A stretch of 64,000 bases of DNA, from the NCBI RefSeq assembly GCF_900111565.1, contig NZ_FOIK01000001.1, positions 2,139,309-2,203,308 of the forward strand, in the 5' to 3' direction. The DNA is from Paenibacillus sp. NFR01 (GTDB lineage Bacteria; Bacillota; Bacilli; Paenibacillales; Paenibacillaceae). The notes under the pieces are model-generated. The model was not told where the DNA came from. It ran no database searches and worked only from the letters and a program-made list of their open reading frames with translations. Shown piece by piece: positions 1 through 64,000 of this stretch (within the stretch, counting starts at the first letter, position 1; each line of letters starts with the position of its first letter). Made by a program: the position numbers and the translations under genes.

Positions 1-614
1 GGATTGACTCCGGCAAGCGCAGCAAGGTAAATGATTGTAGCAAAGCCGGTCTCCTGCCAAATCCCTGACAAAATATACAACGGGCGGAACCAGCCTGCAT
101 CGGCCATAAAAAGAATAGGCTCGCCCCCAAGCCATGTGATGATGTGATTCACGATCCCGCTGTTCGGGGATAGGAAGACGTTGAGCATCCCGACTAGCAC
201 GACGGTAGAGATAAAATGCGGCGCATAAATTACGGTCTGCACAAATTTCTTATAGGTTTTGCCCAGCATCTGGTTCAGCATGATTGCGATAATAATGGGA
301 GCCGGGAAACCAAACAGCAAGGATAAAAAACTGAGTGTTAGTGTATTTTTGATAATGGCCCAGAAGTTATAAGCATCAAAGAAATCTTTGAAGTGCTGCA
401 AACCTACCCATTCGCTTCCCCATATCCCCTGGCTTGGCGAAAAGTCTTTAAAGGCAATTAGCACCCCGTACATCGGATAATATTTGAACACCAGATAGAG
501 AATAAGAATCGGCAGCAAAAACAGATACAGTTCATAGTCGCGTTTGATCCGGCTCCATCTTTTACGTTTAGGTTTGATCAGGGAAGAATCCGCCATGCTG
601 GTTCTTGAATTCAC
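1..614 (-). CDS. Sugar ABC transporter permease, LplB/MalF type (partial, C-terminus off window)
   Basis: Reading the minus strand from 614 gives about 204 residues of an inner-membrane permease of the binding-protein-dependent sugar importers. It has a basic N-terminus, a first hydrophobic segment (YLFLLPILILYLVF), then the LplB-like stretch YYPMYGVLIAFKDF, and further membrane segments around PAPIIIAIMLNQ and FISTVVLVGML. The frame runs off the window edge without a stop. I prefer the GTG at 614 because AAAGGG lies 9 bases upstream; the ATG at 596 has no clear ribosome binding site. It lies downstream of the LacI-type gene on the same strand, so the regulator probably controls it. The substrate cannot be told. 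The family is secure. Confidence 0.88.
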   Translation of the reverse strand, partial: MNSRTSMADSSLIKPKRKRWSRIKRDYELYLFLLPILILYLVFKYYPMYGVLIAFKDFSPSQGIWGSEWVGLQHFKDFFDAYNFWAIIKNTLTLSFLSLLFGFPAPIIIAIMLNQMLGKTYKKFVQTVIYAPHFISTVVLVGMLNVFLSPNSGIVNHIITWLGGEPILFMADAGWFRPLYILSGIWQETGFATIIYLAALAGVN

Positions 615-651
615 GCTTATACGCCCTTTCAAAGTAAAGTAATCGGGTATT

Positions 652-735
652 TTGAAACGTTTCCAATTTAGGATAAGAAAAACGTCCACATCAAGCTCAA
701 CTTGAAACGTTTCCAATTTAGTAAAGAAAAACGTC
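652..735. promoter_or_regulatory. Two LacI-type operators in a 50-bp tandem duplication
   Basis: TTGAAACGTTTCCAATTTA occurs at 652-670 and again at 702-720, exactly 50 bases apart. The similarity continues into TAAGAAAAACGTC (copies 652-686 and 702-735). The core TTGGAAACGTTTCAA (minus strand) is a near-perfect dyad with central CG, as in LacI-family operators. On the minus strand each copy is preceded by TAAATT, a possible -10; the copy nearer the permease has TTGATG 18 bases before it. The sites lie between the lacI-type gene and the permease and resemble those before the lacI-type gene itself. Confidence 0.75.
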
Positions 736-771
736 AGTTTTAAACATTCCGTTAAATAAACTGATGTTTTT
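727..771 (-). terminator. Hairpin after the lacI-type gene
   Basis: AAAAACGTCAGTTT (727-740) and AAACTGATGTTTTT (758-771) pair almost completely. On the minus strand the hairpin follows the lacI-type stop and ends in a T-rich tract. It probably ends lacI transcription and leaves the permease to its own operator-controlled promoter. The 5' arm overlaps the tail of the operator duplication. Confidence 0.55.
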
Positions 772-786
772 CTTACCCAAATGGGA

Positions 787-1755
787 TCAAGTGGTTTCGC
801 CTTGCTTAAACTGGACGGGAATGCGGTATATTTGCCGATCCAGAGTAAGACCATCGATCTTGTTAAACAGCAGCCGGATGGTCGTCCGCGCCATCTCCTC
901 CACGGGCTGCCTGATCGTGGATAAAATCGGATGGAAAAATGGGTTATCCTGAATGCCGTCGTACCCGATGACCTTTACGTCCTCCGGAACCCGGATGCCC
1001 TGCTTCCTTGCCCTTTCGATATAATTCGCAGCCAACATGTCGGTAATCGCGAAGATACCGTCCCTATCGCCGTGTGTGCTCAGGAATTCGTTAAAGTAGG
1101 CATCGTCATCCACGATGGGGTCGGGTTTCTCGTAAATTGCATAATCAATGCCCAGCGCCTCAGCCTCATCTATGAAACCTCTTCGCCGGTTCATCGTTTC
1201 ACTGAACACGGAGGTCACGCTGCCCAAAAAAGCCGGCTTCCGTGCTCCCGCTTTGACCAGCTCTCTTAACGCCAGTCTTCCCCCCTCGTAATTGTCCGAG
1301 GTCACGCAGGTAATCTTCTTGTTAAAATGTCTGTCGATGCTTACGATCGGAATGTCGTTGCTCACATTATTCTCGATATCGTTGTAAGTTATGCCCACAA
1401 TGCCGGCCACTTTGTTCTGCCGGAGCATATCAAGATAATAGAGCTCCTTTTCAGGTTTGCCGCCGCTGTTGCACAGCATCAGCTTATATCCTTCCCGGTC
1501 CAGTTCATCCTCAATGTAATAAGCCAATTCCGAAAAAAAAGGATTCCAGATACTCGGAAGCAGTAAAGCCACCATTTTGGATTTCTGCATCTTGAAGTTC
1601 CGCGCCACTTCATTCGGAAAATAATTCAGCTCTTGTATGGCCGCTTCTACTTTTCTGCGTGTACCCGGTTTTACGGCGCCAGAGTTGTTAATGACCCTTG
1701 ACACCGTTCCAACTGCAACGCCCGCTAAATTTGCAACATCCTTTATGCTTGTCAT
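787..1755 (-). CDS. LacI/GalR-family transcriptional regulator
   Basis: The protein has about 322 residues. It opens with the LacI helix-turn-helix and hinge (TSIKDVANLAGVAVGTVSRV), followed by the periplasmic-binding-protein-like effector domain ending with FHPILSTIRQPVEEMA, typical of the family. An in-frame GTG lies at 1770, but GGGGAGG overlaps it and sits correctly for the ATG at 1755, which I take as the start. It would bind DNA as a dimer and respond to a sugar. Twin operators over its own promoter imply autorepression, and similar operators downstream tie it to the permease operon at the window edge. The effector is unknown. Confidence 0.92.
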   Translation of the reverse strand: MTSIKDVANLAGVAVGTVSRVINNSGAVKPGTRRKVEAAIQELNYFPNEVARNFKMQKSKMVALLLPSIWNPFFSELAYYIEDELDREGYKLMLCNSGGKPEKELYYLDMLRQNKVAGIVGITYNDIENNVSNDIPIVSIDRHFNKKITCVTSDNYEGGRLALRELVKAGARKPAFLGSVTSVFSETMNRRRGFIDEAEALGIDYAIYEKPDPIVDDDAYFNEFLSTHGDRDGIFAITDMLAANYIERARKQGIRVPEDVKVIGYDGIQDNPFFHPILSTIRQPVEEMARTTIRLLFNKIDGLTLDRQIYRIPVQFKQGETT

Positions 1756-1784
1756 GTAACCTCCCCGCACGCTCTTATGGGAAT

Positions 1785-1836
1785 ATCATAGCACCAAGTT
1801 GGAAACGTTTCAATAGAAAAGTGGAAACGTTTCAAT
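1785..1836 (-). promoter_or_regulatory. Autoregulated promoter of the lacI-type gene
   Basis: On the minus strand TTGAAA (1813-1808) and TATGAT (1790-1785) are separated by 17 bases. The -35 lies inside the operator TTGGAAACGTTTCAAT (1799-1814). A second copy, GTGGAAACGTTTCAAT, is at 1821-1836, 22 bases away, so two dimers could bind on the same face of the helix and cover the promoter. Confidence 0.75.
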
Positions 1837-1927
1837 ATTTATTCCTATTCTCTTGGGTTGCACCGCCCGTACGGGCACCCGCCACCTCCACATATGCTGA
1901 ATGGATGGCAGGAAAGGAGCGAGCGCC

Positions 1928-2641
1928 TTGAAAAATAGAGCGGATACCCCCGGGGTCTCGATCATCGTATGCACGAACCGCCCCCGATTCTTCGCCAATA
2001 TCATCGCCAACTACCGGACACAGCAGACGGGCCGCAAAGAGCTGATTATCATTCTGAACAAAGACAGCATGAATCTGGAGCGTTACCGGATGCGGGTGCG
2101 GGCTTATCCGGAGATTACGGTCTACAAGGTACCTGAGCGAACCTCGCTGGGTCAATGCCTCAACTGCGGAATCGCCAAAGCGCGTTATCCGCTGATCGCC
2201 AAGTTCGACGATGACGATTACTACTCCCCCTATTATCTGAAGGAGCAGCTCCAGGCGTTGAAACGGACCGGGAGCGATATCGTCGGCAAACACGCTTGCC
2301 TCGTATACCTGGAAGCGTCCCGCCGGTTGATCATCCGGTCGCCCGGGGAGCAACATAAGCCGGTCGTTTTTCTGTCGGGAGGCACGGTGCTGTTCCGGAA
2401 GGCTGTGACGAAGCAGGTGCTTTTTCCGGACCGTTCGGTGGGAGAAGACGTTAACTTCCTGAGAAGATGCCGAAGAAAGGGCTACCGCGCCTTTGCCACC
2501 TCACCGTATAACTATGTCTATCTACGCCGAAAAAACAAAAACGGCCACACCTGGAAAGCCGAAGACAGCTTTTACTTAGAAGGCAGCATTCCCGTGGCCA
2601 TTACCCGCAACTACCGCAGCATCGCCGACCGCAAGCTTTAG
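1928..2641 (+). CDS. Glycosyltransferase, family 2-like (GT-A fold)
   Basis: The protein has about 237 residues with a GT-A type N-terminus (GVSIIVCTNRPRFF) and an acidic metal/nucleotide-sugar site, AKFDDDDYYSPYYL. FLSGGTVLFRKAV and GEDVNFLRRCRRKGY fit the acceptor-side half of family 2 enzymes, and the C-terminus reads YVYLRRKNKNGHTW. It has no signal peptide or membrane helix and is therefore probably cytosolic. The TTG at 1928 has AAAGGAG nine bases upstream and is better than the ATG at 1901. It is a single gene between divergent neighbours, and both the sugar donor and acceptor are unknown. It is distinct from long processive synthases because it is short and lacks membrane helices. Confidence 0.8.
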   Translation: MKNRADTPGVSIIVCTNRPRFFANIIANYRTQQTGRKELIIILNKDSMNLERYRMRVRAYPEITVYKVPERTSLGQCLNCGIAKARYPLIAKFDDDDYYSPYYLKEQLQALKRTGSDIVGKHACLVYLEASRRLIIRSPGEQHKPVVFLSGGTVLFRKAVTKQVLFPDRSVGEDVNFLRRCRRKGYRAFATSPYNYVYLRRKNKNGHTWKAEDSFYLEGSIPVAITRNYRSIADRKL

Positions 2642-2683
2642 CAGAATCAAGCAAGACCCCGCTTAACCATCGACGCATGAAAA

Positions 2684-2723
2684 AAAGTCCCGTTACCCGC
2701 ATTTTGGCGGATAATGGGACTTT
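2684..2723 (-). terminator. Intrinsic terminator of the M3 peptidase gene
   Basis: AAAGTCCC (2684-2691) pairs with GGGACTTT (2716-2723), and most of the inner bases extend the stem. In the minus direction it ends in a run of seven T. It lies just after the peptidase stop. Confidence 0.85.
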
Positions 2724-2761
2724 GCATGACGGCCAGTTCAAGGACAAGCTGCGATGATCTG

Positions 2762-4453
2762 TTACATCGCTTTGTCGTCGACCGAATCCAGCCAGGCTTC
2801 GATTTCACCGATAACCGAGCTGACGCAGCCGTCCTCAAACGGCGAAATTAATCCGGCCAGCTCGACCAGAGCGACAAAGTCCTTGCTGCCTCCGGCTTTG
2901 CAGAGCCGCAGGTAATCGTTCCAGGCCTGCGTGAAATTCTCGTTGGAACGTTTCCAGAATTGGAACGCGCAGATTTGAGCCAAAGTGTAATCGATGTAGT
3001 AGAACGGGCTGCGGTAAATATGCGTTTGCTTTTGCCAGAATCCGCCCTGCTCCAAATAATGATTGCCGCCGTAATCGCGGTGAGGCAGATACTTCTGCTC
3101 GATGGCCCGCCAGGCCTGCTTGCGTTCCAGCGGCGTCGCTTCCGGATGGCTGTATACATAATGCTGGAATTCATCGACCGACACGCCATACGGGATAAAT
3201 TCCAGACTGCCGGCCAAATGGGTGAAGCGGTATTTGTCCGCATCTTCTTCGAAGAACAGATTCATCCACGGCCACGTCAAAAACTCCATGCTCATCGAGT
3301 GAATCTCGGCAGCTTCGGAGGTCGGGAACGTATACTCGGGCACGTTCAGATCTCGGCTGGAATACGCCTGAAATGCATGGCCCACTTCATGGGTCAGCAC
3401 ATCGATATCTCCCGAGGTTCCGTTAAAGTTGGAGAAGATGAACGGCGCTTTAAATTTTTCAAAAAAGGTACAATAGCCGCCGAACTGCTTGCCGTGTCTG
3501 CTCAGCAAGTCCATCATCTCGTTGTTTTGCATAAAGGAGAAAAATTCATCCGTTTCGGGCGAAAGCTCCTTGTACATCCGGGCACCGTTCGCTACGATCC
3601 AATCCGGATCGCCCTTAGGCACAGCGTTGCCGCTGTTAAAGTTCAGGCTTTCGTCGTAAAATTTCAGCCCGTCCAGACCGAGGCGCTCCGCCTGGCGCTG
3701 CTTCAGCTTCGTTGCTACCGGAACGATATGCTCAAGTACCTGTTTGCGGAAATTCGCCACCATATCCGCATTATAAGCCGTGCGGTTCATCCGGTCATAA
3801 CCAAGCTCCACAAAGCTCGGATACCCGAGCTTCCGGGCGATGCCGGCCCGTACCTTGACCAGTTCATCATAGATGCGGTCCAGTTCGCTTTCGTGGGCAG
3901 CCATAAAGCCGAATCGGGCGTCAAAAGCGCGCCGGCGCATCTCGCGGTCGGTGGACATTTCAAAAGGAATAAGCTGGGACAAATTGCGTTCTTCGCCTTC
4001 GAACATGATTTTGGCAGAGGCGATAAGTTGGGTGTATTCCGTGGACAGCTTGTTCTCCAACTGCAAATCGCCGATGATTTCAGGACTGAACGTCTTCAGC
4101 GACATTTCGGCAAGGTCCAGCAATTGTTTGCCCCACTCCTGCTCGAATTCGGCTTTATATTTGGAATGGACCAGGGCTTTGTAATAATCGGTTATGTACT
4201 CTTGAATAATAGGCTCGACTTCGTCGAAATAATCCTGTTCCGCTTTGTAGAATGCGTCTTCCGTATTAATCGAATGCCGGACATAAACCAGGTTGGCCAT
4301 GGTATCGAATTCGCTGCGCAGCTGGTTTATCGCAACGACGGCCGCCTTTTGCTCCTCGGCTGTGTCTGCTTCGAAGCCCTTGAGCAGCGCCTTAAATTCC
4401 AGTTTCAGCTTGTCCACATCAGGACGTTCATAGGGATACTCCGTAAATTTCAT
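2762..4453 (-). CDS. M3-family oligoendopeptidase (PepF-like)
   Basis: This is a 563-residue zinc metallopeptidase without a signal peptide, expected to cut short peptides in the cytosol. The zinc motif HEVGH is at residues 355-359 (context LTHEVGHAFQ). The N-terminal half is the helical M3 domain, and the length agrees with the shorter M3 oligoendopeptidase group. AAAGGAT lies ten bases before the ATG at 4453. The gene is monocistronic, with its own terminator. It could equally be named M3 family oligoendopeptidase, since the exact peptide preference is not visible. Confidence 0.92.
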   Translation of the reverse strand: MKFTEYPYERPDVDKLKLEFKALLKGFEADTAEEQKAAVVAINQLRSEFDTMANLVYVRHSINTEDAFYKAEQDYFDEVEPIIQEYITDYYKALVHSKYKAEFEQEWGKQLLDLAEMSLKTFSPEIIGDLQLENKLSTEYTQLIASAKIMFEGEERNLSQLIPFEMSTDREMRRRAFDARFGFMAAHESELDRIYDELVKVRAGIARKLGYPSFVELGYDRMNRTAYNADMVANFRKQVLEHIVPVATKLKQRQAERLGLDGLKFYDESLNFNSGNAVPKGDPDWIVANGARMYKELSPETDEFFSFMQNNEMMDLLSRHGKQFGGYCTFFEKFKAPFIFSNFNGTSGDIDVLTHEVGHAFQAYSSRDLNVPEYTFPTSEAAEIHSMSMEFLTWPWMNLFFEEDADKYRFTHLAGSLEFIPYGVSVDEFQHYVYSHPEATPLERKQAWRAIEQKYLPHRDYGGNHYLEQGGFWQKQTHIYRSPFYYIDYTLAQICAFQFWKRSNENFTQAWNDYLRLCKAGGSKDFVALVELAGLISPFEDGCVSSVIGEIEAWLDSVDDKAM

Positions 4454-4640
4454 GAAAGTTCAACATCCTTTCTCTACCAGATGAATTGATTATACTATAT
4501 GGAAGAGAAAACCAAAACTTGACATCGAAAGAGAGAACCGCGGCAATATCTTTCTCCTTTTTCTGGATTCCCTACTTGGGCGATTGATGATAAACTGGAA
4601 TCTTGTAATCATATCCATTACAGCGGGGGGACTACACGTA

Positions 4641-5576
4641 ATGAAATATTTAATGGTTACTGTGGTGTTGGTATTCGTTTTGACTGGATGCGGGGGAAAT
4701 AAGGAAACCGACACTCCGGCAGCCGAGATCGGCTTCGCCGCCCATACTCCTACGCCCGAGCATCAGCAACTGGAGGCCTATGTTATTGCCAACGGCGCTG
4801 CATTTTTGAATGAACTGGGTAAACATGTCGATGCCTTGAAAGCCGGCCAGGAAGCGGCAGCCGTAGGACTCCAGTCCACATTGCAGGAGAAAGACCGGGA
4901 CGGGTTTCTGGATAACCCGAGTTATACGGTGCTGGCCTATAATCTGGTGTTGACGGATTATCTCAATGCTTTTAATGCGGTTGATCTCAGTGGCGACTTG
5001 CAGGACGAAGAATTTCTTGAATCCATTGCAATGGCAAAAACCGATACGGCTGAATTTTTAAGCCAGGTGCCGGCCACTGGATCGCAGGCGTCTCCGCAAT
5101 CCGCGGCAACCCCGGAACCCTCGGCAACCCCGGAACCCACGGAGGCCTCGGAAGATTCGTTGAGTGCTGGGAACAGCGATTACGCTACTCTTGCTGCGAA
5201 AGGTAAACTTAGCGGGATCGAATTTGGCATCGGGACCCCTGCCACAGAAATCGAAAACGCATTAGGCAGGTCCCAAGCGGATATCACCGCTGAACATGAC
5301 ATCTCTTTTCTGGGCTTTGATGACGTCATTACATACATGGATGTGGCGTACCTGCTGAATGACGGTGTGGTAAGCGGTATTTTCACGTACCTTGGGGGCA
5401 GTCAAACGGCTCAAGACTTCTATGATATCTTCCAGGAGGATCATCCCGACGGAGGATACTATGGAAACGGGGAATATTACATGCAGCGGTTTGACGCCGG
5501 GGATTCTTATGATTTCTATATGATTAATGCCAAAGACGGTCAGGGGATTGATTACGTGATTCTGTATAAAAGCTAG
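4641..5576 (+). CDS. Lipoprotein of unknown function
   Basis: The protein has 311 residues from the ATG at 4641. It begins with a short signal peptide and the lipobox LTGC (Cys17), so it should be anchored to the outer face of the membrane. A middle linker rich in Pro, Thr and Glu (TPEPSATPEPTEASE) separates an N-terminal helical part from a C-terminal domain (LSGIEFGIGTPATEIENALG...) that resembles small extracellular repeat domains in Bacillales but which I cannot name. The ATG at 4584 would put the signal peptide inside the protein and is rejected. It is divergent from the peptidase gene and has no operon partner. Confidence 0.8.
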   Translation: MKYLMVTVVLVFVLTGCGGNKETDTPAAEIGFAAHTPTPEHQQLEAYVIANGAAFLNELGKHVDALKAGQEAAAVGLQSTLQEKDRDGFLDNPSYTVLAYNLVLTDYLNAFNAVDLSGDLQDEEFLESIAMAKTDTAEFLSQVPATGSQASPQSAATPEPSATPEPTEASEDSLSAGNSDYATLAAKGKLSGIEFGIGTPATEIENALGRSQADITAEHDISFLGFDDVITYMDVAYLLNDGVVSGIFTYLGGSQTAQDFYDIFQEDHPDGGYYGNGEYYMQRFDAGDSYDFYMINAKDGQGIDYVILYKS

Positions 5577-5737
5577 TTTTGACATTACGAAAAAAAGACG
5601 CTATTGTTTGATTTTTGCTAGAGTTTGGCCAACTGCTAGATTAAGACTGCGCAGCACGGGTTCGGGCCATACATGGCCTATGTTTTCCGTAATATAGATT
5701 CGCTTCCGGCTTGTACCCGGTTAAAGGCAAAAAACTG

Positions 5738-5768
5738 TTGACTTACAGTAAGCTCTAAGCCTTAACAT
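5738..5768 (+). promoter_or_regulatory. Promoter with 19-bp spacer, MerR-type operator
   Basis: TTGACT (5738-5743) and TAACAT (5763-5768) are 19 bases apart, two more than normal. The spacer contains an imperfect dyad, CTTACAGT-AA-GCTCTAAG. Overlong spacers with a dyad are the hallmark of promoters activated by MerR-family proteins. The likely start of transcription is only about 15 bases before the next ribosome binding site. Confidence 0.6.
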
Positions 5769-5789
5769 CGGAAATCAAGGGGGGTGGTC

Positions 5790-6104
5790 ATGTTGTATCT
5801 CGGAGATACATTTTATGATGAACACGATCTGATTAACGTCGAAAAGTTCGGAGAATTCAAACTGATTCTCAAAGACTCCGAACCGTCGAATCGTAAGATG
5901 AACCTTTGCTCAATAGCGGAATTCATTTGCCTCAGCAATTTGAAGCAACACCGAATCAAAGGCTGTTATCTGGGCGACGGTACATTTGAAATTCGAATCT
6001 ATCCCGACTGCGAAGGGATTTGGACATACTGCACGAGGAGCAATTCAGCTTCGCTCAACAATGTGGTGGGGTTGTTCCGGTGTACGGTGCCGAGTGCATC
6101 TTAA
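5790..6104 (+). CDS. Small protein of unknown function
   Basis: The protein has 104 residues (LYLGDTFYDEHDLINVEKFG...). I do not recognise it. It is cytosolic in appearance, with no signal peptide or helix, and has five cysteines in its second half. AAGGGGGG sits five bases before the ATG at 5790. The MerR-like promoter directly upstream suggests it is induced by a stress or drug signal. No merR-type gene is visible nearby, so the regulator would be encoded elsewhere. Confidence 0.55.
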   Translation: MLYLGDTFYDEHDLINVEKFGEFKLILKDSEPSNRKMNLCSIAEFICLSNLKQHRIKGCYLGDGTFEIRIYPDCEGIWTYCTRSNSASLNNVVGLFRCTVPSAS

Positions 6105-6190
6105 CCGGTGGTTTATGCGGTGCAAATAGACGCGGGGGTTGAAATCCGCGTAGCTGTTCCACAGCTGCGTACGAATATTCCTGCAATTTA

Positions 6191-6223
6191 AAAGCCGGAC
6201 AGACGATTCGTCAGTCCGGCTTT
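6191..6223 (-). terminator. Terminator of the GH3-GH94 sugar locus
   Basis: AAAGCCGGAC (6191-6200) and GTCCGGCTTT (6214-6223) form a perfect 10-bp stem. In the minus direction it is followed by TTTTAAATT, closing the sugar locus. In the plus direction TTTAAT could serve as a weak terminator. Confidence 0.85.
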
Positions 6224-6242
6224 AATACGATCAAGCTGCTTA

Positions 6243-9200
6243 TTACATATAAATATCGATGACCACGTGCTCCGTGCCGCTAAGCCGCTTAATGTCCTCG
6301 CCGGCAATCCGCAGCCCACCCAGCCGGTACGGATTGGCCAGCCGCTCTGCCTGCACGTCCTGTCCGTTCACCGCAACGCGGCGCAGGCCTCCCTCTCCGC
6401 AGTGATACTTGAAGGTGACCGGCGCTCCGCCGTATTCGAAGTCGAAGCGCGTGCCGTCCAGTTCATCCGGCAGGACCGGATCAATGATCAGATCGCTGCC
6501 TTCCTCGCGGATGCCCAGCACGTTGGAGATCAGCTGGTTCATATAGATCCCCGGACCGCTGGAATAGATTCTCCAGCCGCCTTTGACCTGTACCGAACCG
6601 GTGCGCAGCTCGGAGAACCGCTCCTGCGCTTCATAGCGGTTGGCGAATTTGCCGTCGGAGCTGCTGAAATAAGCATTGCTCTGGCGCAACTCGGCATTCG
6701 GCACGGCGTCGCGGATGCCGATCGGATTGATGGTCGCGAGGCCCTTCCAGACCTGATCGCGTTTGCCGATCTTCGCCATCGCTTCGACGAAGCGGATATG
6801 GGCATGCACGTACTGCAGGCCGATCTCCCGGCCGAAGTTGGCCGCCTGCTCCGCACGTTTGAAGTGGGTGCTGACGCCGCCGGCATATTGCGCCGGATGG
6901 TTCATCAGCCGCACGCCGTCAGGGCAGAGAAACTGCTCCTGAATCAGCTTATAATGCGCCTCCATCTGCTCCGGAGTCAGCAGCTCCCCGATCATGCTGC
7001 GGGTCATCGGCAAGAGGCGGTATTGAATGCCCGTTTCTTTGTCCTGTGGATGCAGCATCAGTTTGGCATGCTCCGGATCTTCGAAATACAGGAAGCCGGG
7101 AATGACCTCGGTGCCCAGCATGTATCGGTTGAAATCGCCTTTGATTCCCTCCGCCATGTTAAGCAGCTCAGCCGACCAGCCGGCATCCTGATCCCGCAGG
7201 ACGCCAGCCAGCCCCCGAACGGTCTGATACGTCAGCGCCACGGTCCAGCTGCTGACCATATACTGCTTCAGCTGGGCATTCGCCGGCTGCAGCGTATCAT
7301 CCCAGTCGCCGTCGCCGTATGCGGAGAGGAACGTATCATGCAGGAAATGGGTCTTGATGTAATCCAGCTCCTTCAGCACATGCGCCCTGAGCGGATAAAC
7401 GTCTTCCGTAAAGTCGAAGCTGTGTTTGCGGGTGTAAGGAAGCAACTCGTCCAGAACGGCATAATCCCCGGTTGCCCGCAGGTAGTCGCCCAGCACTTTA
7501 AGCGGCCAGACGATAATGTCGCCATGGCTCTCTTCTTGCTGCACGGCTGTATATTTGTCGAACATGAACCATTGCGGCCAGTTGCCGTCATCCTCATACT
7601 GGTGAGCAAATACCGTCAGCAAAATTTCGCGCACCTGTCCGTACTTATGGGTGGCCAGGAAATACTCCACCGGCCCCTGGCATACATCGCGCGTCCCCCA
7701 GGCTGCTCCGCCGTATTGCTCCAGTCCGTGCGGCACCGAATAGTGAACGAGCATGTTATGGGTGTACCACCAGGCGAGTGCGTTCACTTTGAACAGTCCG
7801 TCTTCTCCGCCGTCAGCTCCGGTCAGCTTGAACCCGTTCATCACCCCGGTAAAAAAATCGCGGTAGTTCGCCTTCTCGGCTTCAAAGGTTGTTCCGCCGT
7901 ACGGGCGCGCTTGTCCATCAAGCAGCCCCTGGAAGGTCAGCGTCCATTCGGCGCTGGCCGCAAGCTCCAGCACGGCGAGCGAGGCGCTGCCCGCCGCCGC
8001 TCCGGCTGCCAGAAGCGATTCATCCCCCAGCCGGTAGTCCGCGCCGTCTACCATTATTTTATAGGTAAGCTCCGGATAAACGTCTGCGCTCATACCGGAC
8101 TTGTCAGCCCGGAAGCTCAGCGCTCCGTCCTCGTCCCGGGACATGTGGAACGGAATCTCGTATTCCGCGACATTCATGGTTACCTGGTTACTGACCAGGA
8201 AGCGGTACGCTTTACCGGATGCCGAACGAACATGCAGCCGGATCTCCGGCGCGTACGCAGCGGTGTAGTTGGTAATGATCAATGTATCTTCCGCCGTCTT
8301 ATAGTGCCAACGGACGTAGTTAAAGCCGATTTCAAACAGCGAAGGCATCGTCAAGAGACGGAACTGCCCGTCCATCTCTACGTAAATACGCTGGCCTGAG
8401 GTCTTGTATACGTTAAGCGCATTGCGTGCGTTCGAGAGCATTTTATTGAAATTGGTATTGCCGACCACTACCTGGGAATTAAAAATCCCGTACATGTACG
8501 AAGTGGTCGTCATCACCTCGGCGTTCAGCCGGGCATTGTCTCCGCTCATCAGAATATGCCCGTGCGGCCGTTCCACCAGCAGCTCTTTGCGTTTCAGCAC
8601 GACATGCTCGTAAGTATCCGTGAAAAAGGCCAGCAGCTCTCCGTTGTCCCATTCCTCCTGGAATCGCTGCGGATACAGCGCATCCAGCTCTTCATCGGAC
8701 AATTCCTCCGTCTGCAGCGGCGCGCCGATCATAGGCGAAGCAGCCGTACGTTCCACCCATTCGCCCGGCGCCGGAGCCGCAAGGCTGCCCCGGGCTTTGC
8801 TCCAAGCGAGCTGCAAGGCATCGGCGAATTCCAGTTCGGTGATGGCCGCCGGATGATCCTCGCGGAACAATCCGTAGAACGTGAAGGAAGCTTTGCCGTC
8901 TAGATCGATTAAGGCCGATTGCAGCGCCGTATATGCGAATTCGTATTGATACACTTCGCTGGCAAGCTTTTCACGGTAGAGAGCTTCCGGTCTGTCGGTC
9001 TCCTTGTAGGACAACCCGAAGAACTGGAAGCCGTCGGTGGAATAACCGGCAGCTCCTTCAAGCAGCCCCTGCTGCAGGTACGGGAACTTCCCGCCCTGCG
9101 GCTGGTTCTGGCGGGAGCAGACAACATATCTGCCCCCCTGATCCTGAAACACGGTATGGTCGATATATTGGGACAGGTAGGCTTCATTGCTTGTCACCGC

Positions 9201-9626
9201 ACCCGGCGAAGCAATGCCGACATCCTGGGTATAAATGACATCCAGACCGGCTGCCCGGCCCTCCATGGTCACATGCCAGAACCAAACATTGCCTTCTTCC
9301 AGCGTGAATGCGACCTGATAACGAAGCTGGCCTCCCCGCTCGCCCGCGCCGGAGCCTGCACGTATTTCACCCTGCCAGAGAAGCCGCTTGCCTTCTTGAC
9401 TGAACCGGCTGCCCGATTGTACGCCAAGCAGCGGCCAGGCTTGAATCCCTTCCGGTGTATGCAGGCGGAGATAAAGATTGCCCGGCGCACCGTCCACGCC
9501 GTTGGAGAGCAACTGGTTGATCATCATCTGGCCGCCGATGGCCTGATAGAGATCGCCTGTGCCGAGGAATGTAAATTGAAGTTCATCTTGCTGAAGCGAC
9601 AGTTTGGAGTTGTCTATCGTTGCCAT
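6243..9626 (-). CDS. GH94-type glycoside phosphorylase, probable 1,2-beta-oligoglucan phosphorylase
   Basis: The protein has 1127 residues, much longer than cellobiose phosphorylases (about 800) but the size of the 1,2-beta-oligoglucan phosphorylases (EC 2.4.1.333). It has no signal peptide, so it is cytosolic. The N-terminal beta-sandwich includes SNEAYLSQYIDH and STDGFQFFGLSYKET; the alpha/alpha barrel carries GDWDD (773-777), equivalent to the GDWND of GH94 with the acid Asp. It would split sophorooligosaccharides with phosphate to glucose 1-phosphate. It lies 63 bases after the GH3 gene. The same set of genes (GH94, GH3, ABC importer, LacI) is known from Listeria innocua. GH149 beta-1,3-oligoglucan phosphorylases are of similar size and remain an alternative. 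Confidence 0.82.
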   Translation of the reverse strand: MATIDNSKLSLQQDELQFTFLGTGDLYQAIGGQMMINQLLSNGVDGAPGNLYLRLHTPEGIQAWPLLGVQSGSRFSQEGKRLLWQGEIRAGSGAGERGGQLRYQVAFTLEEGNVWFWHVTMEGRAAGLDVIYTQDVGIASPGAVTSNEAYLSQYIDHTVFQDQGGRYVVCSRQNQPQGGKFPYLQQGLLEGAAGYSTDGFQFFGLSYKETDRPEALYREKLASEVYQYEFAYTALQSALIDLDGKASFTFYGLFREDHPAAITELEFADALQLAWSKARGSLAAPAPGEWVERTAASPMIGAPLQTEELSDEELDALYPQRFQEEWDNGELLAFFTDTYEHVVLKRKELLVERPHGHILMSGDNARLNAEVMTTTSYMYGIFNSQVVVGNTNFNKMLSNARNALNVYKTSGQRIYVEMDGQFRLLTMPSLFEIGFNYVRWHYKTAEDTLIITNYTAAYAPEIRLHVRSASGKAYRFLVSNQVTMNVAEYEIPFHMSRDEDGALSFRADKSGMSADVYPELTYKIMVDGADYRLGDESLLAAGAAAGSASLAVLELAASAEWTLTFQGLLDGQARPYGGTTFEAEKANYRDFFTGVMNGFKLTGADGGEDGLFKVNALAWWYTHNMLVHYSVPHGLEQYGGAAWGTRDVCQGPVEYFLATHKYGQVREILLTVFAHQYEDDGNWPQWFMFDKYTAVQQEESHGDIIVWPLKVLGDYLRATGDYAVLDELLPYTRKHSFDFTEDVYPLRAHVLKELDYIKTHFLHDTFLSAYGDGDWDDTLQPANAQLKQYMVSSWTVALTYQTVRGLAGVLRDQDAGWSAELLNMAEGIKGDFNRYMLGTEVIPGFLYFEDPEHAKLMLHPQDKETGIQYRLLPMTRSMIGELLTPEQMEAHYKLIQEQFLCPDGVRLMNHPAQYAGGVSTHFKRAEQAANFGREIGLQYVHAHIRFVEAMAKIGKRDQVWKGLATINPIGIRDAVPNAELRQSNAYFSSSDGKFANRYEAQERFSELRTGSVQVKGGWRIYSSGPGIYMNQLISNVLGIREEGSDLIIDPVLPDELDGTRFDFEYGGAPVTFKYHCGEGGLRRVAVNGQDVQAERLANPYRLGGLRIAGEDIKRLSGTEHVVIDIYM

Positions 9627-9689
9627 TTCTCTTCACTTCCTTATCTGCTGCGGCATATGCCGCTTTTATCTATCCTTGCGATTTCGGCA

Positions 9690-11855
9690 TTAGATTAGCC
9701 GGAACTCCGCGGCGAGTACATCACGGCTGTTGCCGCCCACGTAAACATCGAACCATCCGGGATCGCTCGACACCGTCAAGTCGCTGTGGTGATAACGGAG
9801 CTGGCGTTCTTCGATGGCGAAAATCATCTCGGCGCTTTCGCCGGGCGCCAGGTCGACCTGCTTGAAGGCCTTCAGTTCTTTGACCGGACGGACCACCTCT
9901 CCCGACCGGTCGCGGAGATACAGCTGTACGGTTTCCGTACCCGCCAGGCTGCCTGTGTTGATCACCTTCACTTTAACCTCAACCGGCTGATCGTCCTTCA
10001 AAATACCCGAAGACAACGTCAAGCCTTCATAGGTAAAGGAGGTATAGCTAAGGCCGAATCCGAATGGCAAGAGCGGCTCGTTAGGTGCATCGATGTATTT
10101 GGAGATATACCGGTTCCCGTCTTCGACCTGCGGCTTCGGACGGCCGGTGCTGAATGCATTATAGTAGACCGGAACCTGACCGACGGAATCCGGAAAAGAT
10201 ACGCTCAGACGGCCGGAAGGGTTCACCTTGCCGTAGAGCAGATCCGCGAGGGCCGCTCCGCCTTCGCTGCCCGGGAACCAGGCTTCGAGCACCGCGTCCG
10301 CCTGATCGTATACGCCGTGCAGATCGAGCGGACGTCCGTTGAATAGCACGACGGCCAGCGGCTTGCCCAGCCCCTTCATCAGCCGGATCAATTCCAGCTG
10401 CGCATCCGGCAGCTTAATGTTGGTGCGGCTGCCGCCCTCGCCGCTCATCTCGGAGGCTTCGCCGACGGCAAGGACAATCACATCCGCAGCCGCTGCGGCT
10501 TTCAAAGCGGCTTCCTTCTGTACGGCAGTGATGGTATGAATGCCGGAGCCTTCGGCAACAGTGACTAGCCCGGCATTGCCGGCCAGCGACCGCATTGCTC
10601 CGCTAAGCTTCGCTACTTGCTCCTTGGAACCGGTCCAGGACCACCAGCCGAGAATGTCCCCGCTGTCCGCGAACGGGCCGATCAGCGCCACGCGCTGCTC
10701 GATGTTCAGCGGAAGCACGCCTTCATTCTTCAGAAGCACGCTTGATTTCTCGGCCAGCTTGCGCGCCGCCCGGCGGTGTTCCGCGCTGAATACAATTTCC
10801 TTCTCCAGCGCCGGGTCCGCGCCGCGCATTGGGTTCTCGAACAATCCGAGCTTCTCTTTAAGCTGCAGGATGCGCAGCACCGCTTCGTCGATCAGCGCTT
10901 CATCGACCAGTCCTACTTCCACCAGCTCCGGCAGATGATTCAGGTAGCTTACCGTCATCATGTCGATATCGACCCCGGCCCAAATGGCTTTTAGCGCAGC
11001 TTCCTTATCGTCTTCCGCCGCCCCGTGGGCCACCATTTCCTTAATCGAAGCCCAGTCGGAGATGACTACGCCGTCGAAGCCCCATTCCGCGCGCAGGATG
11101 CCGCGCAGCAGCTTGCGGTTGCCGGTGGCCGGGATGCCGTCCACGACATTGAACGAGGTCATCACCATCTCCGCGCCGGCGTCCAAAGCCGCTTTATATG
11201 CAGGCAGATAATACTCGCGCAATTGGCGCTCCGACAGGTCGACCGTATTGTAATCCCGGCCGCCTTCAGCCGCGCCGTAGGCGGCAAAATGCTTGACGCA
11301 AGCAGCCACGCGGGACATATCTTGGGTCAAATTTTTTCCTTGGAACCCTTCCACAAATGCCTTCGCAAAGACACTGTTCAGATAAGGATCCTCCCCGGTG
11401 GATTCCATGACACGTCCCCAGCGGGGGTCGCGGACCAGATCGAGCATCGGGGCAAACGTGACATGCAGGCCGGAAACCGCTGCTTCCCTTGCCGCTATGG
11501 CCGCGCTTTGCTCGGCCAGCTCCGGATTCCAGGAGCTGCCGATCGCCAGCGGGATCGGAAAAATCGTCTTGAACCCATGAACAATATCGGCCATGAACAG
11601 CAGCGGAATGCCGAGCCGGCTGTTCTCCAGATGTTTCTTCTGAACGGCCATTACCTTCTCCGCGCCGGCTACGCCAAGCACAGAACCGGCATTGCGCACC
11701 GTATCGCTGCCGATGCCCAGCTCTTCCAAGGGACCCGTAATCTCCGAGTCGTCGCCCGGCTCATCGTAGAACGGCGCTGCGAGCTGCAGAAGCTGGGCTA
11801 TCTTTTCTTCAAGCGTCATATGCTGTACGTATTTATGATACAAATGCTCAGACAT
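9690..11855 (-). CDS. GH3 beta-glucosidase
   Basis: The protein has 721 residues without a signal peptide, so it is intracellular. The (beta/alpha)8 domain holds KHFAAYGAAEGGRDYN and the nucleophile Asp267 in GVVISDW. A second alpha/beta domain contains SEMSGEGGSR, where the acid/base Glu is expected, and a fibronectin III-like domain ends the protein (VKVKVINTGSLAGTETVQLYLRD). GGAGGG lies nine bases before the ATG. It releases glucose from beta-glucosides; next to the GH94 gene, sophorose and short 1,2-beta-glucans are the likely substrates, as for the Listeria GH3 enzyme. The specificity is inferred from context. Confidence 0.92.
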   Translation of the reverse strand: MSEHLYHKYVQHMTLEEKIAQLLQLAAPFYDEPGDDSEITGPLEELGIGSDTVRNAGSVLGVAGAEKVMAVQKKHLENSRLGIPLLFMADIVHGFKTIFPIPLAIGSSWNPELAEQSAAIAAREAAVSGLHVTFAPMLDLVRDPRWGRVMESTGEDPYLNSVFAKAFVEGFQGKNLTQDMSRVAACVKHFAAYGAAEGGRDYNTVDLSERQLREYYLPAYKAALDAGAEMVMTSFNVVDGIPATGNRKLLRGILRAEWGFDGVVISDWASIKEMVAHGAAEDDKEAALKAIWAGVDIDMMTVSYLNHLPELVEVGLVDEALIDEAVLRILQLKEKLGLFENPMRGADPALEKEIVFSAEHRRAARKLAEKSSVLLKNEGVLPLNIEQRVALIGPFADSGDILGWWSWTGSKEQVAKLSGAMRSLAGNAGLVTVAEGSGIHTITAVQKEAALKAAAAADVIVLAVGEASEMSGEGGSRTNIKLPDAQLELIRLMKGLGKPLAVVLFNGRPLDLHGVYDQADAVLEAWFPGSEGGAALADLLYGKVNPSGRLSVSFPDSVGQVPVYYNAFSTGRPKPQVEDGNRYISKYIDAPNEPLLPFGFGLSYTSFTYEGLTLSSGILKDDQPVEVKVKVINTGSLAGTETVQLYLRDRSGEVVRPVKELKAFKQVDLAPGESAEMIFAIEERQLRYHHSDLTVSSDPGWFDVYVGGNSRDVLAAEFRLI

Positions 11856-11870
11856 CGCTGTAATCCCTCC

Positions 11871-12055
11871 ATCGAATCGAAATCTCGAATCGTTTCTTTC
11901 TCCATATCCCTTTATTTATAAGGTTTTATTTATAGTCTTTGTTATTTTATTCATAAACGTTTCAATTAGTTTCGATAGAAGTTCCACGAACGTCCGCTAA
12001 CCGGTACGTCGTATTATAGCGACAGGCAGTCCAGCATCTCTTTGGCCTGCCTGTC
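11871..12055 (-). promoter_or_regulatory. Intergenic control region before the GH3 gene
   Basis: The 248 bases between the GH3 start and the lacI-type stop hold AAACGTTTCAAT (11955-11966) and TCGAATCGTTTC (11885-11896), both related to the operators before the binding-protein gene. They also hold a 9-bp inverted repeat, GACAGGCAG (12021-12029) with CTGCCTGTC (12047-12055), which has no T-run after it. TATAAT on the minus strand (12018-12013) has no convincing -35. The region probably allows separate control of the two enzyme genes. Confidence 0.5.
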
Positions 12056-12103
12056 CCAGCTGTCCCATTCATGCCCGCCGGGCTCATGATGATTCATCTC
12101 CGG

Positions 12104-13096
12104 TCAACTTCGGGACGACACGGATTTCCGTTCCATCAGTTCAATCTTAAGCTTATAAAAATCGTTCACAAGGTCGCCGTTCAGCATCTGGAACAACAGA
12201 TGCCCGGCCAGCGAGCCGGATTCGTACATCGGCTGGCGGATCGTTGTCAGCGAGGGCTGGATATATTCCGCAAGTTGAATATCGTCGAACCCGATGACCG
12301 AAATATCGTCCGGAACCGAAACTTTGGCTTCTTCGAACGCCTTCATTCCGCCGACGGCCATCTCATCGTTGGCGTAGAAGACCGCCGAAGGCAGCTCGCC
12401 CTGCATCAGCATCATTTTGGTCGCCTTATAACCGCCTTCGCGGATAAAATTGCCGCTCAGCTTCCATTTCGCCTTCTCGCTAAGCCCGGCTTCGCGCATG
12501 GCCCGCAGAAATCCCTGGTAGCGCAAGGCATTATCGTAGGAATCCGGCGGCCCGCTGATATAAGCAATCGAACGGTGACCGTTGTCGATCAGATGCCGGG
12601 TGGCGTCATAGCCTCCCTGTTCCCCGTCAACCACGACATTAATCAAGCCTTCACCGGCGATCAGACGGTCCATCACCACGATCGGGAATCGCGGACCGGC
12701 GGCGAGATGCAGAATTTCATCCGTAATGTTGTGGGCGAGCACGATGGCGCCGTCCACCCGCTTTTCCAGCAAATACCGGACAGCCGTTGAATCCTTGCCC
12801 CCCATGGAACTGCAGGCAATCAGATCATAGGAATTGGATAAGGCCACATCCTGAATGCTGCGGATTAATTCCGAGTAATAGGGACCCGACAGGTCTCTTA
12901 CAATTAGAGCGATGGTATTGGTCCGGCTGCGCTTCAAATCCATGGCAAACCCGTTCTTCTGGTAATTGAGCTGCCTTGCGGCTTCCAGCACCTTTTCCCT
13001 TGTTTTTGCGCTGACTTTGCTGTCCCCGCTCATCGCATACGAGGCCGTCGACAGCGCCACCCCTGCCAGCTTGGCCACATCCTTGATCGTTGCCAT
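12104..13096 (-). CDS. LacI-family regulator of the 1,2-beta-glucan locus
   Basis: The protein has about 330 residues. ATIKDVAKLAGVALSTASYAMSG is the helix-turn-helix and hinge, followed by a sugar-binding effector domain with PDDISVIGFDDIQLAEYIQPSLTTIRQP. The ATG at 13096 is preceded by AAGGAAGGG at ten bases; the upstream TTG at 13105 is too close to that site. It sits between the permease and GH3 genes in the same direction, so it very likely regulates this locus through the palindromes at 16317-16332 and 16499-16512. The inducer is probably a sophorooligosaccharide, by context only. Confidence 0.92.
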   Translation of the reverse strand: MATIKDVAKLAGVALSTASYAMSGDSKVSAKTREKVLEAARQLNYQKNGFAMDLKRSRTNTIALIVRDLSGPYYSELIRSIQDVALSNSYDLIACSSMGGKDSTAVRYLLEKRVDGAIVLAHNITDEILHLAAGPRFPIVVMDRLIAGEGLINVVVDGEQGGYDATRHLIDNGHRSIAYISGPPDSYDNALRYQGFLRAMREAGLSEKAKWKLSGNFIREGGYKATKMMLMQGELPSAVFYANDEMAVGGMKAFEEAKVSVPDDISVIGFDDIQLAEYIQPSLTTIRQPMYESGSLAGHLLFQMLNGDLVNDFYKLKIELMERKSVSSRS

Positions 13097-13138
13097 CTTT
13101 TTCAACCCTTCCTTAAGCCGTGCATTAGTTACTTTATA

Positions 13139-13963
13139 CTATTTTATGCCAGAGATCGTATATCCTTCTATGATATGCTTCTGGAAGAAGATAAATATAA
13201 TAATAATAGGAATAACCATAAAGGCAGCCCCGGCCATCTGCAGGCCGAACTCTGTACCGTATTGGCCTTTCAGCAGCGACAGTCCGACGGACAACGTGTA
13301 GAGCCGCTCGTCATTGGCGATAATCAGCGGCCACAGGAAGCTGTTCCAGGCTCCGATGAACGTCAGAATTCCCTGTACCGCAAACACCGGCTTCACGATT
13401 GGCACCATCAGCTGAAAAAAGATCCGCAGCTCGCCCGCTCCGTCCAGCCTTGCCGCCTCCAGCAGATCCATCGGAATCGTCGTCATAAACTGGCGGAACA
13501 GGAAGATCGCAAACGCCCCGACCAGACCCGGAAGCACAATCCCGCCCATCGTATTGACCAGATGCATTTTATTGATAATCAGATACGTCGGAATCATGGT
13601 GACCTGACCCGGGATCATCATCGTTGCCAGAATGACATAGAAGAATTTATTTTTCCCCGGAAAATCAAACTTGGCAAACGCGTAGCCCGCCATCGCATTC
13701 AGGAACAACCCGACGAAAGAGCAGAGCACGATAATCAGCGTGTTTTTCAAATAGATCAAAAAGTTCATTTTCACGAACAAATCGCGGTAATTGTCCAGCG
13801 TAGGGTGACTCGGAAAAAGCGCCGGCGGAATTACCGTAAATTCATTTTCCGGCTTAAACGACGAGCCGATCATCCAGATGAACGGCACCATCATCAGAAG
13901 TCCTCCGATAACGAGCAGCGCGATCATCAATCCTTTTTCTAGTGTTTTCATTCTCAGTGCCAT
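13139..13963 (-). CDS. Carbohydrate ABC transporter permease, MalG type
   Basis: The protein has 274 residues and about six membrane segments. The EAA loop is visible as EAARLDGAGELRIFFQLMVPIVKP, which contacts the ATPase. AGGAGGG lies seven bases before the ATG. It starts 41 bases after the stop of the partner permease. The locus encodes no ATPase, so a shared MsmK/MsmX-type ATPase from elsewhere must drive import, as is common for Firmicute sugar importers. Confidence 0.93.
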   Translation of the reverse strand: MALRMKTLEKGLMIALLVIGGLLMMVPFIWMIGSSFKPENEFTVIPPALFPSHPTLDNYRDLFVKMNFLIYLKNTLIIVLCSFVGLFLNAMAGYAFAKFDFPGKNKFFYVILATMMIPGQVTMIPTYLIINKMHLVNTMGGIVLPGLVGAFAIFLFRQFMTTIPMDLLEAARLDGAGELRIFFQLMVPIVKPVFAVQGILTFIGAWNSFLWPLIIANDERLYTLSVGLSLLKGQYGTEFGLQMAGAAFMVIPIIIIFIFFQKHIIEGYTISGIK

Positions 13964-14004
13964 GCCAGTTCCCTCCTACTTCAGCCTTCAGCAGCCGCTG
14001 AACC

Positions 14005-14904
14005 TTAATATTCCACTTCTTTCTTTTTGACCGCGAATTGAATCAGTGTGGCGATAATGATGATAATGAACAGCACGAACGAACCCGCAGCCGCATAACC
14101 GAATTTGCTGAGCTGGAACCCGTTGTTATAAATGAAGAGCGCCATGGACATCGTCGAATTCAGCGGTCCGCCCTTGGTCATGACCAGCGGTTCTTCGAAG
14201 AATTGAATCCAGCCGATCAACGTCGTAATGGTCACAAAGAAAGTAGCGAATCCGAGCAGAGGAACCGTGATGAAGCGAATCTTTTTCCAGCCGGTCGCCC
14301 CGTCAATTTCCGCCGCCTCGTAGTAGGAACGCGGAATGCCTTGAAGCGCCGCCAAGAAAATGATCATATTTAGACCGATCGATTTCCAGAACGCCAGCAG
14401 AATCAGCGATAATTTAGCCAGAACGGGGTCCTGAAGCCACTGCTGCGCCGGGATGTCAAACCAGGAGAGTACGTAGTTAAATAATCCGTAAGTACCGTTA
14501 TACAAGTAGCCCCATACCACGGCAACGGCCACAATATTGGTGATGGAAGGCATATAATAGATGACCCGGAAGCTTTTGAACAGCCAGCCGGTCCCGTAAT
14601 TCAGCAGCATCGCTACGGCCATGGACACAACCACGACAAGCGGAACGCCGATCACAACGTAAACCATCGTGTTGTACATCGATTTCAAAAAAACAGGATC
14701 CTTGAAAATATCGAGATAGTTGCTGATTCTGACCCCATGAATATTCGAGTAATTCGCAAGGCCCACCAAATCCATATCCGTAAAGCTGATAACCAGCGCA
14801 ATAATAATCGGGATAATAGAGAACAGCGTTAACAGAATCACTGCCGGAGCGATAAACATATACGGATATTTATGCTTGTTCCATTGCTTCACAAATGAAC
14901 TCAC
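14005..14904 (-). CDS. Carbohydrate ABC transporter permease, MalF type
   Basis: The protein has about 299 residues and six membrane segments. The EAA loop reads EAAEIDGATGWKKIRFITVPLL. The frame can start at GTG 14913 or GTG 14904; AAAGGG is ten bases before the second and only one before the first, so 14904 is preferred. It pairs with the MalG-type permease downstream and the binding protein upstream to form the importer for the oligosaccharide handled by the GH94 and GH3 enzymes. Confidence 0.92.
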   Translation of the reverse strand: MSSFVKQWNKHKYPYMFIAPAVILLTLFSIIPIIIALVISFTDMDLVGLANYSNIHGVRISNYLDIFKDPVFLKSMYNTMVYVVIGVPLVVVVSMAVAMLLNYGTGWLFKSFRVIYYMPSITNIVAVAVVWGYLYNGTYGLFNYVLSWFDIPAQQWLQDPVLAKLSLILLAFWKSIGLNMIIFLAALQGIPRSYYEAAEIDGATGWKKIRFITVPLLGFATFFVTITTLIGWIQFFEEPLVMTKGGPLNSTMSMALFIYNNGFQLSKFGYAAAGSFVLFIIIIIATLIQFAVKKKEVEY

Positions 14905-14956
14905 TTGCCTCACACCCTTTCACTTTCTTTTCTTCCATTTGGAAGGAACAAGCCTA

Positions 14957-14990
14957 CTGCCGGAACCTCAGTGGAGAGAGATTCCGGCAG
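14957..14990 (-). promoter_or_regulatory. Intercistronic hairpin after the binding-protein gene
   Basis: CTGCCGGAA (14957-14965) pairs with TTCCGGCAG (14982-14990). No T-run follows in the minus direction, so it is more likely an RNA-stabilising or partial-stop element. That would keep the binding protein in excess over the permeases, as is usual in such operons. Confidence 0.55.
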
Positions 14991-15012
14991 TCCGCCTGAA
15001 GAAGAATTGCAA

Positions 15013-16254
15013 TTATTTATTGCCGAGCAGTTCGTTGGCCTTATCGTTCAGTTTATCCAGTTCGGTCTGCGTGTCCGCGCCGCCGATGGTAATCTGTTCG
15101 AACGCAGCCATAGCGGCTTGGGCGATTTCTTCATACTCTTTAACGGTTGGTGCAGGACGGGAATTCTCCAGCTGTTTACCGAATGCGGCAATCATCGGAT
15201 CGCTAAGCGCCGGGTCGGACCAGGCTGCTTTCAGCGCCGGCATCGAGTTGGAAGTCTCGTAGTATTTCAGCTGCGCTTTTTGTTCCGCCATGAAGGAGAT
15301 GAACTTCGCAGCTTCGTCAGGGTTCTTGGCGTATTCAAAGATGGACAGATCCGCGCCGCCGATGGAGGAGGTGTTGGTTTCTTTTGCCGGCAGCGTGGTT
15401 ACGGACCATTTGCCGTCGATCTCGGGAGCTTTATCTTTAACGGTCTGGATCATCCAAGGACCGCTGATGAACATGGCCATCTTGCCGTCTTTAAATGCGG
15501 CTACCGTATCCAGGTCCGTGCCTTTTGGCGACAGGCCTTCATCGTAGAAGCTCTTCAGGAAGTTGACCGTATCGACATAAGCCGGCTGATTGAACTGCGG
15601 CTGACGGTTCGCGTCGATGATGTCGCTTCCGTTCTGCCAAGCAAAGATGACAGGGAAAATGGAGTCTTTGCCTTCGATCGGCAAGGCGTAATGGCCGGCT
15701 CCGCCTTTGGCTACCAGCTTTTTGCTGGCATCCTTCAGCTCATCCCAGGTCTTCGGACCTTCCGGATAACCGACATCGCTGAGCAGATCCGTTCGGTAGA
15801 ACATGGCGCGCGTCTCCACATAGAACGGGATGCCTACGGTTTTGCCTTCATATTGCGTCGTTTGCACGGCACCGTCGAAGAAGTTCTCCGCTTTCATGCT
15901 TGGATATTTTTCGATATATGGAGCCATGTCCTTCAAAGCGCCGGCAGCCGCAAATTCAGGAACCCAGGTCGTTCCCATCTGAACCACGTCCGGACCGCTC
16001 TTCGAAGCCACAGCCGTCAGCAGCTTATCATGTGCGGTATCCCATGGAATTGCTTGAACCTCGACTTTAACCCCAGGGTTCTCGGCTTCGTACATATCCG
16101 CAATCGGCTGAACGGTGTCCGCTGTACCCATGAACCATACCTTCAACGTCTTGTTGTCTCCAGATGCTGAATTGCCAGAGTTGCCGCAGCCGGCTGCGAC
16201 CAAGGAAAAGCTCATTAAAAGTGCTGCAATCGTAAATCCGGTTTTCTTTTTCAT
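15013..16254 (-). CDS. Sugar ABC transporter solute-binding lipoprotein
   Basis: The protein has 413 residues with a signal peptide and lipobox VAAGC (Cys23), so it is anchored outside the membrane. The mature part is a family 1 binding protein (TLKVWFMGTADTVQPIADMYEAENPG..., GPDVVQMGTTWVPEFAAAG). It is the first gene of the locus and is probably the 1,2-beta-oligoglucan receptor, like Lin1841 of Listeria; that substrate is inferred from the neighbouring GH94 gene. It is followed by a hairpin and then the two permeases. Confidence 0.92.
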   Translation of the reverse strand: MKKKTGFTIAALLMSFSLVAAGCGNSGNSASGDNKTLKVWFMGTADTVQPIADMYEAENPGVKVEVQAIPWDTAHDKLLTAVASKSGPDVVQMGTTWVPEFAAAGALKDMAPYIEKYPSMKAENFFDGAVQTTQYEGKTVGIPFYVETRAMFYRTDLLSDVGYPEGPKTWDELKDASKKLVAKGGAGHYALPIEGKDSIFPVIFAWQNGSDIIDANRQPQFNQPAYVDTVNFLKSFYDEGLSPKGTDLDTVAAFKDGKMAMFISGPWMIQTVKDKAPEIDGKWSVTTLPAKETNTSSIGGADLSIFEYAKNPDEAAKFISFMAEQKAQLKYYETSNSMPALKAAWSDPALSDPMIAAFGKQLENSRPAPTVKEYEEIAQAAMAAFEQITIGGADTQTELDKLNDKANELLGNK

Positions 16255-16316
16255 TCTTCCTTCACCCCTGTTTTAGTGTGAGCCAAACTTGAAATAGCTA
16301 TGAATAAAGCCCTTAC

Positions 16317-16332
16317 ATCGAAACGTTTCGAT
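16317..16332. promoter_or_regulatory. Perfect 16-bp LacI-type operator
   Basis: ATCGAAACGTTTCGAT is a perfect palindrome with central CG. It lies 63 bases before the binding-protein start, within the transcribed leader if the promoter at 16520-16548 is used. Bound repressor there would block elongating polymerase. The flanking half site, TATCGAAA at 16336-16343, may extend it. Confidence 0.8.
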
Positions 16333-16498
16333 TTTTATCGAAAAAAAATTCGAATCCTCGCCTACGCTTTAGCCGTCTTTCTAGCGAATACAGGTATTAT
16401 TAACCTCTACTAACTGGGTTGAAACGGCTTCCATAGATGTTTATCGTGTTGAAGAAGCGGAAATCTGAACGTTTTTACTTGTTTATCGAATCAATCAT

Positions 16499-16548
16499 TC
16501 GAATCGTTTCGATAGGCCTATTATAAGACGAAGTGTTAGCGATTTCAA
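16499..16548 (-). promoter_or_regulatory. Main promoter of the 1,2-beta-glucan locus with operator
   Basis: On the minus strand TTGAAA (16548-16543) and TATAAT (16525-16520) are separated by 17 bases, a near-consensus sigma-A promoter. The operator TCGAATCGTTTCGA (16499-16512) lies on the start of transcription. Together with the palindrome 170 bases downstream this gives two repressor sites that could be joined by looping. The rest of the 456-base gap (16549-16710) holds no gene; it carries the leader of the ger operon, for which I see only a weak sigma-G-like CATACATA at 16648. Confidence 0.75.
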
Positions 16549-16710
16549 GGGGGAGGCACTAAAAAGTTTTCTTAAACGCCAGCAGATGGTGCTGTACCCT
16601 CCCTCCTCATTGCGTTGGGTTTGATCTAGCTAAAGGCTGCCCGGTTTGTCATACATAACTTTTGGAAAAACCGGACAACTTATTGGATATTTGAGGAAGG
16701 AGGCCGAGGA

Positions 16711-18348
16711 TTGTTGTTCAACCGGCTAAAAAAAGTATTCGCGCCTGCACGAAATTCAGAAAACGGCCAAAATAAGCATAAACCTAAGAAAACAACCGAA
16801 GAACATCAAAAATCGGCATTTGTCCCTTTATCCTCTTCTTTGGATAGCAATCTTTCAACCTTACGTGCGATATTTGGAAAAAGTCCTGATTTTGTAATCA
16901 ATGAATTAAAAACGGATGACGATCATGCTTTACCCGCTGTCGTCTGCTGTATTGACAGTATTATTGACAATGCTTTACTTACCGATTTAATGGAAGCCGT
17001 GATCGCGGCACTCTCTACCGAAAAAAACATAAGCGCAGCCAATTTAAAATCAAAAATCCCGACTGGGCATGTTAAGCCTCTGTATTCGGAAGAGGAAGCC
17101 GTTCGTACCCTTCTGGCCGGCGGCGCGTTAATCCTTTTGAAGAACGACAACTGTATATTGGGTGCGTCTATCGCCGGCGGAGTTCGCCGCTCCGTGGAAG
17201 AACCGACCTCGCAAACCGTCATCCGCGGACCTAAGGAGGGCTTTACCGAAGACATATCCGTGAATCTTGCACTTCTTCGGCGTAGGTTAAAGACCCCCGA
17301 CCTAAAGTTTGAACAGCATATCATCGGGACCTATACCCAAACCCGTGTCGTCGTTGCCTACCTGGATGGTATTGTAAGGCCCGAAGTTGTAAAAGAAGTG
17401 AACGCACGCCTGATGGCGATTGATACAGACAGCATCCTCGAGAGCGGATATATTGAAGAATTTATACAGGATGCTGCGATTACGCCCTTTCCCACGATGC
17501 TGAATACGGAACGCCCCGACACCTTGGCAGGAAGTCTGTTGGACGGAATGGTTGGTATTTTGGTAGACGGTACCCCCTTCGTATTGATCGCGCCCGTCAC
17601 CTTTTTCAACTTCTTTCAGTCCAGTGAAGATTATTATCAGCGCTATGACATCTCGACATTCCTGCGCGCGATACGTCTAATGTCTTTTTTTGTAGCCTTG
17701 CTCCTGCCTTCGCTTTATATCGCCATAACCACCTTTCAGCAGGAGATGATACCTACCACCTTGCTGATTACGCTGGCAGGCCAAAGAGAGGGTACGCCTC
17801 TTCCCGCTCTGTATGAAGCTTTGGCCATGGAATTGATTTTTGAAGTGATACGGGAAGCGGGCGTCCGCATGCCGCGGGTTATCGGGCCAGCAATTTCAAT
17901 AGTCGGAGCGCTGGTGCTTGGTCAGGCTGCCGTTCAGGCGGGCCTTGTATCCGGCGCAATGGTAATCGTGGTTTCATTTACCGCTATTGCCAACTTTGTG
18001 ATTCCATCCATCAATATGGCTTCGGCCGTACGTCTGGTGCGCTTTATCCTGATGATCCTTGCCGGCACTTTTGGGTTATTCGGTATTTTGGCAGGCCTCA
18101 TCCCCTTGCTTGCTCACCTGGTTTCGTTGCGATCCTTTGGGATCAATTATTTTATGCCTTACGCTCCTTATTTTAAATCCAACCTGAAAGACTTACTTTT
18201 GCGGGTGCCCTGGTGGGCCATGAAGACCCGACCAAACCGGAAAGCAGGACCGAACAAATTCAGACAAGCACCGAATCAATATCCTACCAGTTCAGATGAA
18301 GCCGGAGTTTGGCAAGCCGAGGATAAGCAGCAACCTAAGGAGAATTAA
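16711..18348 (+). CDS. Spore germinant receptor A subunit (GerA family)
   Basis: The protein has 545 residues. A soluble N-terminal domain (including ISVNLALLRRRLKTPDLKFE) is followed by about five membrane segments and the conserved ELIFEVIREAGVRMPRVIGPAISIVGALVLGQAAVQAG. The start is one of two adjacent TTG codons at 16711; AAGGAGG lies seven bases upstream. It forms the inner-spore-membrane receptor with the C and B subunits encoded next, and triggers germination on nutrient binding. The nutrient cannot be deduced. The three genes are tightly packed, with 2 and 31 bases between them. Confidence 0.95.
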   Translation: MLFNRLKKVFAPARNSENGQNKHKPKKTTEEHQKSAFVPLSSSLDSNLSTLRAIFGKSPDFVINELKTDDDHALPAVVCCIDSIIDNALLTDLMEAVIAALSTEKNISAANLKSKIPTGHVKPLYSEEEAVRTLLAGGALILLKNDNCILGASIAGGVRRSVEEPTSQTVIRGPKEGFTEDISVNLALLRRRLKTPDLKFEQHIIGTYTQTRVVVAYLDGIVRPEVVKEVNARLMAIDTDSILESGYIEEFIQDAAITPFPTMLNTERPDTLAGSLLDGMVGILVDGTPFVLIAPVTFFNFFQSSEDYYQRYDISTFLRAIRLMSFFVALLLPSLYIAITTFQQEMIPTTLLITLAGQREGTPLPALYEALAMELIFEVIREAGVRMPRVIGPAISIVGALVLGQAAVQAGLVSGAMVIVVSFTAIANFVIPSINMASAVRLVRFILMILAGTFGLFGILAGLIPLLAHLVSLRSFGINYFMPYAPYFKSNLKDLLLRVPWWAMKTRPNRKAGPNKFRQAPNQYPTSSDEAGVWQAEDKQQPKEN

Positions 18349-18350
18349 CC

Positions 18351-19583
18351 ATGTCAGCCACACTGCTTCGTATAAGCTGTATGTTTATTGCCACAACCCT
18401 GCTGTTAAATGGCTGCGGAAGGGCTAACGAGTTGAACGAACTTAGTATCGTGACCGGATCAGGTATAGACGGCAAAGAGGGAAACTACACAGTTACTTAC
18501 CAGGTCAGCGTTGCCTCGGCTAATGCGTCAGCAGCTGGAGGTGCATCGGGAGGGTCTTCCCAAAGCGGGGTCCATGTCTTTTCGACGACGGGTAAAACAA
18601 TCAGGGATACCATATTCATGAGTGCGGTGGAACATCCGCGCCGGCTTTATTTCGCCCATAATAATGTACTGATTATCAGCAAAGAAACGGCGGAATCGGG
18701 AATCAGTACCGTCCTGGATTCCTATTTTCGTAATCCCGAATCCCGAGAAATGGTTGATGTCATGGTGACTGACGGAAAAGCCCGGGATATTTTAACCAAA
18801 AACATCCCTCCGGAGAAGCTGCCTGGACGGGCAATCGCTGAAATTGTTGATAAGGAACAGATTCTGGTTTCCTTTTACCCAGCCACCTCTGTATTCCAAC
18901 TGGCATTAGGGATCACCTCGGAATCTCAAGTCGCCAGCGTACCTGAAATCGGTATATCCGGGGAAAACCCGAAATCGCTGGAGACTGCCGATGCTATGAC
19001 AAAAACATCACAGGATGCCAAAGTAAGAATGACGGGACTTGTCATTTTTAAAGGAGACCGCGTCGTAGGAAAAATGAATCTAAAAGAAAGCTTGGGCTTG
19101 GCATGGTTAACCAACCGCGTTAAAGGCACCATGCTTTCATTCCCTAATCCCGATTCATCTGAAGAGCCAAATCAGTCTGCTGTGAGAGTATTTAAGGCCA
19201 AAGTCAAGATTACTCCCGTTAAAGAGTCCACGCATTATACCATCAAATTGAAAGCTGAGGTCCGCGGGGAACTCGCTGAAACCACAACACAGGAGGATCT
19301 GACGGATACAGCTGGCATACATAAACTGGAACGTTCCATTGAAAAGATCATCTTGGAGCAAATGCAGGTAGGGTGGGAAGCTGCAAAAGCAATGAAGGTG
19401 GACATTCTGGGAATTGGCAACCGGATTCATGAACGGAATCCGAAGGAATGGAATAGGCTCAAATCCGATTGGGATCAAGAATTGGCTCAGATGGAGCTGC
19501 AGGCAGAGGTCAAGATGAAAGTGGTCCGAACCCGCATGTTCCTTGACTCCTTCAAGCATTTGTTAAAGCAGACAGAGCAATAA
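18351..19583 (+). CDS. Spore germinant receptor C subunit, Ger(x)C lipoprotein
   Basis: The protein has 410 residues. The signal peptide ends in the lipobox LLNGC (Cys22). The Ger(x)C signature regions are present (ELNELSIVTGSGIDG near the N-terminus and ERSIEKIILEQMQVGWEAAKAMKVDILGIGNRIHERNPKEW near the C-terminus). AAGGAGAATTAACC precedes the ATG. It is the lipid-anchored part of the receptor with the flanking A and B subunits. Confidence 0.95.
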   Translation: MSATLLRISCMFIATTLLLNGCGRANELNELSIVTGSGIDGKEGNYTVTYQVSVASANASAAGGASGGSSQSGVHVFSTTGKTIRDTIFMSAVEHPRRLYFAHNNVLIISKETAESGISTVLDSYFRNPESREMVDVMVTDGKARDILTKNIPPEKLPGRAIAEIVDKEQILVSFYPATSVFQLALGITSESQVASVPEIGISGENPKSLETADAMTKTSQDAKVRMTGLVIFKGDRVVGKMNLKESLGLAWLTNRVKGTMLSFPNPDSSEEPNQSAVRVFKAKVKITPVKESTHYTIKLKAEVRGELAETTTQEDLTDTAGIHKLERSIEKIILEQMQVGWEAAKAMKVDILGIGNRIHERNPKEWNRLKSDWDQELAQMELQAEVKMKVVRTRMFLDSFKHLLKQTEQ

Positions 19584-19614
19584 CCAAATTCCTTGGATTA
19601 GAAAGGAGCAGACG

Positions 19615-20727
19615 ATGTATAACCAATCCCATGTCCGAGTCTCCGAACTCGCCATTACGTTTGCTTTGTTTGAGATAGGAAGTACAAGCCTGTTTCTTAT
19701 CGGCGGGGATGTTAAGCAGGATGCATGGCTTGCCATGCTGATCGGAGCTTTGGCGGGGTTCCTGCTCCTTCTAATACATCTAACGATACACCGGATCGAG
19801 CCACGCCTTGATCTGTTTCAGATTTTTCAGAGCTATACAGGGAAATCCATAGGCGGCTTGCTTAGTCTGGGCTTCGTCGGCTATTTCATGTTAGAGGCAT
19901 CCAGAAACCTGCGTGATATCGCTGAAGTCACCATATTGACCCTGCTGCCCGAAACTCCGCTCTGGTCGGTGATGCTGATCATCATTCTTGTGGTGAGCAA
20001 TACGATTCGCTACGGTCCAGAGACTCTGTTCTTAATGTGCATTGTACTCTTCCCATTGATTACCACAGGGTATCTGATCATCGTCATTCTGCTTGCCGCA
20101 AACGGTCTCATCCATTTCCATTTTATGCTGCCTGTGCTTGAACACGGATGGATCCCTATACTGAAAGCGGCAATCCCGGGTATCCTTTCTTTTCCTTTTG
20201 GGCAAATCGTCGTTTTTCTGGTCTTTTACCCCTTAACGGCTTCCAGACGCCAGATGGGCAGGAAGATGATATGGACCTACTGCGGGATCTCCCTTTTTTT
20301 AATATTCATTAACCAGATCAATGTATTGGTTCTTGGTCCCGTTCTTGCATCCAACAGCGCGCTTCCTCTGCTTCAAACCGTACAGTTGATCCAGATGACG
20401 GAGGTATTGGAGAGAATTGATCCCCTATTTACGATTATTCTGTTTCTGAGTCTAGGGATCAAAATGGCCACCTTCTTCAACGGGGCAGCGATCGGTACTA
20501 GCAGAATTACAGGAATAAAGCACAAAAAATCCGCTGCTCTTATTGGCGCAGGTATCTATTTTTTGGGTTTCCTTTCGCCTACCTATACGGAATTCATTAA
20601 AGTGGGCAGAGAAATTGCCGTAAAGTACTGGTGGCCCATTTTTCAAGTCGCCCTTCCCGTTCTTCTTTTGATGGTAATACTCATACGCAAATCCATTAGA
20701 ATGGGTACTGGCCGCCAAAAAACCTAA
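19615..20727 (+). CDS. Spore germinant receptor B subunit (GerAB/GerKB, endospore germination permease)
   Basis: The protein has 370 residues with about ten membrane segments and the amino-acid-permease-like fold of GerB proteins (VSELAITFALFEIGSTSLF at the N-terminus). AAAGGAG lies eight bases before the ATG. Gene order is A-C-B rather than A-B-C, as in many Bacillales ger operons. This subunit is the likely germinant-binding one in the family. No D subunit is seen after it. Confidence 0.95.
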   Translation: MYNQSHVRVSELAITFALFEIGSTSLFLIGGDVKQDAWLAMLIGALAGFLLLLIHLTIHRIEPRLDLFQIFQSYTGKSIGGLLSLGFVGYFMLEASRNLRDIAEVTILTLLPETPLWSVMLIIILVVSNTIRYGPETLFLMCIVLFPLITTGYLIIVILLAANGLIHFHFMLPVLEHGWIPILKAAIPGILSFPFGQIVVFLVFYPLTASRRQMGRKMIWTYCGISLFLIFINQINVLVLGPVLASNSALPLLQTVQLIQMTEVLERIDPLFTIILFLSLGIKMATFFNGAAIGTSRITGIKHKKSAALIGAGIYFLGFLSPTYTEFIKVGREIAVKYWWPIFQVALPVLLLMVILIRKSIRMGTGRQKT

Positions 20728-20779
20728 CCTTCAGCAAAATATGCGACACCTCTGTATTCGTTGGCGAATCCATGAAAAA

Positions 20780-20830
20780 AGCCCTCCATTTCGTTACCTG
20801 TTCTGTGAACAGATAGCTCAAAAGAGGGCT
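20780..20830 (-). terminator. Native terminator of tRNA-Leu, displaced by prophage
   Basis: AGCCCTC (20780-20786) pairs with GAGGGCT (20824-20830), with an inner stem CTGTTC/GAACAG (20798-20812). Read on the minus strand it ends in TTTTTT. It stands directly beyond the left attachment repeat, where the 3' end of the tRNA gene lay before insertion. It may also stop read-through from the ger operon in the opposite sense. Confidence 0.7.
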
Positions 20831-20873
20831 CTAGCCGCGAATACACAACATCGCTGACGAAAACTTATAAAGG

Positions 20874-20930
20874 ATGCCGAGGACGGGGGTCGAACCCGTA
20901 CGATGGTCACCCATCGCAGGATTTTAAGTC
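20874..20930 (-). repeat. Left attachment repeat (attL): tRNA-Leu 3' fragment
   Basis: These 57 bases equal 34628-34684 exactly and cover the tRNA from the anticodon loop to the 3' end. Bases on either side differ between copies, so 57 bp is the upper limit of the crossover core. The fragment lacks a 5' half and cannot be a functional tRNA. The stretch 20931-21082 holds no gene. Confidence 0.95.
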
Positions 20931-21045
20931 ATGCTGAAGTGTCCGAATACGTCCACGTATATTTGTGAATCTGCTGATATATAAGAGAATTTCATAAATA
21001 TTCACGTGTCAATCTTTATGAATATTGGTGCTCACGAGAGGATTG

Positions 21046-21064
21046 CGTCCCCAATTCGTCCCCA
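21046..21064 (+). repeat. End-proximal repeat, possible integrase arm site (left)
   Basis: CGTCCCCAATTCGTCCCCA is found here, 116 bases inside the left attachment repeat. CGTCCCCAATCCGTCCCCA at 34506-34524 is 104 bases inside the right one: 18 of 19 bases agree in the same orientation. Each contains two CGTCCCCA units ten bases apart. Tyrosine integrases bind such short direct repeats at this distance from the core; the function is inferred. Confidence 0.5.
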
Positions 21065-21082
21065 GAATAAAGGAGCGATCGA

Positions 21083-21289
21083 ATGAACCTAAACGAGATC
21101 ACACTTGGTATGCGTGTCCGCATCACTGCCGGCCACTGGGCTGGTCGCACTGGATTCATCCGGCATATGAAGGATGGCAAAGCTGTTATCGACATCTGTG
21201 AGCCGCTGCTGATCAGCGAGCTGCCGGAGCACCTGGAGCCGGCGCCAGACGATCCACTCTTGCCCGGTTGGGCCGAATACGACGTATAA
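21083..21289 (+). CDS. Small KOW-like phage protein
   Basis: The protein has 68 residues. The start (EITLGMRVRITAGHWAGRTGFIRHMKDGKAVIDI) looks like a KOW-type small beta barrel, a nucleic-acid or protein-binding motif. AAAGGAG lies eight bases before the ATG. It is the first gene inside the left end of the prophage and has its own terminator. Its role is not known. Confidence 0.7.
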   Translation: MNLNEITLGMRVRITAGHWAGRTGFIRHMKDGKAVIDICEPLLISELPEHLEPAPDDPLLPGWAEYDV

Positions 21290-21299
21290 CATAAGTAAT

Positions 21300-21330
21300 G
21301 CCCCTGTCAGCCATTAAGGCCAGCAGGGGC
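21300..21330 (+). terminator. Terminator after the KOW-like gene
   Basis: GCCCCTG (21300-21306) pairs with CAGGGGC (21324-21330), with an inner GCC/GGC. It lies between convergent genes. Its sequence is nearly repeated by the terminator at 22217-22247. Confidence 0.75.
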
Positions 21331-21337
21331 TTGTTAT

Positions 21338-21567
21338 TTATGGATGCGTCTTATAGCCTTTTTTACCCGTTATAGGATTTGTGTTCCCTTTTGTACTCCA
21401 GTTATTCTTAAAACTATGATCTGGATTGGATCGGTAATGCGGAGCAACATGAGTACCGTTCTTTTTAGTATAGCCGTGAACATAAACCTTTGCTGATGCA
21501 GAACCCATAAAGCTCAGGGACATCACAACAATCAGCATCAATAATGCTATTTTTTGAAATATTTCAA
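21338..21567 (-). pseudogene. Small secreted protein with frameshifted signal peptide
   Basis: The mature part (KVYVHGYTKKNGTHVAPHYRSNPDHSFKNNWSTKGNTNP) belongs to a family of small exported proteins in Firmicutes. The best start is TTG 21567, nine bases after AGGAGG, reading MKYFKK, but it hits a stop at once. One more A in the six-A run at 21555-21550 (minus strand) would join it to IALLMLIVVMSLSFMGSASA, a complete signal peptide. As written, translation could begin only at weak internal starts such as the ATG at 21541. It may be true decay, slippage, or an assembly error. Confidence 0.65.
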
Positions 21568-21788
21568 AATACCTTCCCTCCTAGTTATATTCACCTAAAA
21601 GACTATAACGGAAGACTAAGAATATGACTTTTACACATTATGTAAGTTATACCACCATCAAGCGAGTGAGTTAAGAAGCCTTATTTTTGCTGCGCAGATA
21701 TTGGTGAATCTGTGAACTATGTCATTATCCCCTGTAAAATTGTTCCTTTATAATATTTAAATACAACTTCTACTGGGGGTCCGTTCAG

Positions 21789-22208
21789 ATGCACTGTCCA
21801 AACTGCGGAAAAGAACATGAACAAAATGATCTATTTTGTTCGGGTTGCGGCACTAAAATATCCTCTCAAATTAAAGAGACTTCCACTGCTAGTGAAGCAA
21901 CGACCTTAAAAATCGACAAACGGTTGATAATTATTTTCTGCCTCGCTGCCGGTTTATTCTTTGGAGGGGCATTAGGTTATAGCCTTGCTCCTGAAAGTAA
22001 AGGACGTGGAGAAAAACCATCAGTAATCGACCTCATTAAAGGTACCTATTATGATACTGTTGCATATGAATTAGTGACGACCAAAGACAGTAATAGCCAC
22101 ATAGCCGATGCATTAAGACAGGGTAGAGGGTCATTATTTACTCTCAGTCTATTAGGAGCTTTGACAGGCGGCATTGTAGGAGGCATGATTACAAAGAAAA
22201 AAAACTGA
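21789..22208 (+). CDS. Zinc-ribbon membrane protein
   Basis: The protein has 139 residues. The N-terminus CPNCGKEHEQNDLFCSGCG is a zinc ribbon with two CxxC pairs. It is followed by a short polar linker, a membrane segment (LIIIFCLAAGLFFGGALGYSL), a soluble stretch, and a second Gly-rich membrane segment (LFTLSLLGALTGGIVGGMI) before a Lys-rich end. Both termini are predicted inside. GGGGGT precedes the ATG by about nine bases. It lies in the accessory end of the prophage, and its function is unknown. Confidence 0.75.
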   Translation: MHCPNCGKEHEQNDLFCSGCGTKISSQIKETSTASEATTLKIDKRLIIIFCLAAGLFFGGALGYSLAPESKGRGEKPSVIDLIKGTYYDTVAYELVTTKDSNSHIADALRQGRGSLFTLSLLGALTGGIVGGMITKKKN

Positions 22209-22216
22209 GGAGAAAA

Positions 22217-22247
22217 ACCCCTGTCAGCCATTGCGGCCGGCAGGGGT
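22217..22247. terminator. Bidirectional terminator between convergent genes
   Basis: ACCCCTG (22217-22223) pairs with CAGGGGT (22241-22247), with inner GCC/GGC and TTTT after it. On the minus strand it ends in TTTTTC. It overlaps the stop of the converging gene at 22224. Confidence 0.8.
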
Positions 22248-22665
22248 TTTGTCCCATTTCATATTTTCTTTCATTAATTCGGCGAGTTCCAAGTGGTATT
22301 GCGTCAGCCGCCGGGATATCTCCACCCGGATCGCCTCCCGGGTTAAGCCCATTCTCTCCTGCTGTCCTCTATAGAATATCTTATATTGAGGTATCGAATC
22401 CTCCTCCGCATCCGGCGCGATCCTGATGCTGCGCTGCTGCAGATCCCGCCGCAGCTGATACAGATCAGCCGATACTCTTTTTTCGATAAATCGGCCAGCT
22501 ATCGAATAAGCCCGAGAAAGCAGATTGCCCGATTGCTCCACATCCTTAATGGTCTTGCCCAGCATCGTCACCAGGTGCGGCAATATGTGCGGCCTCGTAT
22601 GTATCCGCAAATTCCGGCGTGATCATCTTCGTCTTCCAACGCTCGTTGCCTTCCAGTTTTGTCAT
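22224..22665 (-). pseudogene. YolD-like SOS gene, broken by internal deletion and frameshift
   Basis: A good start (ATG 22665, GGAGG seven bases upstream) encodes TKLEGNERWKTKMITPEFADTYE, similar to the N-terminus of YolD-like proteins. The frame is then lost. The other half, from about 22610, continues in a different frame (ILPHLVTMLGKTIKDVEQ...SADLYQLRRDLQQRSIRI...) to the stop at 22224. The spacing suggests that roughly 50 bases were lost at the join. Its promoter carries LexA-like boxes. YolD-type proteins accompany UvrX-type polymerases in Bacillus; no such polymerase remains here. The family match rests on recalled similarity. Confidence 0.6.
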
Positions 22666-22688
22666 CGCTGCGCCTCCATAAAAAAACA

Positions 22689-22733
22689 AGAACATTTGTT
22701 TGTATTATAACCAAACTAATGTTCCCCAATCAA
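22689..22733 (-). promoter_or_regulatory. SOS-type promoter with two LexA-like boxes
   Basis: On the minus strand TTGATT (22733-22728) and TATAAT (22709-22704) are 18 bases apart. Immediately after the -10 is CAAACAAATGTTCT (22702-22689), close to the Bacillus LexA consensus CGAACRNRYGTTYG. A second, weaker box (GGAACATTAGTTTG, 22725-22712) sits between -35 and -10. The arrangement TATAATACAAAC...GTTC is shared with the promoter at 36854-36897. Confidence 0.7.
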
Positions 22734-22879
22734 TCACAAGCATATTCCACGAGACCCATTTTATGTACGTTATTTGAACATCAACTATATATCCCATAAT
22801 TAAGAATTAATGTTTAGACACTTTTCTCCAAAAAGAATAAAATTCCATCATAAACTTCTATAAAAGGTGGAATATTCTA

Positions 22880-23722
22880 GTGTCAAAAAAGTCAAAAGTT
22901 ATTATTCTCTCATTTCTTGCAGTTCTACTTACTTCATCTCTACTTTATTCAACCTTCCGGTCACAATCCGCTTATGCTTACACGGGCGGATTACTTAATG
23001 GAAAGACTATGCTCATGAGCCCAGCCGGAACACTAACCGGTGGGAACACTGCCCCAAATGCTACAGATAACAATACTTCAACTGCAGTAGCATTTTCCGC
23101 TGGATATAATGTATATTATAAATTCCCAACTGATCAAACCATAAGTCAATATCAAATTTATGCGAGTAAAGATGCAGGTACTTTACGTTTCTACGATTCT
23201 TCAAATAACTTATTAAAAGCAATTGTAAGTCCCGTCAGCACTAATACTTTAACCACTTTAGATTCGCCAATATCAAATGTTCGATACATAGAATTTGCAA
23301 ATACTACCGCTTCAGTCTATTCCCTTTATGAAATAGATGTGTTCTCTCAGAGTACAAGTCCAACAGTAACACCATCTGCAACGCCAGTACCAACACCAAC
23401 AGCGACGCCAGTACCAACACCAACAGCGACGCCAGTACCAACCGCAACACCTGAGCCATCACCTTCCGCGACCCCTGAAATTCCTTCGGGTGATCGTGCA
23501 ATTCTGACGATTAAGCTGACTTCCGGTGAAGATAAAGAATTTGACCTGCCAATGACTGAAGTCAACGCGTTCATGACCTGGTACGACTCGGCTACCGGAA
23601 CTGCACGATATGGCATCGATAAGCACTACAACAACAAAGGGCCGTTCAGCAAGCGGACCGAATATGTCATCCATGACAAAATCCTCAACTTCGAAGTAAG
23701 CGAGTATAATGTAACCGAATAA
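22880..23722 (+). CDS. Exported protein with PT-rich linker
   Basis: The protein has 280 residues from GTG 22880 (AAAGGTGG upstream). A signal peptide (LSFLAVLLTSSLLYSTFRSQSAYA) leads to a domain resembling a discoidin-like beta-sandwich (NVYYKFPTDQTISQYQIYASKDAGTLRFYDSS). A repetitive Thr-Pro-Ala linker follows, then a C-terminal domain (AILTIKLTSGEDKEFDLPMTEVNAFMTWYDSATG) seen at the ends of other Bacillales phage or surface proteins. It may act outside the cell as a lysogenic-conversion product. Neither domain assignment is certain. Confidence 0.7.
   Translation: MSKKSKVIILSFLAVLLTSSLLYSTFRSQSAYAYTGGLLNGKTMLMSPAGTLTGGNTAPNATDNNTSTAVAFSAGYNVYYKFPTDQTISQYQIYASKDAGTLRFYDSSNNLLKAIVSPVSTNTLTTLDSPISNVRYIEFANTTASVYSLYEIDVFSQSTSPTVTPSATPVPTPTATPVPTPTATPVPTATPEPSPSATPEIPSGDRAILTIKLTSGEDKEFDLPMTEVNAFMTWYDSATGTARYGIDKHYNNKGPFSKRTEYVIHDKILNFEVSEYNVTE
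23381..23448 (+). repeat. 24-bp tandem repeat coding for a Pro-Thr linker
   Basis: The unit beginning ACGCCAGTACCAACACCAAC occurs at 23381-23404 and 23405-23428, with a partial third copy to 23448. It encodes TPVPTPTA. Copy number is likely to vary by slippage. Confidence 0.85.
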
Positions 23723-23789
23723 GCAATCCAATACTTACCTCCTCATTCCATTATGGCACAGCGCTATAATTGGATTGAGGAGGTTTGTT

Positions 23790-24635
23790 ATGTTTATATC
23801 CCCTATGCTACTGCAGACGGCTCCAGGTCCGTTTTCGCACAGTGATTTTATATATGAGCCTAAGGTCGACGGGCACCGGTTGATTTACTCTCAACAGGGC
23901 GGAAACGTCCGGCTGTATACCCGGCACAATAACGACTGCACCCGGCAGTACCCCGAGCTTCAGCTACCGTTTGACGATGACATTATCTTGGACGGTGAGG
24001 TCGCCTGCGTCGATCCAGTGACCGGAGTGTCTGATTTTGAGTCGGTCATGAGCCGCTTCCAGGCGCGGCGGGCCGACAAGGTGAAGCAGCTCGCAGCCAC
24101 GCTGCCGGCTTATTACGCAATCTTTGACGTGCTGCATTATAAGGGGCAGGACATGCGCGGATTGCCGCTTATGCGCCGCAAAGAGGTACTCGCGGGGTTA
24201 TCCCTACCTTCTGCAAGCTTTGTCATTGTGTCGCATGTGGAAGGCGCTGGCGAGGCGCTGTTTGCACAGATTGAGGCGCGGGGCATGGAGGGCGTTGTCG
24301 GCAAACGAAAGCACAGCCTGTACGAAACCGGCCGCCGCAGCCACGCATGGCAAAAGGTCATTAACTGGGTGTATGCCGAGGTGTACATTACTGGATTTCG
24401 CAAACAGGAGTTTGGGTGGTTGGCGGCCGTGCCCGATCCGTCTGGCAGGCTGCGCCCGGCGGGGATCATCGAACTGGGAGCAAGCCCGCTGCATAAACAG
24501 GCGTTCCGCGGGGTGGCCGGGCAGCTTGTGACCGGCTGGAGCCCCGGCTGCGCGCGCAGGTCAGAATGTGAAACTGGACCAAGTCCGGCATGCTGCGGAG
24601 CCCAGTGTTTACGGAGTTCATCGTTTAATAAATAA
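23790..24635 (+). pseudogene. ATP-dependent DNA ligase, C-terminal OB domain damaged
   Basis: From ATG 23790 (GAGGAGG six bases upstream) the adenylation domain is intact: Lys25 in EPKVDGHR is the AMP-accepting residue, followed by LDGEVACVD, EGVVGKR and WQKVIN. After GQLVTG the frame is lost. The natural end (RLRAQVRM-NWTKSGMLRSPVFTEFIV) lies in another frame, ending at 24628, and is itself cut by TGA at 24569-24571. So there are two lesions, a small deletion and a nonsense change. The protein made would lack a proper OB domain, which ligases of this LigD-like type need for nick sealing. It probably once repaired or processed phage DNA. Confidence 0.8.
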
Positions 24636-24648
24636 GAGCCACCGAGAA

Positions 24649-24864
24649 TTATTCCTGCGGTGGCTCTTTTACATGCTCCAGTAACTCTCCCGTACTTACA
24701 TCAAGGAAAGTACAAAGTTTGTCCAACGTATCTATATCCACTCGCTTAGAAGTGTCGTGATATAGGCCGGATACGGTATTTATAGCAAGCCCTGTTCCGC
24801 GAACCACGTCACGAACCTTGAGGCGCTTGCGTCCCATTATCTCGCTAAGGTTATTTTTAATCAA
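24649..24864 (-). CDS. Cro/CI-type helix-turn-helix regulator
   Basis: The protein has about 71 residues (IKNNLSEIMGRKRLKVRDVVRGTGLAINTVSGLYHD...), a minimal XRE-type DNA-binding domain of the YozG-like size. GGAGGTGA lies before TTG 24864, which I prefer to the GTG at 24879 because the latter overlaps that site. It faces away from the small genes starting at 25006 and likely controls the shared intergenic region, including its own promoter. Confidence 0.85.
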   Translation of the reverse strand: MIKNNLSEIMGRKRLKVRDVVRGTGLAINTVSGLYHDTSKRVDIDTLDKLCTFLDVSTGELLEHVKEPPQE

Positions 24865-24884
24865 TCCTTTCACCTCCACATAAA

Positions 24885-24992
24885 AATATAAACTAAATAA
24901 TCAAAAGTATCAACTAACTAATATTTTGTGTTGACTTTACGATTAGGAAGTGGTGTTTTTATATCAGGAAGTTGATACAAACTGCTTCCTGA
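24885..24992. promoter_or_regulatory. Divergent control region with paired operators
   Basis: On the minus strand TTGATA (24913-24908), 17 bases, and TATATT (24890-24885) form a good promoter for the HTH gene. AGTATCAACT (24906-24915) overlaps its -35 and reappears inverted as AGTTGATAC at 24970-24978, suggesting two binding sites for the regulator. On the plus strand TTGACT (24931-24936) has only weak -10 candidates. TCAGGAAG/CTTCCTGA (24964-24971, 24985-24992) forms a hairpin just before the next ribosome binding site and could mask it. Confidence 0.65.
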
Positions 24993-25005
24993 AAGGAGAG
25001 GGAAC

Positions 25006-25122
25006 ATGAAGGATTGGGTCCTACTGCTCACGGCGATCATAAATCTTTACACCGCTTGGATTAACCTCCGCCGTGAAAAAGAAAAAGGCACTGATCGAAT
25101 ACGCTGGCGGCGGCTTCGTTAA
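25006..25122 (+). CDS. 38-residue membrane peptide
   Basis: The peptide begins MKDWVLLLTAIINLYTAWINL and has one membrane segment followed by a strongly basic tail (RREKEKGTDRIRWRRLR). GGAGAGGG precedes the ATG by three to five bases, and a terminator follows. It is in the size range of phage holin-like or toxin-like peptides, but I cannot assign it to a family. Its divergent position from the HTH gene suggests control by that regulator. Confidence 0.6.
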   Translation: MKDWVLLLTAIINLYTAWINLRREKEKGTDRIRWRRLR

Positions 25123-25136
25123 CAGTACCTAGGAGA

Positions 25137-25162
25137 GAGAGGGGTTGCAGCCCCTTTCTTCT
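25137..25162 (+). terminator. Short terminator after the membrane peptide
   Basis: AGGGG and CCCCT enclose TTGCAG, followed by TTCTTCTT. The stem is short but GC-rich. Confidence 0.55.
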
Positions 25163-25227
25163 TCCCAATCTTAACATAAAGGATTTACCGATACAATCTG
25201 CCGGCGGGCTTACGCGGAGGTATAACG

Positions 25228-25437
25228 ATGGTTGAGTTCAAAAAAGGGCAGGATGTTGAATTCCGCAAAGTCGGCGGATGGGAAGGTCACATCGGTGAGT
25301 GGATGGGCGGGATTTACGAAGAAGGATCACGTAGATGTGTATTCATTAAGCCGAACGGTTCAGATAAAGCTGAAGAATACTGGAAGCATCGTGTCGAGAT
25401 TCGTACCGCAGAAACTCAGGAGGGATCGCCATGCTGA
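25228..25437 (+). CDS. Small phage protein of unknown function
   Basis: The protein has 69 residues (VEFKKGQDVEFRKVGGWEGHIGEWMGGIYEEG...), charged and probably a small beta barrel. GGAGG lies seven bases before the ATG. Its TGA overlaps the start of the next small gene in ATGCTGA, showing translational coupling. I do not recognise a family. Confidence 0.7.
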   Translation: MVEFKKGQDVEFRKVGGWEGHIGEWMGGIYEEGSRRCVFIKPNGSDKAEEYWKHRVEIRTAETQEGSPC

Positions 25438-25514
25438 ATATCATTACCTGGATCGTAATCGGGGTTGCGGCTATCGTGTCTGTAGCCGCGCTGCTGAAAG
25501 CTCGGAAACGCTGA
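25431..25514 (+). CDS. 27-residue membrane peptide
   Basis: The peptide consists of one hydrophobic helix (ITWIVIGVAAIVSVAALL) and a basic end (KARKR). AGGAGGGATCGCC precedes the ATG inside the end of the upstream gene, so its translation is coupled to that gene. It is followed by a strong terminator. Function unknown; it could be a membrane toxin or a small structural peptide. Confidence 0.55.
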   Translation: MLNIITWIVIGVAAIVSVAALLKARKR

Positions 25515-25570
25515 TGACGTCCGTGGCCGCCGGGGAATGCGGCCAAATACCGTATAATCCTCGAAACGCA

Positions 25571-25604
25571 AAAAAGCCCCTGCGCGCGCAGAGGCTTTTT
25601 GTTT
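25571..25604. terminator. Strong bidirectional terminator
   Basis: CTGCGCGCGCAG is the self-complementary core, flanked by AAAAGCC and GGCTTTTT, with T-runs in both directions. It ends the plus-strand small genes and the converging broken gene. Confidence 0.9.
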
Positions 25605-25611
25605 ATGTATG

Positions 25612-25827
25612 TTATGCCAGAATCATTCTGAATTCATACTCGCCACGGAAGTAATGTGCTCCGGCAATCTTTATGCTTACCGGTGTGTACCTTTCAACAG
25701 GCCCACCGTAGTCAACAATGCAGCCAGCCAAATCGCCGCGCTATTCAAAGACCGTGACACGCTTCTGATCGAGGGCAGCTGTGAGGAATTCATCATCTGT
25801 TTTTAGCACTTTGTATACGCTCAACAT
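25612..25827 (-). pseudogene. Small phage protein with in-frame TAG stop
   Basis: From ATG 25827 (GAGGTG upstream) the frame reads LSVYKVLKTDDEFLTAALDQ...VTVFE, then TAG at 25743-25741. It continues without shift as RGDLAGCIVDYGGPVERY... and FRGEYEFRMILA to the stop at 25612. Without the TAG it would be a 71-residue protein, so this is most simply a nonsense mutation. Codon-level continuity on both sides and the flanking terminators support one former gene. Function unknown. Confidence 0.65.
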
Positions 25828-25895
25828 TATCACCTCAGATCTATGCTAAATTACTCATTGTTCTTCTTACCCAAACCAAAATTCACCCTTAAATT

Positions 25896-25933
25896 AACGA
25901 AACCCGTCAGGCTAGTGCTTGGCGGGTTTCGTT
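25896..25933 (-). terminator. Terminator of the helicase operon
   Basis: AACGAAACCCG (25896-25906) and CGGGTTTCGTT (25923-25933) form a perfect 11-bp stem. It lies after the stop of the small helicase partner gene. Confidence 0.75.
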
Positions 25934-25967
25934 TTAGATAGATTGCTCTAAACTAAAGGCAGCATCT

Positions 25968-26303
25968 CTAAGCTGCAATCAGTTCATATATTTGTTCAAA
26001 ATACTTCATGTTGTTTGTTTCTAACAGTACCTTTGCAATTTCATCAATGCGACTGTAAATAACAAACACCTTCTCATCTTCGATCATTTCTATTTTTTGA
26101 ACGAGTCCTTTACTGTTAAAGTAATAATTCGCAACAATTTTTTTACCTTCATCCATAAAAATAACTTCCGCCATAGTTCCTTTTAAATAAGCGTCAAACT
26201 TCACACTTAAGTAATCTGGATCCTTGAGGTTATCCAACAAATCTTGTGGCCAAACTGAGTTTTTGTAAACCAAATCATATAATTCATTTGTAATGTTCTT
26301 CAT
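25968..26303 (-). CDS. Small partner gene of the prophage helicase
   Basis: The protein has 111 residues from ATG 26303 (AAGGAG eight bases upstream). It is acidic and soluble (KNITNELYDLVYKNSVWPQDLLDNLKD..., GKKIVANYYFNSKGLVQKIEMIEDE). I do not recognise it. It begins only 13 bases after the helicase stop and shares its terminator, so the two are co-transcribed and may act together. The DNA is AT-rich like the helicase gene and unlike the neighbouring tail genes. Confidence 0.75.
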   Translation of the reverse strand: MKNITNELYDLVYKNSVWPQDLLDNLKDPDYLSVKFDAYLKGTMAEVIFMDEGKKIVANYYFNSKGLVQKIEMIEDEKVFVIYSRIDEIAKVLLETNNMKYFEQIYELIAA

Positions 26304-26316
26304 CTCGCTCACTCCT

Positions 26317-28194
26317 TCATAATGAGGATTGTATCATCTCAGCTAAATGCTTAACAAGATCTCCTAAATACTCTTGTGCCCTAAAATAATCATCAAGAGC
26401 CCAAACATCCCTTGAACCAAATTCTTCTTTCAGCTTCTCATTTAAGTATCTCGTGACCAGCGCAGCATTATCCAATTTCAAATCATTCTTCAAGTAAAAA
26501 TACTTCGCTGGTAAAGCCTTTGCAAATTCCCTCCCTTCCTTTTCAACCCCGAATTCGCTAATGAGCCTTGCAGGAATATTAGCATAAACATTTTCATGGA
26601 ATTCTTTACGAATAAACATTCGATATTTTTTAGGAGACTTTAATAAAGGATTTTCTTCCTTGGGCTTTTCCTGCGAAATAATAAATTTTCTAATCTCCTC
26701 CTCAGCAGTATTAGGAAGCAAGTTTTTGAATGAGTCTATTTTATTTCTTAATTCAGCTTCAAATTTTTCGTTTTCTTCAGTCAGGGCAGTAGTCAAATAA
26801 TATTCCGACTCTGTATCCAATTCACCTAATAGTTCTACCTCAGCAACGCTTTTATCGTAGGTTTTTACGTCCAATTGCTTTGTTAGATTTTTTTCGGCTT
26901 TTTCTTGCTCTTTAACTTTTCGAATTACTTCACTTATCTTAAGTTCCCTTTGATATTCTTTCCAAAGCGGTTCCAGCCCTAAGTCTCGATGAGCAATAAC
27001 TGTACCAATATTATCAGAGGGTTTTACTGCATCTGGGCTATCAATAAATCTTAATATCCGTCCAATAAACTGCGAGTACGGAGCGAGTGATTTAAAAGGT
27101 CTAAAAATTGCGGCAACTGATAGGTAGATATGGTCGTAACCTTCTCCTAACATAGCCACATGGACAATAACGTCGCATCGATTGTTTTCTACATCAACTA
27201 GAATCCTTCTTCTGACATCCTTATCTAGATCGCTATGAATCAATCGAGCTCTTAAACCTTTTTCTTCATACATTTTTTCAAGAACTTCACCATGATCAAT
27301 ACTGCATGCAACAGCAATAATTTTATGTGGTATTTCCGATCCTAATCTTTTCGCATTTAGAGCGCTTATACTTTCATTGATGATCTGCTCATTGCACTCT
27401 TTGGAGAGGGCTACGCTTCTGGCAATATAATTCTCATCCTTTATGCCAAGGTCTCGAAGTTGTTCGATTGTATACTGTATAGAGAAATCATTGTCGATTG
27501 TTAAATAAACCTTTTCCGGAAGCAATTTAAAATTTTCTAAAGACTTTACGATATTTTGTTGCATAGCCCTTCCTAAACCGTAATCTGTAATAATTTTACC
27601 TTCAATAGGTTTTCTGTCTGTGCGGAAGGGCGTGCCAGTCACTTTAATCACTTTTGATTTGCTAAAGTAGTTTAAAGCGTTTTGCCAAGTTTCAGCAGGA
27701 GAATGGTGAGCTTCATCGATGATAATCATATCAAAAAAGTCAGCATCAACTCGATTCAATAAGGAATTTCTGAACCGAGTGGTTAGTTTATGTATGTTCA
27801 ATATTACAATGTTGCTGTTTACTAACTCATCTTGGTTAATATCGTTATCATACTCATTAACTATCGGTAGCTCCTTAAACTCTGTAAACACATTTCTCTT
27901 CAACCAAAAGTTACCCGGTTCAGAAGGATCAAGTGATTCTACTACGTGATCCTTGATAACGAGCTGTGGAGTTATAATAAGAACGCGACCTTTACAAATT
28001 CCGTAGGGGACAAGTGCCATTACTCCTGTTTTACCCGCGCCTGTCGGTAAAATGATAATAGCATCTCTACTAGATCCTTCTGTTTTAAAATGATTAAAGG
28101 CATCAACGTAAGCTAAAACCTGCGGCTCCCTAAGCTCATCATTTTCTACAATGCTTGGATTTGCGTTCATAAAATAATTAATATCAAATGTCAT
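26317..28194 (-). CDS. SF2 DEAD/DEAH-box helicase (type III restriction-like)
   Basis: The protein has 625 residues. Walker A PTGAGKT is at 50-56, DEAH at 160-163, VTGTPFRTD near 185-193, and motif VI QFIGRILR at 375-382. A long charged region without a nuclease motif fills residues 400-625. This is the ResIII-like helicase core of restriction and defence systems. GGGGG stands about eight bases before the ATG. The pair is flanked by terminators, lies after the lysis genes where prophages carry cargo, and is richer in AT than its surroundings. A role in excluding other phages is a reasonable inference but not shown. Confidence 0.88.
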   Translation of the reverse strand: MTFDINYFMNANPSIVENDELREPQVLAYVDAFNHFKTEGSSRDAIIILPTGAGKTGVMALVPYGICKGRVLIITPQLVIKDHVVESLDPSEPGNFWLKRNVFTEFKELPIVNEYDNDINQDELVNSNIVILNIHKLTTRFRNSLLNRVDADFFDMIIIDEAHHSPAETWQNALNYFSKSKVIKVTGTPFRTDRKPIEGKIITDYGLGRAMQQNIVKSLENFKLLPEKVYLTIDNDFSIQYTIEQLRDLGIKDENYIARSVALSKECNEQIINESISALNAKRLGSEIPHKIIAVACSIDHGEVLEKMYEEKGLRARLIHSDLDKDVRRRILVDVENNRCDVIVHVAMLGEGYDHIYLSVAAIFRPFKSLAPYSQFIGRILRFIDSPDAVKPSDNIGTVIAHRDLGLEPLWKEYQRELKISEVIRKVKEQEKAEKNLTKQLDVKTYDKSVAEVELLGELDTESEYYLTTALTEENEKFEAELRNKIDSFKNLLPNTAEEEIRKFIISQEKPKEENPLLKSPKKYRMFIRKEFHENVYANIPARLISEFGVEKEGREFAKALPAKYFYLKNDLKLDNAALVTRYLNEKLKEEFGSRDVWALDDYFRAQEYLGDLVKHLAEMIQSSL

Positions 28195-28292
28195 TTTATT
28201 TCCCCCGTTTTTTCAAATCACATCCTTAAATAGCATAATACGACAAAGTACAATTATTTCCTTTTTATTTACCCTCAATTTCCCCAAAAAGT

Positions 28293-28328
28293 TATTATGC
28301 CCACTAGCCGAAGTAAGTGGGCATAATA
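28293..28328 (-). terminator. Terminator of the tail-lysis operon
   Basis: TATTATGCCCACT (28293-28305) and AGTGGGCATAATA (28316-28328) form a perfect 13-bp stem. In the minus direction it is followed by CTTTTT. It separates the endolysin gene from the helicase promoter region. Confidence 0.88.
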
Positions 28329-28331
28329 GTA

Positions 28332-29159
28332 TTATTTATGATAAGCCAGCAGCCCCGCCCGCTCCATGATGGCGAGGATCCGGTAAAAGTCCTGGCTGCC
28401 CTCGTTTGGCGTATCAATCAGTCCCGCAGCTACGGCACCGTCAACCGCCGTTTTGGCCCAGGCCGGAATCTCCGGCAGGCTCGCCTTGCCCTCCAGCGTA
28501 ATCACACGCCCCGTCAGATCCTTGCTTTGCCCAGCCTGCTGCAGCACCTGATCTACGAGTACGTCGCGGCTTTTAGCCAGCTGTGCTACCGCTGCCTCCA
28601 GCGTGTCCAATCTCTTCTTGTCTTCAGCGCTCATTTCATCTTCCCCCTCTTCAATTCTCGCGATCTGCGAAACCACCGCAGCCAGTTGAGCCGCCGTCGG
28701 CTGTTTGCCCGCTCGGAAGTCGGCCGTACTCAAGCCGAAGTCCATCTGGAAATGTGGCAGGTCCTTAAAACTGCTCCAATCGCCGCCCCACTCCCAGCCA
28801 AGCCGCTTTGCATCCGCCACGACCTCCGACCAGTCCGCCAAGCCGTCACCGTCGCCGTCTCGCTTGGCGTCCCAACTCACGCCGCCATCGGGCAGCAGCA
28901 GCGTAAAGTCGATTGCCACGCCAAAATTATGATAGCTGTAGCCTCCGCGGGAGTTGGTGACGATCTGGCCGGGCGCCGTCCGGCCTTGCGCATAAAGCTT
29001 GTCTTGCTCGGCGATGGTACGTAGCCCCTGGGTGATGACGATCGGCACGCCGTGGGCATACGCAAACTCAATCAATGCTGTGGCCGCCTGACGGACGGTC
29101 GGCTCGAGACCGGCCAGCTTGGCCGCGGATTTGGCCTTGACCTGCTCCAATGTGTACAT
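28332..29159 (-). CDS. Phage endolysin, M15-type peptidase
   Basis: The protein has 275 residues without a signal peptide. The M15/VanY-like catalytic domain (about 1-140) shows the zinc-ligand pattern GGYSYHNFGVAIDF and DLPHFQ. It should cut a peptide bond in peptidoglycan stems after the holin opens the membrane. A coiled-coil linker (EDKKRLDTLEAAVAQLA) and a C-terminal part (AWAKTAVDGAVAAGLID) follow. It is immediately downstream of the holin gene, 2 bases apart. A close relative is encoded outside the prophage at 35419-36105. Confidence 0.92.
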   Translation of the reverse strand: MYTLEQVKAKSAAKLAGLEPTVRQAATALIEFAYAHGVPIVITQGLRTIAEQDKLYAQGRTAPGQIVTNSRGGYSYHNFGVAIDFTLLLPDGGVSWDAKRDGDGDGLADWSEVVADAKRLGWEWGGDWSSFKDLPHFQMDFGLSTADFRAGKQPTAAQLAAVVSQIARIEEGEDEMSAEDKKRLDTLEAAVAQLAKSRDVLVDQVLQQAGQSKDLTGRVITLEGKASLPEIPAWAKTAVDGAVAAGLIDTPNEGSQDFYRILAIMERAGLLAYHK

Positions 29160-29161
29160 GA

Positions 29162-29686
29162 TTATGCCCCTTTCTGGCTGTCGTCGCCGGCGTTGTCCGG
29201 GTGCTCCGGCTTGGCCGGGTTGTTCTTCGACTTATCCTCGCTCAGCTGCAGCAGGAAGTCCTGCAGGGCCTGCGGTAACGGCACGCCCAGCACGCCCAGG
29301 TTCTCGACAATGCTCAGGCCTTCGCGCCCGGCGTAAAAGTAAATGGCCGCGGTCCGGAAGATTGGTGATCCAGGCTGAATCCAGTCATCCATGAGCGAAG
29401 CCAAACCGACCACGAATAACACGACCGCCTTGCGCACGCCGCCCCAGAACATCACGTCACTGCTGACTGTCTTGGTCCGAAATGCGCCCATTACGCCGGT
29501 AGCGTAATCACCGCACATAAGCACGATCAACACCAGCAGCCCTTTGTCCCAGCCTCCCAGCAGGCCAGCCACTGTCCCCAGCACTCCCGCCATAGCCGAT
29601 GCTCCCCCCATTGCTACCTCGCGGCTCCCCGAGCCTACGGCAGCTGTGATAATTGTTGTGACGAGATTTTTGATTTGATTGATCAT
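29162..29686 (-). CDS. Phage holin
   Basis: The protein has 174 residues with membrane segments around GLLVLIVLMCGDYATGVMGAF and VRKAVVLFVVGLASLM. The segment YFYAGREGLSIVENLGVLGVPLP is typical of the phage_holin_4 (BhlA/toxin-secretion) family. The C-terminus is polar and charged. GGAGGG precedes the ATG. It forms the lysis cassette with the endolysin. Confidence 0.92.
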   Translation of the reverse strand: MINQIKNLVTTIITAAVGSGSREVAMGGASAMAGVLGTVAGLLGGWDKGLLVLIVLMCGDYATGVMGAFRTKTVSSDVMFWGGVRKAVVLFVVGLASLMDDWIQPGSPIFRTAAIYFYAGREGLSIVENLGVLGVPLPQALQDFLLQLSEDKSKNNPAKPEHPDNAGDDSQKGA

Positions 29687-29710
29687 GCCGCGTCTCCCTC
29701 CAATAAAATA

Positions 29711-29730
29711 GCCCCCGGGATCCCGAGGGC
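29711..29730. terminator. Hairpin upstream of the holin gene
   Basis: GCCCCCGGGATCCCGAGGGC is nearly self-complementary and has A/T-rich flanks on both sides. It would stop or slow transcription between the tail genes and the lysis cassette. Confidence 0.65.
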
Positions 29731-29755
29731 AAAATAAAAACGCCTCAATGGGGCG

Positions 29756-29892
29756 CTATGCTGTGATCAGATCTTCGCGGCCTTTATCCCGGAGATAGGC
29801 GTAAATACCTGCCTGTAGGTCCGGCCGCTTGCCGATGACGTACTATACGTATATGCCTCGTCGATAATGCGTTGCGCGAGATATGCGGCCAT
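29756..29892 (-). pseudogene. XkdX-family protein, frameshifted
   Basis: The ATG at 29892 overlaps the previous stop (TAATG). The first residues AAYLAQRIIDEAYTY fit XkdX, but the rest, YVIGKRPDLQAGIYAYLRDKGREDLIT, lies in another frame and ends with TAG at 29758-29756. One base is missing in TATAGTACGTC. Unshifted, the frame ends at 29767 with an unrelated 41-residue product. XkdX proteins are small parts of PBSX-like tail operons. Confidence 0.8.
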
Positions 29893-30254
29893 TACAGCGC
29901 ACCTCCCAGCAGCAGCTCGTCGAGTGCCGCTTTTATTAGCGCCTGTTCTTGCTTCAATTCAGCTACCTGTACAGATAGTGGTACTTGCGGCGGATCCTCT
30001 TCTACATCATAAGCGAATGTAGGAGTTTTGGTTTGCACGTTAACGCCCGTTAGGGTTCCGGTTAAGAAATCTTGAGAATATTCGTCAAAGCCAAGCTCGA
30101 GACAATCAAAGCTTGATCTTACCCGGCTATACAGTACCTCAATTGATTCGATATCTTGCTCAATTGTAGGCTTATTTACTGGATCGAACTGGAACGCCAC
30201 GTGAGCGAGCTTTACACCCGTATTAATGTCGTAATAAATCCGCCGATACCCCAT
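29892..30254 (-). CDS. Phage tail-region protein
   Basis: The protein has 120 residues (YRRIYYDINTGVKLAHVAFQFDPVNKPTIEQDI...). The C-terminal helix (VQVAELKQEQALIKAALDELLLGG) looks like a coiled coil. It stands between the tail-fibre and XkdX genes where PBSX-like phages place XkdW-type proteins. I cannot name it further. Confidence 0.75.
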   Translation of the reverse strand: MGYRRIYYDINTGVKLAHVAFQFDPVNKPTIEQDIESIEVLYSRVRSSFDCLELGFDEYSQDFLTGTLTGVNVQTKTPTFAYDVEEDPPQVPLSVQVAELKQEQALIKAALDELLLGGAL

Positions 30255-30272
30255 AAATAACCTCTCCTTTCG

Positions 30273-31682
30273 CTATTCGTACGCAATCCACTGATAATCT
30301 GAGTTTCCTGGTGTCGGCAAACTAAATCCGCCACTCGTCAAATACGCATCCCCTGTAAGACGCACGTAGGAAATCGTTGTAGTCGTAAATAGTCCAACCA
30401 GTTTTGAACCCGCGGATACAGGTAAGCTGTCAGATCGAACAAACGATCCTATTGGAGTGGACGCAGAATTACGAATTAGCAAAACTACGGAGGGCGTAAA
30501 ATCGAGTCCGGTCACTGTCAGCGGGTACGCGGAAGTCGTCGAACCGGAAGCAAGAACGTACGTAGATAAGGGAGTAGCTGCCGATGTTGCTACGCCAGAG
30601 TTATACTTTTTCCCCGTAGGAATCAGCCCTATTTTTGTCGCCAATGCACTAAACGTATCCGACGGGCTTGCGGATACGCCTTTAGCAGTTATCGCGCTTG
30701 CTACTGCTGTTTTACCGCCATTGGCAAACGTAAAAAGCTCTGTGAGTACCGATTCTACATTTGTGCCGGCAAAGTGATTACCGGTATCTTCTACAGCAAT
30801 ATTTTTCGCTTTATGCGCACCCGTAGCGGCGTCAGCTGCATGGTTTGTAAGATTCGTTTGTACTGCATTAGCCTTAGCTGTCGCATCTGACGCTGCCGTA
30901 GACGTGGCTGCCGCCTGTGCAGCGTCCGCCTTGGATTGCGCGCCGGTCTTGGTCTCCCCAGTGAACCGGACAAACGTGGCGTCAGCGCCGCTCATTAACC
31001 CACTGGCGCCGCCGGTGACGGCAATCGGGATCACGTACGTGCCCCCGGTGATGTGACTACTGGCGTGCGGTCCTGGCGTCGACTCGCCTGTCGCGGTAAA
31101 TGTCAGCTTACCGGCTGCCGGATCTGTCGTTATTGTAAGACCTGTTCCTGCAGCAAACGTGAGAGTTCCCGTCTCGCTTTGTGCGATGATGTCTCCCTGG
31201 CCGGTAACGACAATCTTGCTAAAGGCATTCTGATTGACTTCGGCGCCTGCAGCGATGCCGGCCAGCTTTGTATGCTCCGCCGCCGTCACGTGCAGCGTCG
31301 TGTCCGCAGCGTGCGTGTCCAGTTCCGCTTGCGTGGCTACGTCCGCGGCCACCTTTGCGGCTGTAATGCTGCCGTCCGCGATCTGGCCGGTGCCAACCGC
31401 CCCAGCTCCGAGTTTTGCGGCGGTGACGGAGCCGTCAGCGAGCTTAGCTGCCGTGACCGCTGCGTCACCGAGCTGCCCGGTACCGACCGCGTTGTCGCCG
31501 ATTTTGGCCCGAGTCGCGGCCTTGTCGGCCAGTTTGGCCGTCGAGACGCTGCCGTCCGGATGATCCAGCGTGGCGGCCGTCTTGTGCGCCGTCGCTGCCG
31601 TGTCTACTCCGTCAAAGTTGTCGTTGATCTTCGTATAGGACTCACTGATCTTCTCGTTTCCGTTCAGGTGCTGGTATGCCAT
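30273..31682 (-). CDS. Phage tail fibre protein
   Basis: The protein has about 469 residues from ATG 31682 (AAAGGAAG upstream). After AYQHLNGNEKISESYTKINDNF come short repeats of the type DGSVTAAKLGAGAVGTGQI, an Ala/Thr-rich shaft, and a C-terminal beta-rich head ending in STPGNSDYQWIAYE-like sequence (PTPGNSDYQWIAYE). Such repeats build trimeric fibres. It would have bound the host surface. Confidence 0.88.
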   Translation of the reverse strand: MAYQHLNGNEKISESYTKINDNFDGVDTAATAHKTAATLDHPDGSVSTAKLADKAATRAKIGDNAVGTGQLGDAAVTAAKLADGSVTAAKLGAGAVGTGQIADGSITAAKVAADVATQAELDTHAADTTLHVTAAEHTKLAGIAAGAEVNQNAFSKIVVTGQGDIIAQSETGTLTFAAGTGLTITTDPAAGKLTFTATGESTPGPHASSHITGGTYVIPIAVTGGASGLMSGADATFVRFTGETKTGAQSKADAAQAAATSTAASDATAKANAVQTNLTNHAADAATGAHKAKNIAVEDTGNHFAGTNVESVLTELFTFANGGKTAVASAITAKGVSASPSDTFSALATKIGLIPTGKKYNSGVATSAATPLSTYVLASGSTTSAYPLTVTGLDFTPSVVLLIRNSASTPIGSFVRSDSLPVSAGSKLVGLFTTTTISYVRLTGDAYLTSGGFSLPTPGNSDYQWIAYE

Positions 31683-31863
31683 TCGCTTCACTTCCTTTCG
31701 TGATTAACTCGAGCCGCTTTTGTACTGCATCAGCGACGCCGAGTAAAATATTTACCTCGTGGTCCGGGTTGTAGGGCATCATCGCTGATATGACGGCCAG
31801 TATCTCTGGAACAGGTTGTCTCGGATCAAGCTCGACGAAGACTTTCGGCATGATGTTTGCCAA
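31642..31863 (-). CDS. Small phage tail-region protein
   Basis: The protein has 73 residues from TTG 31863, eight bases after TAAGGAGGT. It reads ANIMPKVFVELDPRQPVPEILAVISAMMPYNPDHEVNILLGVADAVQKR. It overlaps the start of the tail-fibre gene by about 40 bases. The longer frame upstream (to 31974) lacks a ribosome binding site and is rejected. Function unknown. Confidence 0.65.
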   Translation of the reverse strand: MANIMPKVFVELDPRQPVPEILAVISAMMPYNPDHEVNILLGVADAVQKRLELITKGSEANGIPAPERKREDQ

Positions 31864-31958
31864 ACTTAAAACCTCCTTATTTTTTGACACAGGAAAAACC
31901 TCCCAATATGTCGAAATGATAGGCTGGTTGGCCATTTTCTCAGTAGGGAGGTGTAATT

Positions 31959-32375
31959 GTGGAAACTGCTCCAATATACTTAAATAGAGTTGATGTTCGT
32001 CACGTAACTATTACTGAGCTTAATTCCATACTGCTTTCTCTTAACGAAAGCAACGAACTTAATTTCAAATTGATCTTTATAACCAACTCTTCATTTATTC
32101 AAGGGGATATGGTAGATCCTTATGTTGAAGTAGACGATAATGAATTGTCATTCTTTCATTCGGTTATTGAGAAAACCATGGATTTCAGAAGAGATACGCT
32201 TATTGAAGTAGAGCATGAAAATGCTACTATGCGGCCAATAAATGATGCCGCGTTCATTCACCTCAAAAATGTTACCATCAAGCCGTTATCTGGAATAAAT
32301 ACACATAAATTAGATGAAATGATCTTATTTACTGACCAGATATCCGGTTTGACCTTTGGCGAACCATTTTCATAA
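31959..32375 (+). CDS. Unknown cargo gene, inverted within the tail operon
   Basis: The protein has 138 residues from GTG 31959, with AGGGAGGTG five bases upstream (ETAPIYLNRVDVRHVTITELNSILL...). It is soluble, acidic and AT-rich, and reads against all neighbouring tail genes. It overlaps the end of the next minus-strand gene. The orientation and composition suggest an independent cargo gene (moron). I do not recognise a family. Confidence 0.7.
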   Translation: METAPIYLNRVDVRHVTITELNSILLSLNESNELNFKLIFITNSSFIQGDMVDPYVEVDDNELSFFHSVIEKTMDFRRDTLIEVEHENATMRPINDAAFIHLKNVTIKPLSGINTHKLDEMILFTDQISGLTFGEPFS

Positions 32376-32514
32376 TGCATCTCGCCAGTTCTTTTCGTTC
32401 CACTTTTAAATTAACGCCTACTGGCTGCTCCATGCGGGCAGCCAACTCTTCCTGGATAATACCCCTGATCCGCGCCTCGACTTCTGGCGTCAAGCCGCAC
32501 TTTCCTTCACACAT
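32329..32514 (-). CDS. Small phage protein
   Basis: The protein has 61 residues (CEGKCGLTPEVEARIRGIIQEELAARMEQPVG...), helical, with two cysteines near the N-terminus and a basic end. GAGGAG lies about nine bases before the ATG. Its 3' end overlaps the opposing cargo gene by 47 bases. Function unknown. Confidence 0.55.
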   Translation of the reverse strand: MCEGKCGLTPEVEARIRGIIQEELAARMEQPVGVNLKVERKELARCIMKMVRQRSNRISGQ

Positions 32515-32540
32515 GGTGCATTCTCCTCTCGTCCCAACAC

Positions 32541-32566
32541 AAAAAGCCCCGCCGGATCCGGCGAGA
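32541..32566 (-). terminator. Terminator after the stalk-domain protein
   Basis: GCCGGATCCGGC is self-complementary, extended by C/G pairs, and followed in the minus direction by TTTTTG. Confidence 0.75.
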
Positions 32567-32585
32567 CTCTTGTATGGATGATATG

Positions 32586-33110
32586 TTATTTTTGTAGCGC
32601 AGCGAGTTGGGCGTCCAGATCGGCAAGCTGCTGCTGCAGTGCTGCCAGATCTTCTTTTTGCTTGCTCAAATTCAATTTCAAGTTATCGAGGAATTGCTTG
32701 CGAGCCGCTTCATCAGTTGTTCCAATTGATTTATCATACTGATCTTGGGCTTTTGGGATGTAAGTCTCTTCATAGAGTTTTACACCGCCTTTGGCTTCAT
32801 TAATCTTACTTTCAATTGCGGTCCGTTGCACAATTAATTCGTCATACAAACCATTGGAAAGCACCTCTGCCCCCACTATTATCTTCTTCCCTTCTATCGA
32901 TAAAGTAGCTCCAGTAGCCGCGGCGACAGCGCGAACTGGCGCATAGGCAGTACCGTTTATAACAACCGCATCAGCAACTTTTACTCCCGCTTTTTCAACA
33001 GAAAACAAGCCCTGAACCTTTTTTCCAATTAAAGACGAGCTATCAGCGAAAGCTGAAACACCGCTAAATAACAGCGCACCGACGATAAGTCCCGATATAA
33101 ACTTTTTCAA
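32586..33110 (-). CDS. Exported stalk-domain (copper amine oxidase N-like) protein
   Basis: The protein has about 174 residues from TTG 33110 (AAAGGAGC seven bases upstream). A signal peptide (KKFISGLIVGALLFSGVSAFA) precedes a stalk domain with the typical VINGTAYAPVRAVAAATGATL. The second half is a long coiled coil (NLSKQKEDLAALQQQLADLDAQLAALQ). The same type of domain ends the M15 protein at 35419. It is unusual inside a tail operon and may modify the host envelope. Confidence 0.8.
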   Translation of the reverse strand: MKKFISGLIVGALLFSGVSAFADSSSLIGKKVQGLFSVEKAGVKVADAVVINGTAYAPVRAVAAATGATLSIEGKKIIVGAEVLSNGLYDELIVQRTAIESKINEAKGGVKLYEETYIPKAQDQYDKSIGTTDEAARKQFLDNLKLNLSKQKEDLAALQQQLADLDAQLAALQK

Positions 33111-33178
33111 ATCAACCGCTCCTTTGGTAAAGTTTTCTACCTGTATTATCGTCATATTTTGATAAAAGTTTCAATATG

Positions 33179-33999
33179 TCAGGTTGGAATGTTCACTTGA
33201 GCAAGAAGGTTTCCGCCTTTACTCCACAATTTTAAGTTCCTGCTGCCTGAATCAAACGTCATGTTAATTGCGAGAGAGTTTAGTTCTGCTGCCATGCTCG
33301 TCCCCGTCTCCTCACTTCGAAGCTCGCTCCATCTTTGTACGAAGGTTCCGTTATATCCACGAAGAAAAATATTCATAAATTCCATCGTCATTGCGCTGCT
33401 TCCGTTCAAGTAAAAACCCGGATCCATCATGAGCATATAGGTATACCCGCTACCATTTGAGAAACGAAACTCCGAAGCATCATTAGCTCCGTAAGAACGA
33501 ATTTCGATCCCTTTGTTTGCGGAAGACCACACGGAAAACGTTCTATTTGAGCTACTCATTTCAGCTCGCGGATAATTACCTGGCTCCGACGTTTGGATGA
33601 GGGCCCCCGTTACATTACCGCCCAGTATTGTAGACGCTGAAATCTGCCCGGAGAATGATCCGCTCGCCGCCTGAAGTGCCCCGGAGAACGTCCCTGTGAC
33701 TGCCTGAAGGGCGCCGGCAAAGGTACCTGTCGCGGCGACAAGTGCTCCCGAAAAGGTTCCACCCGCTGCCTCCAGCACGCCGGCAAATTTCAACTTGTTA
33801 GTCTGGGCGTCGAAGTAGAGAGACGATTGACCATTAACCCGCCAATCCATGACATCCGAGTTCAGCGTCAGGTCGCTCTTGCCGTCGCTGCGCTGGATCT
33901 TCAACCCGTAATCCGGTGAGACACTGAGGCCGAAGTAATTGCGCCCCTGCTTTACCGCCGTTTTGTTCAGGTTATCAATCGCCGTCGTCAACGCCCCGG
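33179..33999 (-). pseudogene. Phage tail protein, N-terminus removed by deletion
   Basis: The preserved C-terminal part has about 270 residues: YFGLSVSPDYGLKIQRSDGKSDLTLNSDVM and then repeats GTFSGALQAATG-like, ending LKLWSKGGNLLAQVN. No plausible start exists at its 5' end; the frame is open to a stop (TAG) within the integrase remnant beyond 33999. TTG 33991 has no ribosome binding site. The usual protein of this tail position is much longer, so the deletion that cut the integrase removed its first part. Confidence 0.8.
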
Positions 34000-34547
34000 C
34001 TACCGGGAATTCGCTTTGCTACTTTGAAGGTAGTCGCTTACGGATTGACGAGAATATTTCCCGTACTGTGAACGGCGAGGCAGTAATCACAGGAACCAAG
34101 AATGACGCATCCGACGATTATGTCGATATGCCCGCCTGGTATATGGACGAGCTGGCTGCTCACGTTCGGGAGCTGAAAAAGTTGAAAATGAAGATCCGGG
34201 ATAAGTGGCAAGGCGGCGAGCGTAACTTTGTTTTTCATTCAGGATTTGGAAAACCGTATTACCATACAACGCCGACTCAACGTTGGAAAGATTGGTGCGA
34301 ACGCAATGGATTCCGAAACGTATCTTTACACGGGCTAAGACACACGAATGCGACATACCTTCTGGGTAGCGGAGCCTCAATAAAAGAAATTCAGCATCGA
34401 CTTCGCCACTCAACTTCGCAGGTAACAATCAACACTTATGCCCATGTTACAAAGAAACTCAGCAAGCGTACTATTTCGCAGCTAGACAAATTTGATCCGA
34501 ATGTTCGTCCCCAATCCGTCCCCAACGCCCAAAAAGACGTTAAGTAG
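34000..34547 (+). pseudogene. int: Tyrosine integrase, C-terminal half only
   Basis: Recognisable sequence starts at about 34000 (CYFEGSRLRIDENISRTVNGEAVITGTKND). It keeps the catalytic-domain Lys hairpin, HGLRHT with the second Arg, HRLRHS and the Tyr in INTYAHVTKK. The arm- and core-binding domains and the first catalytic Arg are gone. It reads towards the right attachment repeat, 80 bases away. The upstream part of the frame is antisense to the tail relic, showing a deletion junction at about 33,998-34,010. It cannot be active alone. Confidence 0.88.
34506..34524 (+). repeat. End-proximal repeat, possible integrase arm site (right)
   Basis: CGTCCCCAATCCGTCCCCA lies within the last codons of the integrase remnant. 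It matches 21046-21064 in 18 of 19 bases, in the same orientation. Confidence 0.5.
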
Positions 34548-34591
34548 ACTTTAGTATGGCTAAACAAATTCCTCTCGGACAAAAAGAAAAA

Positions 34592-34610
34592 CCCCTTATA
34601 CATCAAGGGA
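34592..34610 (-). terminator. Phage-supplied terminator for the tRNA and integrase
   Basis: CCCCTT (34592-34597) and AAGGGA (34605-34610) pair around a 7-base loop. In the minus direction TTTTTCTTTTT follows. It now ends tRNA-Leu transcription in place of the displaced native terminator. Confidence 0.75.
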
Positions 34611-34627
34611 TTTCACTTTAACATATA

Positions 34628-34684
34628 ATGCCGAGGACGGGGGTCGAACCCGTACGATGGTCACCCATCGCAGGATTTTAAGTC
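34628..34684 (-). repeat. Right attachment repeat (attR)
   Basis: It is identical to 20874-20930 over 57 bases and lies within the intact tRNA-Leu gene. The phage copy restores the tRNA 3' end. Confidence 0.95.
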
Positions 34685-34714
34685 CTGTGCGTCTGCCTAT
34701 TCCGCCACCCCGGC
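34629..34714 (-). tRNA. tRNA-Leu (UAA)
   Basis: The gene has 86 nt. The acceptor stem is GCCGGGG/CCTCGGC with discriminator A. The anticodon loop CTTAAAA carries anticodon TAA, and there is a long class II variable arm (GATGGGTGACCATC). The CCA end is not encoded. It is the prophage attachment gene. Confidence 0.97.
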
Positions 34715-34806
34715 ACGTAACCGCGTAGTTAACGCGACAAGCAATATCATACCATGGTTTTAAACTTGGTGCAATCCTCTTTTATCCATGGCGGACAGGA
34801 ATAAAA

Positions 34807-34839
34807 AAGCCCGGACCGGCCTAAAGCCGGTGCGGGCTT
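34807..34839 (-). terminator. Terminator of the WGxxGxxG gene
   Basis: AAGCCCG (34807-34813) pairs with CGGGCTT (34833-34839) with an inner ACCGGC/GCCGGT stem. In the minus direction TTTTTTAT follows. Confidence 0.9.
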
Positions 34840-34854
34840 CCCTGACACGCGCGG

Positions 34855-35340
34855 TTAGCGGCGTTCGCTGCTGCGGTTACGCATGCCGGCCAAACCGATA
34901 AGCCCGATCAGACCGAGCCAGCCCCAGTTGCCATTGTTGTTATCGTTGTCGTTGTTGGCCGTGGTGCTCGTTGCCCGGTACCGTCCGGTAGGGGTAGCAT
35001 TCGAAAGCGGAGACACCGTACTGTTATCGTTCCGGTAGTTGTTTGTACGGTAGTTGTCGGTACGGACTTTATCGTCCATGATGTTTTCGGTCTTGCGCAC
35101 CGTTCCCGTCATTGTGTTGGTCATATCTCTGCCTGCCTGATTGACCATGCGATCCATGTAGTTGTTGGTATCCATGTTGCCGACTCTGTCATTCGTGTAC
35201 GTTGGAGCTGGGGCATTGCGTGTTGTCATTCCGCCACTTCCGCCCATAGACATCCCCGACGCATTTTCCGCAAAACCGACGCCCAGAATACTCATGGACA
35301 AAACCGTGCCGCAAGCCAGACTTGTAAGCAGCTTATTCAA
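34855..35340 (-). CDS. Exported WGxxGxxG-type protein
   Basis: The protein has 161 residues from TTG 35340, eight bases after GAGGAGG. A signal peptide (LTSLACGTVLSMSILGVGFA) is followed by a Met/Gly-rich and then an Asn/Asp/Thr-rich low-complexity body. The end is a C-terminal anchor-like segment NWGWLGLIGLIGLAGMRNRSSERR-type (WGWLGLIGLIGLAG, then basic residues). This tripartite end is that of the WGxxGxxG-CTERM group. Its function is unknown; it is likely membrane-attached outside the cell. Confidence 0.8.
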   Translation of the reverse strand: MNKLLTSLACGTVLSMSILGVGFAENASGMSMGGSGGMTTRNAPAPTYTNDRVGNMDTNNYMDRMVNQAGRDMTNTMTGTVRKTENIMDDKVRTDNYRTNNYRNDNSTVSPLSNATPTGRYRATSTTANNDNDNNNGNWGWLGLIGLIGLAGMRNRSSERR

Positions 35341-35418
35341 GTGTCATGCCTCCTCTGAAGTTGTGGTTGATCGCAAATAATTTCCCCACAAGAAGCATCC
35401 CCTATACCCGGTAAACAT

Positions 35419-36105
35419 TTAATCCGTAACCAGCTTTACCGTCTTCGTTGCCGCGTCATACGTCACCTTGGCGCCCAATGCCTCGGCGACGGCCCGCACC
35501 GGCGCATACGCCGTACCGTCCTCCAGATACCCATCGGCAATTTTTTGCCCATTCAGAGTGATTAGCAGCTTGGTTCCCCCCTCGCTATCCGAAGGCGTAC
35601 CGTTGATTCTGGCCAAAGCATCCTTGACCTGCTGGACGGTAGGCAGTTTGCCGCTCTTCAATTGATTAATCGAAAGCCCAAAGTTATTCTCCAGATGCGA
35701 ATAGTCCTTAAAGGAGGTCCAGTCTCCGCCCCATTCAAACCCAAGCTGCTTCGCCTCATACGCAACTTCTTGCCAGTCGGCGGTCTTATCGCGGTCCCCA
35801 TCCCGTGACGTATCCCAGGACAGGTTGGTTCCGTCCGGCAGCAGCAGTGCGAAATCAATCGCCAGCCCGTAATTATGGTAACTCTCGCCGCCGCGCGCGT
35901 TGGTCACGATAGGGCCCTTTTTCGTCCGTCCCTGGGCATACAGCGCGTTTTGCTCGGCAATCGTTCGCAGTCCCTGGGTTATCATTATCGGTACGCCTCT
36001 GGCATAGCTGCGCTGAATCAGCGCTCCTGCCGCAGCAAGCACGACGGGATGAAGCCCGCCCAGCCAGCCGGAGGATTTGCTTTTGACCTGATCCAAAGTC
36101 AGCAT
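35419..36105 (-). CDS. M15-type peptidase with C-terminal stalk domain
   Basis: The protein has 228 residues. Its first 150 are closely similar to the prophage endolysin (VKSKS, PIMITQGLRTIAEQ, YAQGRT, VTNARGGESYHNYGLAIDF, EWGGDWTSFKDYSH). The putative zinc ligands are in SYHNYGLAIDF and YSHLENN. The C-terminus (TAYAPVRAVAEALGAKVTYDAATKTVKL) is a stalk domain in place of the endolysin's own tail. There is no signal peptide and no holin next to it. GGGGGTGA precedes the ATG. It is probably a domesticated endolysin from an older phage. Confidence 0.88.
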   Translation of the reverse strand: MLTLDQVKSKSSGWLGGLHPVVLAAAGALIQRSYARGVPIMITQGLRTIAEQNALYAQGRTKKGPIVTNARGGESYHNYGLAIDFALLLPDGTNLSWDTSRDGDRDKTADWQEVAYEAKQLGFEWGGDWTSFKDYSHLENNFGLSINQLKSGKLPTVQQVKDALARINGTPSDSEGGTKLLITLNGQKIADGYLEDGTAYAPVRAVAEALGAKVTYDAATKTVKLVTD

Positions 36106-36275
36106 CCAATCACCCCCTGGTGTATTAAATGCCTTTCGCGGAGGCCTTGCCTGTACGCTTTTCCCGGATTAAAGCAGCCACCAACAGGCCGATTCTTGTA
36201 TCCTTCTTCCTTCAAAAAGCCATACTAGCATGTGAACCGCATTGCATCCAATCCACCCGGACGGAGGTTACACCC

Positions 36276-36437
36276 ATGGACATTCACAGCGACAGCTATA
36301 AAATTGCAGGGTTCAGCAACACGGACGAAGCCGTAGAGGTGATCCGCAAAGCGGAACAGGAGCTGGCCCGGCTGAGCGGTGACAAGGAGCTCACACTGAT
36401 CGCTTACGAGAAAACGACGTCCGAAACGCAAGGCTAA
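36276..36437 (+). CDS. 53-residue small protein
   Basis: The protein reads DIHSDSYKIAGFSNTDEAVEVIRKAEQELARLSG... and is soluble, acidic and helical. GGAGG lies eight bases before the ATG. It converges with the YolD-like gene and shares its terminator. It has no recognised family. Confidence 0.6.
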   Translation: MDIHSDSYKIAGFSNTDEAVEVIRKAEQELARLSGDKELTLIAYEKTTSETQG

Positions 36438-36444
36438 CGCCGCT

Positions 36445-36482
36445 CCCCCGCCAAACAAGCCTAGAATAGGCTCAGGCGGGGG
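36445..36482. terminator. Bidirectional terminator
   Basis: CCCCCGCC (36445-36452) pairs with GGCGGGGG (36475-36482), with an inner AGCC/GGCT. It includes the stop codon of the YolD-like gene. Confidence 0.7.
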
Positions 36483-36807
36483 TTATTTCCACGATGCTGT
36501 CCACGCTGATCCACCGGTAGTCCTCCCGCCACTGCAGCTTCACTTCCCGGGAGTGGGTATGAATCGAAGTCACGAAACCGCTGAGCGTCTTCTGATGGCC
36601 TCCGTCACGCAGCACCACCCTTATCCGGGCGTGGGTCCGCAAGGACATGCCCAGCATCCGTTCAATCTCCTCCAGCTTGGTTTCATCCGTTACGGGCGGT
36701 CCGGACGGATCCGTTTCAAGCATGGTTTTGAAAATCTCCAGTTTATGCTCCGGAAGCATCATCCGGCTGCCGTCCCACGGACTGCCGGTTCCTGCTCTTT
36801 TCACCAT
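36472..36807 (-). CDS. YolD-like protein under SOS control
   Basis: The protein has 111 residues from ATG 36807 (AGGAGGAG five bases upstream). The N-terminal GSPWDGSRMMLPEHKLEI and the later beta-rich RIRVVLRDGGHQKTLSGFVTSI... are typical of YolD-like proteins. In Bacillus these accompany UvrX/YqjW Y-family polymerases and are LexA-controlled. No polymerase gene is next to it here. The perfect LexA box over its promoter start supports a role in the damage response. Confidence 0.85.
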   Translation of the reverse strand: MVKRAGTGSPWDGSRMMLPEHKLEIFKTMLETDPSGPPVTDETKLEEIERMLGMSLRTHARIRVVLRDGGHQKTLSGFVTSIHTHSREVKLQWREDYRWISVDSIVEITPA

Positions 36808-36853
36808 ATCCGCTCCTCCTGCATCTTTTTTTCTCGAAGCGCCCTTTACTTTG

Positions 36854-36897
36854 CGAACGTATGTTTGTATTATAGTCATGAGGGTTTTATTTCGCAA
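36854..36897 (-). promoter_or_regulatory. LexA-controlled promoter of the YolD-like gene
   Basis: TTGCGA (36897-36892), 17 bases, and TATAAT (36874-36869) form the minus-strand promoter. CGAACGTATGTTTG (36854-36867) fits the Bacillus LexA consensus CGAACRNRYGTTYG at every position and covers the start of transcription. Confidence 0.85.
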
Positions 36898-36931
36898 GAT
36901 GAAATTAAAGGCAATGCTTGTTTTCTCCGCA

Positions 36932-36971
36932 AAAAAAAGACACTGCCACAGATGACTGTGCGTGCCTTTTT
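36932..36971 (-). terminator. Terminator of the lipoprotein gene
   Basis: CACAG/CTGTG form the inner stem (36946-36960), flanked by CAC/GTG. In the minus direction TTTTTTTT follows. Confidence 0.8.
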
Positions 36972-36985
36972 AACGAATAACGAAA

Positions 36986-37585
36986 TTATTGCGAAGTTCC
37001 CGTATTACCGGCAGCGGCTCCGTCCGCTTCATTTCCGCTTGGGATAATATCGGTCGTGGCAGCTTCATCTTTCTCTATCAGTCCGGCGGCAACACGTGCC
37101 TCGTTCAATTTAGAGATGCCGTACAGCATGGCCACATCCGCCTGTTGGTTCATCTGGTTAAATTCATCCGCGGTCACTGTAGGGGAAGCTGCCCCTTCAG
37201 AGGCCTGCTCCTTAATCGAATATGCACTTTTGAACGCAATCATGGAGTCCCGCAGCAGCGTCTGGATATTCTCAGGCAGGTTGCTTGGCAGCTTTACTTT
37301 CTCCACCTGGTCAGCCAGATCGGTAGCGGTATCCTGGAACTTGTCCAGCGCCTTTTGCAGCTCATCGCCGGAAGCCGTTCCGGCGGAATAGGAAGCTACA
37401 GCAGCGTTAAAGTCGCTAAGCGAGGTTTTACCACGCTCATCCAGCTCGGACATATGATTGTAAAATTCCTGCACCGACTCCTGGATTTCATCCTGCGAGG
37501 CAGGCACGGATGCGCTGTTGTTACCGCATGCTGCGCTGACGATCATCATACTCATCAGCAGTCCGACAAGTAAAACCTTTTTCAT
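36986..37585 (-). CDS. Helical lipoprotein of unknown function
   Basis: The protein has 199 residues. The signal peptide ends with VSAAC (Cys20), so it is lipid-anchored outside. The mature part is almost wholly helical (ESVQEFYNHMSELDERGKTSLSDFNAAVAS...). The C-terminus is Ala/Gly-rich. GGAGGG precedes the ATG. It is divergent from the nuclease gene. Confidence 0.8.
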   Translation of the reverse strand: MKKVLLVGLLMSMMIVSAACGNNSASVPASQDEIQESVQEFYNHMSELDERGKTSLSDFNAAVASYSAGTASGDELQKALDKFQDTATDLADQVEKVKLPSNLPENIQTLLRDSMIAFKSAYSIKEQASEGAASPTVTADEFNQMNQQADVAMLYGISKLNEARVAAGLIEKDEAATTDIIPSGNEADGAAAGNTGTSQ

Positions 37586-37711
37586 ATTTATAATCCCTCC
37601 ATATTTAATAGAATAATGTCGGGATTTGTAAAGTGCAAATGAAATTAATAGTAAAATACAAAAAGCCGATGACTTCGGTTATACTGGGGAATGCCACAAA
37701 GGAGGACAGCT

Positions 37712-38149
37712 ATGAAATTCAAGAAATTAATTCCTTCCCTCATCTTTATTGCTTTGCTTGTATTTGCCGCCTATTATTTCGAAGAGCAGAACCCTGCGGA
37801 TCAAACGCCGCCAACGTCTGGCGGTAAAGTTGTCCAAATCGATTTTCCGGAGGACCGCTATCCCGAAACGGCCAAACATATCAAGGATGCCATCAAGGGC
37901 GGGGAATCGGCCATCTGTACCATCAACCGGGAGGATGCGGACGAGAACCGTAAAGCATCGCTTAAAGACGTTCCCACCAAAAAAGGGTATGACCGCGACG
38001 AATGGCCGATGGCGATGTGCGCCGAAGGCGGTGCAGGCGCCGATATCGAATACATAACGCCCGCCGATAACCGCGGGGCGGGAAGCTGGGTAGGCAATCA
38101 GCTCGAAGGCTACGCCGATGGCACCCGGGTTGAGTTTATGTTCAAGTAA
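37712..38149 (+). CDS. NucA/NucB-type deoxyribonuclease
   Basis: The protein has 145 residues with an N-terminal membrane or signal segment ([18 protein letters not shown]). The NucB domain carries [27 protein letters not shown] and the catalytic-region [22 protein letters not shown]-like residues ([10 protein letters not shown]) follow. AAAGGAGGA precedes the ATG by six bases. NucB of Bacillus is exported during sporulation and degrades DNA from the mother cell. There is a single terminator after it. Confidence 0.92.
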
Positions 38150-38154
38150 TGAAA

Positions 38155-38191
38155 AGGCAGACGCCCCGGAATGACTTCCGGAGGTCTGCCT
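38155..38191 (+). terminator. Terminator of the nuclease gene
   Basis: AGGCAGAC (38155-38162) pairs with GTCTGCCT (38184-38191), with inner CCGGAA/TTCCGG. Usable in both directions. Confidence 0.85.
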
Positions 38192-38204
38192 TTGGCTGTC
38201 AATC

Positions 38205-38351
38205 TTAGAAGCACCAAGCTCTCAGGATGATGACCAGCAGAATGAACAGAACCAGAATCGCGCCAGTCGAAGTAAAAGGGCTTACTACCGGAGCAACCGG
38301 ATGAGAGTCATTTACTCCGCCGACATTATTACAGCCGCAACCGTATGCCAT
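38205..38351 (-). CDS. YjcZ-family sporulation protein
   Basis: The protein has 48 residues: a Gly/Cys-rich start (AYGCGCNNVGG), a polar stretch, then one membrane segment GAILVLFILLVIILRAW. This matches the small YjcZ family of sporulating Bacillales. GGGGAGG lies nine bases before the ATG. Its localisation to forespore or coat membranes is inferred from the family. Confidence 0.82.
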   Translation of the reverse strand: MAYGCGCNNVGGVNDSHPVAPVVSPFTSTGAILVLFILLVIILRAWCF

Positions 38352-38541
38352 AATCAAATTCCTCCCCTTGAAATGTTGAAGTTTGAATACAACACAGCAT
38401 ATGTATACGTCTAACGGGCGGTTTGGGCCAAAAGGCAAACAATCCCGTTCTCCTCCCGGGAGCGTTGCGGAAATAATGGCTCTCATATTCCCCAAACCGG
38501 GCGGGGATAATAAAGCCATCAAAGATTGCAGGGGGCGCGAT

Positions 38542-38700
38542 ATGGAAGCCTTACAAGTCATCCGTTTATTATTGGCCCATCCGGATTACAGCGTAGATGC
38601 CGTCCACCCCGAAACGCCAGATTTTGTAGGTATCGCAGCCATTGAGGTCGATCATGAGACAAAGACCTTTTCCATCCTGCTGCAGGAACCACCCGAGTGA
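38542..38700 (+). CDS. 52-residue small protein
   Basis: The protein reads EALQVIRLLLAHPDYSVDAVHPETPDFVGIAAIEVDHETKTFSILLQEPPE. It is acidic and soluble. AGGGGG lies six bases before the ATG, preferred over upstream in-frame ATGs without such a site. No family is recognised. The region 38352-38541 before it carries only the divergent starts. Confidence 0.5.
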   Translation: MEALQVIRLLLAHPDYSVDAVHPETPDFVGIAAIEVDHETKTFSILLQEPPE

Positions 38701-38707
38701 AGAAGCT

Positions 38708-39383
38708 TTAGATTAATTCGTCTATTCCCATAAGTAGCCCAGGCGGCAGCTTATCAATTGCGGTGTACTGGATGGTCAGAGACTCCAGTTGCCTTAGCTC
38801 GCCGATTTCAGGCGGAATCTGCTTGATTCCGATCTCTTCCTTCGGTTTGAACCGGTATCCGGGTACCAGACGTTCCGAACTGCCGCATTGAATATTCAGC
38901 ACCTTTAGTTGTTGGAGTTTGCCAATCGAAGCGGGGATCTCTTCCATGTCAGCCGTCAAAATGCTCAGCCGCTCCAGCTTGCTTAAGGTGAACAGCTCTT
39001 CGGGCAAGCGGTACAGATCCTGTTCAAATATCTCCAGATCACGGAGCTCCGTCAATTCGCCGATTCGGCTAGGCAGTTCAATCAAGTGATGGCCGCTGAT
39101 ATACAGCTTATCGGTCCGATGTTTGACGGCGTCATCCAGAAGATTATCCAGCCCCCGATGGGTCTCCAGTTCCAGAAAAAGCCCGGGAATCTGCTCCATC
39201 AGCGTTTCTCCCTCTTTCTCCGTAACCTCCAGACCATATATCTGCTCATGCACCACGGAATAGAGAAAGTCTCCCCCGTTTTCCTCATAATTTTATCGCT
39301 CAGCACGAAAAAATCAGAGTTCGCATCGCCAAATCAATAATCTGCCGGTAAGCCTCATCTCTGGGGTCGGTATACAATTTCAT
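38708..39383 (-). pseudogene. Leucine-rich-repeat protein, two frameshifts near the N-terminus
   Basis: A strong start (AGGAGGAGGG, ATG 39383) encodes KLYTDPRDEAYRQIIDLAMR. The frame then shifts near 39328 to NSDFFVLSDKI and again near 39290 to YEENGGDFLYSVVHEQIYGLEV. From there an intact run leads into LRR units (ELPSRIGELTELRDLEIF, RLPEELFTLSKLERLSIL, EIPASIGKLQQLKVLNI). One extra base at each point restores a single 225-residue frame. Without that, only the part after GTG 39256 is open. It may be a relic or an assembly error. Confidence 0.75.
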
Positions 39384-39452
39384 TAAGAACCCTCCTCCTA
39401 TTCGAAACATTTCTGGCAAAAATTCGTATGTACAGCAAAGGAGTGATCTTCT

Positions 39453-39683
39453 ATGTTTGCAGGAATTTTTGCTTTGCTGCTGGGGCTATGCGTTATCGCA
39501 TTCGGCATTTATGTACGCCGCCATCCTGACTTCGCCTGGCGCATGAATGAGGGCTGGAAAGTCAAAGGCGACTCCGAACCGAGTAACGCCTATCTGGATT
39601 CCATGAAATTTTCCGGAGCAGCGACGATTGTTTTCGGCTGCGTGGTTAGTGTATTCGCATTTTTGGCAATTATTTCTGCTTGA
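39453..39683 (+). CDS. Small two-helix membrane protein (DUF6199-like)
   Basis: The protein has 76 residues with membrane segments IFALLLGLCVIAFGIYV and FSGAATIVFGCVVSVFAFLAII, joined by HPDFAWRMNEGWKVKGDSEPS. The middle sequence is typical of DUF6199. GGAGTG precedes the ATG. Function unknown. Confidence 0.75.
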   Translation: MFAGIFALLLGLCVIAFGIYVRRHPDFAWRMNEGWKVKGDSEPSNAYLDSMKFSGAATIVFGCVVSVFAFLAIISA

Positions 39684-39757
39684 TGTTTTGGAAAAAGAAT
39701 GTCACCCCTCCGTGCCTTTGTGAATAAGCTAGCGCCATATCTATTCACAGAAGGGCG

Positions 39758-39967
39758 TTGAGCAAGTTGTTCGGTAAAGATCCCGTGTATCAAATATTGA
39801 AGCTGCTGCAGGAAGACAAGGAAGTAAGCTTTCACGATGTCGGTCTGGACGAGAAGGATTTCAACATAGCGCTCCGCCATATTCATGAGGCTGGTTATGC
39901 AACCGTTGCCGGATTGCATTCCTCCGGACTCGACTACATTAAAGGGTATGAAAGACGCATAATCTAA
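39758..39967 (+). CDS. Small winged-helix-like protein
   Basis: The protein has up to 69 residues from TTG 39758, or from the TTG at 39767. The sequence KDPVYQILKLLQEDKEVSFHDVGLDEKDFNIALRHIHEAGYATVAGLHSSGLDYIKG resembles YjcQ-type winged-helix proteins ending in a 'GLDYI' strand. AGAAGGG is the ribosome binding site. A strong terminator follows. Confidence 0.65.
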   Translation: MSKLFGKDPVYQILKLLQEDKEVSFHDVGLDEKDFNIALRHIHEAGYATVAGLHSSGLDYIKGYERRII

Positions 39968-39976
39968 GCTATAAAA

Positions 39977-40002
39977 AAACCCCTCGCTTATGCGAGGGGT
40001 TT
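39977..40002. terminator. Bidirectional terminator
   Basis: AAACCCCTCGC (39977-39987) and GCGAGGGGTTT (39992-40002) form a perfect stem with a TTAT loop and T-runs on both strands. It ends the small gene and, in the other direction, the tRNA pair. Confidence 0.93.
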
Positions 40003-40010
40003 TAGTGAAG

Positions 40011-40084
40011 TGGGCCCTACAGGACTCGAACCTGTGACCAATCGGTTATGAGCCGACCGCTCTAACCAACTGAGCTAAGGGCCC
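40011..40084 (-). tRNA. tRNA with CAU anticodon, probably tRNA-Ile2
   Basis: The gene has 74 nt. The acceptor stem starts GGGCCCT, with GCTCAGTTGGTTAGAGC as D arm and the anticodon loop CTCATAA. The arm GGCTCATAACC matches Bacillus tRNA-Ile(CAU), whose C34 is changed to lysidine, better than elongator tRNA-Met. CCA is not encoded. Identity as Ile2 versus Met is by similarity. Confidence 0.85.
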
Positions 40085-40137
40085 GGATCTAAAGTATCCG
40101 TTATTCAATAATGGCTGTTTGAGCGAACCGGAAGTGA

Positions 40138-40218
<81 letters not shown>

Positions 40219-40316
40219 GCAGTCATCAAATTCAAACAGCGACATTAAATAATATACAATAGATCCGAGTCTTAAGTCAAGAAAATTCCACCAGCTTCGG
40301 TCCTCCGCAGGTCCCC

Positions 40317-40481
40317 TCACGGCAAGAAACGCACCCCGTAGCGCCCTTTGCGCGAACGGTAGATCTCCACAAACCGCGGGTCATGATAGCCGTAAATCCA
40401 TCCGTCCTGTTCCAGTCTTTTGGCCAGGCACCCCGCCTGAAATCGGGTTCTGAACAGCTTCGCGAAATAGATCCAGTTCAT
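40317..40481 (-). CDS. 54-residue basic small protein
   Basis: The protein reads NWIYFAKLFRTRFQAGCLAKRLEQDGWIYGYHDPRFVEIYRSRKG... and is very basic. AAGGAG lies ten bases before the ATG at 40481. It is too short for routine gene finders but has a clean frame and start. It lies between the pyr operon and the tRNAs, and its function is unknown. Confidence 0.6.
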   Translation of the reverse strand: MNWIYFAKLFRTRFQAGCLAKRLEQDGWIYGYHDPRFVEIYRSRKGRYGVRFLP

Positions 40482-40552
40482 GCTGCGTCTACTCCTTTTC
40501 GCCTTAATGGATGTACACCGTTACAGGACATAGCATGCCCTTTTTAGGCGAA

Positions 40553-40574
40553 AAAAGCCGCCGGAATCCGGCAG
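40553..40574 (-). terminator. Terminator of the pyr operon
   Basis: GCCGCCGGA (40557-40565) pairs with TCCGGC-GC (40567-40574). In the minus direction TTTTTTCG follows, 35 bases after the pyrE stop. Confidence 0.88.
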
Positions 40575-40608
40575 CCCTCTCCTGCAATTTTTGCTAATGG
40601 AGTTCTTA

Positions 40609-41250
40609 TTATACTCCGAACGAAGCCGGATCGCTGCGCCAAGCTTGGAGCAGCGCTACATCCGATTCGGCGATGGTCCCTTTCTCCAGCGCAACCTGAA
40701 TCAGCGCGGAGTAGTTGGACAAGGTCTGCAGCGGAATCTCTGCTGCGGCGAAGCCTTCTACGGCGCGGTCCAACTCATAGCTGAAGATCGCCAGCACGGC
40801 CAGCACTTCGCCGCCGGCCTCCTGCACGGCTTGCGCCGCTTTGATCGAGCTGCCGCCGGTGGAGATCAGGTCTTCGATCACGACGACCTTTTGTCCCGGT
40901 GCAATACGGCCTTCGATCTGGTTCTGCTTGCCGTGGCCTTTCGCCTTGTCGCGGATGTACGCCATCGGCAGGTTCAGCTTGTCCGATACCCAGGCGGCAT
41001 GCGGAATGCCAGCGGTAGCTGTGCCGGCAATAACCTCCGCCTCCGGATATTCCGTGCGGATCAACTCGGCGAACGATTCGGCGATATAGCCGCGCACCTG
41101 CGGATACGCCATAGTTAGGCGATTGTCGCAATAGATCGGGGACTTGATGCCCGACGTCCAAGTAAAAGGCTCCTGCGGGCGCAGGGCCACTGCTCCGATC
41201 TCCAGCAAATAAGAAGCGACCTGCTCGCTCCGATAGGGTACTGTACTCAT
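40609..41250 (-). CDS. pyrE: Orotate phosphoribosyltransferase
   Basis: The protein has 213 residues. The PRPP-binding loop is [17 protein letters not shown], and [11 protein letters not shown] is the flexible catalytic loop with Lys. It joins orotate to PRPP to give OMP, the fifth step of UMP synthesis. It is the last gene of the operon and overlaps the end of pyrF by four bases (ATGA-type junction). Confidence 0.97.
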
Positions 41251-42011
41251 GCTTGGCTCATCTCCTCAAGGATAGTAAGCGCGGCGGCGCGCGGATCGGC
41301 CGCAGCGGTAATCGGGCGGCCGACTACAAGGTAGTGGCTGCCCTGGCGGATCGCTTGTCCCGGAGTCATCACCCGGGACTGGTCGTCCAGCGAGGCTCCC
41401 GCTGGACGGATGCCCGGCGTGACCGTGCGGAACGCCGGTCCGCAGGCCAGGGCAATCGCCGCCGATTCCTGCGGCGAGGCAACCACGCCGTGTAGGCCCG
41501 ACGCAGCGGCCAGCTTGGCGTAGCGGATCACGGCGTCTTCGACGGCGCCGGGGATGCCGATTTCATCGTTCATGACCTGCTGGCTCGTGCTGGTCAGCTG
41601 GGTGACGGCGATAATCAGCGGCAGCTTCAGGGAAGGGTCGGCGGCGATCGCCTTTTCCGCCCCTTCCAGCGCTGCAGCCATCATCGCCGTGCCGCCCGAC
41701 GCGTGGACGTTGAACATGTCCACGCCTAGGCGCGTAATGCTCTCCGCGCCGCCGCGAACGGTGTTCGGGATGTCGTGCATTTTGACATCCAGGAAGACGG
41801 AGTAGCCGCTGTCCTTCAGTTCGCGGACAAAATCCGGACCCGCCGCATAAAACAGCTGCATGCCTACTTTCATGTAGCAAGGGATGCCCTTGAGCTGCTC
41901 CATCAATACACGCGCACGGGCGGCGTCGGGATAATCCAGCGGGATCATCAGCCGGCCGGCCATCGCTGCGTCTCCGGAATAGGTTCCGTTCGTTAGAGAT
42001 TCCATTTGCAT
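41247..42011 (-). CDS. pyrF: Orotidine 5'-phosphate decarboxylase
   Basis: The protein has 254 residues. The catalytic Asp/Lys array is seen in [12 protein letters not shown], and the phosphate-binding end in GIRPAG and YLVVGRPI. It decarboxylates OMP to UMP. AAAGGAGC lies five bases before the ATG at 42011. It lies between carB and pyrE. Confidence 0.97.
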
Positions 42012-42110
42012 GTGCTGCTCCTTTATTGTTCCGTTATTTATGTCCGGGCACAGCGGAACGGTCTGCGCGTATCCGCAAACCGTTCCTGTACTAGCCCTTC
42101 GTCCGTTATG

Positions 42111-45100
42111 TTATTGTCCGACGAACACCGGCATCGACTGCGACGAGAAGTTGATCGTCTGCAGCATTTGCAGCAGCGCCGCGACTGTATCCAGCGAGGT
42201 CATGCAGACCACGCCGTTCTCCACCGCCTCGCGGCGGATGCGGAAGCCGTCGCGTTCCGGCGTTTTCCCCTTGGTCAGCGTGTTGAACACGAAGTTCGCC
42301 TGGCCGCCGCGGATCAGATCAAGAATCGTCGGTTCACCCTCATCCAGCTTGTTGACATTCATCACGTTCAGGCCGGCTTGTTCCAGCGCCATCGCCGTAC
42401 CGCCTGTAGCTATGATCTTGTAACCGAGGGCGTGGAAGCCCTTCATCAGTTCAACCGCTTCGGCTTTGTCCTTATCCGCTACCGTCACGATGATAGCGCC
42501 GGTGGCCGGAATCTTCATGCCTGCGCCGATCAGGCCTTTATACAGCGCTTTGGCGTACAGCTTGTCGCGGCCCATGACCTCGCCCGTCGATTTCATTTCC
42601 GGTCCGAGCGTCGGCTCCACGCGGCGCAGCTTGGCGAAGGAGAAGACCGGTACTTTAACCGATACGTATTCGCTCTCCGGCCAGAGACCTTCCGTGTAGC
42701 CTTCTTCGGTCAGCTTGCCGCCGAGGATCACTTTGGTCGCCAGATGCGCCATCGGAATGCCCGTTACTTTGCTCAGGAACGGCACCGTACGCGAGGAACG
42801 CGGATTGACTTCGATGACGTACACTTCGTTCTGGTAGATGACGAACTGGATGTTGACCAGGCCGACGGTTTTCAGCTCTTTGGCGATCTTCACGGTGATT
42901 TCCGTGATCTTTGCCTTCAGGCCGGCATCGAGATTTTGCGGCGGGTAGACGGCGATCGAGTCGCCGGAGTGAACCCCTGCACGTTCCACATGCTCCATGA
43001 TGCCCGGGATGACAACCGTTTCGCCGTCGCAGATCGCGTCGACTTCCACTTCCTTGCCCAGCATGTAGCGGTCGATCAGCACCGGATGCTCCGGATTGAT
43101 CTTCACGGCTTCCACCATGTAGCTCATCAGTTCCGCATCGTTGTACACGATTTCCATCGCGCGTCCGCCCAGGACGTAGGATGGACGGACAAGCACCGGA
43201 TAACCGAGCGACTGGGCGGTTTCTACCGCCTGGTCGGCGCTGGTTACCGTTTTGCCCTTCGGCTGGGCAATGTGCAGGCGGGCGAGCAGCGCTTCGAACT
43301 TCTTGCGGTTTTCCGCTTCGTCGATGCTTGCTAGGCTGGTGCCGAGAATGTTGACGCCCGCAGCTGCCAGCGGAGCGGCAAGGTTGATCGCCGTTTGGCC
43401 GCCGAATTGTACGATGACGCCGATCGGCTGCTCCTGTTCGATGACGTTCATGACATCTTCGAAGAAGAGCGGTTCGAAATAGAGACGGTCAGAGGTATTG
43501 AAGTCCGTCGAGACCGTTTCCGGGTTATTGTTGATAATGACCGCTTCGTATCCGGCCTTCTGGATCGCCCAGACGGCGTGCACGGTCGAATAGTCGAATT
43601 CGATGCCTTGGCCGATCCGGATCGGGCCGGAGCCAAGCACAACCACCTTTTGCTTATCGGATTTAATGACTTCGTTTTCGGTTTCATAAGTCGAGTAATA
43701 GTATGGCGTAGATGCCTCGAATTCTGCGGCGCAGGTGTCGACCATCTTGTAGACCGGCTTCAGCCCTTGCGACAAACGCAGCGCGCGGACCTCCGCTTCC
43801 TTGGCCTGATTAACCGCCTGGCCTTCGGCACGGATTTCGGCAATCGCCCGATCGGTAAAGCCTTTGCGCTTCGCTTGATACAGCGTCTCTTCCGAGAGGC
43901 TGTCTTCGCTGCGCAGCACGTCTTCAAACTTGACCAAATCCTCGATCTTGGACAGGAACCACCAGTCGATCTTGGTGATGTCCTGGATCTCTTGCAGCTC
44001 GTAGCCGCGGCGGTACGCTTCGGCGATCAGGAACAGGCGCTCGTCGTCGGCTTTGGCGAGACGGGTACGCAGGACGCTGTCTTCCAGCAGCTCTGCGCCC
44101 GGCAGGCGGAAGCGGTGCACGCCGATCTCCAGCGAGCGGATCGCTTTGTGGATCGACTCCTCGAAAGTACGGCCGATGGCCATGACTTCGCCGGTTGCCT
44201 TCATTTGCGTGCCCAGCTTGCGGTTCGCTTGCGTGAACTTGTCGAACGGCCAGCGCGGGATTTTGCTGACGATATAATCGAGCGTCGGCTCGAAGCAGGC
44301 ATACGTCTGGCCGGTAACCGGGTTGACGATTTCGTCGAGCGTGTAGCCAAGCGCGATCTTCGCGGCCATCTTGGCGATCGGATAACCGGTCGCTTTCGAA
44401 GCCAGCGCTGAGGAGCGGCTGACGCGCGGATTCACTTCGATGACATAATATTGGTAGCTGTGCGGGTCGAGCGCGAACTGCACGTTGCAGCCGCCTTCGA
44501 TGTTCAGCGCACGGATGATCTTCAGGGACGCGCTGCGCAGCATTTGATACTCGCGGTCGGAGAGCGTCTGGCTCGGCGCGACGACGATGCTATCGCCGGT
44601 ATGTACGCCGACCGGATCAAAGTTCTCCATGTTGCAGACGACGATACAGTTGTCGTTGGCGTCGCGCATCACTTCGTATTCGACTTCTTTCATGCCGGCG
44701 ATGCTCTTCTCGACGAGACACTGGCCGATCGGACTGTAGCGGATACCCGCTTTGACCGTTTCTTTCAGCTCTTCCAGGTTGTCGCAAATACCGCCGCCGG
44801 TGCCGCCGAGCGTATACGCCGGACGGACGATGACCGGGAAGCCGATGCTTTGGGCAAATTCCACCGCTTCTTCAACAGTAGTAATAATTTCGCTTTCCGG
44901 AACCGGCTGCTCCAGCTCGCGCATCAGTTCGCGGAACAGGTCGCGGTCTTCCGCTTTTTCGATGGATTCCAGCTGGGTTCCGAGCAGCTTCACGTTTTCG
45001 GATTTGAGCACGCCTGCGCGGGCCAGCTCCACCGCCATGTTCAGGCCGGTTTGGCCGCCCAGCGTCGGCAAGAGGCCGTCCGGACGCTCCTGGCGGATAA

Positions 45101-45329
45101 TGCCGGTCACGAAATCAAGGGTGATCGGTTCAATATAGACTTTATCGGCCATGTTCGTATCGGTCATGATCGTGGCCGGGTTGCTGTTGATCAGCACAAC
45201 CTCCACGCCCTCTTCCTTCAAGGCCTGGCAGGCTTGCGTTCCCGCATAGTCGAATTCTGCGGCTTGGCCGATGACGATCGGGCCGGAGCCGATGACGAGA
45301 ATTTTCTTGAGTTTGTCGTTCTTAGGCAT
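42111..45329 (-). CDS. carB: Carbamoyl-phosphate synthase large subunit
   Basis: The protein has 1072 residues with two homologous ATP-grasp halves ([17 protein letters not shown] and [17 protein letters not shown] mark the two N-termini) and a C-terminal regulatory domain. It makes carbamoyl phosphate from bicarbonate, ATP and ammonia passed on by the small subunit. It starts one base after the carA stop. As part of the pyr operon it corresponds to pyrAB of Bacillus. Confidence 0.98.
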
Positions 45330-45330
45330 C

Positions 45331-46509
45331 TTAACGAGCTCCTTTCACGGCTTCAAGCTGTGCTACGGGTTTCGGGGCCGTGATTCTGGCATTCGCCGCA
45401 AGCTGGGCCTGGCGCGACAGCACCGGCGTCTTTGCTTTATGGTCGGCGATCATTTGCAGGAAACGGTCGAACAGATAGCTGCTGTCATGCGGTCCCGGTG
45501 CCGCTTCCGGATGATATTGCACCGAAAAAGCGGGATAGCGGGTATGTTTCAGACCTTCAACGGTCTTGTCGTTATTGTTGATATGCGTCACTTCCAGCTC
45601 GGTTTGTTTCACGGAGTCTTCGTTTACCGTATAACCATGGTTTTGCGAAGTGATGTAGCAGCGTCCGCTCTCCAGCTCCTTCACCGGATGGTTGCCGCCG
45701 CGGTGGCCGAATTTCAGCTTTTCGGTGTCCGCGCCGCAAGCCAGGGCGAACAGCTGGTGGCCGAGGCAGATGCCGAAGATCGGATATTCGCCAAGCAGGT
45801 CGGCGATCGTTTTAGCGGCGTAAGGCACGTCTTTAGGGTCCCCAGGGCCGTTGGACAACAGAATGCCGTCCGGATTGAGGCGGCGGATCTCGTCGGCGGT
45901 GACGTTATGCGGCACGACGACCACGTCGCAGCCGCGGTTGTTCAGCTCGCGCAGAATCCCAGTTTTGGCGCCGTAGTCGACCAGCACGACCCGCTCCTTG
46001 AGGCCCGGATTGTTGTAGGCTTTGGCCGTAGAGGTGCGGGCCACCTGATTGCGCAGCTGCTCAATCGTCGTGTCGCCCATCATTTCCATGAGCTCTTCCA
46101 CGCGTTTGTTCGAAGTGGTCAGAATCGCTTTCATCGTGCCGTAATGGCGGATGATGCGTGTCAGCATCCGGGTGTCGATGTCGCTGATTCCGGGAATGCC
46201 ATACTCCTTCAGCAGGTCGTCTACGCTGTATTCGGCGCGCCAGTTGCTTGGCACCGTTTCATGACGGCGTACGACAAACCCGTGCACAAACGGGCGCACG
46301 GATTCAAAATCGTCACGGGTAATGCCGTAGTTCCCGATCAGCGGATACGTCATCGTGACGATTTGTCCGCAGTACGACGGGTCCGACAGTACCTCCTGAT
46401 ATCCGGTAAACCCCGTGTTAAATACAACCTCGCCTGTCATTTCGCCTTCGGCGCCGAACGCGGTGCCGGTAAACAGCGTGCCGTCCTGAAGCAGCAATCT
46501 TGCCTGCAT
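45331..46509 (-). CDS. carA: Carbamoyl-phosphate synthase small subunit
   Basis: The protein has 392 residues. The N-terminal domain ([15 protein letters not shown]) precedes a class I glutaminase with the nucleophile Cys in [15 protein letters not shown] and a C-terminal His-Pro-Glu ([13 protein letters not shown]). It supplies ammonia from glutamine to carB. AAGGAGTG precedes the ATG. It is pyrAA of Bacillus. Confidence 0.98.
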
Positions 46510-46555
46510 TCCCCTTCACTCCTTCTAGTTTCTGTAGTCTTGTTCTGTCGTTCTA

Positions 46556-47845
46556 TTATAGGGCGTCTTGTTCCGTCCATACGGTTTTGCCGTCCACCCA
46601 GGTCATGACCGGCCAGCCTTTCAGCTTCCATCCGGTAAACGGGGTGTTTTTACCCTTGCTGGCGAATGTCGCCGGGTCTACTTCTTTCTCCGTGTCGAGA
46701 TCGATCAGCGTCAAATCCGCGGTTGCACCGACGGCTAGACTGCCGGCATCCAGCCGGAAAATCCGTGCCGGGTCGGCGGTCATCCGCTGCACAAGCAGCG
46801 CCAGATCCCATTTGCCCGTCGCCACGAAGGCGGTGTAGAGCAGCGGGAACGCCGTCTCGAAGCCGACGATGCCGAACGGTGCGAGCAGCATGCCCTTCGC
46901 TTTTTCCTCGGCGCTGTGCGGCGCATGGTCGGTTACGATAATGTCGAGCGTACCGTCCAGCAGGCCTTCGATGCAGGCTTCCACATCGCGGCGCGAGCGC
47001 AGCGGCGGGTTCATTTTCCAGTTGGCGTCCAGGCCCGGAATATCTTCCTCCGAGAGCAGCAGATGATGCGGACATACCTCCGCGGTCACTTTGATGCCGA
47101 TTTGCTTCGCCTGGCGGATCAGCCGTACCGATTGCTCGGTGCTGACGTGGCAGACATGATAATGGACGCCCGTCGCTTCCGCGAGCAGAATGTCGCGTCC
47201 GACATGGATCGCCTCCGACTCGTTCGGAATGCCCTTCAATCCATGCTTATCGGCAAAAGAGCCTTCGGCCACCGCGCAGCCTTCAACCAGCGAGTTGTCT
47301 TCGCAGTGGGCGATCACCGGCATATCGAGGCCTGCCGCAATCTTCATTGCATCCTTCATCATCTGCGCGCTTTGCACGCCGACGCCGTCGTCCGTAAAGC
47401 CGATCGCTCCGGCTTCCTTCAGCGCCGTGAAATCGGTCAGCTCCCGGCCAAGCTCGCCCTTCGTGATCGCCGCATACGGCAGCACCTTGACGAGTCCGGC
47501 CTCCCGAGCCTTGTCTTTCACAAAGTTAACGACTTCCGGGCTGTCCGTCACCGGACGCGTATTGGGCATGCAGGCGATGGTCGTGAATCCGCCTTTGGCC
47601 GCCGAGCGGCTGCCCGTCTCCACCGTTTCCTTGTGCTCGAAGCCCGGCTCCCGCAAATGCACGTGCATGTCGATGAGTCCGGGAATCAGCAGCTTGCCCG
47701 CGGCATCGATGATTTCGGCGGCTTCGCCAAGAACTTCAAGCTCGCTTTCAATGGCTGTGATGCGGCCGCCTTCGATGGCGATATGTTTACGCTCAAGCGA
47801 ACCTTCATTGCTTAGAACGCCGGCATTTTTAATGATTACGGTCAT
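46556..47845 (-). CDS. pyrC: Dihydroorotase
   Basis: The protein has about 429 residues. The zinc-binding DMHVHLREPG and later HCED and DHAPHSAEEK motifs identify a type I dihydroorotase. It closes carbamoyl aspartate to dihydroorotate. I choose ATG 47845 (AGGAGA before it) over the upstream in-frame ATG at 47872. It lies 85 bases after pyrB. Confidence 0.97.
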   Translation of the reverse strand: MTVIIKNAGVLSNEGSLERKHIAIEGGRITAIESELEVLGEAAEIIDAAGKLLIPGLIDMHVHLREPGFEHKETVETGSRSAAKGGFTTIACMPNTRPVTDSPEVVNFVKDKAREAGLVKVLPYAAITKGELGRELTDFTALKEAGAIGFTDDGVGVQSAQMMKDAMKIAAGLDMPVIAHCEDNSLVEGCAVAEGSFADKHGLKGIPNESEAIHVGRDILLAEATGVHYHVCHVSTEQSVRLIRQAKQIGIKVTAEVCPHHLLLSEEDIPGLDANWKMNPPLRSRRDVEACIEGLLDGTLDIIVTDHAPHSAEEKAKGMLLAPFGIVGFETAFPLLYTAFVATGKWDLALLVQRMTADPARIFRLDAGSLAVGATADLTLIDLDTEKEVDPATFASKGKNTPFTGWKLKGWPVMTWVDGKTVWTEQDAL

Positions 47846-47957
47846 GGCTCTCCTCTTTCCTGCAGGTCTCATCCTGCAAGCTCGTAGTTATTATATAATA
47901 AAAATTCATGGTTGTGTATATTTATTATTCTGAATTGAAAAATGATGGTTATGTGCT

Positions 47958-49636
<1,679 letters not shown>

Positions 49637-49661
49637 TAAAGGCGCATATTCATTTATCAGC

Positions 49662-49690
49662 ATTATGCCAGAAGTTGCGGCAGGTGTCAA
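49662..49690 (-). promoter_or_regulatory. pyr operon promoter
   Basis: TTGACA (49690-49685) and CATAAT (49667-49662) are 17 bases apart, a near-consensus sigma-A promoter. It lies just before the PyrR leader and faces away from the GNAT gene. Confidence 0.9.
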
Positions 49691-49718
49691 ATGGGGAAAA
49701 ATGGAGAGGTGATCTGGT

Positions 49719-50384
49719 ATGATAGGAACGGAGGCGAGTCTCGATATGGAAACGGAATTTCGTACGTACGATAAATGGGACCACCCGTTATGGGCAAGCC
49801 TTGAGCCGATCTACCGGGAGGCTTTCCCGAGCGGCGCTAAGCCGGAACATATTTTGCGCGGCATGGTGGAACGCGGCGTCGGCCGTTTGCATGCGGCTTT
49901 TCAGGACGGTCAGGCGGTGGCGCTGGCTGTGACCGGCTTCTCAGCAGGCGACAACGGAGACCCGGCCGTGGACAGCAGTAACCTGGCAGAGGACAGCAGC
50001 AACCTGGCGGGAGACTGTAGCCCCCCAGCCAGCGACATGCTGATTATCGATTATTTGGCCGTCCGCAAGGATTTACGCGGCAGCGGTCTGGGAACCCGGT
50101 TCCTGGAATGGCTCGGGGAATGGGCGAAGCAAACGCATGGCATATCGGGCATCCTGATCGAAGCGGAATCCGGCGATACGCCGGAGCATCTGGAGCGCAT
50201 CCGCTTTTGGGAGCGCAACGGTTTCGTACTGACGCCATACGTACATCAGTATGTCTGGGTGCCTGAGCCGTATCAGGCGATGCTGCTGCCGCTCGGCGGC
50301 GGCATGCCGGAGCTGGCGGACGGCGGCGAAGCGCTGTTCCGGCACATCACTTCGTTTCACGGCCGATCATTCCGGAAGGGATGA
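49719..50384 (+). CDS. GNAT-family acetyltransferase with repeat insertion
   Basis: The protein has 221 residues. The acetyl-CoA site is DYLAVRKDLRGSGLGTRFLEW (about 111-131). Before it, residues 76-106 form a low-complexity insertion with two copies of DSSNLA, coded by a 21-bp tandem repeat (49971-49991, 49992-50012). Such an insertion between strands of the fold is unusual. GGAGAGG precedes the ATG. The acceptor is unknown. It is divergent from the pyr operon. Confidence 0.85.
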   Translation: MIGTEASLDMETEFRTYDKWDHPLWASLEPIYREAFPSGAKPEHILRGMVERGVGRLHAAFQDGQAVALAVTGFSAGDNGDPAVDSSNLAEDSSNLAGDCSPPASDMLIIDYLAVRKDLRGSGLGTRFLEWLGEWAKQTHGISGILIEAESGDTPEHLERIRFWERNGFVLTPYVHQYVWVPEPYQAMLLPLGGGMPELADGGEALFRHITSFHGRSFRKG

Positions 50385-50427
50385 GGCTCGCTTTCGCCGG
50401 GCTGCCGCCCCTGCCCCTTCAACACAC

Positions 50428-50472
50428 AAAGGAGCTGTCCCCCGCCAAACGCGGCTGCGGGACAGCTCCTTT
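50428..50472. terminator. Strong bidirectional terminator
   Basis: AAAGGAGCTGTCCC (50428-50441) and GGGACAGCTCCTTT (50459-50472) form a perfect 14-bp stem. It ends both the GNAT gene and dapL. Confidence 0.95.
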
Positions 50473-50487
50473 TTCAACATCAATCAA

Positions 50488-51741
50488 TTAAAATTCGAAT
50501 TCCACGTCGCTGAGGCGGCGTTTGATCTCTTCAATCACGCGTTTCTCTTCCTCTTCGCCTTTGGCGACGAAGGTGACGGAGAAACGGACGAACGCGCCGG
50601 CATCATCCCAAGGCACGGTGGAGATCAGCTTTTCGCGGATCATGAACTGCGAGAAATCTTCGCCGGTTTCGAAACGGCGTCCGCCTTTGATGCCTTTTGG
50701 TGCGGCAACGTACAGGAAGAAAGAGCCCTTCGGCTTCTCGGCTTTGAAGCCCAGGCTGTTCAGTGCATCCACGAGCATGCCGTGACGGCGGGAATATTTC
50801 TCGGCAATTTTCTCGGTGATCTCCGGATGAGCCAGTCCGAAAGCGGCAGCTTTCTGGATCGCGATGAATTGGCCGGAATCGTTGTTGTCTTTCACGTCGC
50901 TGAAAGCCTTCACGATCAGCGGGTTGCCGGCCACAAAGCCGATTCTCCAGCCGGTCATGTTGTAGGACTTGGACAGCGAGTGCAGTTCAACGCCGACATC
51001 CTTCGCACCCGGTACGGACAGGAAGCTCAGCGGTTTGGTGCCGTCATAAGTCAGGGCTGCGTAAGGCGCGTCGTGGATGACCACTACGTTGTATTTTTTT
51101 GCCCAAGCGACGACTTCGCTGAAGAATTCAGGCGTTGCGCTGGCGCCGGTCGGATTGTTCGGATAGTTCAGGTACAGCAGCTTTGCCTTATGAGCGATCT
51201 CTTCCGGGATGGAGTTCAGGTCCGGCAGGAAGTTGTTTTCCTTTTTCAGTTCAACCGAGTACACTTGTCCGCCCAGATATTTGGTGTGGGTGCCCAGCAC
51301 CGGATAACCCGGAACCGTCATGATCGTGATGTCGCCCGGGTTGATGAAGCAGGACGGCAGCATGGCAAGGGCCGGCTTCGAGCCGATGGAGTGCACAACC
51401 TCGTTGACCGGATCGATACCGTCTACGCGAAATACTTCTTTCAGGTAAGCGGCAGCAGCAGCTTTGAATTCAGGAATGCCATTGTCGGCATAACCGCGGT
51501 TTTCTTCCTTGGCAGCTTCGGCGGCCAGTTTGGCCACGATGCCTTCGTCGGCCATGTCGTCCGGCTCGCCGACGCCCATGTCGATCAGTTCGATGTTTGG
51601 AAAATCAAGCTTAGCCGATGCTTTGGCGCGTTTGATTTTTTCGAATTTGTAGATGTTCGTGTCCTTGCCATAGTTGGAGCCGCCAATGCGGTCGGCAAAA
51701 TTTTGTTGAATGTACGTTTCCTGGTATTGTTCAATGCTCAT
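50488..51741 (-). CDS. dapL: LL-diaminopimelate aminotransferase
   Basis: The protein has 417 residues, a fold-type I PLP enzyme. The PLP Lys258 is in SLSKSYNMTGWRIGF. NYPNNPTGA and HDAPYAALTYDG are the aspartate-aminotransferase-like motifs. The N-terminus (NFADRIGGSNYGKDTNIYKFEKIKRAK) fits the DapL group. It would convert tetrahydrodipicolinate to LL-diaminopimelate in one step for lysine and cell-wall synthesis. It is monocistronic. Some related sequences are other class I aminotransferases, so the substrate rests on similarity. Confidence 0.85.
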   Translation of the reverse strand: MSIEQYQETYIQQNFADRIGGSNYGKDTNIYKFEKIKRAKASAKLDFPNIELIDMGVGEPDDMADEGIVAKLAAEAAKEENRGYADNGIPEFKAAAAAYLKEVFRVDGIDPVNEVVHSIGSKPALAMLPSCFINPGDITIMTVPGYPVLGTHTKYLGGQVYSVELKKENNFLPDLNSIPEEIAHKAKLLYLNYPNNPTGASATPEFFSEVVAWAKKYNVVVIHDAPYAALTYDGTKPLSFLSVPGAKDVGVELHSLSKSYNMTGWRIGFVAGNPLIVKAFSDVKDNNDSGQFIAIQKAAAFGLAHPEITEKIAEKYSRRHGMLVDALNSLGFKAEKPKGSFFLYVAAPKGIKGGRRFETGEDFSQFMIREKLISTVPWDDAGAFVRFSVTFVAKGEEEEKRVIEEIKRRLSDVEFEF

Positions 51742-51838
51742 GACTTTGTTCTCATCTCCTAATCGTAATCATCCCATGAAATAAATATCGCGCAAAGCGC
51801 GGTCCTGCGCCATGGACTATCCTTCACTTCATTTGTAC

Positions 51839-52810
51839 TTATCGGCTGCGCAGATTAAAGAGCACATCTTCCATATCCTGCGGCAGCGGGGCGCTGAACT
51901 CCAGATACTCCCCTGTTGAAGGATGCACAAAACCGAGCACGGCCGCATGAAGGGCTTGTCCGTTCATTGTGATGCCTTTGCTGCGTCCATAGACCGGATC
52001 GCCGACAAGCGGGTGGCCGATAAATTTCATATGCACCCGGATCTGATGCGTACGTCCCGTTTCGAGCTTCAGCTCCAGCAGCGTCGTATCGCCAAAGCGC
52101 TCCAGCACGGTAAAATGGGTCACCGACCGTTTGCTGTTCTTCTCCGTCACCGTATACAGCTTGCGGTCATGCGGATCTCTGCCGATCGGGGCATCGACCG
52201 TCCCTTGATCGTGGGACACATTGCCGTGGACGATCGCCAAATAACGGCGGGTCACCGTATGCGCTTTTAGCTGCGCGGCAAGGGATGCATGGCTATGGTC
52301 GTTTTTGGCAGCCATGATCAGGCCCGAGGTATCCTTATCGATCCGGTGCACGATACCGGGACGGATCTCACCGTTAATGCCCGAGAGATCTTTGCAATGA
52401 AACATCAGCGCGTTCACGAGCGTTCCGGACGGATGACCGGCTGCCGGATGCACGACCATGCCGCGCGGTTTGTTAATGACAATTACGTCGCTGTCCTCAT
52501 AGGCCACTTCAAGGGAAATGTCCTCTGCAACCAGTTCCGTGGCTTCCGGTTCAGGCACGATGACCGAGATGACATCGCCTTCCGACAGCTTGTAGTTCGC
52601 TTTGACCGGACGCCCGTTCACCTGTACATGTCCCCCGGCGATCCACTGCTGCACTTGGGAGCGCGAGACATCCTCTTCCCAGCTCTCCGTAATGTATTTA
52701 TCAATCCGTTCCTTGGCGTATTCGCCGGTGACGGACCATTCCGTAGCTTCTCTTTCTTCCTCGAGGGCGTAAGCGGATTGCTCCTTGACGTCCTTGTTCA
52801 AATCATTCAT
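51839..52810 (-). CDS. RluD-type pseudouridine synthase
   Basis: The protein has 323 residues. An S4 RNA-binding domain (ERIDKYITESWEEDVSRSQVQQWIAGGHVQVNG) precedes the catalytic domain with Asp158 in HRIDKDTSGL. It isomerises uridines in 23S rRNA. In Bacillus the gene next to lspA is ylyB. Its start overlaps lspA by eight bases, so both are translated together. Confidence 0.95.
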   Translation of the reverse strand: MNDLNKDVKEQSAYALEEEREATEWSVTGEYAKERIDKYITESWEEDVSRSQVQQWIAGGHVQVNGRPVKANYKLSEGDVISVIVPEPEATELVAEDISLEVAYEDSDVIVINKPRGMVVHPAAGHPSGTLVNALMFHCKDLSGINGEIRPGIVHRIDKDTSGLIMAAKNDHSHASLAAQLKAHTVTRRYLAIVHGNVSHDQGTVDAPIGRDPHDRKLYTVTEKNSKRSVTHFTVLERFGDTTLLELKLETGRTHQIRVHMKFIGHPLVGDPVYGRSKGITMNGQALHAAVLGFVHPSTGEYLEFSAPLPQDMEDVLFNLRSR

Positions 52811-53318
52811 TCCCTTCTTGTACTTCCTTTGTCTCCTCGACCTGCTTGATCTCTTCCGGCGCTTTGACGTCGCGCAGCGTGTCGAGAATGATCAATGCCA
52901 CACCGATGACGATGCAGGAATCCGCAACGTTAAAGATCGGGAACGTGTAGCTGCCGAAATTAAACATCAAAAAATCGACCACTTCGCCGTTCAGCATCCG
53001 GTCGAGAAAGTTCCCCACGGCGCCTCCAAGCACCAGAGCAAGAGCGGTCGGCAGAAGCTTGCGCGTTTTTCTGGCCTTATTCAAATACCAGACCATGCCT
53101 GCAACAACAATCACGGTGATCAGAATAAAAAACCAGCGCTGTCCCTGCAGAATACCGAACGCGGCACCCTGATTCCGGTGGGAGGTAATAATGAAGAAAT
53201 TGCCGATGACCGGAATTTGCTCCGCAAGCTCCAGGCGGGTCGCAATAATATATTTCGTCCCCTGGTCAAGCAAAAATACGATTAGCGCAATCAGATAGTA
53301 CACCACAGAAGCTGTCAC
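52803..53318 (-). CDS. lspA: Signal peptidase II (prolipoprotein)
   Basis: The protein has 171 residues and four membrane segments. The two catalytic aspartates are in GNFLDRMLNGEVVDF and FNVADSCIVIG. It removes signal peptides from lipoproteins such as those seen in this window. A charged C-terminal tail (EEIKQVEETKEVQEGNE) is extra. The 216 bases before it hold the divergent starts of lspA and yteA and no other gene. Confidence 0.97.
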   Translation of the reverse strand: MTASVVYYLIALIVFLLDQGTKYIIATRLELAEQIPVIGNFFIITSHRNQGAAFGILQGQRWFFILITVIVVAGMVWYLNKARKTRKLLPTALALVLGGAVGNFLDRMLNGEVVDFLMFNFGSYTFPIFNVADSCIVIGVALIILDTLRDVKAPEEIKQVEETKEVQEGNE

Positions 53319-53534
53319 TCCGTTCTTATTTTTCCCGCGAATAGCGGTGCAAATACTGTGTAAAGACTTGTATATTGTAGCACAGGCTTCAAGAACCCGT
53401 CCATTGGCAGGCCGCTTGGTCCCTAACTTAAGAAATTCTGTAATTATAAAATAGCCCCTGGGCGGTCAACCTATCATCATCAGCAAAAGCCGACCGGTAA
53501 GCCCTTAGCCGGAGGCCCGAAAGGAGCAATCATC

Positions 53535-54266
53535 ATGAGCCATCTGTCCTCCGACCAACTCGCCGAATTGCGGAAGACGCTGCTGACCCAGCAGCAGGAT
53601 ATTCGCCACAGGCTGCAAAACAACGAGCATTACGGGCTTGAGGATTCGCTGCGCGACATGTCCGGCGAGCTGTCCCCCATCGACAATCACCCCGGAGATA
53701 CCGCTACCGAGCTGTATCACCGTTCCATGGATATTTCGCTGGCGGAACGGGACGAGCTGGAACTGGACGATATCGATGCCGCACTGCGCGCCATGGACGA
53801 AGGCACATATGGCATTTGCGCGGAATGCGGCGCGCCGATACCTGCGGAGCGTCTCGCCGCCGTGCCTGCCACCAGGTTCTGCAAAGCGCATCATCCGACG
53901 CAAAATTCACCGTTCACCCGTCCGGTCGAGGAAGAGTTCCTCAGCCCGCCGTTCGGACGAACAAGCATGGATGACCATGAAGAGGCCGCCGGCTTTGACG
54001 GCGAAGATGCCTGGCAAATCGTCGAAAGCTGGGGCAGCTCCAATTCTCCGGCAATGGCTGAAGGCCGCAACATTGACTCCTACAACGATATGGAGATTGA
54101 GGCGGATGAAACCGAAGGTTTCGTGGAGCCGTGGGAGAACTTCATCGCCACCGACATTTCGGGCAATCATGTGACCGTGGTGCGCGGGACGAGCTACCGC
54201 CATTATATGGACGCCGGAGAAGGCGACTATATGCTTGATCCCAACGGTAAAAAAGAGAGGGAATAG
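53535..54266 (+). CDS. yteA: YteA-family protein (DksA/TraR zinc finger)
   Basis: The protein has 243 residues. A helical hairpin N-terminus (LSSDQLAELRKTLLTQQQDIRHRLQ) leads to a DksA/TraR-type zinc finger CAECG...CKAHH. A long acidic C-terminal region (GFVEPWENFIATDISG...) is typical of YteA. AAAGGAG lies before the ATG. The family is found in spore formers and in Bacillus is expressed in sporulation; its target is unclear. Confidence 0.9.
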   Translation: MSHLSSDQLAELRKTLLTQQQDIRHRLQNNEHYGLEDSLRDMSGELSPIDNHPGDTATELYHRSMDISLAERDELELDDIDAALRAMDEGTYGICAECGAPIPAERLAAVPATRFCKAHHPTQNSPFTRPVEEEFLSPPFGRTSMDDHEEAAGFDGEDAWQIVESWGSSNSPAMAEGRNIDSYNDMEIEADETEGFVEPWENFIATDISGNHVTVVRGTSYRHYMDAGEGDYMLDPNGKKERE

Positions 54267-54291
54267 CGCGAGCCACTCCCTTTTTTTTGCG
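54255..54291. terminator. Bidirectional terminator between yteA and the DUF5665 gene
   Basis: AGGGA and TCCCT pair around a 13-base loop, with TTTTTTTT on the plus strand and TTTTTT on the minus. The stem is short. Confidence 0.6.
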
Positions 54292-54295
54292 GGTA

Positions 54296-54688
54296 TTAGA
54301 ACGTCTTCAGCTCGAGCTGATGCTGAACGATCCGCACAATATCTGCGATGTAATCGCCGATGATCGGCAAATTCAGTGCGCCCAGCACCTGCAGCACGTA
54401 AATAATGGTCGCCGCGAAAAAGGTAAAGCCCAACGCAATCCCGATCCCTCTTGCCAGCCCGGATAAAATGTTCAGCCAGATCAGCCGCCAGGGTGAAAAC
54501 AGCAATTCCGTGTATTGGGCGATGCGCGACTTTTCCATTTGCTGGGCAAGCTGAAGCGTCAGCCGGTAGGCCGTGCTTCTCTGTTCTTCCTCCGGCAGCG
54601 CGTTAAATACATCTACGGAAGGCGCAGGTACCGGCTGCTTCCATGGCAAGATCTCGTGTTTACGCTTGTCTCTGCGCTTCATCCCCAT
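54296..54688 (-). CDS. DUF5665 membrane protein
   Basis: The protein has 130 residues from ATG 54688 (AAGGAGG five bases upstream). A basic, Pro-rich start (GMKRRDKRKHEILPWKQPV) is followed by a helical region and two hydrophobic segments (LIWLNILSGLARGIGIALGFTFFAATIIYVLQVLG). It belongs to the DUF5665 family, common between ileS and yteA in Paenibacillus-like genomes. Function unknown. Confidence 0.85.
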   Translation of the reverse strand: MGMKRRDKRKHEILPWKQPVPAPSVDVFNALPEEEQRSTAYRLTLQLAQQMEKSRIAQYTELLFSPWRLIWLNILSGLARGIGIALGFTFFAATIIYVLQVLGALNLPIIGDYIADIVRIVQHQLELKTF

Positions 54689-54726
54689 GTTATCCTCCTT
54701 CCCGCTCTGTGCCAGCCGTACAGCAA

Positions 54727-54772
54727 AAGGGTCCGTGCCCGGAAGAACAGGTCTCCCCGGGTACGGACCCTT
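54727..54772 (-). terminator. Terminator after ileS
   Basis: AAGGGTCCGT (54727-54736) and ACGGACCCTT (54763-54772) pair perfectly, extended by CCCGG/CCGGG. In the minus direction TTTTG follows. Confidence 0.9.
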
Positions 54773-54865
54773 AAAATTACCGGTAAGCGGCTGCCGCAAA
54801 AACGGCGTTGTATCCCGTGATGCTAGTATATGCCGTTTCAGGGAAGGACATGCAGCGGCGGGTCA

Positions 54866-57800
54866 TTAACCGCCGATGTGAATGCCGATTTCTTTGCCGC
54901 CGACTTCAACTGTTTCATAGTCGACTGCCCCGTCAAACTCAACCGTGGTAACAAGGACATTTTCGCGCAGCACGTCTTCAAAAGCCTGCACGGCTGCCTT
55001 CAGCTCCTCATCCAGCTTGAATATCAGCGCGACGCGTTTCTCAATCGGCAAATCGAGGCGTTTGCGGTAATCCTGCACGGCGCGGACGATATCGCGCACC
55101 CAGCCTTCCTGCACGAGCTCCGGAGTGATCTCGGTGTTCAGCGCTACGGTGAGGCCGTAACCCGATGCGGAAGCAAAGCCCGGTTTGGCCTGCTTCTCGA
55201 TCAGCAGCTCCTCGGCAGTGATCCGCAGTTCTTCCCCATCCGACGACACCAAGGCGACTTCGCCGTCTGTGACTACCTTGCGGGTAGCGTCTGCGTCGAG
55301 GCCTTTCAGGAAACCTTGGAGGAAACCGACGTTTTTGCCGTATTTTTTACCGGCGACCTTCAGGTTCAGCTTCAGGGTAAAGTCGACAAAACCGCTGTCG
55401 CTATGCTCGACGACGATATGTTTAACGTTGATCTCCTCTTTGATGATCTCCTCATATTCGGCGACATCAAAGTTCTGGTCGATGGACACGATCAGATCGG
55501 AGAGCGGCTGGCGTGTCTTGATGCCGGACTCATTGCGGACGTTACGGGCCAGCTCGACGATGCCGCGGGCGCTTTCCATGTCGCGCTCCAGCGCAAGATC
55601 GATCAGGCTTTCGTCGCTGACCGGATAATCGGCCAGATGCACGCTGTCTCCGCCGCCGAGATTGGTGAAGATATCTTCGGACAACATCGGCGTAAACGGC
55701 GCCATCAGCTTGGCGGTCGTGATCAGTACATGCGTCAGCGTACGATAAGCGTCCAGCTTCTCTTCGCCCAGGCCGCTGCCCCAGAACCGGTCACGGGAAC
55801 GGCGGATGTACCAGTTGCTCAGCTCATCGACGAAATTCTCGATGGCTTTCGAGGTGTTGACGAAGTCGTTGACCGCCAGGCCTTTATCCACCACCAGAAT
55901 CAGGCTGTTCAGACGGGACAGAATCCAGCGGTCCAGCTTATGCGCCGATACCTTGAACGGATGCTCGGACGGCTCGTAGCCGTCGATGCCGGCATAGAGC
56001 GTAAGGAACGCATGTGTATTGACGAGCGTGTCGACTACCTTGGATTTCGTTTCGCCAACGAGACCGCGGGAGAACCGTTTGTTGTTCCACGGCGCGCTGT
56101 CGGCCAGAATGGCCCAACGGAAGGCGTCCGTGCCGTATTCGTTCATGATCTCCCAAGGATCGATGACATTGCCTTTGGATTTGGACATCTTCTGGCCGTT
56201 CTCGTCAAGGATATGGCCCGTAGCGATGACCGCCTTGTATGGCGCCACGCCTTTGAACAATGTCGATACCGCCAGCAGGCTGTAGAACCAGCCGCGTGTC
56301 TGGTCGATGCCTTCGCAGATCATGTCGGCGGGGAACTGGTCGGTGAGCTGGTCGGCATTCTCAAACGGGTAATGGCTTTGGGCAAAAGGCATCGAACCGC
56401 TGTCGAACCACACGTCGATAACCTCCGGCGTCCGCACCATCACGCCGCCTTCGCTGAACGGGCTGCGCAGCTTGATGTTGTCCACGTACGGCTTATGCAG
56501 CTCGATATCCTCCGGCACGTCGTCAACCGCCATCGCACGGAGCTCTGCGATGCTGTGCGGCGCAAATTCCTTGCCGGTATCCTGGCAGACCCATACGTTC
56601 AGCGGCGTGCCCCAGAAGCGGTTCCGGCTGATGTTCCAGTCGACCAGCTCCTCCAGGAATTTGCCGAATCGGCCCTCGCGCACATGATCCGGGTACCAGT
56701 TGATGCCGTTGTTGTTGGCGATCAGCTGATCCTTGATCGAAGTCGTATTGATGAACCAGCTGTCCGTTGCGTAATAGAGCAGCGGCGTATCGCAGCGCCA
56801 GCAGAACGGGTAGCTGTGCTCGTATTTTTCCTTACCGTACAGAAGCCCTTTTTCAGACAATACTTTGACGATATCCAGATCGCAGTCCTTCACGAAACGT
56901 CCGGTAAAATCGCTCACGGTATCGGTATACTTCCCGGAGGCATCCACCACGTTCACGAAGCTGATGCCGTTCTCGCGGCAGCTCTTATAGTCGTCTTCGC
57001 CATGCGCCGGAGCCATGTGTACGATGCCCGTACCGCTCGAATCCGTTACAAAGGACGCGCCGACGATTACATTGTGCTTCTCGGCCTTGATGAAATTGAA
57101 CGGCGGCGTATACGTTTTGCCGACCAGCTCCGCCCCTTTCAGCGTGGACAGTACGGTGTATTCGCCTTTCAGCACTTCGTCCGTCAGGTTTTTGGCCAGG
57201 ATGTACACGCCGTCTTCCTGCTGCACGCGCACATAATCCATTCCCGGATTCACGGCCAGCGCCATATGCGCCGGTAAGGTCCAAGGCGTCGTCGTCCAGG
57301 CCAGCACATACTCGCCGCTGTCGTCGAGCTTGAACTTGGCCGTCGCACTCAGGTCCTTCACGGTTTTGTAGCCTTGCGCCACTTCATGCGAGCTCAGCGT
57401 CGTCTGGCAGCTCGGACAGTAAGGACTTACGCGGTGACCGCGGTACAGGAGACCTTTTTCATGCACGGTCGCCAGGATGTTCCATACGCTTTCGATGTAA
57501 GTGTTATCGAGCGTTACATATGGATTGTCGAGGTCGGTCCAGTAGCCGATGGCTTCCGTAAATTCGCGCCACTGCTTCTCGTAGCCGAACACGCTTGCCT
57601 TACATTCCTTGATGAATTTCTCTACGCCATACTCCTCGATCTCCTGCTTGTGGGAGATGCCGAGCTTCTTCTGTACGCCCAGCTCGACCGGCAAGCCGTG
57701 GGTATCCCAGCCGGCTTTACGTACGACCCGGAAGCCCTTCATCGTCTGATAGCGGCCGATGAAGTCCTTGATCACGCGGCCGAGCACGTGCCCAATATGC

Positions 57801-57958
57801 GGCGCGCCGTTCGCCGTCGGCGGTCCTTCATAGAACACATAGTTCGGACGGCCTTCGCGGTTCTCGATGGATCTGCGGAACGTATTTTCGTCGCTCCATT
57901 TCTTCAAGATGCGGACATCTCTGGCCCGCGCCTTTTCTTTGACATCTACTTTTTGCAT
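54866..57958 (-). CDS. ileS: Isoleucyl-tRNA synthetase, type 2 (eukaryote-like)
   Basis: The protein has 1030 residues from ATG 57958, about 110 longer than the usual bacterial form. HIGH is at 54-57 (NGAPHIGHVLGR) and KMSKS at 590-594. PYCPSCQTTLSSHEVAQG and the editing-domain region YVLAWTTTPWTLPAHMALA fit the IleRS2 branch, whose members are naturally less sensitive to mupirocin. An upstream ATG at 57997 with AAGGGGG is also possible. The gene stands in the standard ileS place next to divIVA and behind a T-box, so it seems to be the housekeeping enzyme. The subtype call rests on sequence memory. Confidence 0.93.
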   Translation of the reverse strand: MQKVDVKEKARARDVRILKKWSDENTFRRSIENREGRPNYVFYEGPPTANGAPHIGHVLGRVIKDFIGRYQTMKGFRVVRKAGWDTHGLPVELGVQKKLGISHKQEIEEYGVEKFIKECKASVFGYEKQWREFTEAIGYWTDLDNPYVTLDNTYIESVWNILATVHEKGLLYRGHRVSPYCPSCQTTLSSHEVAQGYKTVKDLSATAKFKLDDSGEYVLAWTTTPWTLPAHMALAVNPGMDYVRVQQEDGVYILAKNLTDEVLKGEYTVLSTLKGAELVGKTYTPPFNFIKAEKHNVIVGASFVTDSSGTGIVHMAPAHGEDDYKSCRENGISFVNVVDASGKYTDTVSDFTGRFVKDCDLDIVKVLSEKGLLYGKEKYEHSYPFCWRCDTPLLYYATDSWFINTTSIKDQLIANNNGINWYPDHVREGRFGKFLEELVDWNISRNRFWGTPLNVWVCQDTGKEFAPHSIAELRAMAVDDVPEDIELHKPYVDNIKLRSPFSEGGVMVRTPEVIDVWFDSGSMPFAQSHYPFENADQLTDQFPADMICEGIDQTRGWFYSLLAVSTLFKGVAPYKAVIATGHILDENGQKMSKSKGNVIDPWEIMNEYGTDAFRWAILADSAPWNNKRFSRGLVGETKSKVVDTLVNTHAFLTLYAGIDGYEPSEHPFKVSAHKLDRWILSRLNSLILVVDKGLAVNDFVNTSKAIENFVDELSNWYIRRSRDRFWGSGLGEEKLDAYRTLTHVLITTAKLMAPFTPMLSEDIFTNLGGGDSVHLADYPVSDESLIDLALERDMESARGIVELARNVRNESGIKTRQPLSDLIVSIDQNFDVAEYEEIIKEEINVKHIVVEHSDSGFVDFTLKLNLKVAGKKYGKNVGFLQGFLKGLDADATRKVVTDGEVALVSSDGEELRITAEELLIEKQAKPGFASASGYGLTVALNTEITPELVQEGWVRDIVRAVQDYRKRLDLPIEKRVALIFKLDEELKAAVQAFEDVLRENVLVTTVEFDGAVDYETVEVGGKEIGIHIGG

Positions 57959-58041
57959 GATGGTCAATCCTTTCGCTGGTTTCGTCTTTAAACCCATTTC
58001 GATCCCCCTTGGAGCGTCAAGGCCCCGCCAAAACAAATAAA

Positions 58042-58353
58042 CGCCGCTCACCCCAAAAGGGGCGAGACGGCGCTCGCGATACCACCCTAATTCTGCGCCC
58101 CGCTTATCCCGTCTTCAAAAGGATACACAAAGGCACAATCTCAGTTCCGCGCGAATGTTGTCTTGCACGGAGCCGGGATAACGTCCGGCCGACGGCTAAA
58201 CCTACACACGATTGCTCGCTTCGGCTCAGCTTCTAAGGGAAGATCTTCGGATAAGGTTTGAACAACCGGCTCGCAGCAACCGCCGGCTCTCTGGGGATCA
58301 TGGCCTTATCTTACTTGTCCCGTCATCGAATACATATGAAAGTACACAGATAT
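58042..58353 (-). promoter_or_regulatory. T-box riboswitch of ileS
   Basis: The leader holds the T-box AGGGTGGTATCGCGAGC (58088-58072). A terminator follows, formed by GCCGTCTCGCCCC and GGGGTGAGCGGC (58073-58042) and then TTTATTTG. The upstream part shows the stem I features AGAGAGCCGG...GAGCCGG. An ATC isoleucine codon in GAAGATCTTC is a fitting specifier. Uncharged tRNA-Ile would bind and prevent termination. Confidence 0.9.
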
Positions 58354-58359
58354 GTTCTA

Positions 58360-58388
58360 GTTATAGACAATTTGACGCTAAAAGTCAA
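58360..58388 (-). promoter_or_regulatory. ileS promoter
   Basis: TTGACT (58388-58383) and TATAAC (58365-58360) are 17 bases apart on the minus strand. It lies just before the T-box leader. Confidence 0.8.
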
Positions 58389-58528
58389 CATCAACGGTTG
58401 AAAATGGACCCTAACGGTAATTTTGGGGCCGAGTAAGTGTCACCGTGACGATGTGCTGTCGGAACCATTTAAACCATCTCCCTAATCCCTCAAGCCTGTA
58501 CTTTGTACTCGAAAGACCGCTTTTTTGA

Positions 58529-58715
58529 TTCTAACGGACATGAGCGCCGCTATTTAGTTGAAAAGACACTTTTTGAACATCTAACGGACATGAGAGCCGC
58601 TATTGGTGACCAAAGTGTCCAAAAAGCGGGCCAAACATAGAAATAAAGGCGCTGGTGTCCGTAAGATTGGGAAATGGACCTATTTCCCGCAAATAAGGGC
58701 TCTCAGGTCCGTTAG
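58529..58715. repeat. Dispersed intergenic repeat, three copies
   Basis: CTAACGGACATGAG followed by c/a and GCCGCTATT occurs at 58531-58554 and 58581-58604, 50 bases apart. A diverged inverted copy (AAATAAGGGCTCTCAGGTCCGTTAG) is at 58691-58715. GACACTTTTTG and CAAAGTGTCC between them are also inverted. It has no open frame of its own and looks like a short dispersed family. Confidence 0.75.
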
Positions 58716-58810
58716 CCTGCCAGCAGCAAACAAGGAAGCATTGGTTACAGCGGAGAAATCAGCCGGCGTCTCAATGGCAAACAGCTGCCCAGAGGTTAAC
58801 GTTACACCAT

Positions 58811-59000
58811 GCATAACAACTGGCGAGCGCATTGCGCGACTCAATACCACACAGAGGCCCTTTGGCTGACGATACAGCATGGCAGCAACCGGCGAGCGGA
58901 AAGTGCACCTCATTAGCTAACGCGGCCCTTCGCTGACGATACAGCACCGGAATAGCAAACGCCACTAGGGGACAACCGCTTTACGCAACTCGATAGGACT
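58811..59000. repeat. Degenerate tandem repeat of about 70 bp
   Basis: GCTGACGATACAGCA occurs at about 58864-58878 and 58932-58946, preceded by GGCCCTT. CAACTGGCGAGCG (about 58819) and CAACCGGCGAGCG (about 58887) keep the same spacing of roughly 68 bases. I see no gene in 58390-59060, so this 670-base gap is made of repeats. Confidence 0.6.
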
Positions 59001-59060
59001 GACTTCTGCAGCAGCATGAGCGGTGGCGGCTACCGCAGCGGCTAGCCTCGCAACAAACAG

Positions 59061-59089
59061 CAAAAAGCGGGGTGCTCCCCCGCTTTTTG
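59061..59089. terminator. Terminator of divIVA
   Basis: CAAAAAGCGGGG (59061-59072) and CCCCGCTTTTTG (59078-59089) form a perfect 12-bp stem with T-runs in both directions. Confidence 0.93.
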
Positions 59090-59132
59090 CGACAAACCCT
59101 CTATATGGCAAGTCCAGGCCGGACTTTGCTTA

Positions 59133-59618
59133 TCACAACAAATTTTCGCTCGGCTCGCGGCTTTCGAGCGCGTTCCAGTCGTCCGTGGACAACAGCTCCA
59201 GCTGGGCTTCGAGCAGGGTGCGGAAGCGCGTGCGATAAATGGACGCCTGCTTACGGAGCTCTTCGGTTTCGATGGCGATTTTGCGCGATTTGGACAACGC
59301 TTCGCTGATGATCCGGTCGGCATTTTTCTCCGCCTCTTTAATGATCAGCTGCGATTCCTTCTTGGAGTTGTTCTTGACATCATCGGCCGCTTCCTGAGCG
59401 ACGAGAATCGTCTTGGACAAGCTTTCTTCAATGTTCACAAAATGATCGAGCCGTTCCTGGAGCGACAATAGCTGATTGCGCAGCTCCTTGTTCTCGCGGA
59501 TAATGCTCTCGTAATCCTTGATCACCTGATCCAGAAATTCGTTGACCTCGTCTTCATCATAACCACGGATTCTCCGGGAGAACTCCTTGTTATGTATATC
59601 GAGCGGCGTTAATGGCAT
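59133..59618 (-). CDS. divIVA: DivIVA cell-division protein
   Basis: The protein has 161 residues from ATG 59618 (AGGAGGTG eight bases upstream). The lipid-binding N-terminus PLTPLDIHNKEFSRRIRGYDEDEVNEFLDQV is conserved and followed by long coiled coils. It binds curved membrane at poles and septa and recruits division and sporulation factors. The gene ends the sepF-ylmG-ylmH series. Confidence 0.96.
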   Translation of the reverse strand: MPLTPLDIHNKEFSRRIRGYDEDEVNEFLDQVIKDYESIIRENKELRNQLLSLQERLDHFVNIEESLSKTILVAQEAADDVKNNSKKESQLIIKEAEKNADRIISEALSKSRKIAIETEELRKQASIYRTRFRTLLEAQLELLSTDDWNALESREPSENLL

Positions 59619-59780
59619 GCTGTGCACCTCCTAGAAAATTCGGGCCTTCCTTTGTCCCTGAAACCGCAGGTAACCGGGATGTATAGAAGAAATTACTGTA
59701 AAATCCAATTCTGCCGCAGAAGCTTTGCTTCCCCAGCGTTATTGATTTTCGACAGCTGCGGGTGAATTCCTGCTACAATC

Positions 59781-60563
59781 TCAGACAAATTTACCGACTT
59801 CGACCCGGTAACGGCCTTTTTTCGTCAAACCGCCGATCTCCAGCACCTTGAAACGGCCAAAGCCCTGGATCGAAACGACGTCTCCGCTTTGCAGGGGACT
59901 GGAGGGATCCTCCTCCACTTTCCAGTTCACCCGTACGCGTCCTGCCTTGATCGGCGCGAGGATTTTGGCCCGGCTGAGCCGGGTGACATCGGCCGCAATG
60001 CCGTCCAGCCGCAGCGATGCGACGGTCAGCTCCATCTTTTCCAGCTTAGAGACGCTGGCCGACAGCGCCGCGATCGGCAAAAGCTCGGTGTGCACCGCCA
60101 CCCGGTGCACACCGGTCAGATTCGCGTTCAGAAAGCCTGCGATATCCGCAGCAACGACGACATGGCAGCCGTCTTCCCGCACGTGGATATCGCCGATTTT
60201 TCCCCGCTTGATGCCCAGGCCCAGGATCGCGCCCATATAATCCCCATGGTCCAGCGTCAAAAACTTCTGCTCGCCGGAAGTAATGGACAGCACCTGGAGC
60301 CCCATATCCTCGTCCTCCAGATTACGGTAATCCGGAGCGACCAGCGCCCTTCTCCGTTCGGCATCCGCGAAGCCGCCTTCCCATCGCACCGCGACATCGG
60401 GATGACGGTTCACAAGCGTTTGCAAAATATAGCCTTGCCGGGGATCGAGAAATTCCGTCAGCTTACTCTCATGGTATTCGCCCGCGTGGTTGACCCATTC
60501 CCAGGCCTTGTCCACAAATGGCCGCTCATCGGGGTGAAAATGCCCGTAAATTTCCGTTTTCAT
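59781..60563 (-). CDS. ylmH: YlmH S4-domain RNA-binding protein
   Basis: The protein has 260 residues from ATG 60563. The C-terminal S4 domain (ELTVASLRLDGIAADVTRLSRAKILAPIKAGRVRVNW) binds RNA. The N-terminal part (YGHFHPDERPFVDKAWEWV) is typical of YlmH, which in Bacillus takes part in rescue of stalled ribosomes. It follows ylmG by six to nine bases. Confidence 0.94.
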   Translation of the reverse strand: MKTEIYGHFHPDERPFVDKAWEWVNHAGEYHESKLTEFLDPRQGYILQTLVNRHPDVAVRWEGGFADAERRRALVAPDYRNLEDEDMGLQVLSITSGEQKFLTLDHGDYMGAILGLGIKRGKIGDIHVREDGCHVVVAADIAGFLNANLTGVHRVAVHTELLPIAALSASVSKLEKMELTVASLRLDGIAADVTRLSRAKILAPIKAGRVRVNWKVEEDPSSPLQSGDVVSIQGFGRFKVLEIGGLTKKGRYRVEVGKFV

Positions 60564-60572
60564 CAATCCGCC

Positions 60573-60842
60573 CTAAAATACCTTATCGACGAGATACATC
60601 AATCCGTTTTTGGCGAAATCCAGCACCAAGAGCGCAATGATCGGAGAAATGTCCAGCGTACCGAACAGTGCCGGAATAATCCGCCGGAACGGCGTCAAAT
60701 AAGGCTCAACCAGCTTACCGAGCAATTCGCCGATAAAACTCTCCCGCACATTGGGCAGCCAGGACATGAGCACATAGATGAGGATCATGAAGAAGTAGAT
60801 ATTATATAGCATGTAAACAATATAGTTGATTTGGTCGGCCAA
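60573..60842 (-). CDS. ylmG: YggT-family membrane protein YlmG
   Basis: The protein has 89 residues with two membrane segments (IVYMLYNIYFFMILIYVLMSWLP and ISPIIALLVLDFAKNGLMYLV). The start is TTG 60842, seven bases after GAGGTGA. It lies between sepF and ylmH as in many Firmicutes and is thought to help envelope or division processes. Confidence 0.93.
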   Translation of the reverse strand: MADQINYIVYMLYNIYFFMILIYVLMSWLPNVRESFIGELLGKLVEPYLTPFRRIIPALFGTLDISPIIALLVLDFAKNGLMYLVDKVF

Positions 60843-60849
60843 GGCCCTG

Positions 60850-61293
60850 TCACCTCATTCTGTTAAAGTCTTGCTCATCCATTAAAATCTCGGAGATGGA
60901 CCCTTGAATCTCTACCGTGTCCGGGGTGCACATAAATATATTGCCCCCGATTTTGGAAATTCCTCCGCCTAGGGCGTAAACCGTTCCGCTAAGAAAATCG
61001 ATGATCTTGATCGCCTGGTCGTTGCGGACCCGCTGCAGATTGATCACGACCGTCCGGTGCGACCGGAGATGATCGGCGATTTCCTGTGCTTCCTCATAGG
61101 AACGCGGCTCATAGAGCACGACCTTCACATTTTTTTGCGAATGGATGCTGACGACGTTAGCCCGCTGATTTTTGCGCGTTTCTACAGGGGCCGGCTCGTA
61201 GTCCTCTTCCTCACGGGAGATCTGCTCCCGCTCCACAATCTCCTCTTCCTCCTGCAAGCCCAAAAAACTCATAAACCGGTTCATCACGCCCAT
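60850..61293 (-). CDS. sepF: SepF division protein
   Basis: The protein has 147 residues. An amphipathic membrane-binding N-terminus ([17 protein letters not shown]) and an acidic linker precede the SepF core ([32 protein letters not shown]...). It tethers FtsZ to the membrane and bundles it into rings. Its start overlaps the ylmE stop. Confidence 0.96.
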
Positions 61294-61991
61294 CAGGCTC
61301 CCTCCTCATGACCTACTAATACCGTACCCAGGCGCACCCAGGTGGCTCCTTCCTGTATCGCCACTTCAAAATCATTCGACATTCCCATCGACAGCTCTTG
61401 GATAGGCTCAGGCGTCAAAGCAAGGGCATTGAGCTCGTCGCGCAGCTCGCGAAGTCCGCGGAACACCGGGCGCGTTAGCTCGGGATCTTCTTCATGCGGC
61501 GCCATCGTCATCAGGCCGACCACCTTAATCCGGTGGAATGCGGAAATCCCGCGCAGAAAATCCGGAACTTCCTCCGGAGACAGACCGAACTTCGTATCCT
61601 CGCCGGAAATGTTGACCTGAAGAAACGCTTTGACCTCGATTCCGGCAGCCTCCGCTTTCTTGTGCAGCTCTTTGGCCAGGGATATACGGTCGAGCGAGTG
61701 TATATATGCAAATTTTCCGAGAACGTCCTTTACCTTATTGGTCTGCAAATGCCCGATGAAATGCCAGGTCCCCTGGTTGCCGAGAGCCTTCCATTTCGGT
61801 TCTGCATCCTGCCAGCGGCTTTCGGCAACATGCTCAAGCCCGGCCTCCAGCACGGCGGACATCGTGTCGAGCGAAACGTATTTCGTTACCGCGATCACGT
61901 TGACCCCGTCTACATCCCTGCCGCTCGCCGCGCAGGCCCGCGCAACACGCGCCTCAACATCGGCAATTCTCTCCTGCAGTGTCAAAGCCAA
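61293..61991 (-). CDS. ylmE: PLP-homeostasis protein YlmE/YggS
   Basis: The protein has 232 residues. The PLP Lys lies in [13 protein letters not shown], and [15 protein letters not shown] and [25 protein letters not shown] are conserved. It is a PLP-binding barrel that buffers pyridoxal phosphate rather than an enzyme. The start is TTG 61991, seven bases after AAAGGAGAG. Confidence 0.95.
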
Positions 61992-61994
61992 ACG

Positions 61995-62846
61995 TCAACT
62001 CTCCTTTATTCCGATCCAGCTCGCCATGCGCCCCGTAACCCCATTCTCCTTACGGTAGGAGAAAAACAAATCCGGGTTACAGCTTGTACACCAACTTGTA
62101 CATTCGATATGAGTCGGCAAAATTCCTGCTTTTATCATAATGCGTCGATTCATTTCTTTCAAGTTCAGCAGCCGCTTGCCTGCACCGCCCGGACTTGCCG
62201 AATGCAGCGCCGGCGCCTCTTCTCCTGCAGAGGGCAGTTCCAGTTCGAGTCTGCGGATATGCTCCATCACATAATCGTCCACTTCGTAGCAGCAATCTCC
62301 GATCGACGGTCCGATGGCGCAGCGGATATTTCCGGGCTTGCTGCCGAACGCGCTCCCCATCGTCTGGACCATTTCCGACGCGATCTCGGCTACCGTACCT
62401 TTCCAGCCCGCGTGAGCCAGCCCGACCGCCTGCACTTGCGGATCATAAAAGTAAAGCGGCACGCAATCGGCATAAAAGGAGGTCAGCAGCACGCCCGGCA
62501 CGTTGGTCGCCAAGCCGTCCGTCGCCGCAAACGCCGACTCCCGCTCCAGCCTGCCGCGCCCGCGGTCTTCTTCCGTCACCACGGCAATCGTTTTGCCGTG
62601 CGTCTGCTCGCCGCTCGTCCACGACTCAAAAGGGAACCCGAGCGCCTGCGCTAACGCCTCCCGGTTGCGCTGTACCGACTCCGGCTTGTCGCCGACATGC
62701 AGCGCGCAGTTAAAACTGGCGTACGGCGCTTCGCCGACTCCGCCCTGCCTGGAGGTAAACCCGACGGTAATCTGCCGGTGCGCCAGCCTCCAAGGCGTAA
62801 GTTCCAGCATAAACGGATATGCCGGATGCACAACAAACGGTTCCAT
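61995..62846 (-). CDS. ylmD: Peptidoglycan-editing/purine-nucleoside enzyme YlmD/YfiH
   Basis: The protein has 283 residues from ATG 62846 (GAGGTG six bases upstream). The laccase-domain metal motifs are visible: SFNCALHVGD, DCVPLYFYDPQVQAVGLAHAGWKGT and GPSIGDCCYEV. The family (PgeF) hydrolyses wrong muropeptide amides and purine nucleosides. It is three bases before ylmE. Confidence 0.93.
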   Translation of the reverse strand: MEPFVVHPAYPFMLELTPWRLAHRQITVGFTSRQGGVGEAPYASFNCALHVGDKPESVQRNREALAQALGFPFESWTSGEQTHGKTIAVVTEEDRGRGRLERESAFAATDGLATNVPGVLLTSFYADCVPLYFYDPQVQAVGLAHAGWKGTVAEIASEMVQTMGSAFGSKPGNIRCAIGPSIGDCCYEVDDYVMEHIRRLELELPSAGEEAPALHSASPGGAGKRLLNLKEMNRRIMIKAGILPTHIECTSWCTSCNPDLFFSYRKENGVTGRMASWIGIKES

Positions 62847-62891
62847 GATCTTCACCTCGTGTTCAGTGTAGCATAAAAACGGACCTTAAAG

Positions 62892-62919
62892 AAAAAGACG
62901 CACTTGTTTAATAAGTGCG
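62892..62919 (-). terminator. Terminator overlapping the ylmC stop
   Basis: CGCACTT (62899-62905) pairs with AAGTGCG (62913-62919), and TTTTTC follows in the minus direction. The TAA stop lies in the loop. Confidence 0.75.
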
Positions 62920-63252
62920 CCGTTCGCTGCGGTCCGCCCGCTCCAGATACATCGTCTCCCGGTCCTCCTGGGCCTGGGACATCCGCGACTCCTCCAGCTT
63001 GACGAGCACGACATCCGCTCCGATCTTGACGATGTTGCGCCATGGAATGATCAAGTCGGCGCCGCCGCCGAACAAGCCCATGAACCGCGTGTAGCCGGGG
63101 ACGACGATCGAATCGATCACGCCGCGGCGCAGATCAAGCTCCAGATCGCTGATCTGGCCCAGCCGTTTGCCGTCGATAATGTTGATGACATCTTTGGTTT
63201 GAAAATCGGAAATTTTCATCTTTCTGGCGTTGCCGACGGGTTCCTCGTTCAC
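62908..63252 (-). CDS. ylmC: YlmC/YmxH-family PRC-barrel sporulation protein
   Basis: The protein has about 114 residues from GTG 63252, preceded by AGGGGTG. ISDFQTKDVINIIDGKRLGQISDLELDLRRGVIDSIVVPG is a PRC-barrel. The short N-terminal extension and the charged C-terminal tail are extra. It follows sigG as in Bacillus. Role in sporulation is by family. Confidence 0.9.
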   Translation of the reverse strand: MNEEPVGNARKMKISDFQTKDVINIIDGKRLGQISDLELDLRRGVIDSIVVPGYTRFMGLFGGGADLIIPWRNIVKIGADVVLVKLEESRMSQAQEDRETMYLERADRSERRTY

Positions 63253-63340
63253 TTCATCACCCCTGTACATTAAGGCCTATGGTCCAGTATATGTCGCCTT
63301 GGCCTGGCCGCATGCACGAAATTCCTGTCCATAACTGCAA

Positions 63341-63386
63341 AGGGGCATCCCGTCCGGCGGTTGTTGCCGCCTTTTGGGATACCCCC
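63341..63386 (-). terminator. Terminator between sigG and ylmC
   Basis: GGGG-ATCCC (63342-63351) pairs with GGGAT-CCCC (63376-63385), with an inner GGCGG/CCGCC stem. TTTGC follows in the minus direction. Confidence 0.7.
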
Positions 63387-63404
63387 GTTTTTCTCATCGT
63401 CAGA

Positions 63405-64000
63405 TTAGGACTTTACGTGCTTCTGCATTTGCTGGATCGCCGATTTCTCCAGCCTTGACACCTGGGCCTGGGAAATACCGATTTCGTCGGCGACCTCCAT
63501 TTGCGTTTTGCCCTCGAAAAACCGCATCGACAGGATCCTCTTTTCCCGCTGGCCGAGCCGCTGCATCGCTTCGCGCAAAGCGATTTCCTCGATCCACGAG
63601 ACATCCTTGTTCTTGTCGTCGCTGATCTGATCCATCACGTAGATCGGATCGCCGCCGTCATGGTAGATCGGCTCAAACAGCGAAACCGGATCCTGGATGG
63701 CATCCAGGGCAAACACGACGTCTTCTTTGGGTACGCCGAGCGCCTGCGAAATTTCGAAGATCGTCGGCTCGCGCGAATTCTGATTCGTCAGACTGTCGCG
63801 TACCTGCAGGGCTTTATAGGCGATATCCCGGAGCGAACGGGAGACCCGGATCGGGTTGTTGTCCCGCAGGTACCGGCGGATTTCGCCGATAATCATCGGA
63901 ACCGCATAGGTGGAGAAACGGACATTTTGCGAAAGATCAAAATTATCGATGGCCTTCATCAGTCCGATGCAGCCGACCTGGAACAGGTCGTCCACAAATT
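63405..64000 (-). CDS. sigG: RNA polymerase sigma-G factor (partial, N-terminus off window)
   Basis: About 198 C-terminal residues are present, with the frame open at the window edge. Region 2 (DDLFQVGCIGLMKAIDNFDLSQNVRFSTYAVPMIIGEIRRYLRD), region 3 and region 4 (EKRILSMRFFEGKTQMEVADEIGISQAQVSRLEKSAI) match sigma-G closely. It directs late forespore transcription, including ger operons such as the one at 16.7 kb. Sigma-F is similar, but the place before ylmC and the sequence favour sigma-G. Confidence 0.95.
   Translation of the reverse strand, partial: FVDDLFQVGCIGLMKAIDNFDLSQNVRFSTYAVPMIIGEIRRYLRDNNPIRVSRSLRDIAYKALQVRDSLTNQNSREPTIFEISQALGVPKEDVVFALDAIQDPVSLFEPIYHDGGDPIYVMDQISDDKNKDVSWIEEIALREAMQRLGQREKRILSMRFFEGKTQMEVADEIGISQAQVSRLEKSAIQQMQKHVKS

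What the first reader, a model, noticed from the sequence alone, without database searches (positions are those of the whole stretch)
25968..28194. Helicase plus small partner gene as prophage cargo: candidate defence pair
A 625-residue ResIII-like SF2 helicase with intact Walker A, DEAH and motif VI is followed 13 bases later by an unrecognised 111-residue gene. The pair has its own promoter region and terminators, is AT-rich, and lies after the lysis genes. It stayed intact while neighbours decayed, which suggests selection. Two-gene helicase systems against phages are known, but this partner is not one I recognise.
Basis: inference. Interest (0 to 1): 0.68.

Follow-up and report, generated by a model that had tools for sequence, protein, structure and literature searches.

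The report
Mobile helicase with obligatory small partner
What looks like a decayed virus in a Paenibacillus chromosome still carries an intact two-gene cassette, a DNA helicase plus a small unrecognised partner, which recurs in proviruses, plasmids and satellites of many bacteria and most likely helps one mobile element fight off others.

Summary
In detail: an intact 625-aa ResIII/SF2 helicase (26317-28194, minus strand) is followed after 13 nt by an unrecognised 111-aa gene, in AT-rich DNA between hairpins beside a holin-endolysin. In 156 loci fetched by helicase alone, all 146 with room downstream carry a small partner gene: 119 the window's kind (B), 27 an unrelated Cys/His protein (Z); the other 10 stop at contig edges. 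Partner type changes once on the helicase tree. Homes are provirus ends, plasmids and, in E. coli, the int-psu slot of P4-like satellites, a published, tested anti-phage hotspot (167 of 5,426 genomes). No nuclease fold shows: the motor is RadD-like, the C-terminus helical. Partner B has a confident alpha/beta model and no known family. Lone B genes lie in Leptospira and Paenibacillus plasmids or phage-plasmids without the helicase, each nearest to paired copies of its own host lineage. I read the pair as a mobile defence module whose partner restrains the helicase, and lone copies as antidotes. Defence is inferred from position and company; there is no phage assay, and restraint is the weakest step.

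The parts
26317..28194 (-). SF2 helicase, 625 aa; RadD-like two-RecA motor (about residues 12-420), low-confidence linker 444-472, helical C-terminal part (470-625)
   Evidence: ORF; ResIII + Helicase_C; alignments; model and fold matches
25968..26303 (-). partner B, 111 aa (114 aa from GTG at 26312); two helices, five-strand sheet, two helices; net charge -6
   Evidence: ORF; phrog_12848 (function unknown) 6.9e-14; no convincing Pfam, NCBIfam or PADLOC family; model pLDDT 91.9; charge
25895..25950 (-). hairpin after the partner gene, terminator candidate
   Evidence: RNA fold -22.9 kcal/mol, z -6.1, 0 of 200 shuffles as good; not listed by the consensus scan
28285..28335 (-). hairpin followed by a T run between the endolysin and helicase genes, terminator candidate that separates the pair from the lysis genes
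   Evidence: RNA fold -20.0 kcal/mol, z -7.0, 0 of 200 shuffles as good; not listed by the consensus scan
28332..29159 (-). endolysin of the provirus remnant (context, not part of the pair)
   Evidence: phrog_2649 endolysin 1.1e-44
29162..29686 (-). holin of the provirus remnant (context)
   Evidence: phrog_199 holin 6e-20
30273..31691 (-). tail-fibre gene of the provirus remnant (context)
   Evidence: phrog_28766 tail fiber protein 2.3e-14

Best explanation
The pair is a two-gene conflict (most likely anti-phage) module carried as cargo by proviruses, phage satellites and plasmids. SHOWN: an SF2 helicase with a RadD-like motor is followed, in every examined locus with room for it, by a small partner gene, mostly close by or overlapping; the module sits in accessory slots of mobile elements, among them the P4 int-psu slot; lone partner genes exist in plasmids and phage-plasmids in which no helicase was found. 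INFERRED: the helicase is the active part and acts on DNA (forks, ends or other phage replication intermediates); partner B binds it, perhaps through the helical C-terminal part, and keeps it harmless in the uninfected cell; infection or a rival element upsets this balance and the freed helicase blocks replication or the cell; lone partner copies act as antidotes. In a sister clade an unrelated basic Cys/His partner (Z), often with an N-terminal extension of the helicase (a MerR-type domain in the one scanned), fills the same gene position.
For: Pairing: loci fetched by helicase alone give 60 B + 16 Z + 4 contig-edge of 80 (genomes) and 59 B + 11 Z + 6 contig-edge of 76 (viruses); the 10 without a partner have at most 158 nt after the helicase reading frame. 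Survey of 392 genomes of the order, the window's own included: 20 helicase places; 17 intact with B, 1 intact with Z, 1 truncated without partner, 1 broken together with its partner; no intact helicase without partner. Partner type changes once on a tree of 116 helicases, 100% support. Mobile homes: in 46 of 57 viral contigs of 25 kb or more it lies within a quarter of the contig length from one end, where half are expected; median 10.7%. P4 slot: a query of int end, pair and psu is covered to at least 80% in 167 of 5,426 E. coli genomes; 4 of 4 opened loci read int-helicase-small gene-psu; Psu and integrase confirmed by Pfam in relatives; 7 of 19 cassettes cloned from that slot gave phage resistance (PMC9122126, section 8 read). 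Lone partners: 0 of 6 records carry the helicase; two separate origins, each nested with paired copies of its own host lineage (100/100 and 100/99). Partner dN/dS 0.08 for window against L008.
Against: No phage assay. 12 of the 19 cassettes cloned from the P4 slot showed no robust resistance, so the slot alone does not prove defence. Sequenced phage records lack the module: 0 of 171 matching records cover 80% of the helicase, and the partner has no match in 50,697 records (single-sequence tblastn). At most 2 of 139 neighbours match any one PADLOC family shown (25 of 217 families shown), so how many neighbours are defence genes is unknown; no control set was scanned. Lone partners come from two host lineages only, and one search had no positive control. 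Decay cases are few: helicase broken with B kept in G357 and L176 and with Z kept in L099; helicase truncated without partner in G170. That is too little to show toxin-antitoxin asymmetry. The partner fold has no confident match, so 'inhibitor' is not read from structure.
Confidence: 0.5

Rival explanations
1. Same module, opposite role: the partner is a sensor or co-effector that the helicase needs (as HamA and HamB need each other in Hachiman), not an inhibitor. Lone copies would then be dominant-negative or have another job.
For: Pairing is absolute in both clades, as expected of two subunits of one machine; the basic Cys/His protein of the Z clade (net +2 to +9 in 23 of 23) looks more like a nucleic-acid reader than an inhibitor.
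Against: Partner B is mostly acidic (median net charge -3 over 117 distinct sequences, range -13 to +5) and is kept alone in plasmids and phage-plasmids; no nuclease fold was found for it.
Confidence: 0.25
2. Addiction or maintenance module (toxin-antitoxin without immunity): it stabilises proviruses and plasmids, and lone partners are anti-addiction genes.
For: Plasmid and provirus homes; two of four Leptospira interrogans strains whose pair plasmid is in the collection also hold a lone-partner phage-plasmid in it.
Against: The P4 slot between int and psu and the terminal position in proviruses are where defence cargo is known. Toxin-antitoxin pairs can do both, so this overlaps with the best explanation.
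Confidence: 0.15
3. DNA repair or replication helper of the mobile element itself (RadD-like), no conflict role.
For: Closest solved motor is RadD (Z 23.5, rmsd 3.5 over 324); NCBIfam RadD is the top family though far below its cut-off (62.7 against 720 bits).
Against: It lies near provirus ends, in the window after the lysis genes, is absent from most relatives (found in 19 of 392 genomes), and shares the P4 slot with many interchangeable cassettes (PMC9122126).
Confidence: 0.1

Closest known systems
Helicase + DUF2290 system (P4 hotspot, active against T7; PMC9122126)
   Same: Two-gene helicase module reported in P4-like satellites and a Bacillus prophage hotspot (passages)
   Different: The window partner has no DUF2290 match at E up to 1; partner B is 101-150 aa in relatives
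Hachiman (HamAB; PMC12278908)
   Same: Two genes, SF2 helicase plus a partner of formerly unknown function
   Different: HamB is Ski2-like and HamA is a DUF1837 D-E(X)K nuclease (passages); here the motor is closest to RadD and the partner neither matches DUF1837 nor shows a nuclease fold
RqlHI (RecQ-like helicase and its restraint RqlI; PMC4670107, abstract and outline seen)
   Same: Works-like model: a helicase whose toxicity is held by a partner encoded in the same operon
   Different: RqlH toxicity lies in a PRTase domain, not found here; RqlI counts as a DprA homologue (PMC9122126 passage), the window partner does not match one; rqlH is often found without rqlI
RadD (DNA repair helicase)
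   Same: Nearest solved motor domain
   Different: 62.7 bits against an NCBIfam cut-off of 720; matched over the motor only (residues 12-417); no partner gene known to me
phrog_12848 (virus protein family of unknown function)
   Same: Partner B matches it at 6.9e-14 over residues 4-96 of the 114-aa form
   Different: No function or helicase link is given there

Membership tests
Hachiman | DUF1837 nuclease partner (HamA) | tested here: not met
   Window partner: no DUF1837 at E up to 1 in Pfam, no HamA in PADLOC
Hachiman | HamB-type (Ski2-like) helicase | tested here: not met
   No HamB model among PADLOC matches of the window helicase at E up to 1, nor among the 15 families that 69 sequences match
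Helicase-DUF2290 | DUF2290 partner | tested here: not met
   No such match for the window partner; not among the 25 of 66 families shown for 97 partners
Type III restriction-modification | Mod methyltransferase gene next to Res, and an endonuclease domain in Res | tested here: not met
   The pair's neighbours are endolysin on one side and only ORFs of at most 140 aa up to the ligase-like gene on the other; C-terminal part helical
RadD | NCBIfam equivalog cut-off 720 bits | tested here: not met
   62.7 bits
RqlHI / PsyrTA | PRTase domain in the helicase and DprA-like partner | tested here: not met
   Neither appears in Pfam for the window proteins; PADLOC PsyrT matches at 1.1e-5 (residues 304-477)
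RqlHI / PsyrTA | helicase toxic alone, restrained by partner | not testable with these tools
   needs expression in cells
Anti-phage defence system | reduces phage plating when transferred | not testable with these tools
   no assay; only position and company
DISARM DrmC | DrmC-like protein | tested here: not met
   Only the window's own partner of 97 matches, E 8e-4 over 63 residues
PUR-alpha / cystatin / UGI folds | shared fold with partner B | tested here: inconclusive
   Best Z 6.5; PUR repeats Z 5.7, rmsd 2.1 over 47; UGI Z 5.1 over 63; Foldseek has no match at E 0.001 or better

The most novel reading that the evidence does not exclude
An unnamed immune module found across several phyla, in which one RadD-like helicase family works with exchangeable small partners (acidic alpha/beta B, or basic Cys/His Z with a MerR-type domain on the helicase), and which phages and plasmids counter by carrying free copies of the partner itself, captured at least twice from modules of the local host lineage.
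Probability: 0.33. Interest if true: 0.8.

Novelty: new variant of a known kind. Interest (0 to 1): 0.62.

Why it matters
If true it adds a common two-gene helicase system to bacterial immunity, present in about 3% of the complete E. coli genomes searched (167 of 5,426) in a slot already shown to hold anti-phage genes, yet not recognised by the PADLOC library of 2023. The lone partners would give a ready-made test of a simple escape route: an element that carries the system's own restraint. The B/Z exchange offers a natural experiment on what the partner does.

Tried and rejected
Hidden nuclease in residues 400-625: the model shows only helices after the motor; the helical part was not folded or searched alone, so its fold stays open. 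Partner as an RRM (PF23085, E 0.04), as DrmC (E 8e-4, 1 of 97) or as DUF4595 (12 of 97 members, best 3e-4): weak, rejected. DNA mimicry for partner B: median net charge only -3, range -13 to +5, UGI Z 5.1; not claimed. Z as a diverged B: the B model found none of the 33 downstream ORFs (true Z proteins and overlapping spurious ORFs); kept apart. Helicase dN/dS: synonymous sites saturated for close pairs, no ratio. Docking at the C-terminal part: B-Z pairs have lower C-terminal identity than B-B pairs of like motor identity (0.160, n 1283, against 0.212, n 24), too few to lean on; that script stopped with an error before its last table. Partner queries found nothing in genome contigs, viral contigs or phage records; lone-partner queries found none in phage records. 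Literature: nine searches answered; no title or abstract opening listed is about this pair. Supplementary tables, where the P4 cassettes of PMC9122126 are listed, could not be read; the E. coli version may be there, perhaps as the 'type-III restriction enzyme' its text names.

Weak spots: locus types were first called with a 50-aa ORF floor; five Z partners (L099, L184-L187) were added by hand because their ORFs start upstream or their helicase is interrupted. Gaps and extensions use the longest ORF, which overstates overlap. Searches list the best 80 hits only and share near-copies. Sequences were thinned at 85-88% identity; of 112 helicase representatives I put 69 rows into A7, leaving out plasmid rows, Z helicases and others. 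The partner tree left out partners over 125 aa and near-copies. The neighbour set took at most three ORFs of 110-700 aa from 52 of 80 genome loci (145 proteins); I dropped six from two near-duplicate loci (L065, L070), so 139 from 50 loci were scanned, with the first 25 families shown. Two Leptospira records (NZ_CP092159, NZ_CP092671) hold a second partner match that I did not open.

Full report
WHAT IS THERE. On the minus strand the window holds an intact 625-aa helicase gene (26317-28194) and, 13 nt on, an intact 111-aa gene (25968-26303; an upstream GTG would make it 114 aa). Walker A, DEAH and motif VI are complete. Pfam gives ResIII and Helicase_C. The pair is AT-rich (35.7% GC against 52.3% in the window), lies directly after an endolysin, holin and tail-fibre run and is bracketed by two strong hairpins (z -6.1 and -7.0), although the consensus scan lists neither of them and finds terminator-like and promoter-like sites no more often than in shuffled sequence. 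Ten ORFs of the region were scanned against PHROGs: lysis, tail, regulator and unknown families, no capsid or terminase; I did not scan every ORF. One portal and one terminase family have no match in the whole host genome, while both ring in control genomes. The ligase-like neighbour has lost its frame near 24536, while its homologue beside a pair of the same kind in L009 is intact. So the pair has stayed whole in what looks like a provirus remnant.

THE PARTNER IS OBLIGATE IN WHAT I COULD SEE. Two searches used the helicase family alone. In genome contigs the best 80 loci carry the window-type partner (B) in 60, another small gene (Z) in 16, and nothing in 4; in viral contigs 76 loci give 59 B, 11 Z and 6 without. 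All ten without a partner have at most 158 nt after the helicase reading frame. That leaves 146 of 146. Near-copies are included; among the 142 distinct helicase sequences of these two searches have B, 25 Z and 10 none. More distant relatives were not examined. A survey of 392 genomes of the window's order, its own genome included, found 20 helicase places in 19 genomes at E 1e-60: 17 intact helicases with B, one intact with Z (G398), one cut short without partner (G170, next to ORFs that look transposase-like to me), and one in pieces together with its partner (G247, second place). Four of the 17 were listed with a stop inside the match; their ORFs are intact. In one further genome (G357) a B gene stands beside an ORF that looks like a transposase, with no helicase match. 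A helicase split between two frames with B intact occurs in L176, and an interrupted one with Z in L099. In 80 of 141 B loci the two genes touch or overlap when the longest ORF is taken; the median gap is -1.

TWO KINDS OF PARTNER. B proteins are 101-150 aa as ORFs and share P19, L22, Y31, Y60 and R85 in at least 90% of 97 sequences. Z proteins are mostly 70-92 aa with conserved Cys and His residues; the B model does not find them. On a tree of 116 helicases (92 B, 24 Z) partner type changes once, at 100% support (FastTree, root at midpoint). An N-terminal extension of 50 residues or more occurs in 22 of 31 Z helicases and 0 of 135 B helicases counted; in the one scanned (L074) it is a MerR-type domain (1.2e-12). 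B proteins are mostly acidic (median net charge -3, 117 distinct), the Z proteins of A8 all basic (+2 to +9, 23 of 23).

STRUCTURE. Partner B of the window is predicted with high confidence (pLDDT 91.9) as two helices, a five-strand sheet and two helices. No solved or viral structure matches convincingly: Foldseek has nothing at E 0.001 or better and the best VIA-align Z is 6.5, with PUR-alpha repeats, UGI and cystatin-like designs among the rows, a level the tool calls common. The helicase motor is closest to RadD (Z 23.5, rmsd 3.5 over 324 residues). After a low-confidence linker (444-472) the rest is helical, with no nuclease-like sheet.

WHERE IT LIVES. In the 57 of 76 viral contigs that are at least 25 kb long the helicase lies a median 10.7% of the contig length from one end; 46 of 57 are within 25% of an end, where half are expected (p 1.7e-6). 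The set holds near relatives, and contig ends may be trimmed unevenly, so the p-value is generous. Other copies are on plasmids. Isolate phage records lack it: the helicase's matches there are partial and 20-odd per cent identical (0 of 171 records cover 80% of it) and the partner has none. The neighbours of 50 genome loci are mixed, integrases leading; at most two match any one PADLOC family shown. The most telling home is in enterobacteria. In relatives L069, L151 and L161 the pair lies beside Psu, and in L069 and L151 on the other side a tyrosine integrase, by Pfam. A query that spans the end of int, the pair and psu is covered to at least 80% in 167 of 5,426 complete E. coli genomes; all 15 rows listed name the polarity-suppression gene and an integrase, and the four loci I opened have the order int-helicase-small gene-psu. 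Of the 5,426, 39 hold a near-identical copy of the pair itself. The locus between psu and int of P4-like satellites is a described hotspot: 19 cassettes were cloned and seven gave robust phage resistance (PMC9122126, section 8 and passages read).

LONE PARTNERS. B also occurs without the helicase in a Paenibacillus larvae plasmid, with an identical gene in an IMG/VR contig, and in Leptospira plasmids and viral contigs, one with terminase and portal genes nearby. Six such records searched whole gave no helicase (no positive control in that call). A tree of 69 partners needs two origins for the lone state: the Leptospira lone genes group with Leptospira paired genes (100/100), the P. larvae one with the window and its two closest paired relatives (100/99). 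Few columns make other parts of that tree unsure. Paired copies lie on other Leptospira plasmids beside a caspase-family gene. Of the four L. interrogans strains with the pair plasmid in the collection, two (FMAS_AP6, FMAS_PD1) also have a lone-partner plasmid in it; for the other two none is listed.

HOW IT MOST LIKELY WORKS. Shown by sequence: a tightly linked pair with no exception found; mobile homes including a tested anti-phage slot; two exchangeable partner types; lone copies of one partner in mobile elements. Inferred: the helicase attacks or blocks DNA replication intermediates of incoming elements; the partner holds it in check; elements that carry the partner alone escape. The lone copies and the absence of any intact helicase without partner fit restraint better than co-activity, but do not prove it: two subunits of one machine would also always travel together. 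RqlHI (abstract seen) shows that a helicase with a restraining partner exists in nature.

KNOWN OR NEW. Pfam, NCBIfam and PADLOC 2023 give no convincing family for the partner, and for the helicase no defence model beyond its motor. Nine literature searches listed nothing on the pair by title or abstract opening, and the accession numbers of three of its proteins are in no held paper. By its place the E. coli version may well be among the cassettes counted in PMC9122126; its supplementary tables could not be read. I therefore call it a new variant of a known kind, two-gene helicase systems of mobile elements, rather than a new kind.

SCORE. Interest 0.62: the pairing and the P4 position are solid and the lone partners give a sharp test; function is still inference.

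Noticed in passing
window 23775-24635: ATP-dependent DNA ligase-like gene beside the pair, frame lost near 24536; an intact homologue lies beside a pair of the same kind in L009 (8428-9276; DNA_ligase_A_M 4.5e-24).
   Followed up: partly
L006 3238-3975; L013 3167-3904; L246, L248, L249: A caspase-domain gene (Peptidase_C14 6.6e-14 for L006) lies directly upstream of the helicase pair on Leptospira plasmids.
   Followed up: partly
L237 4803-5354 and 9035-10078: A TIR-domain gene (TIR_2 1.3e-6) and an ORF that looks like a protein kinase flank a Z-type pair in a chromosome of the window's order.
   Followed up: partly
L020 (6.2-kb Hafnia plasmid), with similar hits in Serratia, Salmonella and Klebsiella plasmids: A very small mobilizable plasmid carries a Z-type pair overlapping the replication gene; odd cargo for so small a plasmid.
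   Followed up: no
L239 (G247:C3): A second, decayed copy of the pair in a genome that also has an intact one; helicase and partner are both in pieces.
   Followed up: partly
genome loci of the neighbour set: Three of 139 neighbour proteins belong to the SPOUT methyltransferase family, which may mean insertions next to rlmH (name recalled) in some hosts.
   Followed up: no
window 34628-34715: tRNA-Leu beyond the provirus remnant, a possible attachment site; no site repeat was sought.
   Followed up: no
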